Below are positions 1-64,000 of a DNA stretch of 64,000 nucleotides, piece by piece. The notes below the pieces were generated by a model that was not told the origin of the DNA, did no database searches, and saw nothing but the letters and a program-made list of their open reading frames with translations. Each line of letters starts with the position of its first letter. Position 1 is the stretch's first letter. Origin of the DNA: Thermoleophilaceae bacterium. Lineage in GTDB: Bacteria > Actinomycetota > Thermoleophilia > Solirubrobacterales > Thermoleophilaceae. A program made the position numbers and the translations under genes. The stretch covers positions 185,778 to 249,777 of the forward strand of contig JAUJNZ010000001.1 in assembly GCA_030447905.1 (NCBI GenBank), given 5' to 3'.

Positions 1-2
1 AG

Positions 3-263
3 CTGACCGAGGAGGCCTTCCGCCGCGGCGGTGCGGTCGCGGGGGCGGGCGGCCTCGGGCCTCGCCGCCGCGCTCGGCTGCGGGCTGCTCGAGTCGGCCT
101 CGCCGGTGCTCGTCGGCGCCGTCCAGGTTTTGCGGCCGGCGCGATCCTCACCATGCTCGCCGACACGATGATGCCCGAGGCGTTCGAGCACGGCGGCGGG
201 GTGGTCGGCCTCGTCACCGTGGCGGGGTTTGCCGTGGCGTACCTACTCTCGACGGCGTCCTGA
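3..263 (+). CDS. ZIP-family divalent metal transporter, C-terminal fragment
   Basis: Tail of a ZIP (Zrt/Irt-like) zinc/iron transporter entering from the left edge. The end reads ILTMLADTMMPEAFEHGG and then a last membrane helix VGLVTVAGFAVAYLLS before TGA at 261-263; this matches the final helices of bacterial ZIP proteins. The third reading frame is open throughout. From about 52 to 128, however, it is Arg-rich, while frame 1 gives a membrane-like stretch (LGCGLLESASPVLVGAVQ). I infer one extra base near 48-58 and one missing base in the cagg at 123-126, which cancel. Convergent with rnj. Family clear; integrity uncertain. Confidence 0.7.
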   Translation: MTEEAFRRGGAVAGAGGLGPRRRARLRAARVGLAGARRRRPGFAAGAILTMLADTMMPEAFEHGGGVVGLVTVAGFAVAYLLSTAS

Positions 264-319
264 ACGCCAGCCCGGCTCCCTCGAGGCGGTGCGGTGCGCG
301 ACCGCCATCTCCACGGGAG

Positions 320-1987
320 CTAGACCTCGACGACCACCGGCAGGACCATCGGCCGACGCTTCAGGCGGTCGTACACGAAGCGCGCCACGTCGTCGTGCAG
401 GCTCTCCTGGAGCAGGGAGATCTCGTGGATCTCCTCCTCAGCCGAGCGGGCGAGCGAGGCGTCGACCGCCTCCCGCACCTCGTCGACGAAGCCGTCGATC
501 GACTCGAGGAAGGGAACTCCGCGAAATATCACCTCGGGCGGGGTCACCGACCGGCCGTCGTCGCCCGAGACCGTGGCCACGACGATGAAGATGCCGTCCG
601 CCGAGAGCATGCGGCGGTCGCGGAGGGCGACGTCCTCGAGCGAGCCGACGTCGACGCCGTCGACGAATATGACCCCGGCCTGCTCGGCCTTGGCGACGCG
701 CGCGCCGCGGCGGTCGATCTCCAGCGGGCGGCCGTTGGCGAGACGGAAGACGCGCTCGGGCTCGATCCCCACCGCGTCGGCGAGCTGGCCGTGCAGGCGC
801 AACCTGCGGTGGTCGCCGTGCACCGGCATGACGTAGCGCGGCTCGAGCAGGTTGAGCATGAGCTTGAGCTCCTCCGCGTAGCCGTGGCCCGAGGCGTGGA
901 TGGGCGCGTCGCGGGCGGTCACCACGTCGGCGCCGAGCTGGTAGATCCGATCGACGGTCTCGTTCACGGCCCGTTCGTTGCCGGGGATCGGCGTGGCCGA
1001 GAAGATCACGGTGTCGCCCTCGCGCAGCTCGACGTTGGGGTGGTCCGAGTGCGCCATGCGCCGCAGCGCCGAGAGCGGCTCCCCCTGGCTGCCGGTCGAG
1101 ATGACGACGAGCTTGTGGTCGGGGAAGTCCTCGATCTCGCGCACGCCCACGAGCACCCCCTCGGGGACATCGATGTGGCCGAGCCGGCGCCCGATGTTGA
1201 CGTACTTGCGCATGGAGCGGCCCACGAGCGCCACCTTGCGCCCGAGGGCCTCGGCGGCGTCGACCACCTGCTGGACGCGGTGGATGTTGGAGGCGAAGGA
1301 GGTGACGACGATCCGGCCGCGACAGCGGGCGAAGGCCTGCTCGAGATGGGGGCCGACGTTCGACTCAGACAGCGACCAGCCCGGCCGGTCGACGTTGGTC
1401 GAGTCCCCGCACAGCAGCAATACGCCCTCCCGCCCGAGCTCGGCCAGCCGAGCCACGTCGGCGGGCTCGCCGTCGACCGGGGTCTGGTCGAACTTGTAGT
1501 CGCCGGTCATCACGATCGTCCCGAGCTCCGAGCGCAGCGCGACCGCGAACGAGTCGGGGATCGAGTGCGCCATCTTCACGAGCTCGAGCGAGAAGGGGCC
1601 GGCGTCGACGTCCTGGCCGCCCACGAGCGGCTCGAGCGCGGCGCCGCTCAACCGGTGCTCGTCGAGCTTCGAGCGCACCATCTCCACGGTCAGCGGGCCG
1701 CCGTAGATCGGAGGCGCCGCGTCGTCGCCGATCTCCCGCAGGATGTAGGGCAGCGCGCCGACATGGTCCTCGTGGCCGTGCGTGAGGACGATCGCCTCGA
1801 TGTCCTCGGTCCGCTCGCGCAGGTAGGCGAAGTCCGGCAGGACGAGGTCGATGCCGAGCTGGTCGGGCGCGGGGAACATGAGGCCCGTGTCGACGATGAC
1901 GATGCGGCCCTCGTACTCGACGACGGTCATGTTCTTCCCGATCTCGCCCAGCCCGCCGAGGGGCAGGACGCGCAGGGCGCCGCTCAC
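320..1987 (-). CDS. rnj: Ribonuclease J
   Basis: Cytoplasmic metallo-beta-lactamase/beta-CASP nuclease with 5'-3' exo- and endonuclease activity in mRNA decay and rRNA maturation. The N-terminus RVLPLGGLGEIGKN is the RNase J signature. The zinc motif HGHEDH lies at residues 70-75 and GDSTNVDRPG about residue 193. A beta-CASP insertion and the C-terminal RNase J domain follow. At 555 residues it has the usual length. It starts with GTG at 1987, 25 bases after the dapA stop, so the two are probably cotranscribed. The dapA-rnj pair is common in Gram-positive bacteria. Confidence 0.97.
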   Translation of the reverse strand: MSGALRVLPLGGLGEIGKNMTVVEYEGRIVIVDTGLMFPAPDQLGIDLVLPDFAYLRERTEDIEAIVLTHGHEDHVGALPYILREIGDDAAPPIYGGPLTVEMVRSKLDEHRLSGAALEPLVGGQDVDAGPFSLELVKMAHSIPDSFAVALRSELGTIVMTGDYKFDQTPVDGEPADVARLAELGREGVLLLCGDSTNVDRPGWSLSESNVGPHLEQAFARCRGRIVVTSFASNIHRVQQVVDAAEALGRKVALVGRSMRKYVNIGRRLGHIDVPEGVLVGVREIEDFPDHKLVVISTGSQGEPLSALRRMAHSDHPNVELREGDTVIFSATPIPGNERAVNETVDRIYQLGADVVTARDAPIHASGHGYAEELKLMLNLLEPRYVMPVHGDHRRLRLHGQLADAVGIEPERVFRLANGRPLEIDRRGARVAKAEQAGVIFVDGVDVGSLEDVALRDRRMLSADGIFIVVATVSGDDGRSVTPPEVIFRGVPFLESIDGFVDEVREAVDASLARSAEEEIHEISLLQESLHDDVARFVYDRLKRRPMVLPVVVEV

Positions 1988-2012
1988 CGGAAGCGATCCA
2001 CGCCGACTCGCC

Positions 2013-2867
2013 TCAAACCGTGCTCAACAGGCCGTGGCGCTCGAGCGCAGCGCGGATGACGTCGACCTCCTCGTCGGAGGCCGGCACGAGCGGAAGCCGC
2101 GGCGAACCCACCGAGTGGCCGAGCAGGTTGAGCGAGCTCTTGATCGTCGCCGGCGCCGGCGCGACCGTGTTGACCGCCTTGACGAGCCCGGCAATCTCGT
2201 GCGCGATGTGGCGCCGGCGGTCGGGATCATCGATCATCCGCCGCATCTCGTCGCCGACCAGGTGGGAGGCGACGAGTATGCCGCCCGTCCCCCCCATGTC
2301 GAGCACCTCGGCCAGCATGTCGTCGTTGCCGGCCAGGAGGTCCATTCCGTCGATCGGCCTGACGTCCTCGAAGCGCGCTTGCTTGACCGCTGCCACGTTG
2401 GGTAGCTCGGCCAGCTCGGCCAGCAGGTCGTTGGGCAGGTCGACGACCGAGCGGGACGGAATGTTGTAGACCACGAGCGGACGGTCGGTGGCCGCCGCGG
2501 CGGCGCGAAAGTGGGCGAGCAGACCGCGCCGGTTGGGCTTGTTGTAGTAGGGCGTGACGACGAGCACGGCGTCGACGCCGGTCGCAGTCGCTCGCTCGGT
2601 CAGCTCGACGGTGTGGGCGGTGTCGTTCGAGCCCGTGCCGGCGATGACCATGGCCCGGTCGCCGAGCTCCTCGACGGCGAGCCCGAATAGCCGCAGCTTC
2701 TCCTCGTCGCTCAGGGTGGGTCCCTCGCCGGTGGTGCCGGCGAGTACGAGTCCGTCCGAGCCGTGCGCGACGAGGTGGCGCATCAAGCGGACGGCCTCGT
2801 CCTCGGCGAGTCGCCCGCGCTCGTCGAAGGGGGTGACCATCGCGGTTATGACGCCGCCGATGCGCAC
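2013..2867 (-). CDS. dapA: 4-hydroxy-tetrahydrodipicolinate synthase
   Basis: Condenses pyruvate with aspartate semialdehyde, the first committed step to diaminopimelate and lysine. Class I aldolase barrel: GTTGEGPTLS in the N-terminal third, YNIPSR (Tyr about 134) and Schiff-base Lys in NVAAVKQ (about 162), close to Tyr133/Lys161 of the E. coli enzyme. An upstream ATG at 2918 exists. I chose GTG at 2867 because the family begins just there (VRIGGVITAMVTPF) and because an extended -10 box lies exactly 7 bases upstream, giving a leaderless mRNA. That gives 284 residues. Its pathway partner dapB lies 0.6 kb away. Confidence 0.96.
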   Translation of the reverse strand: MRIGGVITAMVTPFDERGRLAEDEAVRLMRHLVAHGSDGLVLAGTTGEGPTLSDEEKLRLFGLAVEELGDRAMVIAGTGSNDTAHTVELTERATATGVDAVLVVTPYYNKPNRRGLLAHFRAAAAATDRPLVVYNIPSRSVVDLPNDLLAELAELPNVAAVKQARFEDVRPIDGMDLLAGNDDMLAEVLDMGGTGGILVASHLVGDEMRRMIDDPDRRRHIAHEIAGLVKAVNTVAPAPATIKSSLNLLGHSVGSPRLPLVPASDEEVDVIRAALERHGLLSTV

Positions 2868-2874
2868 GCCCCCG

Positions 2875-2880
2875 ATTATC
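2875..2880 (-). promoter_or_regulatory. -10 box of leaderless dapA promoter
   Basis: Minus strand reads TGAGATAAT: a GATAAT hexamer preceded by the extended -10 element TGn. Seven bases separate it from GTG at 2867, so transcription should begin at or next to the start codon. No convincing -35 is visible. This fixes the dapA start. Confidence 0.55.
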
Positions 2881-2957
2881 TCAGGCGGCCGAGGCCCGAC
2901 GATCCGCGCCGCGCGCAAGCCCCGCCCCGCCCAATTCGGCCGACGCCCCGCGGTCGG

Positions 2958-2963
2958 TAAAAT
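2958..2963 (+). promoter_or_regulatory. -10 box upstream of DUF3052 gene
   Basis: TAAAAT lies 14 bases before ATG at 2978, in an otherwise GC-rich divergent intergenic region. The expected transcript start (about 2970) leaves a leader of some 8 bases with a weak purine stretch (gagaga). Confidence 0.4.
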
Positions 2964-2977
2964 CCCTGCTGAGAGAC

Positions 2978-3403
2978 ATGGCTCAGACCGCCGACTACAG
3001 TCACCGCAGTCCCGTCCAGAAGCTTGGGATCGAAGCCGGCCAGCGGGTCGAGGTCGGCGGCGACCTCGGCGCCGACCTGCGCCGCGACCTGCGCGAGACG
3101 CTCGGCCGGGGGTTCGTCCGCTCGGCCGAGGTCGACGCTGCGATCGTGCTCGTCGAGTCGGTCGAGGAGGCCGAGCAGACGATGGTGGCCTACCGCCCCC
3201 GCCTGCGCGAGGCGGGTTCTTTATGGCTCGTCACCTGGAAGCGAGGCCATGAGACCTACGTGAACCAGATGGAGCTCGTCGCGCCCGCGCGGCGCGTAGG
3301 CCTGATCGACAACAAGACGTGCTCGATCGACGAGGAGCGCTCGGGAATCCGCTTCGTCATCCCGCGCGCCCTGCGTGGGCGAGTCGATCCGAGGGCCTCT
3401 TGA
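2978..3403 (+). CDS. DUF3052 family protein
   Basis: A 141-residue cytosolic protein of the DUF3052 family, function unknown. Family features visible: SPVQKLGIEAGQRV near the N-terminus, a hydrophobic strand AAIVLVES, SLWLVTWKRG in the middle and the C-terminal VGLIDNKTCSIDEERSG with a lone Cys. It is divergent from dapA and convergent with dapB (39 bases between stops), so it is a single-gene unit inside the dap region. A methyltransferase-like or nucleotide-binding fold is sometimes suggested for such proteins, but no catalytic motif is visible. The family call is from sequence resemblance only. Confidence 0.8.
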   Translation: MAQTADYSHRSPVQKLGIEAGQRVEVGGDLGADLRRDLRETLGRGFVRSAEVDAAIVLVESVEEAEQTMVAYRPRLREAGSLWLVTWKRGHETYVNQMELVAPARRVGLIDNKTCSIDEERSGIRFVIPRALRGRVDPRAS

Positions 3404-3442
3404 CCAAGTTGCCGATCGCCTGAGCGACCGCGGCAAGACTGT

Positions 3443-4105
3443 CTAGAGGAGCTTCTCGAGCCCGATCGTCGGCGAGCGTTCGAGGCCTGCCACCGCTCGC
3501 ACCGCCAGCAGCACTCCCGGCATGAACGACTCGTGCGCGAGCGAGTCGTGACGGAGGGTCAGCGTCTGACCCGGTCCCCCGAACACGGTCTCCTGGTGAG
3601 CCACGAGCCCCGGCAAGCGGACCGAGTGGATCGGCTCGTGGACGTTCCCGCCCGCCTCGCGGATCAACTCCGCCGTGCGCAGCGCCGTCCCCGACGGCTT
3701 GTCGAGCTTGCGGTCGTGATGGAGCTCGACGATCTCGCACTCGGGCATGTGGGGGGCGATCAGCTTCGCGGCCTCCGTCAGCAGGACGGCGCCGATGGCG
3801 AAGTTGGGGGCCACGAACAGGTTGGCCTCCCCCACACCCTCGAGCTGGGAGAAGTCGGCCCCGGTCGTCCCCATGACGCAGTGGACCCCGGCGTCCAGGC
3901 AGTGTCGGGCGTTGCGCAGGGCCGAGGCGGGGACGGTGAAGTCGACGACCACGTCGGCATCGCCGAGCACGTCCTCGAGCGCGACCCCTAGCTCGGGGTC
4001 GGCTCGTCCCACGAGCTCCATGTCGTCGGCCCCGTCGACGGCCCGGCACACCGTCTCCCCCATGCGCCCGGCGGCGCCCGAGACGGCGACGTTGATGACG
4101 CTCAC
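3443..4105 (-). CDS. dapB: 4-hydroxy-tetrahydrodipicolinate reductase
   Basis: Second enzyme after DapA toward diaminopimelate; reduces the dihydrodipicolinate precursor with NAD(P)H. The N-terminal Rossmann motif is AVSGAAGRMG; the catalytic/substrate signature ELHHDRKLDKPSGTA carries the conserved His-His and Lys. At 220 residues it is slightly short of the usual 240-270. It begins with GTG overlapping the stop of the M16 protease by four bases (GTGA), so translation is coupled to it. The pnp-M16 protease-dapB order is recurrent in actinobacteria. Confidence 0.97.
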   Translation of the reverse strand: MSVINVAVSGAAGRMGETVCRAVDGADDMELVGRADPELGVALEDVLGDADVVVDFTVPASALRNARHCLDAGVHCVMGTTGADFSQLEGVGEANLFVAPNFAIGAVLLTEAAKLIAPHMPECEIVELHHDRKLDKPSGTALRTAELIREAGGNVHEPIHSVRLPGLVAHQETVFGGPGQTLTLRHDSLAHESFMPGVLLAVRAVAGLERSPTIGLEKLL

Positions 4106-5418
4106 GCGGCGGCGAGCGCGGGGCTGAGCGGTTCGAGCGCTCGGCGGAAGGCGTCCTCGTCGGTGCCCACCGCCGCGGCCGAGAGCAGCTCGGGGGCGTA
4201 CAGCTCGCGGGCGAGGGAGGTGAGGTCGTCGGCGGTGACGGCGTCGATCCGCGCCATGATCTCGTCCGGGCTCAGAACCGGCACGCCGGTCAGGACGGAG
4301 CTGCCGAGCCGGTGCATGCGGGCCTGGGTCGACTCGAGCGCGAGCGCGGTGCGTCCCTTGACGTTCTCTCGGGCGCGCTCGAGCTCCTCGGCGCCCACCG
4401 GCTCGGCTTGGAGGCGATGGAGCTCGGCGGCGACGACCCGGAGCGCTTCGGCGACGCGATCGGGCCGGGTGCCGATGTACAGCGCCACCTCGCCGGTGTC
4501 GACGAACTGCCCGAAGTAGGAGAAGACGCTGTAGGCGAGGCCGCGGCGCTCGCGGACCTCGCGAAAGAGCCGCGAGGAGGACGAGCCGCCGAGGATGGTG
4601 TCGAGCACGCGCAGAGCGAAGCGGCGCTCGTCGTTGCGCGCGAGGCCGGTCGCCCCGAGGCAGAAGTGGACCTGCTCGGTCTCCTTGCGGTGGTAGCGGA
4701 CGACCGGGGTGCGCGCCGCCGGTGCCGCGTCGGGGGCGATCACCGGGCCGGGCGCCGGGCCGCCGGCGACGAGGCCCTGCTCGACCAGCGAGACGACGGA
4801 ATCGTGGTCGAGGTTGCCCGCCGCCGCGACGACCAGGCGCTGAGGCCGGTACCGACGCTCGTGGTAGGCCGCGAGGTCATCCCTCGACACCCCGCCCACG
4901 ACCTCCGGCGTCCCGATGATCGGCCGCCCGAGGGGATGGTCGCCGAAGACCGCCGTCGCGAGCACGTCGTGGACCTTGTCCGAGGGCTCGTCCTCATACA
5001 TGGCGATCTCCTCGATCACGACTTGGCGCTCTGAGTCGACGTCGGACCACGCCGGGCGCAGCGCCATGTCGCTCATGACCTCGAGCGCGCGCTCGAGGTG
5101 GCGGTCGAGGAAGCGGGCGTACAGCGAGGTCGTCTCCTTGCTCGTCCCCGCGTTGATCTCCGCACCCATGGCGTCGAAGATCTCGTCGATCTCGGTCGAG
5201 CCGAAGCGACGGGTCCCCTTGAACAGCAGGTGCTCGATGAAGTGAGAGATCCCCTGCTGCTCGTCGCTCTCGTCGCGCGAGCCGACGCCGACCCACAGCC
5301 CGAGGGCGATCGAGCGCACCGAGGGCATGGCCTCGGTCACGATCCGCACGCCCGAGCCGAGCTCGGTCAGGCGGTGGCCGTTCGTGGTCACCGCCCGACC
5401 TGTCGCCTCAGGGTTCAA
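4102..5418 (-). CDS. M16 family zinc metallopeptidase
   Basis: Insulinase/processing-peptidase type protease. It has the inverted zinc motif HFIEH (residues 59-63) and the third ligand Glu in VIEEIAMYEDEPSD about 74 residues later. The second M16 half is present (YRPQRLVVAAAGNLDHD onward), giving the normal 438-residue single-chain form. There is no signal peptide, so it is cytosolic. The annotated start is TTG at 5418, overlapping the pnp stop as TTGA; GTG at 5391 is an alternative. Lies between pnp and dapB, overlapping both. Substrate unknown. Confidence 0.93.
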   Translation of the reverse strand: MNPEATGRAVTTNGHRLTELGSGVRIVTEAMPSVRSIALGLWVGVGSRDESDEQQGISHFIEHLLFKGTRRFGSTEIDEIFDAMGAEINAGTSKETTSLYARFLDRHLERALEVMSDMALRPAWSDVDSERQVVIEEIAMYEDEPSDKVHDVLATAVFGDHPLGRPIIGTPEVVGGVSRDDLAAYHERRYRPQRLVVAAAGNLDHDSVVSLVEQGLVAGGPAPGPVIAPDAAPAARTPVVRYHRKETEQVHFCLGATGLARNDERRFALRVLDTILGGSSSSRLFREVRERRGLAYSVFSYFGQFVDTGEVALYIGTRPDRVAEALRVVAAELHRLQAEPVGAEELERARENVKGRTALALESTQARMHRLGSSVLTGVPVLSPDEIMARIDAVTADDLTSLARELYAPELLSAAAVGTDEDAFRRALEPLSPALAAA

Positions 5419-7727
5419 TCCCGGCGGTCACGACGGTGCTCGCCGCCGCCGTCGCCGCGCCCGCCGCCGTCGCCACGGCCCCGGCCGCCGCGCCCGCCTC
5501 GGCCCCCGCCGTCGCCGCGGCCTCCGCCCCCGCGGGGACGACCGCCGCCGCCATCGCCGGTCCCGACGCCCGCGAGCTCGGCGGGCGACTTGCCGGCGAT
5601 GTCGGGATCGTCGGCCAGGCGCAGCCCGATCCGCCCTCGCTCGCGGTCGACCTCGACCACTCGGACGGCGAGCTCGTCGCCGCGGCTCAGGACCTCCTCG
5701 ACCGACTCGGCGCGCCGACCGGGCGACACGTTCGAGATGTGCAGCAGCCCGTCGGTGCCCTTGGCGAGCTCGACGAAGGCGCCGAAGGTCGTCGTCTTCA
5801 CGACCTTGCCGGTGTACTCGTCGCCCACCTCGACCTCCTTGGTCATCTGGCGAATGCGGTCGACGAGGGCATCGCCCTGGGCGCCGGTCTGGGCGTAGAC
5901 GAGCACCGTGCCCTCGTCGTTGACGTCGATCTGGGCCTCGAACTCCTCGGAGAGGGCGCGGATCGTCTCGCCGCCCTTGCCGATGACCATGCCGATCTTC
6001 GAAGGGTCGATCTCGATCGAGGTGATGCGCGGCGCGTGCTCGGACAGCTCGGCGCGTGGCTCGTCGATCGCCTCGGCCATCCTGGCCAGGATGTGGCGCC
6101 GGCCCGCGAGCGCCTGGTCGAGCGCATCACGCAGGATCTCGAAGGTCACGCCGGCGATCTTGATGTCCATTTGGAGCGCGGTGATCCCCCGCTCGGTGCC
6201 GGCGACCTTGAAGTCCATGTCGCCGAGGTGATCCTCGACGCCCGCGATGTCGGAGAGGACGATGTAGTCGTCGCCCTCCTTGATCAGCCCCATGGCGATG
6301 CCCGCCACCGGCCGCTTGATCGGCACGCCCGCATCCATGAGCGAGAGGCTCGAGCCGCAGACCGAGGCCATCGACGACGACCCGTTCGACTCGAGGATGT
6401 CCGAGACGACGCGGAGGGTGTAGGGAAACTCCTCCTGCGACGGCACGATCGGCACGAGCGCCCGCTCGGCGAGCGCGCCGTGACCGATGTCACGGCGCTT
6501 GGGGCCGCGCATGAAGCCCGCCTCCCCGACCGAGAACGGCGGGAAGTTGTAGTGGTGGAAGTAGCGCTTCTCATCGCGGACGCCGAGGTCGTCGACGCGC
6601 AGCTCCTCGCGCGTGGTCCCCAACGCGGCCACCGACAGCGCCTGGGTCTGACCGCGGGTAAAGATCGCCGACCCGTGCGCGCGCGGCAAGGCACCGACGT
6701 CGATCCAGATCGGACGGATCTCGTCGGCGACGCGGCCGTCGGGCCGCTTCTTCTCGACGGCGATCCGCTGGCGGACGGCGTCCTTCTCGAGCTCGTCGAA
6801 GGCGAGCTGGACGGCCTGACGGCGGTCGGGGTCGTCGGCCGCGTCGGGCGCCTCGGGCGGCCGCTCGCCGGAGAAGGCGGCGTGCACGTCGGCCTCGACC
6901 TGCTTGGTGGCCTCCTGGCGCTCGAGCTTGTCCTCGACCCGGGTCGCCGACTCGAGCGCCGAGCCGAAGCGCTCGCGGATCTCCGCGAGCAGCGACTCGT
7001 CTACCTGCGGCACTTCGACCTCGCTCTTCGGCCTCCCCGCCTTGCCGGCCAACTCGCGCTGCGCCTGACAGAGCTTTCTGATCTCGCCGTGGGCGATGTC
7101 GAGGGCATCGAGGACCTCGGCCTCGGAGATCTCCTTGGCGCCCGCCTCGACCATGAGGATGGCCTCCTCGGTTCCCGAGACCACGAGATCGAGCTCGGGG
7201 TCGAGCAAAGCCTCCTCGTCGGGGTTGACGACGAAGTTGCCCTCCTCGTCCTTGCCGATCCGCACGGCGCCGACGGGAGCGGGGAACGGGATGTCGGAGA
7301 CCATGAGCGCCGCGCTCGCGCCGTTCATGGCGAGCACGTCGTAGGAGTTGACGCGGTCGACTGATATCGGCATCGAGACGAGCTGGGTCTCGCGCCGCCA
7401 GCCCTTGGGAAAGAGCGGGCGCAGCGGGCGGTCGATCATGCGCGCGGTGAGCGTGCCCCGCTCTCCGGCGCGGCCTTCGCGGCGGAAGAAAGAGCCGGGG
7501 ATCTTGCCCGCGGCGTACATGCGCTCCTCGACGTCCACGGTGAGCGGCAGGAAGTCGACGTCGCGCAGGTTGCCGGCGGTCGCGGTCCCCAGGACCATGG
7601 TGTCGCCGGCGCGGACGACCACGGATCCGCTCGCCTGCTTGGCGAGCCGTCCGGTCTCGAGCGTGATCTCGGTGCCGCCGATCTCGACCGAGACGCGGTG
7701 CCCCTCAGGGCGTACTTCGTCTGTCAT
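5415..7727 (-). CDS. pnp: Polyribonucleotide nucleotidyltransferase (PNPase)
   Basis: 3'-5' phosphorolytic exoribonuclease and degradosome component. It shows two RNase PH domains (about 15-145 and 320-555) joined by an all-helical linker, a KH domain (about 560-620, MVIGKGGETIRAL), an S1 domain (about 630-700, GKVVKTTTFGAFVEL) and an unusual tail from about 705 to 770 made almost only of Gly, Arg and Asp. At 770 residues it is longer than the usual 700-740 because of that tail. ATG at 7727 is preceded by a GGAA Shine-Dalgarno. It follows dsbA after a 198-base gap and is coupled to the M16 gene. Confidence 0.98.
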   Translation of the reverse strand: MTDEVRPEGHRVSVEIGGTEITLETGRLAKQASGSVVVRAGDTMVLGTATAGNLRDVDFLPLTVDVEERMYAAGKIPGSFFRREGRAGERGTLTARMIDRPLRPLFPKGWRRETQLVSMPISVDRVNSYDVLAMNGASAALMVSDIPFPAPVGAVRIGKDEEGNFVVNPDEEALLDPELDLVVSGTEEAILMVEAGAKEISEAEVLDALDIAHGEIRKLCQAQRELAGKAGRPKSEVEVPQVDESLLAEIRERFGSALESATRVEDKLERQEATKQVEADVHAAFSGERPPEAPDAADDPDRRQAVQLAFDELEKDAVRQRIAVEKKRPDGRVADEIRPIWIDVGALPRAHGSAIFTRGQTQALSVAALGTTREELRVDDLGVRDEKRYFHHYNFPPFSVGEAGFMRGPKRRDIGHGALAERALVPIVPSQEEFPYTLRVVSDILESNGSSSMASVCGSSLSLMDAGVPIKRPVAGIAMGLIKEGDDYIVLSDIAGVEDHLGDMDFKVAGTERGITALQMDIKIAGVTFEILRDALDQALAGRRHILARMAEAIDEPRAELSEHAPRITSIEIDPSKIGMVIGKGGETIRALSEEFEAQIDVNDEGTVLVYAQTGAQGDALVDRIRQMTKEVEVGDEYTGKVVKTTTFGAFVELAKGTDGLLHISNVSPGRRAESVEEVLSRGDELAVRVVEVDRERGRIGLRLADDPDIAGKSPAELAGVGTGDGGGGRPRGGGGRGDGGGRGGRGGRGRGDGGGRGDGGGEHRRDRRD

Positions 7728-7740
7728 GTGTTCCTTTCGC

Positions 7741-7759
7741 GCCGCCTCCGGTTGGCGGC
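7741..7759 (-). promoter_or_regulatory. Hairpin in the pnp 5' leader
   Basis: A perfect 6-bp inverted repeat (GCCGCC / GGCGGC, 7-base loop) ends 13 bases before the pnp start, just upstream of its Shine-Dalgarno. In enterobacteria pnp is autoregulated through its leader; whether this hairpin has such a role is inference. The remaining 7760-7925 shows no gene and no clear promoter. Confidence 0.35.
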
Positions 7760-7925
7760 CTCTCCGTGTTGATTCTTCGAGGTGCAGTCGGCGCCGATGC
7801 TAGCAACGACCGGGTGTACCGCCGTGGGCGGGTCAGGGCTCCTTCGGAGACGATCAACGGGCGGATCCCCCGGGAGAATGCGGCACGCGGTCTTTCCCCG
7901 GCTGGGCGCGAGCACACGTGGAACG

Positions 7926-8438
7926 TCACCCGGCGCCGCCGATCAGGTGCTCGAGCAGCTCGGGACCCGGGACGGCGGCATGGAGCTTCCCCTCCACGAA
8001 CAGCGTCGGAGTGGTAACCACGCCCGCTCGAACGCCCGAGCGGAAGTCGCCTGCGACGCGCTCGGCCACCGCTTCCGAGCGGCGGTCACGCTCGAAGCGG
8101 TCGAGGTCGAGGTGGAGCCGGCGCGCGCGCTCCCACAGGTGCGGGTCGTCTATGCGGCTCTGGTCGGCGAAGAGGGCGTCGTGCATCTCCCAGAAGCGGC
8201 CCTGGAGCGCCGCGGCCTCGGCGGCAGCGGCGAGCACGCGCGCGCGCGGATGCTTCGACGGAACCGGGAAGTGCCGGAACACCCGCCGCACCGCCAGGTC
8301 CCTCAGCAGGAGGTCGGTCTGCGCGCAATAAGGACATTCGTAATCGGCGTACTCGATCACGAGCGGGTCGCCCGCGAGGCCGCGCACGTGATCGGCCTCC
8401 CCGACCTCGGGCGGCGGAGCGCTGCGGAGATCGGCCAT
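7926..8438 (-). CDS. DsbA-family thioredoxin-fold oxidoreductase
   Basis: Cytosolic DsbA/FrnE-like protein of 170 residues. Active site CPYC at residues 35-38 follows YADYE, the usual beta strand before the redox motif, and the cis-Pro loop is VVTTPTLFVEG. The helical insertion holds the MHDALFADQ stretch typical of the family. No signal peptide or membrane anchor, so a secreted Dsb role is unlikely; a thiol reductant or disulfide sensor is more plausible. It follows the peroxiredoxin by 32 bases, which suggests a redox pair inside the rpsO-pnp region. Confidence 0.88.
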   Translation of the reverse strand: MADLRSAPPPEVGEADHVRGLAGDPLVIEYADYECPYCAQTDLLLRDLAVRRVFRHFPVPSKHPRARVLAAAAEAAALQGRFWEMHDALFADQSRIDDPHLWERARRLHLDLDRFERDRRSEAVAERVAGDFRSGVRAGVVTTPTLFVEGKLHAAVPGPELLEHLIGGAG

Positions 8439-8470
8439 CGCGGCGGCTCGGCGAGGCGTCGCCCCCGCGC

Positions 8471-8935
8471 TCAGGCGGCCGCGGCGTACTCGAGCGCGTC
8501 GAAGATCAGGTTCGCCCCGGGGATCTCGAGCGGGCTGGGCGAGACGTGCGACCAGTCCACGATCCCCTCCGGGCCGATCAACACAAGCGCCCGTTGCGAT
8601 ATTCCGCGCTCCTCGTTGAACACGCCGAAGCGCCGGGCGACATCGCCCTTGGGATGGAAGTCGGCGAGCAGCGGGATCGAGATCCCGAGCTCGCGCTGGA
8701 AGGCCTTGTGAGCGAAGGCCGAGTCGACCGAGACCCCATACAGGCGAGCCCCCGCCCGCTCGAGCTCGGGCAGGATCTCCTGGTAGACGTTGAGCTGGTC
8801 GGTGCAGACCGGCGAGAAGTCGAGCGGATAGAAGGCGAGGACGATCGTCTGGCCACGCAACGACTCGAGGCTGACCTCGTTCCCGTCCTGGTCGGGCAGC
8901 ATGAAGTCGGGCGCCGGCGTGCCCGCCTCGATCAT
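8471..8935 (-). CDS. Peroxiredoxin (1-Cys, AhpE/Bcp-like)
   Basis: Thiol peroxidase reducing H2O2 or organic hydroperoxides. The active-site loop [14 protein letters not shown] places the peroxidatic Cys at residue 44, with Ser in place of the common Thr of PxxxTxxC. It is the only Cys in the 154-residue chain, so this is a 1-Cys enzyme that needs an external thiol; the neighbouring DsbA-like protein is a candidate partner (inference). It starts at ATG 8935, overlapping the rpsO stop by four bases (ATGA), and so is translationally coupled to a ribosomal protein gene. Confidence 0.92.
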
Positions 8936-9201
8936 CGCCGCAGGCCGAGCTCGCTGATCAGCGTGCGGTAGCGGTCCAGGTCCGAGCGGCGGAGGTAGTT
9001 GAGCAGCCGCCGCCGCTGGCCCACCAGCATGAGCAGGCCGCGGCGCGAGTGATGGTCCTTGCGGTGCTCGCGCAGGTGCTCGGTGAGGCCGTTGATGCGC
9101 TCGGTCAGGAGGGCGACCTGGACCTCGGTCGAGCCGGTGTCCTCGCCGGTCTTGCCGAAGCGCTCGACGATCTCGCGCTTTCTGTCCACGGTGAGGGTCA
9201 C
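8932..9201 (-). CDS. rpsO: 30S ribosomal protein S15
   Basis: Primary 16S rRNA-binding protein of the central domain, 89 residues, standard length. Conserved features: [14 protein letters not shown], the turn [12 protein letters not shown] and [12 protein letters not shown]. It starts with GTG overlapping the ribF stop (GTGA) and overlaps the peroxiredoxin start, so it sits inside a tightly coupled run truB-ribF-rpsO-prx. In most bacteria rpsO directly precedes pnp; here two redox genes are interposed. Confidence 0.98.
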
Positions 9202-10088
9202 GGCCGCGACACGCTAGCAGCAGCAGCGCAGATCATTCGGGCCTCTTCGACGTCGGCGTGCATCTGGTCGACGAGCGCCTCGACCGAGTCGAACCGCCGC
9301 TCTCCGCGCAGCCGCGCGAGGAACGAGATGCGGATCGTCTGCCCGTACAGATCGTCGTCGAAGTCGATCAGATGGGCCTCGATCACGACCCCTCGGCCGC
9401 TCTCGAAGGTCGGTCGTACTCCCACGTTGACCGCCGCGGGACGTCCTTGGACGGTCGCCGCGTAGACGCCATGCCCCGGATAGGCGAGCCGGTCTCCGGG
9501 GACGAGGTTCGCGGTCGGCATGCCGAGCTCGCGGCCGCGGCGGTCGCCCTCGACGACCTCTCCCTCGAGCGTGAACGGCGCCCCGAGGAAGCGAGCCGCC
9601 GCGACGACGTCGCCTGCGGCCACGAGGGCGCGGATGTGGCTCGAGGACACCGTCTCCCCCTCGACCTCGACGATCGGCACCACACGCGTCTCGAACTCGG
9701 GCCGCGACCGCAGGTAGTCGGCGTCGCCACGAGCGGCCCGGCCGAAGCGGAAGTTCTCCCCCACCGAGACGTGCGTGGCCTCGAGCCCCGCGACGAGCAC
9801 GGCGTCTACGAACTGCTGGTGAGTCCGAGCGGCGAAGTCCCGGTCGAAAGGCACGACGACGAGCTCCGCCACGCCGAGCGAGGCGATCAGGTCGCGCTTG
9901 AGAGCGAACGAGTCGAGCAGCTTCGGCGCCGCGCCGGGGTGGATGACCTGGAGTGGATGGGGATCGAAGGTCAGCACGGTGTCCGACCCCCGGATCACCT
10001 CGCGGTGGCCGAGGTGCACGCCGTCGAACGTCCCGACGGCGACCTGCCGTGGGCGTGGCGCGGCCTCGGTGAGCGGCGTGACTTTCAA
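9198..10088 (-). CDS. ribF: Bifunctional riboflavin kinase / FAD synthetase
   Basis: Makes FMN and FAD from riboflavin. The N-terminal adenylyltransferase domain has [13 protein letters not shown] and the C-terminal kinase domain has [11 protein letters not shown] and VYAATVQG; 296 residues is normal. The reading frame is open far upstream, but homology begins at [13 protein letters not shown] therefore place the start at TTG 10088, which overlaps the truB stop as TTGA. The first domain lacks a short stretch after HREVIRG (it runs directly into [11 protein letters not shown]), so that insertion is shorter than usual. Confidence 0.94.
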
Positions 10089-10906
10089 GGCTCGAAGACC
10101 ACGACTGGCTTGAGCTCGTCGCCGCGCGGCTCGGCGATCGCCACGAGGGTCCCCTGGTGGGTCAGGCGAACGTGGTCTGGCCGCGGTCCGCGGCCGTCGC
10201 CGGCGGCCACCGCGACGCCGTGGGCGGCCCGCTCGGCGTCCTCGGGCTCGAGCACCCGCTCGGGCAGGAAGTCGAGCGCCTGGGCCACCGGTACGATCCG
10301 CTCGGGATCTGCGTCGTCTCGGTCGAACGGTCCGATCCCGGTTCGCTCGAGCTCCTCGCAGTAGGCGTCTCCGAGGTCTGAGACGAGCTTTCGCACGTAG
10401 GTCCCCGCCGAGCACTCGAGCTCGAGCTCGACCCGGTCGGCCTCGCGGCGAAGCAACGACCAGCGATAGACGCTCACCCGGCGCGGCGGCGGCTCGACCG
10501 CCTCGCCGCGGCGGGCGCGCGCGTAGGCGCGCTCGCCTCCGACCCGCACCGCCGAGAACGCCGGCGGGCGCTGGAGGATCTCCCCGGTTGGCAGCTCGAC
10601 CCGTTCGGGCGCGCGCCCGGTGTACTCGAGGCGCCCGTCGCGGTCGCCGGTGTCCGAGCGCCAACCGAGTCGCGCGAGGACTCGGTAGCGCTTGGGCAGC
10701 CCGATCAGGAACCGCTGCGCGCGCGTCGCCCGCCCGACCAGGACGATCAGCAGTCCGGTGGCGAAGGGATCGAGCGTGCCCGCGTGCCCCACCCTGACGC
10801 GCTGCCCGGCGCTCGCCTCGCGCAGGCGCCGCCGCACCGCCGCGACGACGTCGTGCGAGGTCACCTCGGGTGGCTTGGGGTAGAGGATCACCCCCGCGGG
10901 GACCAT
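10085..10906 (-). CDS. truB: tRNA pseudouridine-55 synthase
   Basis: Isomerises U55 in the T-loop of tRNAs. The catalytic motif GHAGTLDPFATGLL puts the nucleophile Asp at residue 46; KRYRV and the later CSAGTYVRKLVSDLG are the other TruB landmarks, followed by a C-terminal PUA-like end. 273 residues, ATG start at 10906. It is 33 bases downstream of nrnA and overlaps ribF. The truB-ribF pairing is typical of the nusA-infB-rbfA superoperon. Confidence 0.97.
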   Translation of the reverse strand: MVPAGVILYPKPPEVTSHDVVAAVRRRLREASAGQRVRVGHAGTLDPFATGLLIVLVGRATRAQRFLIGLPKRYRVLARLGWRSDTGDRDGRLEYTGRAPERVELPTGEILQRPPAFSAVRVGGERAYARARRGEAVEPPPRRVSVYRWSLLRREADRVELELECSAGTYVRKLVSDLGDAYCEELERTGIGPFDRDDADPERIVPVAQALDFLPERVLEPEDAERAAHGVAVAAGDGRGPRPDHVRLTHQGTLVAIAEPRGDELKPVVVFEP

Positions 10907-10939
10907 CGCCGGTCAGGGGGCGAGCATCGGCGGCCCGAG

Positions 10940-11926
10940 CTAGAGCTGCTCGCCGACCTCGACGCGCAGCCGCTCGAGGAGCTCGGGCAGCGGCAGTACG
11001 GTCGTGAAGCCGGCGGCCTGAAGGTGACCGCCGCCCCCGAGGCCGCGGGCGATCCGCGAGACGTCGACGGTGTCGTCCACCGAGCGCAGGCTGACCTTGC
11101 GCAGCCCGGCGCGCTCCTCGGCGAGAAGCTCGCGCACGAGCACCGCGACGACCGTGCCCTCGACCGAGCGCAGATGATCGACGATGCCCTCGGAGTCGTG
11201 CTCGTCAGAACCAGTGTCGACGAAGTCCTCGCGGGTCAGGTGGGTGGCGGTGATCGCTCCCGCGTCGAGGCGGTGCACGCGCGCGAGCGCGCGCGCGAGC
11301 AGCTTGAGGCGGCAGAAGGGCAGGCTCTCGAAGACCTGGCGGTTGACCTTCTGAGGCGAGGCGCCGGCCTCGATCAGCTCCGCGGCCATCCGGTGGGCGT
11401 CGGACCCGGTGTTGCGGTACATGAAGCGACCGGTGTCGGTGACGAGGCCCACGTACAGCGCCTCGGCCATCGGCTCGGTGATCGCGACGCCCAGCTCGTG
11501 GGCGAGGCGCCACACGAGCTCGGCGGTACAGGACGCCGAGGGGTCGACCAGGTTGACCTCCCCGAAGCGCGTGTTGTCGTGGTGATGGTCGACGTTGACG
11601 ATCCGGATGCCGTCGGTGCGCAGGAAGGCGACCGGCATGCGGTCGATGTTGCCGCAGTCGAGGAAGACGACCAGGCGCTCCTCGAGGTCGTTTGGCGGCT
11701 CGTTCATCACCCCGTCGAGCGGCAGGTAGCGATACTCGTGCGGAAGCGGGAACTCGTCGGCGGCGAGGAACATCGCCGGGTCCTTTTCGAGCTGGGAGAG
11801 CAGGAGATGCATGCCGAGCAGGGAGCCGAGCGCGTCGCCGTCGGGGTTCTCGTGCGTGGTCAGCAGGAGCTTGTCGGCGTCTCGCAGCTCGTCGGCGACC
11901 TGATCGAGCTCGGTGATGACGCTCAC
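10940..11926 (-). CDS. nrnA: DHH/DHHA1 phosphoesterase, oligoribonuclease/pAp phosphatase NrnA-like
   Basis: Degrades short RNA oligonucleotides and probably 3'-phosphoadenosine 5'-phosphate. The DHH domain shows THENPDGDALGS, FLDCGN and NVDHHHDN (metal ligands), and the DHHA1 domain ends with the substrate motif GGGGHLQAAG. 328 residues, the usual size. GTG start overlaps the rbfA stop (GTGA). The rbfA-nrnA-truB order is standard in actinobacteria and Firmicutes. Confidence 0.95.
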   Translation of the reverse strand: MSVITELDQVADELRDADKLLLTTHENPDGDALGSLLGMHLLLSQLEKDPAMFLAADEFPLPHEYRYLPLDGVMNEPPNDLEERLVVFLDCGNIDRMPVAFLRTDGIRIVNVDHHHDNTRFGEVNLVDPSASCTAELVWRLAHELGVAITEPMAEALYVGLVTDTGRFMYRNTGSDAHRMAAELIEAGASPQKVNRQVFESLPFCRLKLLARALARVHRLDAGAITATHLTREDFVDTGSDEHDSEGIVDHLRSVEGTVVAVLVRELLAEERAGLRKVSLRSVDDTVDVSRIARGLGGGGHLQAAGFTTVLPLPELLERLRVEVGEQL

Positions 11927-12285
11927 CGGCGGTCGTCCTCCGGTGGCGGCGCCGCCTCGTCGATCAGCTGCGAGAGCCGCATGCCCCGCTCGACCGAAGC
12001 GTCGTAGACGAAGGCGAGGATCGGCGTGCGCTTGAGGGACAGCTCGTCGTTCAGCATGGCCTGCAGGTAGCCGCGGGAGGAGTGGAGTCCCTCGAGCGTT
12101 CGCTCACGGTCGACCTCGTCGCCGAGAACGCTCACGTAGACGCGCGCATGGCTCAGATCCGGGCTGGTGTCGGCGGAGGTCACGGTCACGAAGCCGATGC
12201 GCGGGTCCTTCAGGTCGCCGGCGATGTGCGCCGAGACGACTTCTCGGACGGCCTGGTTGACCCTCCGCATCCGCGCGCCGGGCAT
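11923..12285 (-). CDS. rbfA: 30S ribosome-binding factor RbfA
   Basis: Late 30S maturation factor acting on the 16S 5' helix. 120 residues with the family pattern MRRVNQAVREVVS, KDPRIGFVTVTSADTSPDL and the KH-like HARVYVSVLG; the usual RxxPxLxF element appears as KRTPILAFVYD. ATG at 12285. Separated from the DUF503 gene by 78 bases with no visible signal. Confidence 0.96.
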   Translation of the reverse strand: MPGARMRRVNQAVREVVSAHIAGDLKDPRIGFVTVTSADTSPDLSHARVYVSVLGDEVDRERTLEGLHSSRGYLQAMLNDELSLKRTPILAFVYDASVERGMRLSQLIDEAAPPPEDDRR

Positions 12286-12363
12286 CTTAGTGATCGTCGG
12301 GGTCGTGAGCCGGCCATTGGGCGGGCGCTGCCAGCCCGGCGGGCCGGCCCCCAGGCGAGGGCC

Positions 12364-12669
12364 TCACGGTTCGAGAACCTCCTGCGCCGAGCGGACCGCC
12401 CGCTCGCACCGCACGCCGTCGCCGAAGCGCGCGAGCACATGGCGCTCGACCGACGCGGCGGCATCCTCGACCGCGTTGGCCTCGCGGGCCACCAGCGCGG
12501 CCGTGAGCGTGGCGCGCTGCCACAGGTCGTGGTGCTCGGTCTCCGCCACCGACGCCCCGAAGCGCCGCCGCAGCTGCTCCTTGAGCGACACGAGGTCCTT
12601 GCGCTTGCCCTTGAGGCTCCCGCCCTCCGGGAATTGCAGCTCGATCTCCATGAGGCAAACGAAGCTCAT
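12364..12669 (-). CDS. DUF503 family protein (YlxP-like)
   Basis: Small conserved protein (101 residues) that travels with infB-rbfA in Gram-positive bacteria. Family marks: the N-terminal strand MEIELQFPEGGSLKGKRK, then LKEQLRRRFGASVAETEHHDLWQRA and a final amphipathic segment. Biochemical function is not established; the fixed place between infB and rbfA suggests a role in 30S assembly or translation start. ATG at 12669, 85 bases after the infB stop. Confidence 0.9.
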   Translation of the reverse strand: MSFVCLMEIELQFPEGGSLKGKRKDLVSLKEQLRRRFGASVAETEHHDLWQRATLTAALVAREANAVEDAAASVERHVLARFGDGVRCERAVRSAQEVLEP

Positions 12670-12754
12670 ACCGCTTCACCAATCCTCGAGGTCAACGATC
12701 GGAGGCGCTTGCTGGGCGCTCTGCGCGGAGCAAGCGTACCCGAGAGGAGGATGG

Positions 12755-15022
12755 TCAGAGCGCCCGCTCGACCGACTCCGTCTCGTAGGCCTCGAGCACA
12801 TCGTCCTCCTTGACGTCGGCGAACCCGTCGATAACCACGCCGCACTCGTACCCCGTCTCGACCTCGCGCACGTCCTCTTGGAAGCGGCGCAGCGAGCCGA
12901 TCCGGCCGTCGTAGGCGATCGTGCCGTCGCGCACGACACGGACCGCGATTCCCCGCCGCAGTGTGCCCGAGCGGACATAGCAGCCGGCGATCGTCCCGAC
13001 CCGCGAGGCGCGGAAGGTCGCCCGGACCTCGGCCTGGCCGACGGTTCGCTCGACCTGTTCCGGCTCGAGCAGCCCCTCCATGGCTTGGCGCAACTCCTCG
13101 ATCGCCTGGTAGATGACCGTGTAGGTGCGGATCTCGACCCCCTCGCGGTCGGCGACGCGCGCGACGTCCCCCACCGGCCGCACGTTGAAGCCGACCACCA
13201 CCGCGTCGGAGGCCGAGGCGAGCATCACGTCGGACTCGTTGATCCCGCCGACCGCGTCGTGGATCGCGTTGACGGCGACCTGGTCCTGGGGCAGGCGCGC
13301 GATCTCGTCGAGCAGCGCCTCGAGCGAGCCCGCGACGTCGGCCTTGACGACCAGGTTGAGCTCCCGCGCCTCACCGCGCTGGGCGCGGGCGAAGACGTCT
13401 TCGAGCGACACGCGGACGCCCTGGCGGCGGGCGATGGCCTCGGTCTTCAGGCGCGTCGCCCGCTCCCCCGCGAGCTGCCGGGCGCGACGCTCGTTCTCCA
13501 CCGCGCGCACGGTCTCGCCCGCCTCGGGGACGCCGTCGAAGCCGAGGATCTCCACGGGCTCTCCGGGCGCCACCCGCTCCACCCGCTGGCCGCGGAAGTC
13601 GTGCATGGCACGCACACGGCCCCAATGCGCTCCGGATACCAGAGCGTCGCCGACCCGCAGCGTGCCGCGCTGGATCAGCAGGGAGACCACCGGTCCCCGA
13701 CCTGGATCGAGGCGCGACTCGATCACCGTGCCGGAGGCCTCGGCGTCGGAGTTGGCTCGCAGCTCCTGGAGGTCCGAGAGGGTGACGACGGTCTCGAGCA
13801 GGTCGCCGAGGCCGTCGCCCGTCCGGGCGGAGACGTCGACGAACTCGGTGTCGCCGCCCCAATCCGCCGGGCTGAGGCCCTGCTGGGCGAGCTCCCCGCG
13901 CACCCGGTTCGGATCGGCACCCTCCTTGTCGATCTTGTTGACGGCGATCATCATCGGCACCTCGGCCGCGCGCGCGTGGTCGATCGCCTCTCGGGTCTGG
14001 GGCATCACGCCGTCGTCGGCGGCGACCACGATCACCGCGATGTCGGTGACCTGGGCGCCGCGGGCGCGCATGGCCGTGAAGGCCTGGTGGCCGGGGGTGT
14101 CGAGGAAGGTGATCGTGCTGTCGTCGTGGTGGACCTGGTAGGCGCCGATGTGCTGGGTGATCCCACCGGCCTCGCTCGCGGCCACCTCGGTCTCGCGGAT
14201 CGCGTCGAGCAAGGAGGTCTTGCCGTGGTCGACGTGACCCATGATGGTCACCACGGGGGGCCGTTCGGCGAGTGCGTCCTGGGGATCGACGACGGCGGGT
14301 TCGGCCTCGACCTCGTCGGCGGCGTGGACGATCTCGACCTTCTTGTCGAGCTCCTCGGCGAGCACGCCGATCGCCTCGTCGGTGAGTGTCTGGGTGAGCG
14401 TCGCCATCTCGCCGAGCTGCATCAGCTTCTTGATGACCTCCGGTGCCGGCAGGCCGAGCGACTCGGCGACCTCGCGCACGGTCGCGCCCGAATTGACTTG
14501 GCTGGGCGGAGCCTCCTCGACGACCGCGTTGGCGTCTTGGGTGAGGTCGGGCTCGACCCAGGGGGTGCGTCGGCGCCGGCCGCGCCCGCGGGGCGGGCGC
14601 TGCGGAGGCGGCGGGCTGGTCCCGCGCGGACGCGATGCCTGGGAATCGATCACGACACGCCGGCGACGGCCCCCGGGCGCCTGCTCGCCGAGCCGTCCGC
14701 TGCGGCCCGGCCGCGAGGCCCGCTGGCCCGCCGGCCCGCCGTTCGAGGCGGGTTCGCCCGGGGGACTCTGGCCGTCCCCGTCGGACCCGGGCGCGGGCGC
14801 TTCCTCGGAGCGAGCCGCCGGCTGGGCCGGGGGTGCGGCGGTGGCCTGCGGCGCGGCCGCGCGCTCGCGCGTCCCGCCCGAGAAGGCGACGGCGATGTCG
14901 CGCTCGTCGACGCTCGAGGCCGCGGCCTTGACGTCGAAGCCGGCCGCCTGCAGCCGGGCGATGACCTCCTTGGAGGGGATCCCCCTCTCCTTGGCTATCT
15001 CGTGTACGCGCTTCTTTGCCAT
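12755..15022 (-). CDS. infB: Translation initiation factor IF-2
   Basis: GTPase that brings initiator tRNA to the ribosome. The N-terminal IF2_N domain (MAKKRVHEIAKERGIPSKEV) is followed by a Pro/Arg/Gly-rich linker to about residue 150. Then comes the G domain: GHVDHGKTSLLD (G1), GGITQHIGAY (G2), DTPGHQAF (G3) and NKID (G4). Domains II-IV extend to the end. 755 residues, short among actinobacterial IF-2 because the linker is brief. Its start overlaps the 3' end of ylxR by 28 bases, an unusually long overlap in a strand otherwise dominated by four-base overlaps. Confidence 0.98.
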   Translation of the reverse strand: MAKKRVHEIAKERGIPSKEVIARLQAAGFDVKAAASSVDERDIAVAFSGGTRERAAAPQATAAPPAQPAARSEEAPAPGSDGDGQSPPGEPASNGGPAGQRASRPGRSGRLGEQAPGGRRRRVVIDSQASRPRGTSPPPPQRPPRGRGRRRRTPWVEPDLTQDANAVVEEAPPSQVNSGATVREVAESLGLPAPEVIKKLMQLGEMATLTQTLTDEAIGVLAEELDKKVEIVHAADEVEAEPAVVDPQDALAERPPVVTIMGHVDHGKTSLLDAIRETEVAASEAGGITQHIGAYQVHHDDSTITFLDTPGHQAFTAMRARGAQVTDIAVIVVAADDGVMPQTREAIDHARAAEVPMMIAVNKIDKEGADPNRVRGELAQQGLSPADWGGDTEFVDVSARTGDGLGDLLETVVTLSDLQELRANSDAEASGTVIESRLDPGRGPVVSLLIQRGTLRVGDALVSGAHWGRVRAMHDFRGQRVERVAPGEPVEILGFDGVPEAGETVRAVENERRARQLAGERATRLKTEAIARRQGVRVSLEDVFARAQRGEARELNLVVKADVAGSLEALLDEIARLPQDQVAVNAIHDAVGGINESDVMLASASDAVVVGFNVRPVGDVARVADREGVEIRTYTVIYQAIEELRQAMEGLLEPEQVERTVGQAEVRATFRASRVGTIAGCYVRSGTLRRGIAVRVVRDGTIAYDGRIGSLRRFQEDVREVETGYECGVVIDGFADVKEDDVLEAYETESVERAL

Positions 15023-15264
15023 TGGCCTATCCAGTCTAGGGTCTTCTCGGGAATGTTCACCGGCTCACGCAGCGCCCGGGCAAAGGCGCGGCGGCGAACC
15101 GCCTCGCCAAGGCATCGGGGATCCCTACAGAGGTAGGCGCCGCGACCCGGCCGGCGCGCCGCCGGATCGGCTGACATCTCGCCGTCGCCGGCCACGAGCC
15201 GCAGGAGCTCGCCCTTGGGGAGCGAACGCCGGCAGCCGAGGCAGAGCCGCTGCGGAGCCGCTAT
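14995..15264 (-). CDS. ylxR: YlxR-family nucleic-acid-binding protein with apparent ATA start
   Basis: YlxR (DUF448) protein of the nusA-infB operon; family members bind RNA and modulate RNase P or transcription. The domain reads LCLGCRRSLPKGELLRL, then GRGAYLCRDPRC and FARAL, so the N-terminal CxxC half lies upstream of the first ATG in frame (15195). Between the previous in-frame stop (inside nusA) and the CxxC motif there is no ATG, GTG, TTG or CTG. The best start is ATA at 15264, overlapping the nusA stop as ATAG, with a strong GGAGG 10 bases upstream (15275-15279). That gives 89 residues, the family norm. A sequencing error at the start codon is the alternative. Confidence 0.85.
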   Translation of the reverse strand: MAAPQRLCLGCRRSLPKGELLRLVAGDGEMSADPAARRPGRGAYLCRDPRCLGEAVRRRAFARALREPVNIPEKTLDWIGQWQRSAYTR

Positions 15265-16619
15265 GGGGTCCGGTCCTCCGCCAGGCCGGATTCCTGCAGC
15301 GAGGTCTCGCGCTCGGCCGCCGCAGCCCCGTCGGATTCCCCGACCTCAGCGCCCTCGCCCGCCACCGCCGCCACCTCGTCGGTGCCGGTGCCCTCGAGCG
15401 CCTGGTGGACGGGCAGGCCGCAGTACCGCGAGCCGGGCAGCGAGGCGTTCGGGCAACGCTTGCCGGTCGTCATGATGGCCGCGCAGCGGCCACTCGCCTC
15501 CTCCTCCTCGTAGGCCATCGACGCCTCCTCCTCGGCGAACTCGGTCTCCGAGCGGATGTCGACGCGCCAGCCCGTGAGGCGGGCGGCGAGGCGGGCGTTC
15601 TGGCCCTCCCGGCCGATGGCCAGCGAGAGCTGGTCGTCGGGGACGATGACCGTCGACTGGCGGGCTTCGTCGTCGACGAGCACCTCGCGCACGCGCGCGG
15701 GCGAGAGCGCCTTGGCCACGAAGCGAGCGGGCTCGTCGTTGAACGGGATGATGTCGATCTTCTCCCCGCGCAGCTCGGAGACGACCATGCGCACGCGCGA
15801 GCCGCGCGGCCCGACGCAGGCGCCGACCGGATCGACCCCGTTGGCGTGCGAGACGACGGCGATCTTCGAGCGGTAGCCGGGCTCCCGGGCGACGTTCTGG
15901 ATCTCGACGAGGCCGTCGGCGACCTCGGGTACCTCGAGCTCGAAGAGCTCGCGAATGAGCTCCGGCGAGCGCCGAGAGACGACGATGCTCGGCCCCTTGG
16001 CCTCGGCCGAGACGTCCGTGATCACCGCCTTGATGCGCGCGCCGTGGTCGTAGCGCTCGCCCTCGACCTGCTCGGACTTGGGGAGCAGGGCCTCGACCCG
16101 CTCACGCAGCTGCACGAGGGTGTAGCGCTTGTCCGACTGCTGGATGATGCCCGTGATCAGCTCGCCTACGCGGTCCTGGTACTCGTCGAACATCATGTCG
16201 CGCTCGGCCTCGCGGATGCGCTGGAAGATCACCTGCTTGGCCGTCTGTGCGGCGATGCGCCCGAACCCGCTCGGAGTCACGTCGCGCTCGTCGATCTGGT
16301 CGGAGTGGGCGGCGAGCACCTCGGGAGGGATCTCGGGTTCGCCGGGCTCGCTCATCTCCCCGGTCTCGGGGTCGATCGTCGGCTCCTCGATCTCGACCTC
16401 GGCGAGCAGCTCCTCCTCGAGGTCGGGCGGGAGCATGAGCTCCCAGACGCGGAAGTCGGCGGTGTCGTGGTCGAGGTCGACGCGTGCGTACCTGGCGGCG
16501 TCGGGGGTCTTCTTGTAGGCGGACAGGAGTGCGTCCTCGACGGCGGTCATCAGCCGCTCAGCCGAGATGCCCTTCTCGCGCTCGAGCCCGTGTACGGCCT
16601 CGACGATCTCCTTTGCCAT
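15261..16619 (-). CDS. nusA: Transcription termination/antitermination factor NusA with C-terminal zinc-knuckle-like extension
   Basis: RNA-polymerase elongation factor. Order: N-terminal polymerase-binding domain (1 to about 150, with an acidic insertion near 65-105), S1 (about 155-230, GELITGIIQQSDKRYTLVQL), and two KH domains (about 230-370, with PVGACVGPRGSRVRMV and LAIGREGQNARLAARL). After KH2 comes an extra C-terminal segment with C379, C389, C400 and H405 in a CAAIMTTGKRC ... RYCGLPVH pattern, resembling small C3H zinc motifs (DUF5763-like), then an acidic tail. The usual NusA acidic repeats are absent. 452 residues; 57 bases after rimP. Confidence 0.96.
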   Translation of the reverse strand: MAKEIVEAVHGLEREKGISAERLMTAVEDALLSAYKKTPDAARYARVDLDHDTADFRVWELMLPPDLEEELLAEVEIEEPTIDPETGEMSEPGEPEIPPEVLAAHSDQIDERDVTPSGFGRIAAQTAKQVIFQRIREAERDMMFDEYQDRVGELITGIIQQSDKRYTLVQLRERVEALLPKSEQVEGERYDHGARIKAVITDVSAEAKGPSIVVSRRSPELIRELFELEVPEVADGLVEIQNVAREPGYRSKIAVVSHANGVDPVGACVGPRGSRVRMVVSELRGEKIDIIPFNDEPARFVAKALSPARVREVLVDDEARQSTVIVPDDQLSLAIGREGQNARLAARLTGWRVDIRSETEFAEEEASMAYEEEEASGRCAAIMTTGKRCPNASLPGSRYCGLPVHQALEGTGTDEVAAVAGEGAEVGESDGAAAAERETSLQESGLAEDRTP

Positions 16620-16676
16620 GGGCTCAGCCCTCCCTTCGGTTCGCTGCCGAGTGTGGCACGGTAACGATCTCGAGCC

Positions 16677-17093
16677 TCATCCCGCGACCAGGTTGCCGCG
16701 GTTGATGTCGCCGTAGGGGATCGACACGACGCCGCTTTCGGCGGCGACGGTCACGGCTACGTCCGAGGCGTCGACGAGCTCGCCGGTGAAGCTCTTGTGT
16801 CCCTCGCGCGGCTCACGCGTGCGCACCCGCGCGCGCCGACCGACGTAGCGGCGGAAGTGGTCAGGCTTGGTCAGGGGCCGCTCGGGCCCGGGCGAGGAGA
16901 CCTCGAGGCCGACGTCTCGCAGAAGCTCGCTTAGATGGACGGTCACCCGCTCGCACAGGGCGAGGTCGACGCCGGCGGGATGATCGATCACGAGGCGCAT
17001 CTTCTCGGCGGCGATCCGCTCGCAGAGGAGTACCTCCACGTCGGGCTCGACGGCGGCGAGGCGGTTCTCGATGTCGGTCTGGACCGGTTGCAA
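16677..17093 (-). CDS. rimP: Ribosome maturation factor RimP
   Basis: 30S assembly factor. 138 residues with DIENRLAAVEPDVEVLLCERI, CERVTVHLSELL, GLEVSSPGPERPLTKPDHFRRYVGR (the diagnostic SPGxxRPLxxxxxFxR block) and a C-terminal SH3-like strand set VVSIPYGDI. The start at 17093 lies only 27 bases after the T-run of an intrinsic terminator, so no promoter fits between; it must be transcribed through that element. First gene of the rimP-nusA-ylxR-infB operon. Confidence 0.95.
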   Translation of the reverse strand: MQPVQTDIENRLAAVEPDVEVLLCERIAAEKMRLVIDHPAGVDLALCERVTVHLSELLRDVGLEVSSPGPERPLTKPDHFRRYVGRRARVRTREPREGHKSFTGELVDASDVAVTVAAESGVVSIPYGDINRGNLVAG

Positions 17094-17120
17094 ATCCGTG
17101 AGATCGGGCGGTTCGGGGCC

Positions 17121-17146
17121 AAAAAAAAGCGGGCTGCGAAGCCCAC
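17121..17146 (-). terminator. Intrinsic terminator/attenuator before rimP
   Basis: Minus strand shows GTGGGCT TCGC AGCCCGC (7-bp stem with one G-T pair, 4-base loop) followed directly by eight T residues: a textbook rho-independent terminator. It lies 52 bases after the dtd stop and 27 bases before the rimP start. It may end the dtd transcript or attenuate the rimP-nusA-infB operon. Confidence 0.85.
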
Positions 17147-17196
17147 CTCCAGGTGCGGCGACGCGCGCCGCAGACGAAAGTCCAAAGCTGAGTCGG

Positions 17197-17202
17197 ATTA
17201 TA
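17197..17202 (-). promoter_or_regulatory. Perfect -10 box (TATAAT) at the dtd stop, possible rimP operon promoter
   Basis: Minus strand TATAAT overlaps the dtd stop codon. A transcript starting about 17190 would have a leader of some 97 bases containing the intrinsic terminator before rimP. No good -35 is seen at 16-18 bases, and the overlap with a stop codon raises the chance of coincidence. Confidence 0.35.
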
Positions 17203-17638
17203 GCCCGGTGGTGTCAGTCATCTCGACGATCAAGGTCACCGGACCGTCGTTGACGAGGTCGACCGCCATGTGGGCGCCGAAGCGGCCTCCCTGGGCCCCA
17301 AGCGCTGCCCGCACGCGCTCATACAGCGGCTCCGCGAGCTCGGGCGGGGCCGCCTCGGCGAAGCTCGGGCGGTTGCCTCGGCGAAGGTCGCCGAGCAGCG
17401 TGAACTGGCTGACGCAGAGGAGGTCCCCGCCGGCGTCGGCGACCGACCGGCCCATCCGACCGGACCCGTCATCGAAGACCCGCAGGGACAGGATCTTGCG
17501 CGCGAGGCGGTCGGCGATGTCCTCGGTGTCCTCGCGCGCCACCCCGAGGAGCACGACCAGGCCGGGGCCGATAGCGGCCATCGTCTCTCCCTCGACGGCC
17601 ACCGAAGCTCGAGAGACCCGCTGGATCAGGGCGCGCAC
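17198..17638 (-). CDS. dtd: D-aminoacyl-tRNA deacylase
   Basis: Hydrolyses D-amino acids (and glycine) mischarged on tRNA. 146 residues, full length. Diagnostic motifs: MRALIQRVSRASVAVEG at the N-terminus, SQFTLLGD (the catalytic SQFTL loop), then NRPSFAEAAPP and NDGPVTLIVE (the NxGPVT cross-subunit Gly-cisPro loop; Asp-Gly in place of the usual Asn-Asp form). It is the most upstream gene of the minus-strand translation block and is divergent from the YbjN-like gene by 44 bases. Confidence 0.96.
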   Translation of the reverse strand: MRALIQRVSRASVAVEGETMAAIGPGLVVLLGVAREDTEDIADRLARKILSLRVFDDGSGRMGRSVADAGGDLLCVSQFTLLGDLRRGNRPSFAEAAPPELAEPLYERVRAALGAQGGRFGAHMAVDLVNDGPVTLIVEMTDTTGL

Positions 17639-17668
17639 GGGCCGGCCGGGCGCGGAGCCGCGTGGGAG

Positions 17669-17674
17669 TAGGGT
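17669..17674 (+). promoter_or_regulatory. -10 box for leaderless YbjN-like gene
   Basis: TAGGGT (TAnnnT) followed by exactly 8 bases and ATG at 17683; implies a leaderless mRNA and supports that ATG over the upstream GTG at 17662. Confidence 0.4.
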
Positions 17675-17682
17675 CCCCCTGG

Positions 17683-18123
17683 ATGTCCGCGGTCGATGTG
17701 GTCGAGGCCTACCTGACCGGGCTTCCCGGCGCCGCGCGCCGGCTGGCCCACGCCGAGTGGGGACTCAGGATCGAGGAAGACCAGCTCGGCGGACCGCTCG
17801 ACGTCGGCGTGCGCATCGCCGACGAGCTCCTGCGCGCGCAGGCCTTGGCGCTGGCGGCCGATCCGAACCTCGACGTTCGGCTCCTCCTGCACTGGAACCG
17901 TCAGACGCGCCTGGTCCGCTTCGGCTCGACGCGGGCGGGCGATGTCTGGGTCCACGCCGACGTTCCCATCCTCGGCCTGGACGAGCGCGGCGTCGATCGT
18001 CTGCTCGGCCTCGTGGTCCAGGCCGCCGCGAGAGCGCGGGAGTACGCGGCCGCGGTGAGCGACCCGGCACCGCCTGAGCGCACGTGGCTGTCGCGGGCGG
18101 CTAGACCGCCCGCAGGCGATTGA
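17683..18123 (+). CDS. YbjN-domain-like protein of unknown function
   Basis: 146-residue acidic protein. The fold pattern (N-terminal helix VDVVEAYLTGLPGAARRL, strands LDVRLLLHWNRQTRLVRFGS and VWVHADVPILGLDERGVDRLL, long C-terminal helix) resembles YbjN/type-III-chaperone-like proteins of actinobacteria; I cannot confirm the family. No signal, membrane segment or catalytic motif. Start ATG at 17683 chosen because a -10 box lies 8 bases upstream. It is convergent with, and overlaps by 23 bases, the TPR gene on the other strand. Confidence 0.55.
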   Translation: MSAVDVVEAYLTGLPGAARRLAHAEWGLRIEEDQLGGPLDVGVRIADELLRAQALALAADPNLDVRLLLHWNRQTRLVRFGSTRAGDVWVHADVPILGLDERGVDRLLGLVVQAAARAREYAAAVSDPAPPERTWLSRAARPPAGD

Positions 18124-18562
18124 GGTAGGCGCGGTAGTCGGCACGGTCGGGCCTCAGCCCGGCGGCCAGGGTCAGGTGACGACGGGCCTCGAGGCGGTAA
18201 CCGGTCTTCTCGAGCGAGCGACCGAGGCAGAAATGGGCGAAGTCGTTCACCGGCGAGCCCTCGACCACGGCCGCGAACTCGTCGCGGGCGGCGGCGTACC
18301 GGCCGGCGTGGAAGTAGGCGCGCCCCAGGGCCTCGCGGATCGAGGCCTTGTCGGGCTCGAGACGGCGGGCCCGCTCGAGCGGGACGGCCGCGGCTTCGTA
18401 GTCGCGGGCCTCGAGCAGGGCGCTCCCGCGGCGAAACAGGTCGTAGACCTCGGTGCCGGGATCGTCGCCGCCCGTGCCCGAGACACCGCCCCCCGGCTCG
18501 TCGCCGTCGCCCTCCCCGCCGGGACGGATTCCGCCGCCGCCGGTCGGCTCGTCGCAGCTCAT
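18101..18562 (-). CDS. TPR-repeat protein
   Basis: 153 residues. After a Gly/Asp/Glu-rich N-terminal 40 residues there are about three tetratricopeptide repeats: LFRRGSALLEARDYEAAAVPL, ALGRAYFHAGRYAAARDEF and CLGRSLEKTGYRLEARRHL (each given in part). Such modules mediate protein binding; the partner is unknown. No signal peptide. ATG at 18562 overlaps the coaBC stop (ATGA), so it is the last gene of the gmk-rpoZ-coaBC run. The 3' end overlaps the convergent YbjN-like gene. Confidence 0.8.
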   Translation of the reverse strand: MSCDEPTGGGGIRPGGEGDGDEPGGGVSGTGGDDPGTEVYDLFRRGSALLEARDYEAAAVPLERARRLEPDKASIREALGRAYFHAGRYAAARDEFAAVVEGSPVNDFAHFCLGRSLEKTGYRLEARRHLTLAAGLRPDRADYRAYLNRLRAV

Positions 18563-19851
18563 CGAACTCCCGGCCCCGACGCGGCGATTCGGAGACCGCT
18601 CGCCTCGGCCCGAAGCGACTCGACGGCGTCGAGGATCTCTCGGGCAACCTCCGTCTTCGATGCCGGTGGCACTTCTCGCTCTCCCTCCACGGTGAGGATC
18701 GTCACCGCGTTGTCCGGGGCCTCGAACCCGATTCCCTCGCCCGAAACGTCGTTCAGGACGATGGCGTCCAGGCGCTTTCGCTCGAGCTTGCGCCGCGCGC
18801 GGGCGAGCGCTCCCGTTCCGTGCTCGGCGGCGAAGCCCACGACGGTCTGGTCGCTCCGCCGCGCCTGCGCCACCGCCGACAGCACGTCTTCAGTCGGCTC
18901 GAGCTCGAGGGCGAGGCCGTTTCGTCCGCCCTTTTCGATCTTTCCGCCCTCAGCGGCCGCGGGCCGGAAGTCGGCCACAGCCGCGCCCATCAGCAGGACG
19001 TCGGCGCCCGCGAGCTCGGCGTGGGTGGCATCGGCAAGCTCGGCCGCGGTGACCACGTCGCGGTACCGGATCCCTTCGGCCCGGGCGAGGTCGACGTTGG
19101 CGGCGACGACGACCGTCTCGGCGCCCCGGCGAGCCGCCTCCTCGGCGAGGGCGAAGCCCATCCTCCCCGAGGACCGGTTGCCGACGAAGCGCACCGCGTC
19201 GATCGGCTCCCGCGTGCCTCCGGCGGTCACGAGCACCCGCAGCCCGTCGAGCGGACGCGGGGCGTAGTCGGATCGACCCGAGGCCAGCGCCGACTCGATC
19301 GCCGCGAGCAGCGCCGGTGGCTCGGGGAGGCGGCCCGCTCCCTCCTCTCCTCGGGACGCGAGCGCGCCGGTCTCGGGCTCGACGACGGTGGCGCCGCGGT
19401 CGCGCAGGACCCTCAGGTTCGCCGTGGTGGCAGGGTGCTCCCACATCCGCTCGTTCATGGCCGGGGCGAGCAGGAGCGGCGCCCGCAGGCTCAGCGCCGC
19501 GCTGGTCAGGAGGTTGTCGGCGATCCCGGCGGCGAGCTTGGCGACCGTGTTCGCCGAGGCCGGGGCGATCGCGAGGATGTCGGCGCCGCCCACCAGTTCG
19601 AGGTGGGAGATCGGGGCATGGTCGGGCGCGGGGTCGCCCGGAAACGCGCCGCGAGCGGGGTCGCGCTCCCACTCGGAGACGAGCGCGGGCGCCCCGGTGA
19701 TGCCCTCGAAGGTCGCCCGGCCGACGAAGCGCTCGGCGGCAGCGGTCTGAACCACCCGCACCGAGTGACCGGCGGCGATCGCTAGGCGCGTCAACTCGAC
19801 GGCCTTGTAGGCGGCGATACCGCCGCAGACGCCGAGGAGGATGCGCGCCAC
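18559..19851 (-). CDS. coaBC: Bifunctional phosphopantothenoylcysteine decarboxylase / phosphopantothenate-cysteine ligase
   Basis: Two steps of coenzyme A synthesis. The N-terminal CoaC flavodoxin-like domain has GVCGGIAAYKA, the HLELVGGADILAIAPASANT block and PAMNERMWEHPA. The C-terminal CoaB domain starts near residue 200 with VLVTAGGTREPIDAVRFVGN, then AAVADFRP and KIEKGG. 430 residues, normal. GTG start at 19851, 117 bases after rpoZ. The gmk-rpoZ-coaBC order is conserved in actinobacteria. Confidence 0.97.
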   Translation of the reverse strand: MARILLGVCGGIAAYKAVELTRLAIAAGHSVRVVQTAAAERFVGRATFEGITGAPALVSEWERDPARGAFPGDPAPDHAPISHLELVGGADILAIAPASANTVAKLAAGIADNLLTSAALSLRAPLLLAPAMNERMWEHPATTANLRVLRDRGATVVEPETGALASRGEEGAGRLPEPPALLAAIESALASGRSDYAPRPLDGLRVLVTAGGTREPIDAVRFVGNRSSGRMGFALAEEAARRGAETVVVAANVDLARAEGIRYRDVVTAAELADATHAELAGADVLLMGAAVADFRPAAAEGGKIEKGGRNGLALELEPTEDVLSAVAQARRSDQTVVGFAAEHGTGALARARRKLERKRLDAIVLNDVSGEGIGFEAPDNAVTILTVEGEREVPPASKTEVAREILDAVESLRAEASGLRIAASGPGVR

Positions 19852-19968
19852 GCCGGCCTGCCCAGCCCGCTCGCCTAAGACGCTGTGCCGAGCGCGACGG
19901 GCATCCCGGCGCGCGCGCGTGGGGCGTTGACTTCCAAGGTCGCCGATCCGGCCGCCGCGGTTTTTGGG

Positions 19969-20205
19969 CTAACGCCCGTAGCGGTACCGCAGCTTGTCGG
20001 CCACGATCTCGTCGAGCGCGATCTTCAGGTAGTTCTTCGAGGTGGTCTCGACCATCGGAGGAACGTGCTCCTCGAAGGCGCCCTCGCCAAGGCTCTGATA
20101 GTAGGCGTTGATCTGGCGGGCCCGCTTGGCGGCGATGATCACGGCGGCGTAGTGAGAGTCGGCGCGGTTATCGGCGACGAGGGTGTCGAGGCGGGGCTTG
20201 ATCAC
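19969..20205 (-). CDS. rpoZ: RNA polymerase omega subunit
   Basis: 78-residue omega. Features: RADSHYAAVIIAAKRARQINAYY (helix that clasps beta-prime) and a C-terminal SKNYLKIALDEIVADKL typical of actinobacterial omega. GTG start at 20205 lies one base after the gmk stop, with a GGAAAGGAA Shine-Dalgarno inside the gmk 3' end, so it is translated in step with gmk. Confidence 0.96.
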   Translation of the reverse strand: MIKPRLDTLVADNRADSHYAAVIIAAKRARQINAYYQSLGEGAFEEHVPPMVETTSKNYLKIALDEIVADKLRYRYGR

Positions 20206-20206
20206 G

Positions 20207-20818
20207 TCATGTTCCTTTCCCGGGCGAATCCCAGACTCTAGCGACGAGCTCGGCCAGCTCCTCGGCGGCCCGCTCGAGGCGGTCGTTTACCACCACGTGC
20301 TCGAATTCGTCCCGGGCACCGAGCTCTCTCCGGGCGAGCTCGAGCCGGTCCTCGATCTGCCGGGCGGAGTCGCTGCCGCGGCCGGCGAGCCGGGTGCGCA
20401 GAGCGTCGAGCGACGGCGGCGCGACGAACACTTGGACCGCCTCGGGGAGAGCGGTACGGACCTGCCGCGCACCTTCGACCTCGATCTCGAGCACGAGCCC
20501 GGCGACCCCCCCGGGGCGGTCGCGGCTTCCGGGCCGAGGAGCCGCGCGCTCGATCTCCGAGCGCAGTGTCCCGTAGCGGTTGCCGGCGTAGGTCGCATGC
20601 TCCAGGAACGCGTCGGCAGCGACCCGCCGCTCGAACTCCTCGGACGACAGGAACCAGTAGTCGCGCCCGTCGACCTCGCCCGGGCGCTCCGGCCGGGTCG
20701 TGGCCGAGATCGACAGCTCGAGGCCCGGAAAGCGCTCGCGCAGCGCGCGGATCAGCGTGCCCTTCCCCACCCCGGACGGGCCGGTGACGACAAGTACGTG
20801 AGCGGGTCGGGCGCCTAT
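20207..20818 (-). CDS. gmk: Guanylate kinase with apparent ATA start
   Basis: Phosphorylates GMP/dGMP with ATP. P-loop GPSGVGKGT, GMP-binding TTRPERPGEVDGRDYWF, YGT for base recognition and EIEVEGARQV are present. Near the family N-terminus no ATG, GTG, TTG or CTG exists in frame; the frame simply runs open through mihF. The only placement giving normal spacing (P-loop from residue 13) is ATA at 20818, overlapping the mihF stop as ATAG, giving 203 residues. This repeats the ylxR situation. No clear Shine-Dalgarno precedes it, so coupling to mihF would be needed. Confidence 0.92.
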   Translation of the reverse strand: MGARPAHVLVVTGPSGVGKGTLIRALRERFPGLELSISATTRPERPGEVDGRDYWFLSSEEFERRVAADAFLEHATYAGNRYGTLRSEIERAAPRPGSRDRPGGVAGLVLEIEVEGARQVRTALPEAVQVFVAPPSLDALRTRLAGRGSDSARQIEDRLELARRELGARDEFEHVVVNDRLERAAEELAELVARVWDSPGKGT

Positions 20819-21171
20819 CGCCGGAGGTTGCCGACGAGCTCTTGCCGCTGGCGCTCGGAGAGGCCACCCAGCGTCTTGCTCGGCGAGATACGGCACTGAG
20901 TGAGCAGGCGGTTGACCTTCACGCGCCCGTACTTGGGCACCGAGAGCAGCAGCTCCGAGACCTTGGCGTTCTGCAAGTACTCGGGCGGATCGAGCAGTAC
21001 TCCGTGGATCTGCACGCGCCCGGCCTTGAGGTTGCGCTTGAGCTGGGCGCGCGCGCTGCGGATCTCGTTGGCTCGCTGCAGCGCGTCCATCTGCTGGGCG
21101 AACGAGCGCTCCGGCGGCGCGCCCGACCGTCCGGAGGCGGTCGTGGGCGGGGAGGGGGCGGCCGGCGACAT
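20815..21171 (-). CDS. mihF: Integration host factor, actinobacterial type
   Basis: Nucleoid-associated DNA-binding protein of actinobacteria (118 residues). Conserved core: IRSARAQLKRNLKAGRVQ, a helix-turn-helix-like VPKYGRVKVNRLLTQCRIS and GLSERQRQEL. An ATG at 21201 is also in frame. I chose ATG 21171 because a TAGAAT -10 box lies between the two, 8 bases before it, so the transcript should start at this ATG. The N-terminal 25 residues are Pro/Ser-rich. It precedes gmk as in other actinobacteria. Confidence 0.9.
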   Translation of the reverse strand: MSPAAPSPPTTASGRSGAPPERSFAQQMDALQRANEIRSARAQLKRNLKAGRVQIHGVLLDPPEYLQNAKVSELLLSVPKYGRVKVNRLLTQCRISPSKTLGGLSERQRQELVGNLRR

Positions 21172-21179
21172 GCGCGGCG

Positions 21180-21185
21180 ATTCTA
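21180..21185 (-). promoter_or_regulatory. -10 box for leaderless mihF
   Basis: Minus strand TAGAAT, 8 bases, ATG at 21171; TTGAGT stands upstream at a short 14-base spacing. This promoter uncouples mihF-gmk-rpoZ-coaBC from the pyr operon upstream. The 21186-21284 stretch after pyrD has a T6 run but no stable stem. Confidence 0.5.
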
Positions 21186-21284
21186 CAGGGATCGATGCCA
21201 CTCAACACGTCGACGGAGGCTCCGCCGCCTAAAAAAGCCTCTAGCTCAACCTAAGCCTTCGCCATTCGAGCATTGGTTGACGGT

Positions 21285-22301
21285 TTACTGTGGATTTGCA
21301 GGTATTTCCCGTGCTACGGCCGCTGAGGCGCCCGATGACGCCAACTCGGAAAAATCGCTGTGAGCGAGGACTTCGGCAAGCTCCTCGGAGATCCGTCCAC
21401 CGGCCCGCGGGTCGCGGAAGCTCTCGGTCCCGACAGCCACCGCGGTAGCGCCGGCGGCGAGCAAGTCGGCGGCGTGGGCACCGCTCGCGACCCCCCCCAT
21501 GCCGATCACGGGCACGCGCACTCCCCGGGCGACGGCGGCCACCTGGCCGAGCGCCACCGAACGGACCGCGGGTCCCGAGAGACCGCCCGTGCCGCCGCCG
21601 AGCCACGAGAGCCGGGTGCGCGGGTTGAGGGCCGAACCCCTGAGGGTGTTGATAAGCGAGACCGCGTCAGCTCCGGCATCCTTTGCCGCGGCCGCCACCG
21701 CCGTGGGCTCCGCGGCGGTCGGGCTCAGCTTGACGACGAGCGGAACGTCGGTGAGGGACCGCACGTGGTCGACGGCGCGGGCCGCCTCGCTCGGCTCGGC
21801 GCCCATCTCGAGTCCGGTCTCCACGTTGGGGCAGGAGAAGTTGAGCTCTACGAGCGCGACCTCGGGCCGCATGCCCACCCTGGCGACGAGCTCGCCGAGC
21901 TCCGCGCGGTCGAAGCCCATCACCGAGACGACGAGCGGCACCGGGAGGCGGGCGAGGATAGGCAGGTCCTCGGCCAGGAAGCCTTCGAGGCCCTTGTTGG
22001 GGAGTCCGATCGAGTTGAGCAGGCCAGATGCCGTCTCCCAAAGCCGCGGCGGCGGGTTGCCGGCCCGGGGAGCGAGGGTGATGGTCTTCGAGACAAACGC
22101 GTGGAAGGGAAACCGCTCGATGAGCTCGTCGCCGAAGGCGCGCCAGGCCGCGATCGCATCGAAGGTGCCGGAGCCGTTGAGGACCGGCCCGGCCAGGCGG
22201 ACGCCGCAGAGGTCGACCGCCGGGAGGCCGGCGGGGAGCTTCCCGTTCCCGGCCGCCGTCGGCCTAGCACCGCCGAGGGATGGGTCGGCTGCGGCCGTCA
22301 G
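21285..22301 (-). CDS. pyrD: Dihydroorotate dehydrogenase, class 1B catalytic subunit, apparent CTG start
   Basis: Oxidises dihydroorotate to orotate. FMN barrel with NGSGTF, NSIGLPNKG, ELNFSCPNVETG (Cys as catalytic base, the class 1 mark), KLSPTA and VIGMGGVASG. Together with PyrK this is the NAD-linked 1B form. The frame is open far upstream, but no ATG, GTG or TTG occurs before the first conserved motif. The likely start is CTG at 22301, overlapping the pyrK stop as CTGA, with GAGGGAG 7 bases upstream; 338 residues, including an N-terminal extension of about 25. It is the last pyr gene. Confidence 0.93.
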   Translation of the reverse strand: MTAAADPSLGGARPTAAGNGKLPAGLPAVDLCGVRLAGPVLNGSGTFDAIAAWRAFGDELIERFPFHAFVSKTITLAPRAGNPPPRLWETASGLLNSIGLPNKGLEGFLAEDLPILARLPVPLVVSVMGFDRAELGELVARVGMRPEVALVELNFSCPNVETGLEMGAEPSEAARAVDHVRSLTDVPLVVKLSPTAAEPTAVAAAAKDAGADAVSLINTLRGSALNPRTRLSWLGGGTGGLSGPAVRSVALGQVAAVARGVRVPVIGMGGVASGAHAADLLAAGATAVAVGTESFRDPRAGGRISEELAEVLAHSDFSELASSGASAAVAREIPANPQ

Positions 22302-23161
22302 TGCCCTGCTCCCTCGAAGAGCGCGGTCTCGAGTTGGGCGGCGTCGAGCACCGGTCCGTCCAGGCACAGGCGCAGGAAACCGTCGCGGGTAGGGACCGCG
22401 CAGCCAAAGCAGGCTCCGTAGCCGCAGGCCATCCCCGACTCGAGCGCAAGCTGGGCCTCGACCCCACGGGCGGCACAGAGGGCGCGCACGGCCTCGAGCA
22501 TCGGCGGCGGCCCGCAGGCGAGGACGGTGGCGCGAGCGTCGCGGTCGAGCTCGTCGCGCAGGAAGTCGGTGACGAGCGCGTGGTGCCCGACCGACCCGTC
22601 GTCGGTGGCCACGCGAGGCCCGGCGTCGAAGAGGCTCGCCGCGGCGGCGTGACGGGCGGAGCGAAAGCCGAGCAGGACGGTGGCGTCCCGGCCGAGCTCG
22701 TCGGCGAGGGCCAGGATCGGCGCGGAGCCGATTCCGCCACCGACGAGCACCGCCCGATCCGCGTCCGGTGTGGGGCCGGGTGGTCGAAAGCCGGTCCCGA
22801 ACGGTCCGGCGAGCCAGAGCTCGTCTCCTCGCTCGAGCCTGGCGAGGCGGTCGGTTCCCGGCCCGATCGCCTCGAGCAGGAACCCGAGGCGCTGGGCGCC
22901 GTAGCGGTCGTGCGCGACGCGGGCTTGGGAGAAGGCGCGCGGAAGGTAGGGCCGCCCGTCCTCTCCTCCGCCCCAGCCCGAGGCCGCGGCGAGCATGTAG
23001 AACTGGCCGGGGCACGGGTCGGACGGGCCGCCGGGGTCGGTCGCCCAGAGGAGGCGGTAGGCGCCGTGGTCCTCGCCGTCGGCAACGCGGGCGAGGCGGC
23101 GCCCGAACGGGGCGCGGGTTCGCCGCTCGCCGCTCGCGAGCGTCTCGGCGCCCGGGCTCAT
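22298..23161 (-). CDS. pyrK: Dihydroorotate dehydrogenase electron-transfer subunit
   Basis: FAD and 2Fe-2S subunit that passes electrons from PyrD to NAD. Ferredoxin-reductase-like: FAD segment RPYLPRAFS, nucleotide-binding [14 protein letters not shown], then CGPPPML and the C-terminal cluster Cys ligands in [11 protein letters not shown] and LRLCLDG. 287 residues, slightly longer than usual at the N-terminus. ATG 23161 overlaps the carB stop (ATGA). Its presence shows a class 1B DHODH, unlike the quinone-linked class 2 enzyme of many actinobacteria. Confidence 0.95.
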
Positions 23162-26100
23162 CGCCGGGCGGGTGCGCTCGCGGCTGGGACAGACCCCGCA
23201 GAGGCGGCCGCGGCGAAGCCACCGCGTTCGGCGTGGAGCTCCTGCAGCGACCTCGGCTCCGACTCGCCACGGCGCATGGCCACGATCGCCCGCTGGGCGG
23301 CGCTCGCGCCGGTCATCGTGGTGATGCACGGGACCCCGCGCGCGGTCGCCGCGCGGCGGATCTCGTAGCCGTCGACGCGGGCGCCCGAGCCCGTCGGGGT
23401 GTTGATGACGAGGTCCACCCCACCCGACTGGATCAGGTCGACGACGTTCGGGGAGCCGTCCTGGATCTTCGCGACCCGCTCGACGGGCACGCCGACCCCG
23501 CGGATCGCCTGCGCGGTGCCGGCGGTGGCGTAGATGCGAAAGCCCAGGTCGCCGAGGGCGGCCGCGAGCTGGGTGGCCGCCGGCTTGTCGCGGTCGGTGA
23601 CCGTGATGAAGACCGCTCCCGCGGCAGGCAGCTCGGATCCCGCGGCGATCTGGGCCTTGCCGAAGGCGGCCGGATAGTCGTCGGCGATTCCCATGACCTC
23701 GCCCGTCGACTTCATCTCGGGGCCGAGCACGGTGTCGGCCTGGGGGAAGCGGTCGAAGGGGAGGACCGCCTCCTTGACCGAGACGTGCCTCGGGGCCGAG
23801 GCTCGCGCGGGGAGGTCGAGATCGCGCAGGCGCTCGCCGAGCATGAGCCGGCAGGCGAGCTTCGCGAGCGGCACGCCGACCGCCTTCGAGACGAACGGCA
23901 CCGTACGCGAGGCCCGTGGGTTGGCCTCGATCACGTACAGGTCCTCGTCGCCGTGTATGGCCAGCTGGATGTTGATCAGGCCGACGACCCCGAGACGCAA
24001 CGCCAGCGCGCGGGTCGCCTCCTCGATGCGGTCGAGCATCTCGCCTCCGAGCGACATCGGCGGCAGGACGCACGCCGAGTCACCGGAGTGGACGCCCGCC
24101 TCCTCGACGTGTTGCAAGATGCCCCCGAGCCGGACCTCGTGGCCGTCGCACAGCGCGTCGACGTCGATCTCGATCGCGTGCTCGAGAAAGCGGTCCAGGT
24201 AGATCGGGCCGGCCGAAGCCGCGCGCCGCAGGTAGTCGGCGAGCCCGTCGGCGGAGTAGCAGATCTCCATCGCCCGTCCCCCCAGCACGTAGGAGGGCCG
24301 CACGAGAAGCGGGTAACCGACTCCCTCGGCGGCCTCGAGCGCCTGCCGGGGGGAATCGACGGTGGCGTAGGGGGGTAACTCGAGCCCGAGCTCGGCGCAC
24401 AGGCGCCCGAAGCTCGGCCGGTCCTCGGCGAGGTCGATCGATTCGACCGGCGTCCCGAGCAGGGGCACACCCGCGTCGGCGAGCCCGCGCGCGAGCTTGA
24501 GCGGGGTCTGGCCGCCGAACTGGACGATCACGCCCTCCGGGCGCTCGAGCTCGACGACCCCGAGCACGTCGTCGAGAGCAAGCGGCTCGAAGTAGAGGCG
24601 GTCGCTCGTGTCGTAATCGGTCGAGACCGTCTCGGGGTTGCAGTTGACCATGACGGCGTCGCGCCCGGACGCGCGCACGGTCAAGGCGGCGTGGACGCAG
24701 CAGTAGTCGAACTCGATCCCCTGGCCGATGCGGTTGGGGCCGGCGCCGAGGATGACGACGCTCGGCCGCGTGCCCCGGCGCACCTCGTGGCGCGGGCCGG
24801 CGGGCCCCGGCCGTTCCCATCCCGAGTAGTAGTAGGGGGTCTCGGCCTCGAACTCGGCGGCGCAGGTGTCGACCGCCTTGAACGTCCGCAGGCGCCCGGC
24901 CTCCGGGTCCTCGCCGTCGGCCAGGGCGGCGAGCTCGGCGACGAACCACGGGTCGATCCCGGTGCGGCGGGAGATCTCCTCCTGCGACGTGCCCCGCCGC
25001 AGGGCGGTCAGCAGCAGCTCGTACCGGTCGGGCGCGGGTGTCTCGAGCCGGGTCAGCAGCTCATCGGTGTCGTCGGGCGGGACGGCCTCGACATCGAGCT
25101 CGCGCGAGCGCACCGCCTTCACGAACGCCTGCTTGAAGGTCCGCCCGATCGCCATCGCCTCCCCGACGGACTGCATGTGGGTCGACAGCTGCCCGCCCGC
25201 TCCCGGGAACTTCTCGAACGCGAACCGCGGCCACTTGACGACCACGTAGTCGATCGTCGGCTCGAAGCTTGCCGGGGTGGCCCGAGTGATGTCGTTGGGG
25301 ATCTCGTCGAGCGCGTAGCCGACGGCGAGGCGCGCGGCGATCTTGGCGATCGGAAAACCGGTGGCCTTTGAGGCGAGCGCCGAGGACCGCGAGACGCGCG
25401 GGTTCATCTCGATCACCACGATCTCGTCGGTCTCGCGGTTGACCGCGAACTGGATGTTGGATCCGCCGGTCTCGACGCCGACCGCTCGGATGACCGCGAG
25501 TGCCTGGTCGCGCAGGGCCTGGTACTGACGATCGGTGAGCGTCTGCTGAGGGGCGACGGTGACCGAGTCGCCGGTGTGGACGCCCATCGGGTCGACGTTC
25601 TCGATCGAGCACACGACGACGACGTTGTCGAGGCGGTCGCGCATGACCTCGAGCTCGAACTCGCCCCAGCCGATGACCGACTCCTCGACGAGGACCTGAC
25701 CGATGGGGCTCGCGGCGAGGCCCTCGGCGACGCGCTCGCGGAACTCCGTGGCGTCGCGGGCGATGCCTCCCCCCTCGCCACCCATGGTGAAGCCGGGACG
25801 GATGATCGCGGGGAGTCCCACGGCCGCGAGCACGCGCTCGCCCTCGGCCATCGACGTGACGACCTCCGAGCCGGGCACGCGCATCCCCGCGCCCTCGATG
25901 GTCTGGCGGAAGAGCAGGCGATCCTCCGCGCGCAGGATGGCGTCGTGGCTCGCCCCGATCAGCTCGCAGCCGAGGCGCTCGAGCGTCCCGTCGTCGGTGA
26001 GCGCTCGCGCCAGGTTGAGCGCGGTTCCGCCACCGAGCGTGGGCAGCAGCGCGTCGGGGCGCTCACGCTCGATGACCCGTGCCACCGAGGCGGGCGTGAG

Positions 26101-26304
26101 CGGCTCGATGTAGGTCGACGTGGCGAACTCGGGGTCGGTCATGATCGTCGCCGGGTTCGAGTTGACGAGCACGACCTCATAGCCCTCCTCGAGCAGGACC
26201 TTGCACGCCTGGGCGCCCGAGTAGTCGAACTCGGCGGCCTGGCCGATGCGGATCGGGCCGGAGCCGAGGATGAGGATGCGGTCTATGTCGTCGCGTCTAG
26301 ACAC
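23158..26304 (-). CDS. carB: Carbamoyl-phosphate synthase large subunit
   Basis: Makes carbamoyl phosphate from bicarbonate, ammonia (channelled from CarA) and two ATP. Duplicated ATP-grasp halves (about 1-400 and 550-930; [19 protein letters not shown] and [19 protein letters not shown]), a middle oligomerisation segment, and a C-terminal MGS-like allosteric domain (about 930-1030) ending in an Ala-rich tail. 1048 residues. It starts 9 bases after the carA stop. The enzyme feeds both pyrimidine and arginine synthesis; here it is in the PyrR-regulated operon. Confidence 0.98.
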
Positions 26305-26313
26305 GGGCGCAGG

Positions 26314-27438
26314 TCAGCTCACGAGCTCCAGGTAGCGATCGAACAGATAGGTCGCGTCGTGCGGTCCCGGCCCGGCCTCGGGGTGATACTGAGCAGTCGC
26401 CGACGACACGTCGCGGAGCGCGAGGCCCTCGACCGTGCGGTCGTAGAGGTTGACGTGGGAGAGCTCCGCGGCGCCGAAGTCGGTCTCCCACCGGACCGGC
26501 TCGTCGGCGGTCATGCGCTGCTCGCCGCCCGGGCCGACCACCGCGAAGCCGTGGTTCTGCGAGGTAACGTCGATGCGGCCGCTCGAGAGGTCCTTGACCG
26601 GGTGGTTCGAGCCGCGGTGGCCGAAGGGCAGCTTGAACGTGTCGAGCCCGACCGCCCGGCACAGGAGCTGGTGGCCCATGCAGATGCCGAAGACCGGGAC
26701 CCTGCCCACCAAGTCGCGCACGGTGGCGACCACGTGGTCGAGCGCGGCGGGGTCGCCCGGGCCGTTGGCCAGGAAGACGGCGTCGGGCGAGCGGGCGAGC
26801 AGGTCCTCGGCGCTCGTACGGCAGGGGTGGAGCTCGACGCGCGCGCCGCGGCGGCGCAGGTGCTCGACGATCGAGTCCTTGATCCCGGTGTCGATCGCCA
26901 CCACCCGCGGCCCGGGGTTCTCGGGGTCGAGGACGATCGGCTGGGCGGGCGAGACCTCCCCCGCGAGGTCCTGCCCGTGCATCGGCGGCTCGGCGCGGAC
27001 CCGGTCCATCGCCTCGCCGTCCGAGACCTCGGCTCCGAAGATTCCGCCGCGCATCGCCCCCTTGTCGCGGATGTGGCGAACGAGCGCGCGGGTGTCGGTC
27101 CCGACGAGCGCGGGGATCCCACAGTCGGCGAGCCAGGTGAGCCAGCCCCCCTCCGCGCCGGGCGCATCCTCGCGGTCGATTCCCTCGCGCATGACCACCC
27201 CGCGCACGTGCACCGAGTCCGACTCCTGGGCCTGCGCCGAGACCCCGTAGTTGCCGACGAGCGGATAGGTGAAGACGAGGATCTGGCCGCGGTAGCTCGG
27301 GTCGGTGACCGCCTCCTGGTAGCCAGACATCGCGGTGTTGAAGACAACCTCCCCGGTCGTGACGAAGAGCGCGCCCGCCGCGTCGCCATCGAAGCGGGTG
27401 CCGTCCTCGAGCAGCAGGTAGGCACCGGGCATGCTCAC
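26314..27438 (-). CDS. carA: Carbamoyl-phosphate synthase small subunit
   Basis: Glutamine amidotransferase subunit delivering ammonia to CarB. The N-terminal domain has LLLEDGTRFDG and FNTAMSGYQE; the class I GATase domain has GICMGHQLL (Cys nucleophile), SQNHGFAV and YHPEAGPGP (His of the triad). The frame is open upstream, but homology starts at MPGAYLLLEDG. Start is GTG 27438, overlapping the pyrC stop as GTGA (374 residues), or ATG 27432 two codons on. Confidence 0.97.
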   Translation of the reverse strand: MSMPGAYLLLEDGTRFDGDAAGALFVTTGEVVFNTAMSGYQEAVTDPSYRGQILVFTYPLVGNYGVSAQAQESDSVHVRGVVMREGIDREDAPGAEGGWLTWLADCGIPALVGTDTRALVRHIRDKGAMRGGIFGAEVSDGEAMDRVRAEPPMHGQDLAGEVSPAQPIVLDPENPGPRVVAIDTGIKDSIVEHLRRRGARVELHPCRTSAEDLLARSPDAVFLANGPGDPAALDHVVATVRDLVGRVPVFGICMGHQLLCRAVGLDTFKLPFGHRGSNHPVKDLSSGRIDVTSQNHGFAVVGPGGEQRMTADEPVRWETDFGAAELSHVNLYDRTVEGLALRDVSSATAQYHPEAGPGPHDATYLFDRYLELVS

Positions 27439-28826
27439 GCCGGGCTTTCCGCGAGCGCGAGACTCTCCGCGAGTGCCGGGGTGCGCCAGGCGACGGCTCC
27501 ACCCGCGAGGGTCAGGCGCACCGCGCCCGTGAGCCGCCGACTTGCGAAGCACGAGTTCTCCGAGCGGCTTTGATAGCCCGGCTCGCCGACGATCCACGAA
27601 GCCGACAGATCGACGAGGGACACGCTTGCCTCCGTCCCCACTCGAAGCGCGGGGGCCGGCAGGCCGAAGAGGTCCGCCCCCGCGGTCATCCGCTCGACTA
27701 CGACGCCGAGCGGGAGCACGCCCGGGAGGACGAGCTCGGTGTGCAGCGCGGCGAACGCGGTCTCGAGCCCGATCGTCCCCATGGGGGCGAGCTCGAACGG
27801 CTCCTCCTTCTCCTCGCGCGCGTGCGGGGCGTGGTCGGTGGCCACGCAGTCGATTGCGCCCGAGCGAAGTCCCTCGACGAGGGCGCGCCGATCGGCGTCG
27901 GCGCGCAGCGGCGGGTTCATCTTGCGCGTGGTGTCGAGGGTGCGAACGTCCTCGTCGATGAGCACGAGGTGATGAGGAGTGGCCTCCGCGGTGATCGCCA
28001 CGCCCGCCGCCTTTGCGCGCTCGACGGCCTCGACGGACTCGCGCGCCGAGAGATGCTGTACGTGTACGCGCCCCCCCTCGTAGCCGGCGAGGGCGGCGTC
28101 GCGGGCCACCATCGTCGACTCGGAGATCGAGGGGATCCCGGCCACCCCGAGCAGGGCCGACACCGCTCCCTCGTGCATGGCGCCCGCGCCCGAGAGCTCG
28201 GGGTCTTCCTCGTGCAGGGCGATCGGGAGTCCGGCGAGGCGCTGGTACTGGAGTGCCATCCGCAGCACACCGGCGGAGCGAACGGGCAGGCCGTCGTCGG
28301 TGAAGGCGACCGCCCCCGCATCGGCGAGGTCGGCCATCTCGGTGAGCTCGGTACCGGCCTGGTCCCGGGTAATCGCGGCCAGGAAGCCGACCGGGACGTG
28401 CGCCTCGGCCCGCGCCCGCTCGCGCAGGGAGCGGAGCACCGGCGCGGTGTCGACGACTGGGTCGGTGTTGGGCATGGCGAGGATCCCCCCGAAGCCTCCC
28501 GCGGCCGCCGCCCGGGTCCCCGACTCGACGTCCTCCTCGTCCTCACGCCCGGGCATCCGCAGGTGCACGTGAGGGTCGAAGAAGGCCGGGAAGGCGTGGA
28601 GGCCGGTGGCGTCGAGCTCCTCGGCCTCGGGAGGCGCCTCGAGCGATCCCGGTGCGCCGAGCTCGGCGATGCGGCCGTCGCGGACGAGCAGGTCGCCGGG
28701 ACCGTCGAGCCCGGTGCGCGGGTCGAGCAGGTGGGCCCCGCGCATGAGGAGCGTGGCCCCCGGGGCAGCGCGGGCGTCGAGCTCGGCAGCCGGGCGCGAG
28801 CCGGCGCCGTCGAGCCGACCGCTCAC
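27435..28826 (-). CDS. pyrC: Dihydroorotase
   Basis: Cyclises N-carbamoyl-aspartate to dihydroorotate. Amidohydrolase with zinc motif DPHVHLRMPG, the middle AEATPHHLVL and Asp in CVATDHAPHAREEK. 463 residues from GTG 28826, which overlaps the pyrB stop as GTGA; ATG about 28 codons later is possible, but the coupled start fits the operon. The long open frame upstream is only a shadow of pyrB. Class I type, as in Bacillus and actinobacteria, able to associate with PyrB. Confidence 0.96.
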   Translation of the reverse strand: MSGRLDGAGSRPAAELDARAAPGATLLMRGAHLLDPRTGLDGPGDLLVRDGRIAELGAPGSLEAPPEAEELDATGLHAFPAFFDPHVHLRMPGREDEEDVESGTRAAAAGGFGGILAMPNTDPVVDTAPVLRSLRERARAEAHVPVGFLAAITRDQAGTELTEMADLADAGAVAFTDDGLPVRSAGVLRMALQYQRLAGLPIALHEEDPELSGAGAMHEGAVSALLGVAGIPSISESTMVARDAALAGYEGGRVHVQHLSARESVEAVERAKAAGVAITAEATPHHLVLIDEDVRTLDTTRKMNPPLRADADRRALVEGLRSGAIDCVATDHAPHAREEKEEPFELAPMGTIGLETAFAALHTELVLPGVLPLGVVVERMTAGADLFGLPAPALRVGTEASVSLVDLSASWIVGEPGYQSRSENSCFASRRLTGAVRLTLAGGAVAWRTPALAESLALAESPA

Positions 28827-29800
28827 GCCGACTGCCCCGCGACCTCGACGACCGCGGGGACGGGCGCTTGAAGGCCGAGCCCGGCCGCGGGCTCCTGCTG
28901 CCCTCCACTCGCCAGCAGCTCGTACAGAACCGCCATCCGAACCACCACCCCCGCCTCGACCTGCTGGGCGATCAGAGCCTGGGGCGAGTCGATCACCTCC
29001 GCCGAGAGCTCGACCCCTCGGTTCACCGGCCCCGGATGCATGAGGACCTGTTGCGGGCTGAGTCGCCGGCCGTCGATCTGATAACGCGCGGCGTACTCTC
29101 GCAGCGAGGGGACGAAGGCTCCCTCCATGCGCTCGCGCTGCATGCGCAGCGCGTAGACCACGTCGGCCTCCGCGAGCTCGTCGAGCGACGCGCGCACCCG
29201 GCACCCGAGCGACTCGATCTCGCGGGGGACGAGCGTGGGCGGCCCGGCGACCGTCACCTCGCAGCCCATGCGTCTGAAGGCGAGGACGTTCGAGCGCGCA
29301 ACCCGGCTGTGGAGGACGTCGCCCACGATCCACACCTTGAGCCCGTCGAGCGCGCCGACGCGCTGCCAGAGCGTGTAGAGGTCGAGGAGCGCCTGGGTCG
29401 GGTGCTCGCGCTTGCCGTCGCCGGCGTTGACCACCGCCGCCGGAGCCCAGCGCGCGACGAGCTCCGCCGCCCCGGCCCACGGCGACCGGATGACGACGAG
29501 CGCCGGGTCGTAGGCCGAGAGCGTGCGGACGGTGTCCTTGAGCGACTCGCCCTTGTCAACCGCCGAACCCTGCGCGCGCACGCTGACGAAGTCGGCCGAG
29601 AGACGCTTGGCGGCGAGCTCGAACGAGGAGCTCGTGCGGGTCGAGGCCTCGTAGAAGAGGTTCAGCACCGTGCGACCACGCAGGGCCGGCACCTTCTTGA
29701 TCGCGCGCCCCGAGACCTCGGCGAAGCTTTGGGCCCGGTCGAGGATGCGCTCGATGTCGGCGCGCGTGAGGTCCTCGACCGACACGAGCGAGCGCCTCAC
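28823..29800 (-). CDS. pyrB: Aspartate carbamoyltransferase catalytic subunit
   Basis: Joins carbamoyl phosphate with aspartate. Carbamoyl-phosphate motif FYEASTRTSSSFE, then GKREHPTQALLD and HPGPVNRGVEL. 325 residues, normal plus a 20-residue hydrophobic/Gly-rich C-terminal tail. Starts with GTG overlapping pyrR (GTGA). There is no pyrI, so allosteric control by a regulatory chain is not expected; control is by PyrR. Confidence 0.97.
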   Translation of the reverse strand: MRRSLVSVEDLTRADIERILDRAQSFAEVSGRAIKKVPALRGRTVLNLFYEASTRTSSSFELAAKRLSADFVSVRAQGSAVDKGESLKDTVRTLSAYDPALVVIRSPWAGAAELVARWAPAAVVNAGDGKREHPTQALLDLYTLWQRVGALDGLKVWIVGDVLHSRVARSNVLAFRRMGCEVTVAGPPTLVPREIESLGCRVRASLDELAEADVVYALRMQRERMEGAFVPSLREYAARYQIDGRRLSPQQVLMHPGPVNRGVELSAEVIDSPQALIAQQVEAGVVVRMAVLYELLASGGQQEPAAGLGLQAPVPAVVEVAGQSA

Positions 29801-30387
29801 GAGCGCACCACCCCAGCCCCCCGCGGTGAGGCGCCGTCCGCCGCGTTTTCCCCTGGCGCCTCGGCGATCGTCACCTCATCGACCCCGTCGAGCTCATCGA
29901 CCCGTACGTTGACTCGTTCGGCGCGAGCCGTCGGGAGGTTCTTGCCCACGTAGTCGGGGCGGATCGGCAGCTCGCGGTGGCCGCGGTCGGCGAGCACGGC
30001 GAGCTGCACGCGCTCCGGACGGCCGTAGTCGAACAGGGCGTCGATCGCGGCACGCGCCGTCCGGCCGGTGTAGAGGACGTCGTCGACGAGCACGACCGTT
30101 CGGTTCTCGAGCGGGAACTCGACGTGCGAGGCGTGGACGACCGGCTGACGCGAGGACGAGCGCAGGCCGACATCGTCGCGGTAGAAGGAGATGTCGACTT
30201 CCCCGAGCGGAACGGGTTCCTCGCAGAGCTCGAGCAGACGCGCTTGGAGCCGGCTCGCGATCACCGCTCCCCGCCGGTGCACGCCAACCACCGCGAGCCC
30301 GCGTCCGCCCGTGCGCTCCACTACCTCGTGGCTGATGCGCGCGAGCGTACGCCGTACATCCTCGGCGTCGAGGACGATCTTCTCCAA
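29797..30387 (-). CDS. pyrR: Bifunctional pyr operon regulator / uracil phosphoribosyltransferase
   Basis: RNA-binding attenuation or translational repressor that senses UMP/UTP. PRTase fold with the PRPP loop VVLVDDVLYTGRTAR, RRGAVIA and DISFYRDD. 196 residues; the last 20 are an extra Gly/Ala-rich tail. The start is TTG at 30387 (no ATG nearby), with a GGAAGGA Shine-Dalgarno 9 bases upstream. That Shine-Dalgarno lies in the 3' arm of a PyrR-type binding hairpin. First gene of the pyr operon. Confidence 0.96.
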   Translation of the reverse strand: MEKIVLDAEDVRRTLARISHEVVERTGGRGLAVVGVHRRGAVIASRLQARLLELCEEPVPLGEVDISFYRDDVGLRSSSRQPVVHASHVEFPLENRTVVLVDDVLYTGRTARAAIDALFDYGRPERVQLAVLADRGHRELPIRPDYVGKNLPTARAERVNVRVDELDGVDEVTIAEAPGENAADGASPRGAGVVRS

Positions 30388-30394
30388 GTCGATG

Positions 30395-30418
30395 GGTCCT
30401 TCCTGGCCTCGCTGGACC
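30395..30418 (-). promoter_or_regulatory. PyrR-binding hairpin overlapping the pyrR ribosome-binding site
   Basis: Minus strand carries GGTCC at 30414-30418 and GGACC at 30395-30399, closing a hairpin. It holds TCCAGCGAGGCC (30405-30416), which matches the PyrR loop consensus UCCNGNGAGGYU at 11 of 12 positions. The Shine-Dalgarno GGAAGGA is in its 3' arm, 9 bases from the TTG start, so PyrR binding would block translation, as reported for mycobacterial pyrR. No terminator follows it. A weak TAnnnT (TAGCTT, 30444-30449) may be its promoter. Confidence 0.75.
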
Positions 30419-30534
30419 GGGTTAAAGGGCCTTGCGAAGACCGAAGCTAGCAGGGCGCCCGGACGGACTTCGTGACCGAGAGGCTCGGCGTCGCAACCGA
30501 AGCCCGGCCTCGGCCGGAGTCCGCGCGGGGTAGG

Positions 30535-31488
30535 TCAGCCGCGCGGCGACGGGGCGTCGGCGCGTACGTGCGCCGGGGCTCCGCGTTCCGGAAACGGGAT
30601 CTCCACGCGATCGAAGTCGCGCGGGACGATCGTCGGCGCGAAGACCGCCCGGGACTCCTCGCGCAGCTCGCGTCCTCCGTAGCGCGGAGAGACGTGGGTC
30701 AGGGCGAGCATCGCCACCTCGGCGCGGGCGGCGAGCTCGGCGGCGCCGCGCGCGGTGGAGTGTCGGGTCTCGCGAGCGCGGTCGGCCTCTTCGTCGGTGA
30801 AGGTCGCCTCGTGGACCAGCAGGTCGGCGCGCCAGGAGGCGGCAAGCGTGGTCTCGTAGGGAGCCGTGTCGCCGGGGAGGACGACCGTGCGTCCCCGGCG
30901 CGGCTCGCCCAGGACCTCGTCCGGGGCTACCTCCCCTTTCGGACCGCCAACCGCCTCCCCGCGCTGCAGCCGGCCGAAGTCGGGCCCGGGCGCGACCCCG
31001 AGCGCCCGTGCCCGAGCCTCGTCGAAGCGGCCCGGGCGGTCGTCCTCGACGACCGCGTAGCCCAGGGCGCGCACCCCGTGGCTCACTTCGAAGGCGCCGA
31101 TCCGGTAGCCGTCGCGCGAAAGCTCGTCCTTAGGGCCCAGCTCGACGAGCCGCAGCTCGAAGGGCAGCCGCCCGATCACCGGCTCGAGCGTCCGGAAGAG
31201 GCGCTCGAGGCCTCGGGGTCCGTAGACGGTCAGCGGCTGCTCTCGTCCCCGGAGCCCGTAGGTCTTGAGCAGGCCGGGAATACCGAGGACGTGGTCGGCG
31301 TGGAAGTGGGTGAGGAAGATCTCCTCGAGCTCGATCAGGCCGACCGAGCGCAGAAGCTGGCGCTGGGTGCCCTCGCCGCAGTCGAAGAGCAGCCGGTCGC
31401 CGCCCCGCCGGACGAGGGTGGCGGGCAGGGCGCGGCGCGCCGTGGGCACTGAGCCGGCGGTGCCGAGGAACAGGACGTCGAGGTCCAT
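30535..31488 (-). CDS. rnz: Ribonuclease Z
   Basis: tRNA 3' processing endonuclease. Metallo-beta-lactamase fold with HFHADH (residues 61-66), FLGTAGSVPTARR at the start, HGVRALGYAV, VLPGDTAPY and the late THVSPRY with the ligand His. 317 residues, bacterial short form. ATG at 31488. Upstream a TTAGAT hexamer 7 bases before the ATG could drive a leaderless mRNA, though the phosphodiesterase gene ends only 9 bases away and read-through is equally possible. Confidence 0.96.
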   Translation of the reverse strand: MDLDVLFLGTAGSVPTARRALPATLVRRGGDRLLFDCGEGTQRQLLRSVGLIELEEIFLTHFHADHVLGIPGLLKTYGLRGREQPLTVYGPRGLERLFRTLEPVIGRLPFELRLVELGPKDELSRDGYRIGAFEVSHGVRALGYAVVEDDRPGRFDEARARALGVAPGPDFGRLQRGEAVGGPKGEVAPDEVLGEPRRGRTVVLPGDTAPYETTLAASWRADLLVHEATFTDEEADRARETRHSTARGAAELAARAEVAMLALTHVSPRYGGRELREESRAVFAPTIVPRDFDRVEIPFPERGAPAHVRADAPSPRG

Positions 31489-31495
31489 GGCGCGT

Positions 31496-31501
31496 ATCTA
31501 A
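31496..31501 (-). promoter_or_regulatory. Possible -10 box for leaderless rnz
   Basis: Minus strand TTAGAT with 7 bases to ATG 31488. It overlaps the TAG stop of the upstream gene, so it may be coincidental. Confidence 0.25.
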
Positions 31502-32031
31502 TCGAGCGGCACGTGCTCGAAGCGGATCTCTCCCTCCCCCACGGTCGCCAGCCCCATCGAGCGGTGCGGAGCGCGCCGGCGCTCGGTTGGGCTTCCGGGG
31601 TTGAAGATCTGAAAGTCGCTTTCGCGCTCGTGCAGCGGAAGGTGCGAGTGTCCGAACACCGCCGCATCGGTGTCCGGAAACCGCCGGCGCAGCCGTCCGA
31701 GGCGTCCGCGCGCCGGCCCGGCGTCGTGGACGAGCCCGACGCGAGCTCCGGCGAGCTCGAGCACGCGCTCCTCCGGCAGGTCGCGGCGCAGCGCCTCGTC
31801 GTCGACGTTGCCGTACACCGCTATGACCGGCGGGCCGATGGCCGCGATCTCCGCGAGGACGCCGGCCGTCACGAAGTCGCCGACGTGGACGATGAGGTCC
31901 GCCCCGTGGAGGCGCTCCAGACACGCCTGCGGCAGCCGGCGCGATCCGCGCGGCATGTGGGTGTCGGCGAGGATGGCGATGCGCGCGGGCCCGACCTCCC
32001 CGTGCCCTCCTCCCCCGCCGGATCGGCTCAG
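31498..32031 (-). CDS. YfcE-type metallophosphoesterase, start uncertain (CTG)
   Basis: Calcineurin-like phosphodiesterase of the MJ0936/YfcE group. Motifs IAILADTHMPRG (D-x-H), HVGDFV, VYGNVDD (GNxD), VHDAG and FGHSHLPLHE are all present, ending with NPGSPTERRR. About 177 residues. No ATG, GTG or TTG lies between the upstream stop and IAILADTH. The best start is CTG 32031, overlapping the stop of the decayed SDR gene as CTGA; a GGGGAGG-rich stretch inside the first codons could instead serve a start nearer the motif. Function on cyclic nucleotides or other phosphodiesters cannot be told. Confidence 0.85.
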   Translation of the reverse strand: MSRSGGGGGHGEVGPARIAILADTHMPRGSRRLPQACLERLHGADLIVHVGDFVTAGVLAEIAAIGPPVIAVYGNVDDEALRRDLPEERVLELAGARVGLVHDAGPARGRLGRLRRRFPDTDAAVFGHSHLPLHERESDFQIFNPGSPTERRRAPHRSMGLATVGEGEIRFEHVPLD

Positions 32032-32400
32032 AGGGCAACCGCCCGGCCGTCCTCGAAGACGCCCCCGGTCGGACGTTCGTCCAGGAGTGCGGCGAGTCCC
32101 ACGAGCAGCGCGGGACCGTCCTCGATCGGCTTCGTGGCTCCCGTCGGTCCGCCCGGCTGCGTGGTCACGAACGCCGGACACGCCGAGCTCACGAGCACGC
32201 CCTCCTCCGCGCGCTCACTCGCGAGGGTCGGGCCGTCGGGTTGAGTAACGCCTCGACCGCGCGCGCCGCCGACCTCCTCCCCAGCGGTCGGCCTGGGTTC
32301 GGCGGGGCGGTGAGGGACACCGTTTATCCCCACTCGGCGAGCCGGCGGCGACCTCGCGGCCGATCCCACGATTGGCGCCGCTGACGAAGGCGACGGGCAC
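32028..32400 (-). pseudogene. Short-chain dehydrogenase remnant
   Basis: The N-terminal cofactor motif VAFVSGANRGIGREV follows GTG at 32400. The sequence then needs a frame change (LAEWG read in another frame, followed by a TAA) and ends in a third frame with SSACPAFVTTQPGGPTGA and PTGGVFEDGRAV, typical of an SDR C-terminus. Only about 370 of the usual 700 bases remain, so the middle, including the catalytic YxxxK, is gone. A decayed Rossmann oxidoreductase; the 3' part still overlaps the phosphodiesterase start. Confidence 0.75.
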
Positions 32401-32431
32401 GCCGTAAGTCAAGCAGCTGTCCGGCCGAAGG

Positions 32432-32437
32432 TAGACT
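32432..32437 (+). promoter_or_regulatory. -10 box of tRNA-Arg promoter
   Basis: TAGACT (TAnnnT) ends 8 bases before the mature tRNA 5' end, so the primary transcript would carry almost no 5' leader for RNase P. Confidence 0.4.
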
Positions 32438-32445
32438 CGACCGAG

Positions 32446-32518
32446 GCGCCCGTAGCTCAGTGGATAGAGCGCTGCCCTCCGGAGGCAGAAGTCGCAGGTT
32501 CGAATCCTGCCGGGCGCG
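32446..32518 (+). tRNA. tRNA-Arg (anticodon CCG)
   Basis: 73-base cloverleaf: acceptor GCGCCCG pairing CGGGCGC, D-arm GCTC-AGTGGATA-GAGC, anticodon stem CTGCC/GGCAG with loop CTCCGGA (anticodon CCG, reads CGG), T-arm GCAGG-TTCGAAT-CCTGC, discriminator G. The 3' CCA is not encoded. CGG is a frequent Arg codon in such GC-rich genomes. Confidence 0.97.
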
Positions 32519-32653
32519 TGGAGCATTGACCGCTTGTACAGCCGAGTCCGCTGTCCGAGACGAGCGCTCAACGCACTTGAGCTTGCACCTCTGGCCCGTC
32601 GGGCCGCTGGTCCACCCAGCCCACTTAGGCCGACCGACGGGCCTCGAACTCGG
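32519..32653. other. Non-coding stretch after tRNA-Arg
   Basis: Nothing identifiable: no integrase, no repeated copy of the tRNA 3' end, no T-rich terminator. It begins a 2-kb stretch (to about 34.5 kb) of lower coding quality. Confidence 0.5.
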
Positions 32654-33076
32654 CTAGCTTGGCCTCGCATCTTGTAGCGCGCGCCGAGCGTCGGCGAGGT
32701 CCTGCCGGAGAGCATCTTCGGTTCGCCTGCCGGGCGAACTCCTCGCCCACGGTCGAGTAGCCGCTCGCCTGTCTTCCGGGCCGCCACGACGGTCAAGCGC
32801 TGGCTTATCGGCTTCAAGAGTGCGCGCAAAGCCCGCCTGCTCCGCCTCCTCTCGATCTCCGATCGCCGCCGAACGGGCCAAAGCCCACGCAAACAGTGCG
32901 ACCACCGCTGTCCCCGTCAGCCAGGCAGCGGGGGCGATAAGTGCCCAGCTCACCCTTGCGCTATCGGCGGATACTCGAAAACCTTTAGCGGATTGGGTTA
33001 GAACCGCCGGTTCTTCGGGTGACCGCTCCGCACCCGCCTGCTTAGCCTTCCTGGCTACCGGCGATTCACCCGCCAT
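32654..33076 (-). CDS. Hypothetical single-pass membrane protein
   Basis: Possible 140-residue protein not matched to any family. A polar Glu/Lys/Arg-rich N-terminus of about 50 residues leads to one hydrophobic segment (WALIAPAAWLTGTAVVALFA) and then a charged C-terminus ending in a helical LRQDLADARRAL. ATG at 33076 was chosen because the region upstream in frame looks non-coding. Codon use is less biased than in neighbours. Could be spurious. Confidence 0.35.
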   Translation of the reverse strand: MAGESPVARKAKQAGAERSPEEPAVLTQSAKGFRVSADSARVSWALIAPAAWLTGTAVVALFAWALARSAAIGDREEAEQAGFARTLEADKPALDRRGGPEDRRAATRPWARSSPGRRTEDALRQDLADARRALQDARPS

Positions 33077-33155
33077 CGGATCTTTCGGTTGACCGTGGCG
33101 GCAGTTGCCCTTTCGCTCGACGATGTAGCCGCGGCCGGCCTGTTGCGGCGGGCCG

Positions 33156-33509
33156 TCAGCGTCGCCCCTGCCACGTCTCGGGCACGGTGTCGGGCCAGAG
33201 GCTCCAAGACTCCCCCCTGAGTACTGCCGAGACCAAGATCGTATCTTCAGCGTGGCCAGATTCGTCGAATGGGTCTGGAGCACCCACGACCCGTTCGGTG
33301 AGCACCGCAGCGGCGCGCTCGTCTGCGGTCAGGCATTCTGGGCAGACCGAGCCTTGGAAGTTGCCTTCTTCGTCCTCGAAGTCGACCCAACCTTGAGCTG
33401 CCGCCCCTTCGGGGCCTGCAATCGGCGGCGGCGGTACCCGCGTCCCACGCGCCCGCACCCCGTCAGAACCGTGCTCGAGCAAGCACCTGTAGCAGCCCAT
33501 GGAGGCCAT
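33156..33509 (-). CDS. Small putative zinc-ribbon protein
   Basis: 117 residues with CYRC at the N-terminus and CPEC about 50 residues later, likely one zinc site. Between them is a Pro-rich linker and a strand WVDFEDEEGNFQGS; after it an acidic region. A good Shine-Dalgarno (GGAGAGGGG) precedes ATG 33509. No family recognised; a DNA-, RNA- or protein-binding role is possible. Divergent from the small membrane gene at 33582. Confidence 0.55.
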   Translation of the reverse strand: MASMGCYRCLLEHGSDGVRARGTRVPPPPIAGPEGAAAQGWVDFEDEEGNFQGSVCPECLTADERAAAVLTERVVGAPDPFDESGHAEDTILVSAVLRGESWSLWPDTVPETWQGRR

Positions 33510-33581
33510 CGGAACCCCCTCTCCGTCTCGAGGATTTCAAGCGACACAGTACAGGCAGACGGCACGCCGAGATCCGGATAA

Positions 33582-33778
33582 ATGTCGTGGCGGATCGCCC
33601 ACTTGGAGCTCGTCATCTTCGGATCGGCCGCGGTGGCCGTCGTCAGCCTTCGACGCCCGCGGCTCGCGCTCGTGTTGGGATGGTGGTCATGGTCCACCTC
33701 GCGCTGACGTTCGTGCTCGACCAGCGCGGAGACCGGACGCACAGACTCTCCGGGCGAGAGCGCCTCCTGGCGGTCTAA
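33582..33778 (+). pseudogene. Small two-helix membrane protein, probably frameshifted
   Basis: From ATG 33582 the frame reads a hydrophobic helix (LVIFGSAAVAVVSLRRPRLA) then stops at 33705-33707. From about 33680 another frame carries on sensibly (MVVMVHLALTFVLDQRGD ... RERLLAV) to TAA at 33776-33778. Joined, they give a protein of about 65 residues with two membrane segments. One missing or extra base near 33675-33690 explains the split. Family unknown. Confidence 0.4.
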
Positions 33779-34270
33779 GGCAGCCGACGCGACGCTGACC
33801 CGGAGATCTGCGTCACACCGGCCCGGACCCGAGCCATTCGGCTGGTCCGTGAGATGCCTTCCAGCGGCTTGCCCCGGAGCGGCGCTAGCGCCAGCGTCGC
33901 GTGGGCTTGCCGGTTACAACCCGCAGTCGGCGGTGGCGTTGCGGGGCCGGACCGATCGGCGGCGAAGCCTCATAGCTCGCATCGATACGCGACTTCCGCG
34001 CCCCGACCGCGCGGTGCCCCTGCCTCGCCGGTCGAGGGCGTGACACTGGCAGACCAAACGGCCCGCAGGCGCCAGCTCCTCACAACCGCGAGTGCTCATG
34101 GTCTCTGACCGAGCGGCGGGCGGAACGGTGACGGGGGGAGCGACCAAGCGGAAGACTTCGCCGGATACCGTCCGCCGAGGGGCGCGGCCATTGTTACCCA
34201 GCCAGGCCGGTGAAGATTGCCCGACCGGAGGGCGGGTAACTCAGCTCCAGACCATAACGGGAGGTGAGTC
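33779..34270. other. 492-base stretch without a recognisable gene
   Basis: Six-frame reading gives only Arg/Ser/Ala-rich translations typical of GC-driven open frames. No tRNA, no terminator, no repeat seen. The last 20 bases hold the Shine-Dalgarno of the following small gene. Confidence 0.5.
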
Positions 34271-34342
34271 ATGGGGGTCTACATCGGCAGCGCAGGGGTG
34301 CTCCTGATCATCGTCATCATCGTGATCGTCCTTTTCCTCTAG
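34271..34342 (+). CDS. 23-residue single-pass membrane peptide
   Basis: ATG 34271 to TAG 34342 encodes MGVYIGSAGVLL followed by IIVIIVIVLFL: almost wholly a transmembrane helix. An excellent Shine-Dalgarno (GGGAGGTGA) sits 5 bases upstream, rare in this region and the main reason to believe it. Small hydrophobic peptides of this kind often act as membrane stress or regulatory proteins; no specific function can be assigned. No neighbour suggests a partner. Confidence 0.55.
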   Translation: MGVYIGSAGVLLIIVIIVIVLFL

Positions 34343-34543
34343 CACCAGCGGCTGGCTTGACAGGGGCGCCGCGCTCGCGGGGCCCCGGCTGTGCGTCCTC
34401 GCCGGCAACGGGCCTCACCCTAGTCGCCGAAGAGGTGCCGCGACGCTCAGGCGGTCTGTTGGGCACGCCGGGCCGCTCGGGAATGATTCCGCGGGAGCTA
34501 TCGGTCGCAGGCTAGTAGCCGCTCTGCTCGCCGACCCGGTAGC

Positions 34544-35432
34544 TCATGCCGTCGCTCGCCGCAGGACCGCGACCCCCCACGTGCGAAACGGCCGCCAGCG
34601 CTCGGCCAGCGCGATATAGGCCTCGTCGTCGTCGACGACCTCCGGTGCCCCGTAGGCCTCGGCCGCGGCCAGGCGCCCGCGCTTCTCGCCGAGGGCCAGG
34701 GCGTCGGTCGTTCCGACCGCCCGCAACAGGATCCCCTCGGCCCAGAACGGGCCGATCCCCCTGATCGCCTGCAAGGTGGCGAGCGCCTCGTCGTGGGGGG
34801 CCGAGAGCAGGCGGTCGCGGTCGATGTGGCCGCCGAGTGCGATTTCGGCCACGCCGTACAAGCGTTTGAGCTTCTCCTCGCTCAACCCTCGCGCCGCCCT
34901 TACGCCCAAGAGCCGCTCCGGGTCGGGAAAGCCGAGGAGACCTCGCCGCCAACCCGCACCCGCGCCCCGCGGGTGGCCGAAAGCTCGTCGCGGATGCGAG
35001 CGGCCTGCGACTGACGGGTCCGGGCCGAGAGGACGGCCCAGCAGGCGGCCTCGTAGACGAGTGAAAGAGGACGGGGCGCAGCCAGCCCGACTCGCGCTGG
35101 CGACTGCCCACGACCTCGTCGCGCTCGCCGAGGTCGGCGTAGCCGCGCGGGTTGTGGTCGAGGGAGACGATACGGGCCGCCTGGTCGCGGACGCGGCGGG
35201 GGTCGCCGGCGGTGCTCGAGGCGATCTCCCCCTCCACCGGCCCGTTGGCTCGGCTCTGACGCAGGACGACGCCGGCGTGCCCGCTCCAGTCGTCGACCGG
35301 GAAGGCCAGGCGAAGGATGCGCTCGCTCCCTGTCGCGGCGTCGGAACGGGCGGCCGGAGGCCAGCCCGCGATGAAGCGGACGGCCGCCGAGAGGTCGAAG
35401 GGGCCGGCCGGCTCGAGGACGAAGTCGCTCAC
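34544..35432 (-). pseudogene. DNA-3-methyladenine glycosylase (AlkA-like), two frameshifts
   Basis: HhH-GPD base-excision glycosylase in three frames. N-terminal part from GTG 35432 (SDFVLEPAGPFDLSAAVRFI ... LRPVLFHS) shifts near 35065 into YEAACWAVLSARTRQSQAA. It shifts again near 34935 into FPDPERLLGVRAARGLSEEK, then LQAIRGIGPFWAEGILLRAVG (helix-hairpin-helix) and the Asp-containing end. Each shift needs one missing base. All conserved parts are otherwise intact, so an assembly error or very recent decay is likely. Confidence 0.75.
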
Positions 35433-35486
35433 CGGCGGTCAGCCCGGTAGATCAGGGCCCAGCGGCCGTAGCGCCGCGCCGCAGGG

Positions 35487-35762
35487 CTAGCCCCCCGCGA
35501 CCGCCGGTAGGATCGTGACCTCATCGCCGTCCTCGACCTGGGTGTCGAGCCCGTCGAGGAAGCGGATGTCCTCACCCTGCACGTAGACGTTGACGAACCG
35601 TCTCAGTCCGCCGTCCTCGGCGATCCGCTCGCGCAGGCCGTCGTAGCGCTCGTAGAGACCGTCGAGGACCTCGCCGACCGTTGCGGCCGCATCGACGTCG
35701 GCCTCCGCCTCGCCGGAAGTGACGCTGCGCAGCTGGGTGGGAATCTTGACCGTGATCGCCAT
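35487..35762 (-). CDS. cysO: CysO-like ubiquitin-fold sulfur-carrier protein
   Basis: 91-residue MoaD/ThiS-fold protein. It closely resembles mycobacterial CysO: VKIPTQLRSVTSGE at the start, RRFVNVYVQGEDIRFLDGL in the middle and the C-terminal VTILPAVAGG, whose Gly-Gly is the site of thiocarboxylation. CysO-COSH donates sulfur to O-phosphoserine via CysM in Mycobacterium. Here no cysM or mec is adjacent; instead it follows a threonine-synthase-like gene by 45 bases. A -10 box in that gap gives it its own leaderless promoter. The likely partner is therefore the PLP enzyme next door. Confidence 0.88.
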   Translation of the reverse strand: MAITVKIPTQLRSVTSGEAEADVDAAATVGEVLDGLYERYDGLRERIAEDGGLRRFVNVYVQGEDIRFLDGLDTQVEDGDEVTILPAVAGG

Positions 35763-35770
35763 GGCGCGGA

Positions 35771-35776
35771 TTTATA
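35771..35776 (-). promoter_or_regulatory. -10 box for leaderless cysO
   Basis: Minus strand TATAAA (in TTATAAAT) with 8 bases to ATG 35762. It would allow cysO expression independent of the upstream SAM riboswitch. Confidence 0.5.
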
Positions 35777-35807
35777 ACCGATCGAAACCCCCGGTCCCGA
35801 CGGCTAG

Positions 35808-37055
35808 CTACGCCACTACCCGATCGCCCTCAACCGCCTCGGCGAACGCGTCCGCCCGCGGCTCGATCTCGTAGGTCTCGAAGCTGCCGCGCACGGCGTC
35901 GAGGGTCTTGAGCCCCTCACCGGTGATGGTCGCCACGACGCGCTCGGCGGGGTCGATGTCCCCGCGCTCGGCGAGCCGGCTTAGCACCGCGGTGGTCACA
36001 CCGCCGGCGGTCTCGGTAAAGATGCCGGTGGTCTCGGCCAGAAGCCGAATGCCATCCCGGATCTCGTCGTCGCAGACGGCTTCGATACCTCCGCCCGAGC
36101 GCCGCGCGAGCTCGAGGGCGTACGGGCCGTCGGCGGGGTCGCCGATGGCGAGCGACTTGGCGATGGTGTCGGGGCGGACGGGGCGACAGACGGACATGTC
36201 GTCGGCGAACGCCCGCGCCACGGGCGAGCAACCGGCGGCCTGGGCACCGTTCATGACCGGCAGGTCACCCTTGATCAGGCCGATGTCGAGCCACTCCTCG
36301 AATCCCTGCGCGACCTTCGTGAACAGCGAGCCGGAGGCGATCGGTACGACGACGCGGTCGGGGAGCTCCCAGCCGAGCTGCTCGGCGATCTCGTAGCCGA
36401 GGGTCTTCGACCCCTCCGCGTAGTAGGGACGTACGTTGACGTTCACGAACGCCCAGTCCCGCTCGAAGGAGAGCTCGGTGCACAGTCGGTTGACGTCGTC
36501 GTAGGAGCCGCGCACGGCGACCAGGTGGGTCCCGTAGACCCCGGTGGCAAGGATCTTCTGCTCCTCGAGATCAGAGGGGATGAAGACGTAGGACTCGAGG
36601 CCGGCCGCCGCGGCGTGCGCAGCGACCGAGTTGGCCAGGTTGCCGGTCGAGGCACAGGCCACGACGTCGTAGCCGAGCTCCCGGGCCTTGGCGACGGCCA
36701 CCGTGACCACGCGGTCCTTGAAGGAGTGGGTCGGGTTGGCGGCGTCGTTCTTGACCCAGACCTCGCGAAGCCCGAGTCGCTCGGCCAGACGGTCTGCCTT
36801 GATGAGCGGGGTGACCCCGGCCGCGAGCGCGGTCTGGGGCGGCCGCTCGAAGGGCAGGAAGTCCGCGTAGCGCCAGATGGTCTGGGGCCCGGCCTGGATC
36901 TTGCGCCGGGTCTCGGCGGCGTCGAGGCCCGAGAAGTCGTAGGCGACCTCGAGCGGCCCGAAGCAGTTGTCGCACACGAATCGGGCTTCGAGCGGGTACT
37001 CCTGCGCGCATTCCTTGCACCGGAGCGACTCGACTCTACATCGACTCCCTCTCAC
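35808..37055 (-). CDS. thrC: Threonine-synthase-like PLP enzyme under SAM-riboswitch control
   Basis: Fold-type II PLP enzyme of the threonine synthase group, 415 residues. The N-terminal zinc ribbon is CKEC ... CDNC (about residues 11-35). PLP Lys lies in NPTHSFKDRV, and the phosphate loop follows in STGNLANS. Family members act on O-phosphohomoserine. The start is GTG 37055, 8 bases after a GGAGG that is the target of the upstream switch; longer frames run into the riboswitch and are not real. Repression by SAM is odd for threonine synthesis but logical for homocysteine/methionine synthesis. With the adjacent CysO-like carrier I propose a thiocarboxylate-dependent homocysteine synthase. A plain threonine synthase remains possible. 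Confidence 0.85.
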   Translation of the reverse strand: MRGSRCRVESLRCKECAQEYPLEARFVCDNCFGPLEVAYDFSGLDAAETRRKIQAGPQTIWRYADFLPFERPPQTALAAGVTPLIKADRLAERLGLREVWVKNDAANPTHSFKDRVVTVAVAKARELGYDVVACASTGNLANSVAAHAAAAGLESYVFIPSDLEEQKILATGVYGTHLVAVRGSYDDVNRLCTELSFERDWAFVNVNVRPYYAEGSKTLGYEIAEQLGWELPDRVVVPIASGSLFTKVAQGFEEWLDIGLIKGDLPVMNGAQAAGCSPVARAFADDMSVCRPVRPDTIAKSLAIGDPADGPYALELARRSGGGIEAVCDDEIRDGIRLLAETTGIFTETAGGVTTAVLSRLAERGDIDPAERVVATITGEGLKTLDAVRGSFETYEIEPRADAFAEAVEGDRVVA

Positions 37056-37063
37056 GTCAGACA

Positions 37064-37093
37064 CCTCCGTCGGTTTTGCCTTCGTGACGGAGG
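37064..37093 (-). promoter_or_regulatory. Shine-Dalgarno sequestering hairpin (riboswitch expression platform)
   Basis: Perfect 8-bp stem CCTCCGTC / GACGGAGG (37086-37093 with 37064-37071, 14-base loop) buries the thrC Shine-Dalgarno GGAGG (37064-37068). The competing pairing is GTGAC (just after aptamer P1) with GTCAC overlapping the 5' arm. With SAM, P1 takes up that strand and the sequestor forms (off); without SAM, the ribosome site is free. No T-run follows, so control is translational. Confidence 0.7.
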
Positions 37094-37112
37094 CCCTGGA
37101 GGAGCGCTCTGT

Positions 37113-37232
37113 CACATCTACCCAGGGCTTTGGCTGGAGCCTGGCTGGAGTTGGCACCGTTCCGCGGCCTTCACGGCCGTCGGATGGTTGCCGGGGCTTC
37201 ACTGGGCCAGTCCCTCCACCCCTCTCGATGCG
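37113..37232 (-). promoter_or_regulatory. SAM-I (S-box) riboswitch aptamer
   Basis: Minus strand holds the S-box core in order: ATCGAGAG, GTGGAGGGACTGGCCC, GTGAAGCCCCGGCAACC, a P3 hairpin (GGCCGTGAAGGCC), GGTGCCAACTCC and a P4-like arm. P1 can close as CGCATC (5') with GATGTG (3'). These blocks match the SAM-I consensus rather than SAM-IV. It precedes the threonine-synthase-like gene. Binding of S-adenosylmethionine is expected to turn expression off. Confidence 0.93.
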
Positions 37233-37307
37233 TACGGCTTATGTGAGCGACACGATAGCGAACCGGCCGCCGAGAGGCTTCGGAGCGGCCTTTCCCGCGG
37301 GCCCGGC

Positions 37308-37313
37308 TATAAA
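37308..37313 (+). promoter_or_regulatory. -10 box upstream of glycosyltransferase
   Basis: TATAAA, 10 bases before TTG 37324: near-leaderless arrangement. It is divergent from the riboswitch-controlled unit. Confidence 0.4.
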
Positions 37314-37323
37314 CTCGTAATAG

Positions 37324-38427
37324 TTGCCCGAGCCCACGCCCCCCGGTCGCCTGCGGGTCTTAGTCATCTCCCAGATGTGGCCGAGCCCGCGCGATCCGGA
37401 CTTCGGTGCCTTCGTCGCCCAGATGGCCGGGGAGCTCGAGCGCCGGGGGCATCGCATCGATCGCGCGACGATCGACCGGCGGGGCGGCTCGCCGTTCAAG
37501 TACGCCCGCCTGGGCCGGGCGGCGCTCGGCTCGGCGCTGCGCCGTCGCCCGGACGTGATCTACGCCCACTTCCTGGTGCCCGCGGGCGCGCTGGCCGCCG
37601 TGGTCTCCGTGATCGCGCGCGCTCCGCTGGTGGTGACCGCCCACGGGACCGACGTGCGCAACGTCGGGCGCATCCGCGGCGTCCGGGCATTGACGCGCGC
37701 CACTCTGCGGCGCGCGGACAAGGTCGTCGCCGTCTCCGACTTCCTGCGTCGCGAGCTGACCGCCCGGCTGCCGTTCGCGGCGAAGAAGGTCGAGGTGATC
37801 GACTGCGGAGTGGATCTCGATCGCTTCCGGGCCCGCGCGCGCGAGGAGGCCCGGGAGCGGCTCGGCCTGGAGGGCGAGCGGCCGTTCTTCCTGTTCGTCG
37901 GCGCTCTCGACGCGCGCAAGAACGTGGTCGCGCTGGCCGAGGCGTTCGAGCGGCTCGGGTACGGACAGCTCATCGTAATCGGCGACGGACCCCTGCGACC
38001 TGGGATCGAAGGCCGGGCGGGCGTGCGGTTGGTCGGTCGGGTTCCCCACGCCGAGATCGCCGAGTGGATCGCCGCCTGCGACGTCCTGTGCCAGCCGTCG
38101 CTCGAGGAGCCGTTCGGGCAGGCCATTCTCGAGGCGATGGCCTGCGAGCGGCCGGTGATCGCCACCTCGGTCGGCGGTCCCCCGGAGTTCGTAACCCCCG
38201 AGTCGGGTGTACTCGTCGATCCCGCCAGCGTCGAGTCGATCCGTGCCGCTCTCGAGCACGCGACGACCCTTCCCTCCCCGAACGCGGCCGCCCGCCGGGC
38301 GGCGGCGCGCCACGACGTGCGCATCCAGGCTGAGAGGGTGGAGGAGCTGCTGCGCGGGGCGAGCGCTTCGAGAGGCTCGGCGCCGCCCGCCGGGGAGAGC
38401 ACACGGGTCGTCAGTCGACGCGGATAG
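37324..38427 (+). CDS. Glycosyltransferase family 4
   Basis: Retaining GT-B glycosyltransferase of 367 residues, cytosolic face of the membrane. The N-terminal domain has VLVISQMWPSPRDP and VTAHGTDVRN; the C-terminal domain has LFVGALDARKN, VRLVGRVPHAE and the EPFGQAILEAMA signature with Glu residues that bind the nucleotide-sugar phosphates. Probably builds a cell-surface or lipid-linked sugar; acceptor unknown. Start TTG 37324 follows a TATAAA box by 10 bases. The C-terminal 30 residues are low-complexity. Confidence 0.9.
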   Translation: MPEPTPPGRLRVLVISQMWPSPRDPDFGAFVAQMAGELERRGHRIDRATIDRRGGSPFKYARLGRAALGSALRRRPDVIYAHFLVPAGALAAVVSVIARAPLVVTAHGTDVRNVGRIRGVRALTRATLRRADKVVAVSDFLRRELTARLPFAAKKVEVIDCGVDLDRFRARAREEARERLGLEGERPFFLFVGALDARKNVVALAEAFERLGYGQLIVIGDGPLRPGIEGRAGVRLVGRVPHAEIAEWIAACDVLCQPSLEEPFGQAILEAMACERPVIATSVGGPPEFVTPESGVLVDPASVESIRAALEHATTLPSPNAAARRAAARHDVRIQAERVEELLRGASASRGSAPPAGESTRVVSRRG

Positions 38428-38465
38428 ACTCACCGCAGCGATGACCGAAGACCCGTCGAGACGCG

Positions 38466-39458
38466 ATGCCCAACCTCCCCAAGCCTCGCCTCAGGAGGCC
38501 CGCACGCCCGCGGGTCGACGGTCGCGCGCCCGCGCCGGCTGAGCCGCGCGTCGAGCAAGTCCAGCTCGGCGGCCTGCGCTGGGTCAACCTCGAGCACCCG
38601 GGCTCGGTCGACCTCGCCTGGCTCGAGGAGCACTTCGACTTCCACCCGCTCGCTCACGAGGACGTGCGCTCGCGCAACCAGCGCCCGAAGATCGACGAGT
38701 ACGACGACTACCTGTTCATCGTCCTGAACTTCCCGGTCTTCGACAAGCAGGTCGGGCGCCTGAACGCCGCCGAGCTCGACATCTTCGTCGGGCCGGACTT
38801 CCTGATCACCATCCCCAACGTGGCGCTTCAGCCCGTCGAGTACCTGTTCGAGCGCTGCCGCGTGTCCGAGGAGATGCGCGAGGCGCTTCTGTCGCGGGGG
38901 TCGGGCTACCTGCTCTACCGGATCGTCGACGAGTCCTTCGACTACTGCTTTCCGATGCTGCGCAAGATCGGGCACAAGCTCGACGACGTCGAGGGGGCGA
39001 TCTTCGAGGGCCGCTCCGAGGAGGCCGTGCGCGACATCTCGAACGTCAAGCAGGAGATCATCAACTTCCGCAAGATCATCCGCCCCCAGCGCTCGGTGCT
39101 GGGCGACCTCGAGCGGACGAAGGCCCGCTACCTGGCCGGCGACCTCGAGATCTACTTCGACGACATCCGCGACGCCTCAGAGCGCATCTGGGACATGCTC
39201 GAGAACTACAAGGAGGTGGTCGAGGCGCTCGAGGACACCAACGAGTCGGTGATCTCACATCGGGTCAACGACATCCTCCGCGTCCTCACTGGGGTCAGCG
39301 CCATCCTCCTGCCCCTGACGCTCGTGGCGAGCATCTGGGGGATGAACGTGCGCGTGCCCGGCGAGGGCGAGCTCGGCGGCTTCTTCGCGGTCCTCGGAGG
39401 GATGTTTGCGCTGTTCGTGGCCATGCTGTGGTACTTCCGTCGGCGCGGCTGGCTGTGA
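38466..39458 (+). CDS. corA: CorA-family magnesium/cobalt transporter
   Basis: 2-TM-GxN channel, 330 residues. Large cytosolic N-terminal domain (RWVNLEHPGSVDLAWLEEHF, then the long stalk helix through about residue 265), TM1 about 268-290, selectivity loop GMN at about 292-294, TM2 about 307-323 and a basic C-terminus. ATG 38466 gives a basic, Pro-rich leader of about 30 residues; another ATG at 38441 is out of frame. The usual acidic outer loop after GMN is VRVPGEGEL. Imports Mg2+ driven by membrane potential. Confidence 0.95.
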   Translation: MPNLPKPRLRRPARPRVDGRAPAPAEPRVEQVQLGGLRWVNLEHPGSVDLAWLEEHFDFHPLAHEDVRSRNQRPKIDEYDDYLFIVLNFPVFDKQVGRLNAAELDIFVGPDFLITIPNVALQPVEYLFERCRVSEEMREALLSRGSGYLLYRIVDESFDYCFPMLRKIGHKLDDVEGAIFEGRSEEAVRDISNVKQEIINFRKIIRPQRSVLGDLERTKARYLAGDLEIYFDDIRDASERIWDMLENYKEVVEALEDTNESVISHRVNDILRVLTGVSAILLPLTLVASIWGMNVRVPGEGELGGFFAVLGGMFALFVAMLWYFRRRGWL

Positions 39459-39476
39459 GGGTGGCGCCGGCGCGGG

Positions 39477-41027
39477 TCAGTCGCGCGCGGCAGGAAGGCC
39501 CGGCGTCAGGAGCTGGTCGACGGGCGCGTACTCGTCGGTGAGCACGACGGCACCGGCGAAGAAGCGCCCGAGCGCGCGGCCGGTGACCATCTCCTCGCCA
39601 CCGCCGCGGGCGCTGATTCGCTCGCGCAGTCCTTTCAGGGGCAGCGGTGCCTGAGAGGCGAGCAGCACGAAGTTCCCGCCCGACCTTCCGCTCACCGACT
39701 CGGGCGGCGCGAGCAGCGCGACGTGGCGGAACCCCCGTGCGAGCGTGCGCGCCTCGGCGCGCACGAAGCGCGACGGCGGATAGTCGATCACGTTGAGCGC
39801 GTAGATGCCCTGCGGGGTGAGCGCGCGGCGGACCTCGCGCACGACCTCGAGGGTGGTCAGGTGCCACGGGACGGCGACGCCGCCGAACGCGTCGCCGACC
39901 ACGAGGTCGCGTGTGCCGCTGCGCTCTCGGGCCAGGGCGACGCGCGCGTCGCCCGTGCGCACCGCGAGCTCCGGCCGCGTGCGCAGGCCGAGGCGCTCGC
40001 GGGCGAGCTCGAGCAGCGCCGGGTCGAGCTCGAGCACCAGGCTCCGTGAGCCGGGGCGCGTGGCCTCGAGGTAGCGCGGGATGCTGAAACCGCCTCCGCC
40101 GATATGGAGCGCGTCCACGGGCGCCCCGGGCGGGCGAAAGACGTCGATCGCATCCCCGATCAGCTGGGTGTAGTCGAACTCGAGACGGGTCGGGTCGGCC
40201 AGGTCGACATAGGAGTGGCGCAGCGTGTCCAGGCGCAGGAGGCGACCGCTCGGGCGGCTCGGATCGGCCTCGACGCGGGCGCAGTAGTAGGCGCTCTCCA
40301 CCTGACAGCGATCGCCGATCGCGACGCCGGCGGCGCCCAGGGCAAGTGCCACGGGGAGGGCACCCAGGGCCGCGGCGCTCAGGCGTCCACGGCGTAGCAC
40401 CGCCGCCAGCACGACTCCGGCGGTCACGAGCGCACCGCCCACCGCGAGCACGATCGGGGTGGTCGCGAGCTCGGCGACGAGCGCGAAGCCGGTGAGGAAC
40501 GTGCCGACGAGCGCACCCGCCGTCCCCAGGGCGGACAGCCGTCCCACCACGGCGCCGGTCTCGCGCAGGCTCCCGAGCTGGAGCTTGACCGTCGTGGGCG
40601 TCACCGAGCTCAGGACCGCCGCCGGCGGGAGGAACGCGAACAGCGCGAGCAACACGATCGAGCTGCCGCCTCCGCGCGCGACGGTGAGCTCGCCGAGGGC
40701 TCGGACCACCGGCAGGGTGGCGAGGGCGAGCAGGCCTCCGACGATGAGGACGGGGCCGAGCGTGAGGCGCGGGTCGACCCAGTCCGCGATCCGGCCCCCC
40801 GCCCATGTCCCGAGGGCGATTCCCGCGAGCACGACGCCGATGATGGCCGTGTAGGTCTCGAGGGTCACGCCGACGTAGGGCGCGACCATCCGCCCGGCGA
40901 GGATCTCGAGCACGAGCACCGCCCCCGAGGCAAAGAACACGAGCGCGCCGGCAAGGGCCTCGGGCAGCGCGGTGGGCGCCGGCGCCCCCGGGGCGGCGGG
41001 GGTCTCGTTCGGGATGGAGGTCGTCAC
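39477..41027 (-). CDS. Membrane-anchored spermidine-synthase-like protein (fused)
   Basis: 516 residues: about eight predicted membrane helices (residues 25-245, MFS-like without the usual transport motifs) fused to a class I methyltransferase-fold domain of the spermidine synthase family (about 280-510). The latter has DALHIGGGGFSIPRYL for the aminopropyl-donor site and LELDPALLEL. Aminopropyl transfer by such fusions has not been demonstrated to my knowledge. It is convergent with corA and divergent from the HIT gene. A second fusion of this class lies at 60.1-62.5 kb. Confidence 0.85.
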   Translation of the reverse strand: MTTSIPNETPAAPGAPAPTALPEALAGALVFFASGAVLVLEILAGRMVAPYVGVTLETYTAIIGVVLAGIALGTWAGGRIADWVDPRLTLGPVLIVGGLLALATLPVVRALGELTVARGGGSSIVLLALFAFLPPAAVLSSVTPTTVKLQLGSLRETGAVVGRLSALGTAGALVGTFLTGFALVAELATTPIVLAVGGALVTAGVVLAAVLRRGRLSAAALGALPVALALGAAGVAIGDRCQVESAYYCARVEADPSRPSGRLLRLDTLRHSYVDLADPTRLEFDYTQLIGDAIDVFRPPGAPVDALHIGGGGFSIPRYLEATRPGSRSLVLELDPALLELARERLGLRTRPELAVRTGDARVALARERSGTRDLVVGDAFGGVAVPWHLTTLEVVREVRRALTPQGIYALNVIDYPPSRFVRAEARTLARGFRHVALLAPPESVSGRSGGNFVLLASQAPLPLKGLRERISARGGGEEMVTGRALGRFFAGAVVLTDEYAPVDQLLTPGLPAARD

Positions 41028-41064
41028 GGCGGAGGGGTGAGTGAGGTTAGGCGCCCGGCTCCTC

Positions 41065-41070
41065 TAGAGT
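41065..41070 (+). promoter_or_regulatory. -10 box for leaderless HIT gene
   Basis: TAGAGT, 8 bases, GTG 41079; supports that start for the HIT-manB pair. Confidence 0.45.
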
Positions 41071-41078
41071 GCCGCCCC

Positions 41079-41579
41079 GTGAGCGGTGAGCGACTCTGGG
41101 CCCCGTGGCGGCTCGACTACATCCGGGAGCCGAGCCCCGAGGAGTGCATCTTCTGCCGCGCCGCGGCCTCGGAGGGTGACGAGGCGCGCGCGAGCCACGT
41201 CCTGCACCGCGGCGAGCGCTGCTTTGCGCTGCTGAACGCCTACCCCTACACGAGCGGCCACCTGATGGCCGCGCCCTACGACCACGTGCCCTCGATCGAG
41301 GACCTCGACGCGCCCGCCGTCGGCGAGCTGATGGCGCTCGCCCAGCGCTCGCTCGCCGCGCTGCGCGACAACTACGGCCCCGAGGGCTTCAACCTCGGGA
41401 TCAACCAGGGCAGGGTCGCCGGCGCGGGCTTCGAGGACCACGTCCACCTCCACGTCGTCCCGCGCTGGGGCGGCGACACGAACTTCATGCCGGTCGTCGG
41501 CGACGTGCGGGTCCTTCCGCAGAGCCTGGACGAGGCGTGGACCGAGCTGCGCGAGCGCTTCGCCGAGGTTGACCAATGA
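41079..41579 (+). CDS. HIT-family Ap4A phosphorylase-like protein
   Basis: 166 residues. Begins GERLWAPWRLDYI, has a CIFC pair, and ends with the histidine triad HVHLHVVPRWGGDTNF, the form seen in mycobacterial Ap4A phosphorylase (Rv2613c type). Cleaves dinucleoside polyphosphates. GTG 41079 is favoured over the upstream ATG 41037 by homology and by the leaderless promoter. Its stop overlaps the start of the phosphomannomutase (ATGA), so the two are coupled. Confidence 0.92.
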   Translation: MSGERLWAPWRLDYIREPSPEECIFCRAAASEGDEARASHVLHRGERCFALLNAYPYTSGHLMAAPYDHVPSIEDLDAPAVGELMALAQRSLAALRDNYGPEGFNLGINQGRVAGAGFEDHVHLHVVPRWGGDTNFMPVVGDVRVLPQSLDEAWTELRERFAEVDQ

Positions 41580-42964
41580 GCGGCGTCGACCCCGGCGTCT
41601 TCAAGGCCTACGACGTTCGCGGCATCTACCCCGACGAGCTCGACGAGGAGGGCGCCCGCCTCATCGGCCGGGCGTTCGCGAGCGTGCTCGCCGGTACCGA
41701 GGAAAAGCCCGTCGACGAACTGCGGGTCGGAGTCGGACGCGACATGCGCCTGGAGGCCGAGGACATGGCGGCCGCCTACGCCGACGGCCTGCGTTCGGCG
41801 GGGGCGAGCGTGCTCGACGTCGGCGAGGTCGGGACCGAGGTTCTGTACTTCGCGGTCGGCGCGCGTGATCTCGACGGCGGACTCGCGTGCACGGCCTCGC
41901 ACAATCCGGCCGACTACACCGGCGCCAAGCTCGTCCGGCGGGGGGCGCTGCCGCTGTCGGGCGACACCGGCATCGGCGAGCTACGCGAGCACGTGATGGC
42001 GGACGATCCGTCCCCCGCGGCGGATGGTGACCGGCGGGGTGGCTACGAGACCGCCGACGTCGGGGAGGAGTTCCGCCGGCGGGTCCTGTCCTTCATCGAT
42101 CCCGAGCGGATCCGGCCGATGAAGGTCGTGCTCGACGGCGCCCACGGAATGGCCGGTCCGATGGTCGGGCCCCTCCTCGAGGGCCTCCCGCTCGAGCGCG
42201 TCGAGACCTACTGGGAGCCGGACGGACGCTTTCCCGAGCACCATCCCAACCCCCTGCTCGAGGAGAACCGCCGCTTCGTGACCGAGCGGGTGCTCTCCGA
42301 GGGCGCCGAGCTCGGGATCGCCTGGGACGGCGACGCCGACCGCTGCTTCTTCATCGACGACAAGGGACGGTTCGTCGACGGGGACTTCCTCACCGTCCTG
42401 CTTGCCGAGTGGATCCTGCGGATGGAGCCCGGCGCCACGATCCTCTACGACGTGCGCGCGAGCCGAGCGGTCCGCGACGTGGTAGAGCGCAACGGGGGGC
42501 AGGCGCTGATCAACCGCGCCGGCCACGCGTTCTTCAAGAGTCGCATGCGTGAGACCGGCGCGGCCTTCGGCGGCGAGGTCTCGGGGCACTACTACTTTCG
42601 CGATTTCTACTGTGCGGATTCGGGGGCGATACCCGCCCTGCTCGTCCTCGAGCTTCTCTCGCGTGAGGATCAGCGCATGAGCGAGCTGCTTGCCCCCCTG
42701 CACGAGCGCTACTTCGTGTCCGGGGAGATCAACTCGGAGGTCGAGGACGTCGACGCGAAGATGGAGGAGCTCGAGCAGCGCTACGCGGAGGCCGGCGCCG
42801 AGATCGGGCACCTCGACGGCGTGTCGGTCGAGTTCGAGGACTGGCACTTCAACGTCCGGCCCTCGAACACCGAGCCGCTCCTGCGCCTCAACCTCGAGTC
42901 GCTCGTCTCCGAGGAGCACATGGAGGAGCGCCGCGACGAGGTGCTCGGCCTGATCCGCGACTGA
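41576..42964 (+). CDS. manB: Phosphomannomutase / phosphoglucomutase
   Basis: Interconverts hexose 1- and 6-phosphates for GDP-mannose or glycan supply. Alpha-D-phosphohexomutase with FKAYDVRGIYP, active Ser in TASHNPADYTG, metal loop WDGDADRCFF, sugar loop GGEVSGHYYF and phosphate loop RPSNTEPLLR. 462 residues, full length. Substrate preference cannot be read from sequence; the PMM/PGM group is most likely. Coupled to the HIT gene; convergent with the SARP regulator. Confidence 0.94.
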   Translation: MSGVDPGVFKAYDVRGIYPDELDEEGARLIGRAFASVLAGTEEKPVDELRVGVGRDMRLEAEDMAAAYADGLRSAGASVLDVGEVGTEVLYFAVGARDLDGGLACTASHNPADYTGAKLVRRGALPLSGDTGIGELREHVMADDPSPAADGDRRGGYETADVGEEFRRRVLSFIDPERIRPMKVVLDGAHGMAGPMVGPLLEGLPLERVETYWEPDGRFPEHHPNPLLEENRRFVTERVLSEGAELGIAWDGDADRCFFIDDKGRFVDGDFLTVLLAEWILRMEPGATILYDVRASRAVRDVVERNGGQALINRAGHAFFKSRMRETGAAFGGEVSGHYYFRDFYCADSGAIPALLVLELLSREDQRMSELLAPLHERYFVSGEINSEVEDVDAKMEELEQRYAEAGAEIGHLDGVSVEFEDWHFNVRPSNTEPLLRLNLESLVSEEHMEERRDEVLGLIRD

Positions 42965-42991
42965 GCGACTCGCGGTCCGGCGAGCTCGGGA

Positions 42992-44248
42992 TCAGGCGAT
43001 CCGGAGCGGCTCGCCACGCTCGACGTACAGCTCCGCGAGCTCGAAATCAACCCGCTTGCCGAGCTCGCGGTCGAGCCGGGCACGAAGCGCGTCGTAGCGG
43101 CGCGCCGCCTCGCTCTCGCGTTCTCGGAGCAGGCACAGGGCGATCAGCCGGCGTTGGATCCCCGTGTCGAGAGGGTGCAGCTCCGCCGCTCGCTCGACCC
43201 GGACGGCGGCGGCATCGGGATCGCCGGCGTCGAGGGCGAGCTGTCCAGCGGCGAGCAGCCCACGGGTCGCCAGGTTGCGCAGCCGCTCGCGCTCGACGAA
43301 CGCCCACTCAGCAGACGGCTCGTCGGCCAGGAAGTCGCCTTCGTAGAGGCGCAGGCCGGCCTCGAGCGACTCCGAGGCGGCCGACGCCTCGCCGCGCGCG
43401 AAGGCGGCGAGCCCGGCCTCTACGGCGGCGGCGAACTCGTCGGCGTCGACCCGGACGCGTGCCCGGTCGACCGCATACCCGCCGTTGCGGGCGACGATGA
43501 AGGCGGAGGGATCGCCGCTGGAGCGCGTCGGCTCGATCCGCTGGCGCAGAACGTGCACGACGTAGCGGACGGTCGCCGGGGCGCCGCGTCCGGTGGCGGG
43601 CCACAGCGCCTCGGCGATCTCCTCGGCGGTCAGCGTCCGGTCGCGCTCGCAGACGAGCAGCTTGAGGAGCTGGCCCGCCCGGTGCTCGAGCCAGGCGCCT
43701 CCGATCGGACCCTCGGCGCTCTCGACACGCGTGCGCCCCAGCGTGCAGACCTTCAGGCGAGGTCGCCCGGTCCAGTGCGGCTCGGTGCGCCGGCGCCGGT
43801 CGGCGCGCTCGCCTGGCCGCAGTGCGACCAGGACGTGCCCCTGCGGCTGCTCGAACGGGGTGGCCGTTACCCAGGCGGCGTCGCCGACGGCCGCCGACGG
43901 AAGGTCGATGCGGATCTCGGGAAGGGGCGCGTTGGCCGCGCGGGCGAGCTCGGTCAGGCAGTCGCGGGGCAGCGGGCCCTTGGGGTCATGGCAGCGGAAG
44001 AGGTCACAGCAACGCGCCGGCGCGCCGTCGGGCTGCTCGAGCGCTCCCTCGAGCTGCTCGCGCGCCATCGCGTTGAGGGCAACGACCTGCCGCGCGGGAT
44101 CGATCACCGCGACCCCGTGGGGAAGGCGATCGAGGATCGCCTTAGCGAGCTCTCCGTCTGTGATTCCGCCCGGCTCGCCCACCTCCGCGGCCGGCGAAGG
44201 CGGTCCGCCGCGCGCGGTAGTGGTCGATGGGTTCAGCCGCTGGCTCAC
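42992..44248 (-). CDS. PAS-SARP/BTAD transcriptional regulator
   Basis: 418 residues in three parts. A PAS-like domain (about 35-150: LPHGVAVIDPARQVVALNAMA) carries a Cys cluster CCDLFRC and a fourth Cys 11 residues on. A winged-helix OmpR-type DNA-binding domain (about 165-270: CTLGRTRVES, LTAEEIAEALWP, VRYVVHVLRQRI) follows. Last is a bacterial transcriptional activation domain (BTAD, about 275-415: YEGDFLADEPSAEW, ALRARLDRELG). SARP regulators usually activate secondary-metabolite or stress genes. The PAS-SARP order and the Cys cluster suggest a redox or metal signal; target unknown. GTG start at 44248; nothing polycistronic. Confidence 0.85.
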   Translation of the reverse strand: MSQRLNPSTTTARGGPPSPAAEVGEPGGITDGELAKAILDRLPHGVAVIDPARQVVALNAMAREQLEGALEQPDGAPARCCDLFRCHDPKGPLPRDCLTELARAANAPLPEIRIDLPSAAVGDAAWVTATPFEQPQGHVLVALRPGERADRRRRTEPHWTGRPRLKVCTLGRTRVESAEGPIGGAWLEHRAGQLLKLLVCERDRTLTAEEIAEALWPATGRGAPATVRYVVHVLRQRIEPTRSSGDPSAFIVARNGGYAVDRARVRVDADEFAAAVEAGLAAFARGEASAASESLEAGLRLYEGDFLADEPSAEWAFVERERLRNLATRGLLAAGQLALDAGDPDAAAVRVERAAELHPLDTGIQRRLIALCLLRERESEAARRYDALRARLDRELGKRVDFELAELYVERGEPLRIA

Positions 44249-44696
44249 TCGTTCTTGGACGCAAAGCCCGGTCGGTTGTTAGGGCGTCGCTCTGGACGGG
44301 ACGGCAGGAGACGCTCATCGCGCGCCTGAGGACGAGCACGGCCTCCCCGGTTGCTCGCTGCGCTCGGCCAGGCCTACGGCACCGTCGCCGGGGTGGTCCG
44401 GCGCCGCGGCCGCCTATCTCGCGACAAACGAGAGTCTCTCTGGAGCCCCGACTCGCGCAGGCTACTGACGGAGCACGCCGATCCGTCGCCGCTGAATGGA
44501 ATCGATCATCTAGGGTCTCCGTCCTCGTGCGCTTGTCCATCCTCGACGGGGACTCCCTCGACGCCGACCACCTAGTCGAGGATGAGCCTCTCACGCCGTG
44601 GTGGAGATGGGACCGATTCCGGGCGCCCGCTCGAGGGGCTCGTGCGCGCTTCGTGGCCCCCGACTAGGGCCGTGCGGGTTCGGGAATAGGCCACGG
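44249..44696. other. 448-base divergent intergenic region
   Basis: Separates the SARP regulator from the phospholipid cluster. No conserved ORF, RNA or terminator seen; it presumably holds both promoters, and perhaps SARP binding repeats, but I could not pick out a direct heptamer repeat. Confidence 0.4.
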
Positions 44697-45299
44697 ATGG
44701 GGAGGGCTCCCAGCGATAGCGCGGGGGGCGATCGTCTCCGCTTCCTGCGCTCCTTTCTCGCGAGTCCCCGCAAGGTCGGTGCCGTTCTGCCGACCTCGCG
44801 GCGGACCGTAGACAACACCCTCGACCTCGCGCCGCTCGAGGAGGCGCGGTGGGTGGTGGAGCTCGGCGCGGGCACCGGCGTATACACGCGCGGGATCCTC
44901 GAGCGCGTGGGCTCCGACGCCCGCGTGGTCGCCTTCGAGGTCGACGCCCAGCTGTCGTCTATCCTCGCCTCGCAGCTGCGGGACCCACGGCTGAGCGTCG
45001 TGAGCGACTCCGCGGTAAACGTCGCTCGCCACCTCGACGGCGCCGCGGTCGACGTGATCGTCTCGGCGGTCCCATTCACATCCCTCCCCGTGCCCGAGCG
45101 CAAGCAGATCCTCCGCGCCGCGCGTGACGCGCTCGGGCGTGAGGGCATCATGCTCGTGCTGCAATATTCTCCGCTCATCGAGCGCGAGCTCCGCCAGACC
45201 TTCACTTACGTCCGGCGACGGCTGTCGCCGCTCAACGTGCCGCCCGCCTTTCTGTTCGCTTGTCAGGGCGACCCTCGGTCGCCTGCGGGGGAGCGATGA
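44697..45299 (+). CDS. Phospholipid N-methyltransferase-like SAM-dependent methyltransferase
   Basis: 200 residues. FLRSFLASPRKVGAVLPTSR before the SAM motif VVELGAGTGVYT is characteristic of PmtA-type phosphatidylethanolamine methyltransferases (and of related rRNA dimethylase-like proteins). Later motifs are VSAVPFTSLP and a C-terminal RRRLSPLNVPPAFLF. ATG 44697 fits homology; in-frame sequence further up looks non-coding. Its stop overlaps psd (ATGA), and pssA follows, so the operon makes phosphatidylethanolamine and probably methylates it toward phosphatidylcholine (inference). Peripheral membrane enzyme. Confidence 0.8.
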   Translation: MGRAPSDSAGGDRLRFLRSFLASPRKVGAVLPTSRRTVDNTLDLAPLEEARWVVELGAGTGVYTRGILERVGSDARVVAFEVDAQLSSILASQLRDPRLSVVSDSAVNVARHLDGAAVDVIVSAVPFTSLPVPERKQILRAARDALGREGIMLVLQYSPLIERELRQTFTYVRRRLSPLNVPPAFLFACQGDPRSPAGER

Positions 45300-45994
45300 C
45301 CTGGCGCGGCCTGCGGGAGGCGCGACGCTACCTCGTCGTTGTCGCGGGGCTCGAGGCGGTCCTGGTGGCGGTCGGCTTTCGCGGCGCCGCGCGGGTGCTA
45401 CTCGCTGCCGCGGCGCCCGCCCTGCTCTGCTTTCGTGACCCCGAGCGTCGCCTCGACCCCGACGAGAGCGTCGTCTACGCCGTCGCCGACGGGGTGGTGA
45501 CCGAGGTCGATCGGGTGGTCGAGCCCTGGCTCGAAAGCCCGGAGGCCACGCGCGTGAGTACCTTCCTGGCCCTCTACGACGTTCATGTGACGCGCAGTCC
45601 CGTGGCGGGGCGACTCGCGCTCGAGGAAGAGCTAGCGGGTGGCTTTCGGCCGGCCTTCGAGCGTGCCGCCGAGGAGAACCGCCGCCGCCGCCTCGCCATC
45701 GACGGCCGTCGAGGGCGGGTGGTGGTCACCCAGGTGGCGGGAATGGTCGCGCGGCGCGTCGCGCCGTGGGTGAGGGTCGGGCAGGACCTCACCGCGGGAC
45801 AGCGGCTCGCCATGATCCACTTCGGCTCGCGGGTCGATGTAGTTCTGCCGGCGGACAGCGCCGAGGTCTGCGTGCGCGTCGGCGAGCGGGTGCGGGCCGG
45901 CGCCACCCCGCTCGCCCGCTATCGAGCCGTCGACCAAGAGCGCGACCGCCACGACTCGATCTCCCGCGCCCGTGGTGAGGAAGTCGCCGCGTGA
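45296..45994 (+). CDS. psd: Phosphatidylserine decarboxylase proenzyme (short type)
   Basis: Forms phosphatidylethanolamine; membrane-associated. 232 residues: a hydrophobic N-terminal hairpin (YLVVVAGLEAVLVAVGF), FRDPERRLDPDESVVYAVADG, STFLALYDVHVTRSPVAG and the self-cleavage site MIHFGSRVDVVLP, where the Ser of Gly-Ser becomes the pyruvoyl group. This is the compact archaetidylserine-decarboxylase-like form. Overlaps the methyltransferase upstream (ATGA) and pssA downstream (GTGA). Confidence 0.94.
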   Translation: MTWRGLREARRYLVVVAGLEAVLVAVGFRGAARVLLAAAAPALLCFRDPERRLDPDESVVYAVADGVVTEVDRVVEPWLESPEATRVSTFLALYDVHVTRSPVAGRLALEEELAGGFRPAFERAAEENRRRRLAIDGRRGRVVVTQVAGMVARRVAPWVRVGQDLTAGQRLAMIHFGSRVDVVLPADSAEVCVRVGERVRAGATPLARYRAVDQERDRHDSISRARGEEVAA

Positions 45995-46587
45995 AGGACT
46001 TCGTAAATCCCGCCAGCCTCGTGACGAGCGGCAACCTCGTGGCCGGCTTCCTGGCCCTCGTCCTCGCCGCGCAGGGCGAGTTCGAATGGGCGGCCGCCCT
46101 GGTGGGGGTGGCGGCGGCGTGCGACAGCGTCGACGGGATCGTCGCCCGGCGCCAGCGGTGCGAGAGCGTGTTCGGCTCGCGGCTCGATTCGCTCGCCGAT
46201 CTGCTCTCCTTCGGGGCGGCGCCCGCGCTCATCCTCTACGGCGGGCCCCTCGACGGCATCGCGGTCGCCGGAATGGGCGCGTGCCTGGCCTTTGTGCTCT
46301 CCGGGGCGTGGCGCCTCGCGCGCTTCTCGCTGCTCGAGAACCGCGACTTCTTCGTTGGCTTTCCGATTCCCCCGGCCGCGGTGATCGTCGTGGCCCTCGC
46401 CGTGACCGGCATACCAGCCGCTCTCGTATGGCTCGCCACGGTGGTCCTGTCCGCCCTGATGGTCAGCACGTTGCCGATTCCGACGCTCGGGGGGCTAGTG
46501 CGCGACCTGCTGCGCCGGGGAAGCTCCGACTTCGAGATGGCCCCCGCGCCCGACGTGCCCGACCAGGCGCCGCGACCGAGCCCCTGA
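45991..46587 (+). CDS. pssA: CDP-diacylglycerol-serine O-phosphatidyltransferase
   Basis: Integral membrane CDP-alcohol phosphatidyltransferase, 198 residues, about six helices. The catalytic motif DSVDGIVAR ... GSRLDSLAD contains all four metal-binding Asp residues. Supplies phosphatidylserine to Psd encoded just upstream. GTG start overlaps the psd stop. The C-terminal 25 residues are Pro/Asp-rich and cytosolic. Confidence 0.94.
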   Translation: MKDFVNPASLVTSGNLVAGFLALVLAAQGEFEWAAALVGVAAACDSVDGIVARRQRCESVFGSRLDSLADLLSFGAAPALILYGGPLDGIAVAGMGACLAFVLSGAWRLARFSLLENRDFFVGFPIPPAAVIVVALAVTGIPAALVWLATVVLSALMVSTLPIPTLGGLVRDLLRRGSSDFEMAPAPDVPDQAPRPSP

Positions 46588-46597
46588 TCTCCTAGAG

Positions 46598-46718
46598 GTG
46601 CTCGGCGTGGCGACGGCGGCCACGGCGGCGACGCTGTACAGCATCGGGGTCACGCTCCAGCGCCTCGAGGCCCGGAAGACGCTCGTAACTCCCTCCACCG
46701 CCGAGGGTAATCAGCTCG
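46598..46718 (+). pseudogene. Possible N-terminal remnant of a DMT/EamA-type transporter
   Basis: From GTG 46598 the frame reads LGVATAATAATLYSIGVTLQ RLEARKT, which looks like the first helix of a drug/metabolite transporter. It then loses sense where the lipid kinase begins at 46719. Only about 40 residues remain. The identification rests on one helix and is weak. Confidence 0.25.
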
Positions 46719-47711
46719 ATGACCGTCGCGGAGACCGCGCTCGAGCGCGCCGAGGACCTCGCCGAGCGCGTGCTACCCGAGCGCACGTCGAAGCGGCGGA
46801 TGCTCGTGATCGTCAATCCTTATGCGACCACGGTCTCCGACCGGCTGCGCAACCTCGTCGTCTACGCGCTCGGCGCCCGCTACTCGGTCGAGGCCGTCGA
46901 GACCCGGGCGCGATCCCACGCCACCGAGCTGTGCCGCGAGGCGGCCGCCGCCCGCTACGACGTGGTCGTCGCCTTTGGCGGCGACGGGACGATCAACGAG
47001 GCGGCCAACGGCCTGGCCGGCAGCGACGTTCCCCTCACTTGCCTGCCGGGCGGCTCGACCAACGTCTTCTGCCGTACGCTGGGCATTCCCGCCGACGTGG
47101 TCGACGCCACCGAGCACCTGCTCGCGCTCGCCGACGATTTCCGGCCCCGGCGCGTCGATCTCGGCCGCGTCGACGACCGCCACTTCGTGTTCGCCTCGGG
47201 CGTCGGCCTCGACGCGAGCGTAGTCGAGCGCGTGGACAGCCGCCCGCACCTCAAGGCCAGCATGCGCGAGTGGTACTTCACGTACTCGGCGGTCTCGACC
47301 TTCCTGCGGCGGTACCTGGTGAGCGCTCCGCGCGTGCGCGTGGAGGCCGGCGGGCAAACGGTCGATGGGGTCACCGTGATCGTGCAGAACGGCGACCCCT
47401 TCACGTTCTTCGGATCCCGACCAATCCGGGTCTGCGAGGGGGCGGGTCTCGAGCTGGGAACGATCTCGCTGGCCGTGCTCAAGCGCGCGCGCCCAATCGA
47501 GCTGCCGACGGTGCTACCGCGGATGTTCTCGGGGCGGGCCTCCACCGTACAGCGACACCGCCAGATCGAGGGGTTTCCCGGCGTGCGCGAGGCCAGGGTG
47601 ACTGCCGTGGGCGGTAAGTCCTTCCCGCTCGAGGTCGACGGCGACTATCTCGGCGAGCGCGACGCGGTCGTGTACGGGGTCCGGCCCGCAGCGTTGCGGG
47701 TGGTGGCCTGA
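46719..47711 (+). CDS. Diacylglycerol kinase-like lipid kinase
   Basis: 330-residue DAGK catalytic family protein (DgkB/YegS/BmrU type). MLVIVNPYATTVSDRL opens the fold; VVAFGGDGTINEAANGL is the nucleotide motif; LPGGSTNVFCRTLGIP is the second conserved block; the C-terminal beta-sandwich ends FPLEVDGDYLG. Phosphorylates diacylglycerol or another lipid alcohol with ATP. Its place after pssA suggests recycling of diacylglycerol to phosphatidate for the same lipid pathway. Confidence 0.9.
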   Translation: MTVAETALERAEDLAERVLPERTSKRRMLVIVNPYATTVSDRLRNLVVYALGARYSVEAVETRARSHATELCREAAAARYDVVVAFGGDGTINEAANGLAGSDVPLTCLPGGSTNVFCRTLGIPADVVDATEHLLALADDFRPRRVDLGRVDDRHFVFASGVGLDASVVERVDSRPHLKASMREWYFTYSAVSTFLRRYLVSAPRVRVEAGGQTVDGVTVIVQNGDPFTFFGSRPIRVCEGAGLELGTISLAVLKRARPIELPTVLPRMFSGRASTVQRHRQIEGFPGVREARVTAVGGKSFPLEVDGDYLGERDAVVYGVRPAALRVVA

Positions 47712-47741
47712 CCGCTTCTCCCGCGGCCTCCGCACGGGTGC

Positions 47742-50198
47742 TCAGCCAGTCGGCGTCACACGGTAGGCGTCGAACACCGAGTCGACGTTGCGCAGTCGCC
47801 CGACGCAGTTCTTGAGGGTCTGGGTGTCCCCCACCTCGACGACGAAGCGGTTCTTGACCATCGGGTACTCGGTCACGCAGCGGGCCTCGACGATGTTGAC
47901 GCCCGTCTCGGAGAACGTGCGCGAGAGATCCTCGAGCAGGCGATGGCGGTCATAGCCGTCGACCTGCAGCTCGGCGCGGAAGGACGAGGCACCCTCGCCG
48001 TCCCAGGCTACGTCGGCGAAGCGCTCGGCGCTGCGCGCCAGCGCGCGCGCGTTCGTGCACTCCTCGTGGTGGATCGTGATGCCCTTGCCGAGCGAGATGT
48101 AGCCGACGATCGGATCGCCCGGTACGGGGCGACAGCACTTGGCGAGGCGGACCATCACATCATCGATCCCCTCGACCTTGATGCCCAGGCCGGACGAGGA
48201 GCTCGTCGGCTTGGCCGCGGCTCCACGCCGGGGCGCGATGAGCTCGCCGGCGCCGCGGGGCTCCTCGTCGGCGGCCTCCCCCTGCTTGAGGCGCTGCATG
48301 AGCTTGTTGACGACTACGGTGGCCGAGATCTTCGACCCGCCGAGGGCGATGTAGAAGTCCTCGCCCTTCTTGAAACCCATCTCGCGGATGACGTCGGCGA
48401 GCAGCGGCGATCCGGCCATCTTCTGGGCCGGGAGGCCGGCGCGGCGCAGGTGCTCCTGCAGGGTCTCGCGGCCGACGCGCTCGGAGTCCTCACGGTGCTC
48501 GCGCTTGAACCAGGCACGGATCTTCGACTGCGCGCGAGTCGTCTTGGCGAGCGCGAGCCAGTCGCGGGAGGGTCCGCGCTCATGCTTGGAGGTCAGGACC
48601 TCGACGATGTCGCCCGACTGGAGCTCGTAGTGCAGGGGAACTATCTTGCCGTTGACCTTGGCTCCCACGCAGCGGTGTCCGACGTCGGTGTGGACGGCGT
48701 AAGCGAAGTCGAGCGGCGTCGCGCCCGCGGCGAGCGACTTGACCTCGCCCTTGGGCGTGAACACGAAGACCTCGTCTTCGAACAGGTCGGCCTTGAGCGT
48801 CTCGGCGAACTCCTGCGGATCGGACAGCTCGTTCTGCCAATCCACGAGGTGTCGCAACCACTCGACGCGCTCGTCGCGCGTGCGGGCGTCGACGCGACCA
48901 TCGCCGTCGGTGGGGTCGTCCTTGTAGACCCAGTGCGCGGCGACGCCGTACTCGGCGGTGGCGTGCATGTCGCGGGTGCGGATCTGGATCTCGAGCGGGC
49001 GTCCCTCGGGCCCGATCACCGTGGTGTGGAGGGCCTGGTAGCCGTTGAACTTGGGCATCGCCACCCAATCCTTGAAGCGCCCGGGCAACGGCTTCCAGAG
49101 CGAGTGGATGACGCCGATGGCGCCGTAGCAGTCCTTGACCGACCCCACGAGCACGCGCATCGCGGTCAGGTCGTAGATCTCGTTGAACTCGCGGCCCTTA
49201 CGCGCCATCTTCACGTAGATCGAGTAGAAGTGCTTGGCCCGGCCGGAGATGTCGGCGTCGATCCCGACGTCCTCGAGCTCCTGCTCGAGGTAATGCCCGG
49301 CGCGCTCCACGTAGCCCTCGCGTTCGATCCTCTGCTGGTTGACGAGCGCCTTGATGTCCTTGTACTTGCGCGGGTGCAGGGTCTGGAAAGCCAGGTCCTC
49401 GAGCTCCCATTTGATCGCGTGGATGCCGAGTCGGTGGGCGAGCGGCGCGTAGATGTCGAGGGTTTCCTTTGACTTCTCCTTCTGCTTGTCCTTGGCCAGC
49501 GCACCGATCGTGCGCATGTTGTGGAGGCGGTCGGCGAGCTTGACGAGGATGACCCGCAGGTCCGCCGCCATCGCGAGCATCATCTTGCGGTAGTTCTCGG
49601 CCTGGCGGTCGTCGTTGGACTGGAACGTGATGCCCGCGAGCTTGGTCACCCCGTCGACGAGCTCGGCGACCTCGTCCCCGAACTCCGACCGGACCTCGTC
49701 GAGCGACGCGCTCGTGTCCTCGACGGTGTCATGGAGAAGCGCGGCGACCAGCGTCGCCGTGTCCGCCCGCATGCCCGCGCAGATCTTTGCGACCCCCACG
49801 GGGTGGGTGATGAAGTGCTCGCCCGAGCGGCGGCGCTGATCGGCGTGGTGATCGCACGCGAAGGCAAAGGCGCTCGCGACGGCGTCGCGGTCGATCGACT
49901 GCGGGGCCTCCTCGGCGTGCTCGGCGATGACCGCGAAGAGGTCGTCGAGCAGTCCGCGCTCGCGCTCGTCGAGGTCGTGGGTGGCGGCCGGAGGGATCGT
50001 GGAGGCGGTCTCGAGGGGGCCCCGCTGGGCGTCGAAGCCGTTGCCCCCGCCGGTCTCGTCCACCGGCGTGCGCGTCCCTTCGAGCTCGTCGGCGACCACG
50101 CGCGCGCCGGCCTCCGTTGGGGCCTCGGCGTCGTCGCTTCCGTCCTCTTCGGCGCCGCGCGACCCCGGCGGGGCGCTCGTCTGCGGGATCCTGGTCAT
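47742..50198 (-). CDS. relA: Bifunctional (p)ppGpp synthetase/hydrolase (Rel/Spo)
   Basis: Long RSH stringent-response enzyme, 818 residues from ATG 50198. An acidic disordered leader (about 85 residues) precedes the hydrolase HD domain, which is intact (HPVGVAKI, LLHDTVEDT, KLADRLHNMRT). The synthetase domain has RFKDWVAMPKFNGYQALHT. TGS (about 455-520, VFVFTPKGEVKSL), a zinc-finger-like CCRPVPGD and a C-terminal ACT domain follow. ATG 50198 was chosen over a longer frame because TACACT lies 7 bases upstream (leaderless). It follows recJ on the same strand. Confidence 0.95.
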   Translation of the reverse strand: MTRIPQTSAPPGSRGAEEDGSDDAEAPTEAGARVVADELEGTRTPVDETGGGNGFDAQRGPLETASTIPPAATHDLDERERGLLDDLFAVIAEHAEEAPQSIDRDAVASAFAFACDHHADQRRRSGEHFITHPVGVAKICAGMRADTATLVAALLHDTVEDTSASLDEVRSEFGDEVAELVDGVTKLAGITFQSNDDRQAENYRKMMLAMAADLRVILVKLADRLHNMRTIGALAKDKQKEKSKETLDIYAPLAHRLGIHAIKWELEDLAFQTLHPRKYKDIKALVNQQRIEREGYVERAGHYLEQELEDVGIDADISGRAKHFYSIYVKMARKGREFNEIYDLTAMRVLVGSVKDCYGAIGVIHSLWKPLPGRFKDWVAMPKFNGYQALHTTVIGPEGRPLEIQIRTRDMHATAEYGVAAHWVYKDDPTDGDGRVDARTRDERVEWLRHLVDWQNELSDPQEFAETLKADLFEDEVFVFTPKGEVKSLAAGATPLDFAYAVHTDVGHRCVGAKVNGKIVPLHYELQSGDIVEVLTSKHERGPSRDWLALAKTTRAQSKIRAWFKREHREDSERVGRETLQEHLRRAGLPAQKMAGSPLLADVIREMGFKKGEDFYIALGGSKISATVVVNKLMQRLKQGEAADEEPRGAGELIAPRRGAAAKPTSSSSGLGIKVEGIDDVMVRLAKCCRPVPGDPIVGYISLGKGITIHHEECTNARALARSAERFADVAWDGEGASSFRAELQVDGYDRHRLLEDLSRTFSETGVNIVEARCVTEYPMVKNRFVVEVGDTQTLKNCVGRLRNVDSVFDAYRVTPTG

Positions 50199-50205
50199 GG
50201 ACCCG

Positions 50206-50211
50206 AGTGTA
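50206..50211 (-). promoter_or_regulatory. -10 box for leaderless relA
   Basis: Minus strand TACACT, 7 bases, ATG 50198. The promoter lies between the recJ stop (50246) and relA. Confidence 0.5.
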
Positions 50212-50245
50212 CCCCCGTGGCCGACTTCGCCCCGCGGGGCGGGCG

Positions 50246-52879
50246 TCAAGCCTCGACCGCCGTCGCCTGAGTGCGGCAAGCTTCAGGCGGCGACCTCGGT
50301 CGGGAGGATCCGGTGGTCGGTCGTACCCGTGCGGTGGCCGTTCCCGCGCTCGCTACGGAGGGATCGAGACGTGGACGCAGCGCTGCATCTCGCAGGTAGG
50401 CGTGGGCCTCCCCGAGGAGAGCCAGCGACGCGCGGTAGGTCGGCGACCGCTCGAGCTCGACTCGTGGCGCCTGCGCACGCAGCCGGCATACCGGCTTGCT
50501 CCCGTCTTGGCTCGTGTAGTCGGCCAGCTCGAGCTCGCCGAGGACGCGCAGCAGGCGTGCGCACAGCTCGGGGTCGCGCGAATACGGCCCGTGCCCGCAC
50601 AGCGCGCCCGCCAGGGCATCGCCCGACAGCTCTCCGCCGCCGGCGCGAAGCGCGCGGTAGAGCTCGGTGAGCGCGGGGCGCAGCTCGAGCCGGGCACGCG
50701 CCGACCGCCCGACGAAGTCCACCTCCGACCGGCCCCAGCAGACGTGCGCGTGAGGAGTGGTCTCCGCGCCGGGCGGTCCGGGAGCGGCAGCGAGCAGATG
50801 CTCCCCGCGGGCGTTCTCGGGCGGGTCGAGGGCGACCAGGTGCGGATAGGGCCGCGCCAGGTCCGGGTCGCGCTCGAGCGCCGCCCACGACACCAGCGCG
50901 AGGCGCGTCCACCTGCCGCCGCCTGCGCGCAGCGTTCGCCCGAGCGCCCCGACCAGCCCCTCGACCGCGCGCCGCCGCCGAGGGACGTCGGCACACACGA
51001 CGAGTGCGTCGTCGCCGGAGGAGAGGAGATCGCCGACGGTGCCGGCGAAGCCCTCGGCGCGGCGATCGCTGACCGTCCGGGCGCCGGCGGCCGCGTCCGG
51101 GGCGGCCGACAGGCGCCCTGCGAGCTCGCGCTCGAGGGCCTTCCAGAGCGGCATCTCGCCTCCGAGGACGGCGCACTCCCCCTCCTCGGTCTCGGCGAGT
51201 GCCCGCAGCACGAGCCGCGGCTCGACCGCGCCGTTCCACTCGTTGAGCTCGAGCCGCGCGGCGACGTCCTGGCGCCGATCGGCGCGGCCGCGTAGGCCCT
51301 CCGGCGGGGTTCGGAAGGCGACGACCCGCGCCCGGGCTCCGCCGCTCGAGAGCGTGAGCGTCGCGTGCTCGCCGTCGACACCGAGCGCGCGTACGTCTCC
51401 GACGTGCGCAGCGGGCACGAGCAGCGTCGGGCGCGGGTTGGCCTGCCCGAACGGCCCGAGCTGCTCTAGCTCCTCGGCGAGCGGCAGCCCGAGTGCCGAG
51501 GCGGGCACGACCGCGTCGACGCGCTCGAAGGGAACGAGATCGTCGGGCGAGAGGGCAGCGCGGGCGTGAGCGAGGAAGGCGGTTCGGAACGCGTCGAGGC
51601 TTGCGGCCTCGATCTCGAGCCCCGCTGCGGCGGGATGGCCACCGAAGCGCCCCAGGTGATCGGCGCAGGCGGTGAGACCGGCGTGGAGGTCGTAGGCCGG
51701 GATGCTGCGACCCGAGCCCCGCCCGGAGTCGCCGTCGAGCGCAACCAGGATGCACGGCCGCCCGTGGCGCTCGACCATCCGCGAGGCCACGATGCCGATT
51801 ACGCCAGGGTGCCACCCCTCTCCGGCGAGCACCAGCGCCGGCCCCTCGGGCGCGTCGCTCCGAGCGGCTTCGGCGGCGAGCAGGATGCGCTGCTCGACAG
51901 CGCGGCGCTCGCGGTTGAGCAGGTCGAGCTCGGCGGCCACCTCGTCGGCCCGCGTCCGGTCGTCGCCGAGCAGCAGCTCGAGCGCGCTGTCGGCCCGCCC
52001 GAGCCGGCCGGCGGCGTTGAGGCGCGGAGCGAGGCGGAAGCCGAGCGCGGGGGCGTCGATGTGCCCGGGATCCACGCTCGCCACCGACATCAGCGCACGC
52101 AGACCCGGCTTCTCCGTGCGCGCAAGCACGCGAAGGCCCTCGCGCACGAGGCGGCGGTTCTCTCCCCGCAGAGGCACGAGGTCGGCCACGGTGGCCAGGG
52201 CCACCAGGTCGAGGTCCTCCTCGGGGCGCTCGGGGTCCTGGCCGGCCGTGGCCTCGAGGGCCCGGGCGAGCTTGAGCGCTACGCCGGCGGCACACAGGTC
52301 CCCGAACGGGTAGCCGCTCACCGTCGGGTGAACGATCGGGCAGCTCGGCAGCCGCTCGGCCGGGCGATGATGGTCGACGACCACCGCATCGAGGCCGAGC
52401 GCGCGTGACGCGTCGATCTCGGGCGCCGACGTTATCCCGCAGTCGACGGCGATCAGCAGCCCGGTGCCCGAACGCGCGAGATCCTCGACCGTCGCCGTCG
52501 AGAGCCCGTACCCGCCGTCGAAGCGGCTCGGCAGGTGCCAGCCGGGGTCGGCCCCGAGCCGGCGCAGCGACCGCACGAGGATCGCCGTCGAGGAGACCCC
52601 GTCGACGTCGTAGTCGCCGTGTACGACGATCCGTGACCCGCGCGCGACGTGCTCGAGGATCAGCGCGCACGCCTCACGCATGTCCGCGAAGGCGAACGGA
52701 TCATGGCGGTCGTCGGCGCGCAGGAAGCGCTCGGCCGCCGCGGGGGTCTCGTGTCCGCGGCGCACGAGGATCGCGGCGACCGTCCGCGAGACGCCGAGCT
52801 CCCGCTCGATCTCCGCCGCAGCTCCTCCACAGTAGGGCGAGCAATCCCAACGTATCGAGGAGGAGAGCACCCAGCACAT
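50246..52879 (-). CDS. recJ: Single-strand DNA-specific exonuclease RecJ
   Basis: 5'-3' ssDNA exonuclease of recombination and repair. DHH core: HGDYDVDGVSST, VDCGITSAPE, VVVDHHRPAE and LATVADLVPL; DHHA1 with GWHPGVIGIVASR and FGGHPAAAGLEI; then the OB domain. The C-terminal 300 residues form an extra Arg/Ala-rich domain as in Firmicute-type long RecJ. 877 residues from ATG 52879; family homology starts at RWDCSPY about ten residues later, preceded by an ATA codon, so the true N-terminus may be shorter. A 120-base gap without signals (52880-52999) separates it from the membrane gene. Confidence 0.94.
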   Translation of the reverse strand: MCWVLSSSIRWDCSPYCGGAAAEIERELGVSRTVAAILVRRGHETPAAAERFLRADDRHDPFAFADMREACALILEHVARGSRIVVHGDYDVDGVSSTAILVRSLRRLGADPGWHLPSRFDGGYGLSTATVEDLARSGTGLLIAVDCGITSAPEIDASRALGLDAVVVDHHRPAERLPSCPIVHPTVSGYPFGDLCAAGVALKLARALEATAGQDPERPEEDLDLVALATVADLVPLRGENRRLVREGLRVLARTEKPGLRALMSVASVDPGHIDAPALGFRLAPRLNAAGRLGRADSALELLLGDDRTRADEVAAELDLLNRERRAVEQRILLAAEAARSDAPEGPALVLAGEGWHPGVIGIVASRMVERHGRPCILVALDGDSGRGSGRSIPAYDLHAGLTACADHLGRFGGHPAAAGLEIEAASLDAFRTAFLAHARAALSPDDLVPFERVDAVVPASALGLPLAEELEQLGPFGQANPRPTLLVPAAHVGDVRALGVDGEHATLTLSSGGARARVVAFRTPPEGLRGRADRRQDVAARLELNEWNGAVEPRLVLRALAETEEGECAVLGGEMPLWKALERELAGRLSAAPDAAAGARTVSDRRAEGFAGTVGDLLSSGDDALVVCADVPRRRRAVEGLVGALGRTLRAGGGRWTRLALVSWAALERDPDLARPYPHLVALDPPENARGEHLLAAAPGPPGAETTPHAHVCWGRSEVDFVGRSARARLELRPALTELYRALRAGGGELSGDALAGALCGHGPYSRDPELCARLLRVLGELELADYTSQDGSKPVCRLRAQAPRVELERSPTYRASLALLGEAHAYLRDAALRPRLDPSVASAGTATARVRPTTGSSRPRSPPEACRTQATAVEA

Positions 52880-52999
52880 CCTGAGTGGAGGAGCGGACGG
52901 AACGCCGCTTCTCTCCCCCTCGATGGTCCGCTGCCCGCGCTCGTCTCCTGCTGCGGCGCTCGGGTCGACGAGCGGGGCAGCGGCCCCGCCGAGGGAGAC

Positions 53000-53263
53000 C
53001 TACGCCGAAGGGTCGGTCCTGGCGCCGTACACGTAGGCCGCCGCGAGCCCGAGCAGTGAGCCGGGGACGGCGAGCAGTGCCTGCACGACGTTCGTATCCG
53101 CCTCACCGGGGACGGCGAAGCCCGAGACCGCGACCCCGAACACGGCTGCGCCGAATATGGCGGCGACGAACGCACCGACGATCCCGCCCCAGAAGCGGTC
53201 GGGCACGAAGACCGTGAAGTGCCAGATGGCGATCGCCATCATCACCCACACGAGCATGCTCAT
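53000..53263 (-). CDS. Small hypothetical membrane protein
   Basis: 87 residues with three hydrophobic segments (MLVWVMMAIAIWHFTVFV, GGIVGAFVAAIFGAAVFGVA and VVQALLAVPGSLLGLAAAYV). The middle one recalls Gly-zipper GlsB/YeaQ-like proteins, but the family is not certain. ATG overlaps the secDF stop (ATGA), so it is translated with the Sec accessory protein; a link to membrane protein export or membrane stress is possible but unproven. Confidence 0.65.
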   Translation of the reverse strand: MSMLVWVMMAIAIWHFTVFVPDRFWGGIVGAFVAAIFGAAVFGVAVSGFAVPGEADTNVVQALLAVPGSLLGLAAAYVYGARTDPSA

Positions 53264-56200
53264 CGGCGACCGTGCCTCTTGCGGGACCGGCGATTCTTGG
53301 AGCGAGGGGCGGAACGTTCTCCGCTCCCGTCACCGGCGCCGGGAACCGGGGGCGGCGAGTCGGTGCGCGCGCCGGTAGCAGCCGGCTCGCGCGCGGGTGT
53401 GGACGTGCGGGCGCCGTTGCCGCCATCGCCGGCTCCGTCGACGACCTCGTCGTCGGATCCCGCTCGTGCCGGCGCTTCGGGCGCCGGGGGTCGCTCGGGA
53501 GCCGCGACTCCTCCTCCGCCGGGCGGTCTCTTAGTCGCGGCTCCGGCTCCCCGGCCGACGCGCGGCGGCCGACCACCCGCGGTCGCGCCCGCTGCGGCCC
53601 CGCCGTCACCACCGACCGCACCGGTCGCATACGCCGGCACCACGCCATCGTGATCCTCGAGGATCACCTCGCGCCGCCGCCGGTAGACGCGCTCGCGCTC
53701 CTTCCAGGCGGTCAGCACCGGCGAGGCGATGAACACCGACGAGTACGTTCCCGAGGCCACCCCCACGAGCAGCGCGAAGCCGAAGTCCTGGAGCGTCTCG
53801 CCGCCGAAGAGCATCAGCGCGGCGATCGGGAACAGGGTGGAGAGGCTCGTCACGAGGGACCGGGTCAGGACCTCCGACATCGAGCGGTTGACGATCTGCG
53901 AGAAGGTCGCGCGCGGCATGCGCGGCACGTTCTCGCGGATGCGGTCGAAGACGATGATCGTGTCGTAGAGCGAGAAGCCGAGGATCGTGAGCAGCGCGGC
54001 CACCGTCGAGGTCGTCACCTCGCGCTCGGTCAGCGCGTAGACGCCCGCGGTGATGAGCAGGTCGTGGAAGAGCGCGATCAGCACCGGCACCGCGAACTTG
54101 GCCTGGAAGCGCAGCCCGATGTAGATCGAGATCAGAATCAGCGAGGCGATGATGGCGATCAGCGCGGTCTGGGCGATCTGGGCGCCGAAGGTCGGGCCGA
54201 TGGAGCTCGTCGTGAACTCCGAGCGGTCGACTCCGAAGGCGCGGTCGAGGGCCGCACGCACCTGCTCCTCCTGGCCGGGCCGAAGCTCTGAGGTCGAGAT
54301 TTGGAAGACGTTCGGGCCGAGCTCAGGGTCCTCGACCGCCTGGATCTCGGCGTCTCGGACCGCGGGCGGCAGCGCCTGGCGGACCTGGTTGACGGATGCC
54401 GGCCGCTCGATCGGCGTCTGGATCCGGGTCCCGCCCTCGAAGTCGATCCCGAAGTTGATCCCGAGCCCCGCGATGGCGATCGCCCCCACCGCCAGGATCA
54501 CGCCCGACATCGAGAAGAACCACTTCGAGGCCCCCATGAAGTCGAAGCTCCACCGGACGCCCTCGCCGCCGGCTCCCAGAGCCAGCCGCGAGCGCAGCAG
54601 CCGGGTGCGTCCGAGCGAGCCGAGGATTGCCGAGGTGGCGAGCACGGCCGTGAACAGCGAGACGAGCGTCCCCACGCCGAGGGTCAGCGCGAAGCCCTTG
54701 ACGCCCCCGGTGGCGACCATGAACAGGATGAACGCCACCCCGATCGTCACGACGTTGGCGTCGGCGATCGTGCGCAGGGCCTTGCCGTAGCCCGCCGCCA
54801 GGGCACGCGGGACGGATGCCCCCGCTCGCGCCTCCTCCTTGACCCGCTCGAAGATGACGATGTTGGCGTCGGCGGCGACGCCGAGGGTGAGGATGAGGCC
54901 GGCGATGCCGGGCAGGGTGAGCGTGACCGGAATCAACTCGACGAGCGCGTACAGGAGCACCGCGTAGGTGACGAGGGCTATGCCGGCGACGACGCCGAGG
55001 ACCCGGTAGAAGGCGACCAGGAACACAAGGACGAGCAACAGTCCGGCCCCCGCCGCGATCAGACCCTGGTCGAGCGCCTGCTGGCCCAGCGTCGCCGATA
55101 TCTGGGTGTTCGAGATCAGAGCGAGCTCGATCGGAAGCGCGCCGATGCGCAGGTTGTTCGCGAGGTCCTGGGTCGCCTCGATGTTGCCGATCCCGGTGAT
55201 CTGGGCGCCCGTCTGTCCGTCGATGCCCTCGGGGTTCTCGCGGAAGTTGATGGTCGCCAGCGAGACGATCTGGTTGTCGAGCGTGATCGCGAAGCGCTGG
55301 AAGGACGCGTCGGGCGGCGTACCCGGCGGCAGCAACGTCTCCGAGCCGCGTTGGGCGATCCGTCGAGTGACCTGCTCGAAGGCGCGCCGCCCGCTGTCGG
55401 TGAACTCCATCGTCACCACGGGCTCGTTGGTCTGGGGGTCGAAGTTCTGTTCGGGGTTGCGGATCTCGCCGCCCGAGAGCTCCGAGTCGTCCTCGAGGAC
55501 CCAGTACTGGTTGACCTCGGTGGTCTCGGGCACGTTCTCGGGCCGCTCGGCCTGCACGACGGCGATCCCGCGCGGGACGCGCACCACCGTGCTCCCCTCG
55601 GGTGGACCAGCGGCTCCGAGCGCGCCAAGCTCGGCCCGGCACGCGCTCTCCGGCGGTGGCGTCCGCCGGCCGCGGTCGCCGTCGGGTGCGCGGTCGGTAA
55701 GCTCGCTAAGGAGCTCTTGGCAGCTCGTAGCCGGGCCGGCGATCGGCGGCCGAGTCGGGCCGTCGGCGGGTCCGAAGAGGTAGTACTTCTCGCCGGCGGT
55801 GTCGTTGCGCCGGTCGTAGGCCTCGAGGATGCGGGCGCGGTCGCCGCCAAGCCGCCGTTCGACGGCGGGCGAGGCGCCACCCGGCGGGAGATCGGTCTCC
55901 TCGGCCAGCGGCCGGGCCTTGGTCGCCAGCTGGACGGCCTCGAACAGGCTCGGCTGCGGGCGCTCCTGGGCCTCGCTCGACTGGGCCTGGATCGCCTCGA
56001 GCAGGCGAACAGTGCCCTTCTCGCCATCGCTGACGATCAGGTTCGGCTCCCAGTCGTAGAACTGTAGCTGCGCCGTGGTGCCGACCTGGTCGATCGCCCG
56101 CTCGGCGTTCTCGACGTCCGGCAGGGCGACGGTGATCTGGTTGGCGCCCGAGCGCTGGATCTCGGGCTCGGCGACGCCGAGAGCGTCGGTGCGGCGGCGG

Positions 56201-56400
56201 ATCGTCGAGATCGCATCCTCGACCGCCTGCGGGGTGACCTCGGGGACCTTCGGCGTCGGCCGGGCCTCGTAGACGAGCTCGACGCCGCCGCGCAGGTCGA
56301 GGCCGAGCCGCGTCGGCTTGGTGGCGACCACGGCGACCGCGCCGCCGAGCAGCGCGAGCACGAGGCCGATGATCGCGAGGTTGCGGCGGCGGTTGGTCAT
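53260..56400 (-). CDS. secDF: SecD-SecF fusion, protein translocase accessory subunit
   Basis: Proton-driven accessory of the Sec translocon, 1046 residues. SecD: TM1 (about 10-27), LGLDLRGGVELVYEA, the large periplasmic part with a variable insertion (about 165-290), then five helices (about 455-620) with LGVAADANIVIFERVKEE. SecF: TM about 640, FGIDFEGGTRIQTPI, and five helices with TILGFSLYDTIIVFDRIREN. Both RND-like halves keep their conserved Asp. From about 920 a Gly/Pro/Ala/Arg-rich cytosolic tail of about 125 residues ends in a strongly basic cluster. In many actinobacteria SecD and SecF are separate. Confidence 0.95.
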   Translation of the reverse strand: MTNRRRNLAIIGLVLALLGGAVAVVATKPTRLGLDLRGGVELVYEARPTPKVPEVTPQAVEDAISTIRRRTDALGVAEPEIQRSGANQITVALPDVENAERAIDQVGTTAQLQFYDWEPNLIVSDGEKGTVRLLEAIQAQSSEAQERPQPSLFEAVQLATKARPLAEETDLPPGGASPAVERRLGGDRARILEAYDRRNDTAGEKYYLFGPADGPTRPPIAGPATSCQELLSELTDRAPDGDRGRRTPPPESACRAELGALGAAGPPEGSTVVRVPRGIAVVQAERPENVPETTEVNQYWVLEDDSELSGGEIRNPEQNFDPQTNEPVVTMEFTDSGRRAFEQVTRRIAQRGSETLLPPGTPPDASFQRFAITLDNQIVSLATINFRENPEGIDGQTGAQITGIGNIEATQDLANNLRIGALPIELALISNTQISATLGQQALDQGLIAAGAGLLLVLVFLVAFYRVLGVVAGIALVTYAVLLYALVELIPVTLTLPGIAGLILTLGVAADANIVIFERVKEEARAGASVPRALAAGYGKALRTIADANVVTIGVAFILFMVATGGVKGFALTLGVGTLVSLFTAVLATSAILGSLGRTRLLRSRLALGAGGEGVRWSFDFMGASKWFFSMSGVILAVGAIAIAGLGINFGIDFEGGTRIQTPIERPASVNQVRQALPPAVRDAEIQAVEDPELGPNVFQISTSELRPGQEEQVRAALDRAFGVDRSEFTTSSIGPTFGAQIAQTALIAIIASLILISIYIGLRFQAKFAVPVLIALFHDLLITAGVYALTEREVTTSTVAALLTILGFSLYDTIIVFDRIRENVPRMPRATFSQIVNRSMSEVLTRSLVTSLSTLFPIAALMLFGGETLQDFGFALLVGVASGTYSSVFIASPVLTAWKERERVYRRRREVILEDHDGVVPAYATGAVGGDGGAAAGATAGGRPPRVGRGAGAATKRPPGGGGVAAPERPPAPEAPARAGSDDEVVDGAGDGGNGARTSTPAREPAATGARTDSPPPVPGAGDGSGERSAPRSKNRRSRKRHGRR

Positions 56401-56436
56401 CTCTGATCGGGCCGGAGGGGGCTCACGACGGATTGC

Positions 56437-56880
56437 CTACTTGGGCGTAAGGACTAGCAGCAGACCGCCGTCCTCGTCGTAGGCCGGGAAGATGTCGGCC
56501 TTGGCGGGCTCCGGGCGATCGCCCTCGGCATGCACGGTCACCGGCTTGTCGAGCATGCGGACCCCCCACTCGAGCGCCGTTCCGATGTGGTCGGAGCCGT
56601 TGTCGAACTCGAGCCCGAGGACGTCGCGGACCCCGCGCCCGATCACGTCGGTGTCGCCGAGCCCGGTGAGCTCGCGCGTGCCCCGGCCGGCGCCGATGAC
56701 GCGCGCGTCCTGGTCGCAGACGAAGAAGGCGGCGTTCGGGGCCGGGTAGTAGTCGTCGAGCAGCTCGAACAGGAAGCCGAAGCCGCACTTCGGGCAGCTC
56801 TTGGGGCGTGAGCCAAAGCCCGCGGTGCGCTCGCTCGAGGCGAGCCGGTTGCCGCAGCTGGGGCAGATGAAGTTGGCCAT
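56437..56880 (-). CDS. Zinc-ribbon plus PAS-like protein
   Basis: 147 residues. The N-terminal zinc ribbon is CPSCG and CPKCG (about residues 6-30), joined to a PAS-like domain (about 45-145: AAFFVCDQDARVIGAGRGTRELTG, quoted only in part of its length, then VIGRGVRDVLGL). ATG 56880 is preferred over a frame starting 13 codons earlier. CATAAT stands 13 bases upstream. No effector domain, so it probably acts by binding a partner in response to a ligand or redox cue. It sits 36 bases upstream of secDF on the same strand and may be cotranscribed. Confidence 0.7.
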   Translation of the reverse strand: MANFICPSCGNRLASSERTAGFGSRPKSCPKCGFGFLFELLDDYYPAPNAAFFVCDQDARVIGAGRGTRELTGLGDTDVIGRGVRDVLGLEFDNGSDHIGTALEWGVRMLDKPVTVHAEGDRPEPAKADIFPAYDEDGGLLLVLTPK

Positions 56881-57008
56881 GGTCGCGAAGATGATTATGG
56901 TCGAGAAGCGCTCGAACAAGGGTAGTCGTCGCCCGGGTCGCCCTCACCGAGCTCGATGGCGTAGAACTCCGGCCCCGACGCCGGTCTCAACCTCGAGAGG
57001 AGCACCAA

Positions 57009-57635
57009 ATGGACCTCATCGCCCGCCTCGACGCCGTACGCGAGCGCTGGAACGTGCTGCGCCACCCGTTCTACCTGCGCTGGAGCGCGGGCACGCTCGA
57101 GCGCTCGGAGCTCGCCTATTACGCGGGCGAGTATCGCCATGCCGTCGTCGCGCTCGCCCAGGCGACCGCCGCCGCCGCGGAGGCGGCCGAGCCCGAGTTG
57201 AGGGCCGAGCTGTCGCGCCACGCCGACGAGGAGGCCGCGCACGTCTCGCTCTGGGACGACTTCGTCGCGGCGCTCGGCGGCGAGACCGGCCGTGCCGCCC
57301 GGCTCGAGACCGCAGCCTGCGCCGAGGCCTGGACCGGCGGCGACGACCTGCTCGAGCGCCTCGCGGTGCTGTACGCGGTCGAGTCCGCTCAGCCCCCCGT
57401 CGCGCAGACGAAGCTCGAGGGCCTGTGCAACCACTACGGGATGGGCGCCGACGACCCGGGGACTGCCTACTTCGTCGTGCACTCGGAGCGTGACCACGAG
57501 CACGCGGCGCAGTCGCGGCGCCTGCTGCACGACCGTGCCGGCGAAGACGACGCCGATCGCCTCGTCGAGCAGGCCGAGAGCGCGCTGCGGGGGAACTGGT
57601 GGCTGCTCGACGGAGTGGAGGCTCGCTCGGGCTGA
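57009..57635 (+). CDS. CADD-like heme-oxygenase-fold diiron enzyme
   Basis: 208-residue all-helical protein of the TenA/PqqC/HDO superfamily. Features matching Chlamydia CADD: HPFYLRW with Tyr22, a Glu/His cluster HADEEAAH (E74/E75, H78), E125 and K135 exactly ten residues apart, and H158-x3-D162-x2-H165. In CADD the equivalent Tyr and Lys are used in self-sacrificing synthesis of 4-aminobenzoate. The second-helix metal His is not perfectly aligned by eye, so metal content is uncertain. A good Shine-Dalgarno (AGAGGAG) precedes ATG. It stands alone, divergent from the zinc-ribbon/PAS gene. Alternatives: PqqC-like or another HDO oxygenase. Confidence 0.75.
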   Translation: MDLIARLDAVRERWNVLRHPFYLRWSAGTLERSELAYYAGEYRHAVVALAQATAAAAEAAEPELRAELSRHADEEAAHVSLWDDFVAALGGETGRAARLETAACAEAWTGGDDLLERLAVLYAVESAQPPVAQTKLEGLCNHYGMGADDPGTAYFVVHSERDHEHAAQSRRLLHDRAGEDDADRLVEQAESALRGNWWLLDGVEARSG

Positions 57636-57651
57636 GTCCCGCCCCGCTGGC

Positions 57652-58701
57652 TCAGAACAGGCTCGCCGCCTCGTGGGGGCGCTCGAGCCCGAGGTGCGCA
57701 AAGGCGGCGCGGGTGGCCTGACGCCCGCGCGGGGTGCGCTGGAGGAAGCCCTGCTGCAGGAGGTAGGGCTCATACACGTCCTCGATCGTGTCGGCCTCCT
57801 CGGCGACTGCGACGGCGAGCGTCGAGAGCCCGACGGGCGAGCCGGCGAACTTTTCGCACAGCGCGCGCAGGATCTCGCGATCGAGGCGGTCGAGGCCGGC
57901 CTCGTCGACCTCGAGCAGGTCGAGGGCGTCATCGGCCAGCGGGGCGTCGATCCTCCCCTCTCCACGGACCTCGGCGAAGTCGCGGATGCGGCGCAGCAGG
58001 CGGTTGGCCACCCTCGGGGTCCCTCGCGCGCGGGACGCGATGGCGCGGGCGCCCTCGTCGTCGACCTGGACCTCGAGGATCCTCGCCGAGCGCCGGACGA
58101 TCGTGGCGAGCTCGTCGGGCCCGTAGAGGTCGAGCCGGTGGCTCACCCCGAAGCGGTCGCGCAGCGGCGTGGAGATGAGCCCGGCCCGGGTGGTCGCGCC
58201 GACGAGCGTGAAGGGCGGCAGGTCGAGGGTGACCACCCGCGCGCCCGCCCCCTGCCCGACGGTGATCGGCAGCCTGCGGTCCTCCATCGCCGGGTAGAAG
58301 GTCTCCTCGATCGCGCGCGGGAGGCGGTGCAGCTCGTCGACGAAGAACACCGAGCGCGGCTCGAGCGCGGTCAGGAAGGCGGCGATGTCGGCCTTGCGCT
58401 CGAGCGCCGGGCCGGCGGTCTCCACGAACGGCGCCTCGAGCTCATGGGCGACGATCTGGGCGAGCGACGTCTTGCCGAGGCCAGGCGGTCCGGCGAGCAG
58501 CACATGGTCGAGGGCCTCTCCGCGGGCCCGGGCGGCCTCGATGAAGATCGAGAGCTGGTCGCGCACCGCGTGCTGGCCGACGAAGTCGGCGAGGCGGCGA
58601 GGCCGCAGCGAGCGGTCGAGCTCCTCGTCGGCGGGCTGGGCCGGGGCGGCCTGGAGGCGGTCTACCCCCGGGGTTCGGATCCCGGGTGTCGAGGCGGTCA
58701 C
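57652..58701 (-). CDS. ruvB: Holliday junction branch-migration helicase RuvB
   Basis: Hexameric AAA+ motor. Walker [10 protein letters not shown], Walker B FVDELHR, sensor 1 GATTRAG, Arg finger TPLRDRFG and the C-terminal winged helix with [14 protein letters not shown] and [16 protein letters not shown]. 349 residues. GTG 58701 overlaps the ruvA stop (GTGA). Last gene of ruvC-ruvA-ruvB and convergent with the CADD-like gene. Confidence 0.98.
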
Positions 58702-59294
58702 CGGGCCGCCCTCAGGGCGCCCGCGATCAGGTCCTCGGGCGTCTCACCGCGCGCCCGGTCGAGCAGCTCGTCGGCCTCGCCGACCGTGAAGCCGAGGCCG
58801 ACGAGGCCCTGGCGGGCGAGTGAGCGCGGCTCGCCGGCGTCGTCGGCCGCCGTCTTCAGCGCAGCTTCCCCACCCGGCCCGGGCGCATCGGCGCCCTCCA
58901 CCTTCTCCCGCAGCTCGACGATGATCCGTTCCGCCGTCCGCTTGCCGATTCCCGGCACGGCCTGGAACCTGGCCGCGTCGCCGCCCGCGATCGCGCGCAG
59001 CAGCTCGCGTGGTGGGCCGCCCGAGAGGATGGCCAGCGCGACCTTGGGGCCGACGCCCTGCACGCCCACGAGCAACAGGAACAGCCCGCGCTCCTCCTCG
59101 GAGGCAAAGCCGTAGAGCTGCATCGCGTCGTCGCGGACGACGAGGTGGGTGTGGAGCAGCGTCTCCTCCCCGGCGGCGGGGACGTGGCGCAGGGTCTCGG
59201 CCGACACGGCGACCCCGTAGCCCACTCCCCCACTTTCGACGACCACCCCGTCGGGCCGCCGCGCCGCGACCTGCCCGCGAACCGAGGCGATCAC
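58698..59294 (-). CDS. ruvA: Holliday junction DNA helicase subunit RuvA
   Basis: Tetrameric junction-binding subunit, 198 residues. [20 protein letters not shown] at the start, the domain II HhH motifs [12 protein letters not shown] and [16 protein letters not shown], and a C-terminal RuvB-binding domain with [12 protein letters not shown]. The frame extends upstream into ruvC sequence; the true start is GTG 59294, overlapping the ruvC stop as GTGA. Confidence 0.97.
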
Positions 59295-59782
59295 GCGATG
59301 GCCTCCCGCAGCTCGTGCCCGTTGGCGTGGCAGATCGCGACGGCGAGCGCGTCGGCGGCGTGGTCGGGGCGCGGAAGCTCCGAAAGCGAGAGCATGGTCG
59401 CGACCATGCGCTGGACCTGGTCCTTGGCGGCCGCGCCGGAACCGCACACCGCCCGCTTGATCGCCTGTGGCGTGTAGACCGAGCACGGCACCCCCTGGAG
59501 ACCGGCCGCGAGCAGGACCACGCCCCGCGCCTGTCCGACCGCGAACGCGGTGCGGACGTTCTGGCCGAAGAAGAGATCCTCGATCGCGAGCGCGCGCGGT
59601 CGATGGGTGGCGATGAGGTCGCGAACGCGGGCGTGGATCCGCGCGAGGCGCTGTTCGAGGCGGACGTCCTTGTCGGTCGCGATCGTCCCGCCGTCGAGCG
59701 CGACCAGACGCTGCCCGCGAGCGAGTACGACGCCGTAGCCGGTGTGGGCGACACCGGGGTCGATCCCGAGGATGACCATCAT
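59291..59782 (-). CDS. ruvC: Crossover junction endodeoxyribonuclease RuvC
   Basis: Holliday junction resolvase, 163 residues. LGIDPGVAHTGYGVV (catalytic Asp), ALAIEDLFFGQN (Glu) and the C-terminal PDHAADALAVAICH (two Asp). Start is one of two adjacent ATG codons; the first (59782) lies 7 bases after a CAGAAT hexamer. First gene of the ruv operon. Confidence 0.97.
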   Translation of the reverse strand: MMVILGIDPGVAHTGYGVVLARGQRLVALDGGTIATDKDVRLEQRLARIHARVRDLIATHRPRALAIEDLFFGQNVRTAFAVGQARGVVLLAAGLQGVPCSVYTPQAIKRAVCGSGAAAKDQVQRMVATMLSLSELPRPDHAADALAVAICHANGHELREAIA

Positions 59783-59789
59783 CGGGATG

Positions 59790-59795
59790 ATTCTG
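59790..59795 (-). promoter_or_regulatory. -10 box for leaderless ruvC operon
   Basis: Minus strand CAGAAT, 7 bases to ATG 59782. No LexA-type box was recognised nearby. Confidence 0.35.
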
Positions 59796-59871
59796 CGCGC
59801 GGGGGCGGACGCCTCCCTGCCGACGCCGTCTTCGGTGGACCATCCGTGGCGGATAAGGTCGGACCGAGTCG

Positions 59872-60060
59872 ATGAGCAAGTCCTCCACCTCTGTCAAGGC
59901 GAAGAAGCGCTGCTGCAAGGACCGGCCCCGGTGCAAGCGCTGTCCCGTCGTGCTCAAGCGCCTGGCCCGACAGGGTCTCGCCGAGCGGGTCGAGGGGCGC
60001 CGCTACGCGCTGTCTCCAAAGTTGAAGAAGAAGCACGTGAAGAAGGCTCGGGCGCGGTAA
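59872..60060 (+). CDS. Small Cys-rich basic protein
   Basis: 62 residues, about one third Lys or Arg. The motif CCKDRPRCKRCPVVLKRL holds four Cys that could bind one zinc, followed by a GRRYALSP turn and a Lys-rich tail. I recall similar short KxxCPVVxKRL proteins across actinobacteria, all of unknown function. Its charge suggests RNA or ribosome binding. ATG 59872; divergent from ruvC. Confidence 0.7.
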   Translation: MSKSSTSVKAKKRCCKDRPRCKRCPVVLKRLARQGLAERVEGRRYALSPKLKKKHVKKARAR

Positions 60061-60111
60061 CGGGATGCAGGCTAAGGTCCGGCCGGGCGTGACCGGCGAG
60101 CACTCGAGAAG

Positions 60112-62460
60112 CTGAGCCTCACCTCACCTCGGGGCGGGTCGAGCCGCCGCGCCCGGCTTGGCGGCACCGGCGTCGTCGCGCTCTTCTCGGCCGCGCTCTT
60201 TTTGAGCGCGGCGCTCATGTTCAGCGTCCAGCCGATGTTCGCTCGGTTCGTGCTGCCGTTGTTCGGCGGGACTCCGGCGGTCTGGAGCACCTCGCTGGTC
60301 TTCTTTCAGACCGCGCTCCTCGCCGGCTACCTGTACGCGCACGAGACGACGCGGCGCCTCGGCGTGCGCCGCCAGGCCGCCCTCCATCTCGGGGTGGTCC
60401 TGCTCGCCCTGCTCGTCCTGCCGCTGGCGGTCCCCGAAGGTTGGGCGCCCACGGGCGGAGAGAGCCCGGTGCCCCTTCTGCTCGGCCTGCTGGCGGTGGC
60501 CGTCGGCCTGCCGTTCTTCGTGGTCTCCACGACCGCGCCGCTGCTTCAGCGCTGGCTGGCCGGGACCGACCATCCGGCGGCCCGGGACCCCTACTTCCTC
60601 TACCGTGCGAGCAACCTCGGCAGCGTCCTCGGCCTGCTCGCCTACCCGCTCGCGGTCGAACCGACGCTGGGGCTCGCCGAGCAGGGTGCCGCGTGGGCGG
60701 TGGGCTACGCCCTGCTCGCCGCGCTCGTGGCCGCGTGCGCGGCGGTGGTGTGGCGGTCCGGGCGCCAGGTCGCCACATCGCCGCCGCCGGCGCCGGCGCC
60801 GGGCGCGGCTGGGCTGCCGCCCGACCCGGCTTCGCCGGCGGCGGCGGAGCGCCCGGTCACCGCCAAGCGGCGCCTGCGCTGGATAGGGCTCGCCTTTGTG
60901 CCCTCGAGCCTCATGCTCGGCGTGACGAGCTACATGACCGTCGACCTCGCGCCTGTGCCGCTCCTGTGGTCGGTGCCGCTGTCGCTGTACCTCGTCTCGT
61001 TCATCGTCGCCTTCGCCCCGGGGGCTCGCAACGAGCGGCGCCATCGCCGACTTGTCCTCGCCTTGCCCGTCGCCGCTCTGCTCCTGTCCCTGCTGATCCT
61101 CCTCGAGGCGCGCGAGCCGCTGTGGGTGGTCATCCCCGTGCACCTGACCGGCTTCCTCGTGGCCGCACTCGTCTGCCACGGGGAGCTCGCGCGCGACCGC
61201 CCGGCGGCGCGGTCGCTGACCGAGTTCTACATCTGGATCGCCGTCGGCGGTGCGCTTGGCGGCGTCTTCAACGCGCTGCTCGCGCACGTGCTGTTCGACT
61301 CCCTGACCGAGTACCCGCTCGTCGTCGCGCTCGCGTGCCTGTGCCTCCCGCGGAGGCCGGGGCGCTTCCCCGCGGGTCCGCAGACCCGGTGGCTCGACTT
61401 CGCCGCGCCGGCGCTGCTCGGCGCCGTGGTGGCGACGATCCTCGCCCTCGCCGGTCGCGCGGGGCCCGAGCTCGAGCTCGCCGGGCGGGGGTTCGCCCTG
61501 AGCGTGGCCGCGGGCGTGGCGCTCAACTTCGCGCGCCGGCCGCTGCGCTTCGCGCTGTCGGTGGGGGCGATCCTGGTCGCCGGGGCCCTGCTGGCCCCGG
61601 GCGATCGGGTCCTCTACCAGGAGCGCAGCTTCTTCGGGGTCAACCGGGTCGAGGCCGAGCCGGGGCGGTTTCACCGCCTCGTCAACGGGACGACCACCCA
61701 CGGGGGCCAGTACCTCTCCCCCGGCCGCGCGCTCCGACCGACCACCTACTACCACCAAAGCGGGCCGATAGGGCAGTTCATGGCCACCCGCCCGCGGGCC
61801 GGGAGGACCGATCGAGTGGCGGTCCTGGGCCTGGGGGGCGGAGGCATGGCCTGCCACGCGCGCGCGGGCGAGCGTTGGACCTTCTACGAGATCGACCCCA
61901 CGGTCGAGCGCGTGGCGCGCGACCCGAGCCTGTTCACCTACATGCGGGACTGCCCGGGGCACCGCGAGGTCTTCCTCGGGGACGCTCGCCTGTCGCTCGC
62001 CGGGGCCCGTGACCGCTCCTACGGCCTCATCGTGGGCGACGTCTTCAGCTCGGACGCGATCCCGACGCACCTGCTGACCCGCGAGGCCGTGCGGCTCTAC
62101 CGCTCGAAGCTGACGGCCGACGGCGTGCTCGCCCTGCACATCTCGAACCGCTACCTCGAGCTCGGGCCGGTGGCCGCCGAGCTCGCGCGCGACGCCGGGC
62201 TCACCTGCCTCTCCCAGGACGAGCCGGAGGCGGCGGCACGCCTAGTGCCCGGCAAGGCCGCCGCTCACTGGGTGCTGATGGCGGCGACGCCGGGGCTCGT
62301 CGGGTCGGTGGGCTCCGACCCTCGCTGGCGGCCGTGCCGCTCCGAGCCCGGCGCCGAGGTCTGGACCGACGACTTCTCGAACCTCGTCGAGGCGCTCGAC
62401 CTGCGGATCCTCCCGGCGGGCCGCGGCGATGAAGCGGAGCGCGCGAGCTCGGGTCGGTAG
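60112..62460 (+). CDS. Large membrane-anchored spermidine-synthase-like fusion, start uncertain
   Basis: About 780 residues: some 12-14 hydrophobic segments in the first 490 residues, then a class I SAM-fold/spermidine-synthase domain (VAVLGLGGGGMACHA, YEIDPTVERVARD, FLGDARLSL, DVFSSDAIPTHLLTREA). The first helix begins about GVVALFSAALFLSAALMF, but the first TTG in frame (60202) would cut it. CTG 60112 restores it and overlaps, as CTGA, the stop of an 8-codon frame from GTG 60090. A single missing base there would also join that GTG to the gene. Substrate unknown. No downstream coupling is visible. Confidence 0.8.
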   Translation: MSLTSPRGGSSRRARLGGTGVVALFSAALFLSAALMFSVQPMFARFVLPLFGGTPAVWSTSLVFFQTALLAGYLYAHETTRRLGVRRQAALHLGVVLLALLVLPLAVPEGWAPTGGESPVPLLLGLLAVAVGLPFFVVSTTAPLLQRWLAGTDHPAARDPYFLYRASNLGSVLGLLAYPLAVEPTLGLAEQGAAWAVGYALLAALVAACAAVVWRSGRQVATSPPPAPAPGAAGLPPDPASPAAAERPVTAKRRLRWIGLAFVPSSLMLGVTSYMTVDLAPVPLLWSVPLSLYLVSFIVAFAPGARNERRHRRLVLALPVAALLLSLLILLEAREPLWVVIPVHLTGFLVAALVCHGELARDRPAARSLTEFYIWIAVGGALGGVFNALLAHVLFDSLTEYPLVVALACLCLPRRPGRFPAGPQTRWLDFAAPALLGAVVATILALAGRAGPELELAGRGFALSVAAGVALNFARRPLRFALSVGAILVAGALLAPGDRVLYQERSFFGVNRVEAEPGRFHRLVNGTTTHGGQYLSPGRALRPTTYYHQSGPIGQFMATRPRAGRTDRVAVLGLGGGGMACHARAGERWTFYEIDPTVERVARDPSLFTYMRDCPGHREVFLGDARLSLAGARDRSYGLIVGDVFSSDAIPTHLLTREAVRLYRSKLTADGVLALHISNRYLELGPVAAELARDAGLTCLSQDEPEAAARLVPGKAAAHWVLMAATPGLVGSVGSDPRWRPCRSEPGAEVWTDDFSNLVEALDLRILPAGRGDEAERASSGR

Positions 62461-62477
62461 GGTCCCGGCCGCTGCCC

Positions 62478-63428
62478 ATGCGCGCGATCGCTCTCAGAGA
62501 CTTCGGCGGCAACGACCGCCTCGAGCTGACCGATGTCGAGGATCCGAAGGTAGGGCCCGACTTCGTGCTCATCCGCGTGCGCGGCGCCGGCCTCAATCCG
62601 GTCGACTGGAAGGTGCGAGAGGGGAAGCACGAGGGAAGGTTCCCGCATGTCTTCCCGGTGGTGCTCGGCTGGGACGCGGCAGGGGTCGTGGAGGAGGTCG
62701 GCCCCGCGGTCACTCGGTTCGCCTCCGGCGACGAGGTCTTCGCCTACTGCCGCAAGCACTTCGTCGGGGAGGGGACCTACGCCGAGTACGTGAGCGTGCC
62801 CGAGGACTTCGTGGCCCGCAAGCCCGAGACGATCGACTTCGTCCACGCGGGCGCCGTGCCGCTCGCGGGTCTGACCGCGTTCCAGGCGCTCGTCGAGGCG
62901 ACGGCGGTGCGAAGCGGCGAGACCGTGCTGGTGCACGGCGCGGCCGGAGGCGTGGGGGGCTTCGCCGTCCAGATCGCCCGTGCGCGGGGAGCGCAGGTGA
63001 TCGGCACGGCCACCTCGCCCAAGCACGAGTACTTGAAGGAGCTCGGGACGAGCGAGGAGATCGACTACAGCGAGGTCGACTTCGTCGAGGCCGTGCGCGA
63101 ATCGCGGCCGGGCGGCGTCGACGTCGTCTTCGATCTGTTCGGCGGCGAGACGCTGTGGCGAAGCGTCGAAGTCGTGGCCGACGGGGGCCGGATCGTGTCG
63201 CTCGCGGATCCGCTGACCGACGACCACTACGGCCAGCGCGGGATCCGGCCCGCGTACGTGTTCGTGCGGCCGAGCGGAAGTCAGCTCGCCGAGCTCGCGC
63301 GGTTGGTAGACGGGGGCGAGCTGCGGGTCGAGCTCGAGGAGAGCTACCCGCTCGCCGAGGCGGCCGAGGCGCTCGAGCGGCTCGAGGGCGGGCGGGTGCG
63401 GGGCAAGCTGGCGCTCGAGGTGCCATAG
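62478..63428 (+). CDS. NADP-dependent quinone oxidoreductase-like MDR protein
   Basis: Zinc-free medium-chain dehydrogenase/reductase of the zeta-crystallin group, 316 residues. MRAIALRDFGGNDRLEL start, GAGLNPVDWKVREG, PVVLGWDAAGVVEEVG, the cofactor motif VLVHGAAGGVGGFAVQIA and a final GKLALEVP. The catalytic-zinc Cys/His residues of alcohol dehydrogenases are absent. Likely reduces quinones or enones with NADPH. TAGGGT stands 14 bases before ATG. It is convergent with crcB. Confidence 0.93.
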   Translation: MRAIALRDFGGNDRLELTDVEDPKVGPDFVLIRVRGAGLNPVDWKVREGKHEGRFPHVFPVVLGWDAAGVVEEVGPAVTRFASGDEVFAYCRKHFVGEGTYAEYVSVPEDFVARKPETIDFVHAGAVPLAGLTAFQALVEATAVRSGETVLVHGAAGGVGGFAVQIARARGAQVIGTATSPKHEYLKELGTSEEIDYSEVDFVEAVRESRPGGVDVVFDLFGGETLWRSVEVVADGGRIVSLADPLTDDHYGQRGIRPAYVFVRPSGSQLAELARLVDGGELRVELEESYPLAEAAEALERLEGGRVRGKLALEVP

Positions 63429-63451
63429 GGTCCCCCTGGCGAGAACCTCCT

Positions 63452-63808
63452 CTACACCATCGCCCTCCCCGTGTAGTAGCCGAGCGCCGCCGCGCCGATG
63501 CCCAGGCCGACCGACGCGATGAGGTAGAGCATGGCCCTCCCGCCTTCCCCGGCCTCGAGTTGACTGAGAACGTCGACCGAGAACGTCGAGAAGGTCGTGA
63601 AGCCGCCCAGGACCCCGCCCGCGATGGCCGATCTGACCCCGGGCGCCAGCCCGCCCCCGAGGCTCGCCACCAGCCCGAGCAGCAACGACCCGGCGACGTT
63701 GATGACCACCCTCACCGAGGGGAGCACCTCGGACGAGACGGTCGTTCCGAGGGCGAGCGCCCCAGCACGCCTAGCACTCCTCCCGACCGCGACGAGCAGG
63801 ACGGCCAC
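63452..63808 (-). CDS. crcB: Fluoride exporter CrcB/Fluc, N-terminal frame disturbed
   Basis: Small dimeric fluoride channel, 118 residues as read. Conserved core: VVINVAGSLLLGL (pore Asn), GGVLGGFTTFSTFSVDV (Phe-box) and a last helix. Near the N-terminus the frame gives VGRSARRAGALALG, whereas a neighbouring frame of the same bases gives VGGVLGVLGR, the expected GGxxGxxxR motif. One extra base near 63780 and one missing base near 63755 would restore it, so two compensating indels (real or assembly) are inferred. Convergent with the MDR gene. Confidence 0.85.
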   Translation of the reverse strand: MAVLLVAVGRSARRAGALALGTTVSSEVLPSVRVVINVAGSLLLGLVASLGGGLAPGVRSAIAGGVLGGFTTFSTFSVDVLSQLEAGEGGRAMLYLIASVGLGIGAAALGYYTGRAMV

Positions 63809-63860
63809 GGCGCGGCATGAGGGCCCTCGGCACAGACAGGAACCTCAACGGCGGCCGCCA

Positions 63861-64000
63861 TCACTGCTCCGAGGGCGGCCGCCGGCGCTCTGCCTTGCGC
63901 GCGCCCGTCCGTCGCTTGGCCTGAAGCCTCCGTTCCCGCTGGCCGCGGCTCGGCCGCGTCGCGCGGCGTGTCGGGGCCACGTGCAGCGCGCCGGCCAGCC
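63861..64000 (-). CDS. arfB: Alternative ribosome-rescue factor ArfB (YaeJ-like), C-terminal fragment
   Basis: The window edge cuts this gene. The final 46 residues, ending at TGA 63863-63861, read ALHVAPTRRATRPSRGQRERRLQAKR in part, then RRPPSEQ. The TRPTRxxxERRLxxKR pattern is the basic C-terminal tail by which ArfB senses an empty mRNA channel. The GGQ hydrolase domain lies outside the window. crcB starts 52 bases downstream on the same strand. Confidence 0.8.
   Translation of the reverse strand, partial: LAGALHVAPTRRATRPSRGQRERRLQAKRRTGARKAERRRPPSEQ

Follow-up and report, generated by a model that had tools for sequence, protein, structure and literature searches.

A CADD-like protein of a Thermoleophilaceae bacterium as a candidate self-sacrificing 4-aminobenzoate synthase

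The window, which is the whole stretch of 64,000 nucleotides analysed here, carries a gene for a CADD-like HDO protein that starts with ATG and is preceded by a Shine-Dalgarno-like motif (Table 1). On its left lie a divergent gene for a PAS-fold protein, which as far as seen is apparently no part of the CADD-like system, and, beyond it, a SecD/SecF fusion gene. On its right, ruvB and the genes that follow it are convergent with the candidate gene, which is therefore solitary and outside any folate operon. No linkage to folate genes was seen by eye, using crude gene calls, in the window or in the 12-kb neighbourhoods of eight relatives; only an AhpC/TSA-like gene and ispH recur near the CADD-like gene in the neighbourhoods of relatives. 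This AhpC/TSA-like (redoxin) gene adjoins the CADD-like gene at four loci, with ispH close by, and its Pfam score is slightly below the cut-off in both proteins tested. It could supply reducing power or could merely reflect a conserved gene order. Elsewhere in the window, one gene encodes a probable membrane protein whose C-terminal part resembles, by eye, a spermidine-synthase-type methyltransferase.

Table 1. Positions of the candidate gene, its neighbours and the related loci discussed in the text.
Feature	Sequence	Coordinates	Strand	Remarks
Candidate CADD-like HDO gene	window	57009..57635	+	208 aa; candidate self-sacrificing 4-aminobenzoate synthase
Shine-Dalgarno-like AGGAG	window	56998..57002	+	6 bases 5' of the ATG of the candidate gene; read from the sequence
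Divergent neighbour	window	56437..56919	-	160-aa protein; N-terminal cysteine motif and PAS fold
Convergent neighbour ruvB	window	57652..58701	-	followed by ruvA, ruvC
Probable membrane protein gene	window	60202-62457	+	752 aa; no Pfam match
AhpC/TSA-like gene	L092	4793-5635		adjoins CADD-like gene
AhpC/TSA-like gene	L093	4885-5676		adjoins CADD-like gene
AhpC/TSA-like gene	L094	5215-6027		adjoins CADD-like gene
AhpC/TSA-like gene	L096	6470-7237		adjoins CADD-like gene
menF	L003	805-2289	+	beside menD-like gene
f34 CADD-like gene	L163	1489-2070	+	short E-x2-H pair
f34 CADD-like gene	L164	1387-1971	-	short E-x2-H pair
Degenerate CADD-like paralog	L088	2209-2913	-	Tyr22, Lys135 and most ligands lost; frame open
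Degenerate CADD-like paralog	L089	2038-2622	-	Tyr22, Lys135 and most ligands lost; frame open
CADD-like gene, same-genus draft	G067:C192	2862-3482		one of two copies
CADD-like gene, same-genus draft	G067:C66	7284-7904		one of two copies

The best family match of the candidate protein is NCBIfam TIGR04305 (fol_rel_CADD), which aligns over the full length (E=2.7e-28) but with 99 bits, below the family cut-off of 200 bits. Its close relatives score 92-122 bits, and among ten relatives scanned L152, from family f19, is alone in exceeding the cut-off, with 281 bits. The nearest relative with a name is a Thermoleophilaceae MAG (81% identity), the others being Thermoleophilia and Actinobacteria MAGs. 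In a phmmer search against the PDB, full-length alignments were obtained with CADD of Chlamydia trachomatis (CtCADD, CT610; PDB 1rcw, 8va9; E=1.8e-23) and with 9pj4 (E=2.3e-15). The latter is deposited as a 4-aminobenzoate synthase, and its identity with NePabS (NE1434) of Nitrosomonas europaea is deduced from peptides quoted in PMC11965152. A profile made from 74 homologs finds CADD (2e-51) and NePabS (3e-49), then BesC (3e-10) and UndA (5e-8); by sequence, the candidate protein is not nearer BesC or UndA than CADD. The AlphaFold model (mean pLDDT 97.7) predicts a heme-oxygenase-like fold that is closest to CADD, the four best Foldseek matches in the PDB all being CtCADD (TM 0.87-0.89, rmsd 2.0-2.2 A), with 28% identity in the structural alignment.

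The first-pass annotation had likened Tyr22, E125, K135, H158, D162 and H165 to the special residues of CADD. All six are found at these positions in the sequence and align exactly to Tyr27, E142, K152, H174, D178 and H181 of CADD, in the usual numbering of the CADD ligands. Thus, Tyr22 and K135 stay at the CADD positions in the sequence alignment, and the best structural match of the model is the same protein. Two ligands have to be added to this list, E75 and H78 (E81/H88 in CADD), which are spaced more closely than in CADD. The alignments also equate W82 with W92, V124 with Y141 and Y154 with Y170, the last of these being kept as Tyr. From the sequence, three His and three carboxylates (E75, H78, E125, H158, D162 and H165) are predicted to be the dimetal ligands and, by analogy, Tyr22 and Lys135 the sacrificial residues; CtCADD has in common with the candidate the fold, the six ligands and the sacrificial Tyr and Lys. 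In NePabS, Tyr25, Tyr41 and Lys159 are essential while changes of Tyr45 or Trp99 weaken activity (PMC11965152), and these five residues are all conserved in the candidate, as Y22, Y38, K135, Y42 and W82 respectively in the alignment.

These five residues and all six ligands are invariant in 56/56 close homologs. The weakest homolog, G104, aligned unreliably and was left out of the counts. Among 74 homologs spread over the phylum (32-82% identity to the candidate protein), invariance extends to H19, F21, Y22, W25, G28, Y38, Y42, E75, H78, F85, E125, K135, G138, L139, H158 and L200, while D162/H165 are almost invariant. Since Y22, E125, K135 and H158 never vary in this set, the residue match with CADD is not due to chance.

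Many different reactions are carried out by HDO-fold proteins (PMC13108848), one of which, DtpC, is a stress protein (PMC13232832). The candidate could thus be a CADD-fold oxygenase unrelated to PABA (4-aminobenzoate) whose substrate is a separate small molecule, as for BesC, UndA, PqqC, SznF or DtpC, as would suit a gene with no adjacent folate gene and an E-x2-H spacing unlike that of CADD. This is nevertheless very unlikely. UndA, BesC, PqqC and other HDO/TenA-like proteins share the fold and, for the HDOs, the type of dimetal ligands, but the similarity in sequence is marginal, and the family profile matches CADD and NePabS some 40 orders of magnitude better than those enzymes. Furthermore, the Tyr and Lys pair, which is required for self-sacrifice only, is invariant in the 74 homologs, whereas BesC has no such pair at these positions and UndA (chain 4wwj) aligns a Tyr without the Lys. 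Such an enzyme would also leave unexplained the mutual exclusion with PabB that is described below. BioE, a diiron oxygenase of biotin synthesis that is also found in Chlamydia, was dropped as a comparison because it is ferritin-like and has different ligands (PMC12915131).

The genome that carries the candidate gene has folP-folB-folK but no full pab pathway. A chorismate-binding domain is found only in TrpE and MenF, and no PabB with the PIKGT motif was found in this genome. Its TrpE carries a PIAGT motif, scores above the TIGR00564 cut-off and adjoins trpG, and its MenF scores above the TIGR00543 cut-off and adjoins a menD-like gene. The menaquinone branch thus keeps a chorismate enzyme while the PABA branch is without any. 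A class IV aminotransferase that resembles both D-amino-acid transaminase and PabC, with scores below the cut-offs, is left in the genome and is possibly PabC. In the same way, each of 12 good relatives from 9 genera that have only the CADD-like gene, checked singly, encodes exactly one TrpE (PI/VAGT) and one MenF; PIKGT PabB is absent from all 12, including one single-contig genome and one that is 100% complete.

The genome, estimated as 95% complete, is split into 25 contigs, and the missing PabB could be ascribed to a gap in the draft assembly, the CADD-like gene then being a redundant or regulatory relic. This is extremely improbable, considering that PabB is likewise missing in 31 good genomes, including the single-contig G002 and the 100%-complete G025, and that the catalytic residues are fully constrained among close homologs. 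Neither is a stray contig or a binning error likely, since the candidate gene shares one 389-kb contig with trpE.

Across the order, the CADD-like gene and PabB are almost mutually exclusive. The 105 good genomes (>=90% complete, <=5% contaminated) comprise 31 with the CADD-like gene only, 61 with PabB only, 5 with both and 8 with neither (Fisher p=3e-14). As the genomes are kin, the PabB labels were also shuffled within genera: 92 good genomes have exactly one of the two genes, against a mean of 82.3 after shuffling (p=8e-4), and the same shuffle over all 151 genomes gives p=1e-4. Both states occur inside seven genera. PabB was sought with several queries and falls into type A, a PabA-PabB fusion, and type B, a PabB-PabC fusion, both with PIKGT, and two rarer types, C and D, which were assigned by scores, identity and genus rather than by motif; without types C and D, the exclusion is still seen (Fisher 6e-11). 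The good genomes with neither gene (G008, G018, G022, G047, G069, G100, G139 and G148) could be PABA auxotrophs, have assembly gaps or use another route.

These genomes suggest that another source of PABA is possible in some members of the order. Joined to the presence of TrpE and TrpG and to the retained class IV aminotransferase, this would fit an unrecognised PABA route, for example a bifunctional TrpE/TrpG acting with a PabC-like aminotransferase, or scavenging, with the CADD-like gene otherwise employed and its loss where PabB is retained coincidental. We consider this very unlikely: the TrpE proteins of genomes with the CADD-like gene carry PI/VAGT and not the PIKGT of PabB, the genomes with PabB also have TrpE, and the exclusion is repeated within seven genera. 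The CADD-like gene rather looks like a replacement of PabB across the order, standing in, as judged from gene content, for PabABC. The alternative folate precursor route proposed in the first-pass annotation is therefore supported by the absence of PabB from the own genome and, strongly, by the order-wide exclusion.

With high probability, the product of the candidate gene is a heme-oxygenase-like dimetal oxygenase that, in the manner of CADD and NePabS, turns side chains of its own into 4-aminobenzoate for folate synthesis; this PABA would very probably derive from tyrosine and lysine. The chemistry is transposed from these two enzymes: how the metals are loaded, how O2 is activated and the radical transferred, how Tyr22 is cleaved, that Lys135 donates the amine and how much one protein yields. 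By this analogy, two metal ions bound at the six ligands would react with O2 and a reductant. The oxidation would reach Tyr22 through a relay of aromatic residues, possible members being Y154, W82, Y42 and Y38, and the Tyr22 side chain would be cleaved at C-alpha/C-beta, leaving a glycine. The carboxylate oxygens would come from O2 and the amino group from Lys135, so that each protein molecule would give at most one PABA, which would enter the folP-folB-folK pathway in place of the product of PabA/PabB/PabC. Several points were counted against this reading: the E-x2-H pair, the Val at the position of CADD Tyr141, the score under the TIGR04305 cut-off, the lack of folate linkage, the five genomes with both genes and the eight with neither, and the possible PabC.

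Self-sacrificing PABA synthases are already known, their carriers being found in Chlamydia, Wolbachia, Rickettsia, Chloroflexi, Sphingomonas and Nitrosomonas (PMC11965152), and no report of one in Actinomycetota was found in the part of the literature that was covered. What sets the candidate apart from the known ones is its sub-threshold NCBI score and its re-spaced metal site. The organism of CtCADD, for which the details used here rest on PMC11965152 and PMC13108848, lacks pab genes, as the own genome lacks PabB. The candidate differs from CtCADD in its E-x2-H pair (E-x6-H in CtCADD), in the Val at CADD Y141 and in its location outside a folate gene cluster in a free-living actinobacterial lineage, with no role in host cell death implied. 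The gene of NePabS also lies outside a folate operon in a free-living bacterium, but NePabS has E-x6-H and an extra loop, and its two metal-selecting residues, 148 and 177, are both Phe where the candidate has Val124 and Tyr154.

The first ligand pair is E75-x2-H78 throughout the class and in family f34, E-x4-H in f10 and E-x6-H in the other families, CADD and NePabS. The enzyme UndA uses a short E-x2-H pair, which makes a functional site at such spacing plausible in the candidate protein. The two f34 proteins listed in Table 1 keep the sacrificial Tyr and Lys, and their third motif is one residue shorter (HAADYHEAD instead of H-x3-D-x2-H). Position 124 is Val or Ile in the class and Tyr or Phe in other families, whereas position 154 is Tyr in the class. 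In NePabS, the F177Y change shifts the metal preference to Mn/Fe (PMC11965152). As the candidate has Tyr154, the use of Mn can be predicted, although this is a guess. With its re-spaced site and altered aromatic relay, the clade may have a metal preference of its own.

The destruction of an enzyme for one precursor molecule is odd outside parasites, yet this trick, known from Chlamydia and Nitrosomonas, looks like the usual way to the vitamin across a large free-living bacterial group. If it is the sole source of PABA in many soil actinobacteria, its cost would be tolerable in free life and the route would not be a by-product of genome reduction. As the clade falls below the NCBI cut-off, standard annotation leaves a hole in the PABA branch, which the candidate gene would fill. 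Natural variants in ligand spacing and relay residues, as well as dead paralogs, could be useful for the study of metal choice and radical transfer, the control of which was described as unresolved for HDOs in a 2026 review (PMC13108848).

A homolog was found in 36/396 genomes sampled phylum-wide; other actinobacterial families with homologs are f10, f19, f34, f43, f46 and f52. In the gene tree, whose deep forks are weak and whose bootstrap is not fully settled, the class is separate from the other actinobacterial families, f34 among them, and family f3 forms one supported clade. This fits mainly vertical descent in the class together with repeated exchange for PabB. The best reading is a non-orthologous replacement of PabABC with largely vertical inheritance in an actinobacterial class. 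It is somewhat probable, beyond this, that the self-sacrificing route is the ancestral or default one in this free-living class, with several swaps for PabA-PabB or PabB-PabC fusions, inactive relics in some of the genomes that swapped, a re-spaced site and an altered relay.

The two degenerate paralogs, which count in favour of the PABA reading, have His/Cys in place of Tyr22 and Gln/Met in place of Lys135, and their host genomes carry PabB of types B and A; long branches make their position in the gene tree unsafe. As their frames have stayed open, they possibly serve some new purpose other than catalysis, or are relics in decay. Finally, a draft genome of the same genus as the candidate has two copies of the CADD-like gene (75% identity to the candidate protein), which could come from mixed strains or from a real duplication.
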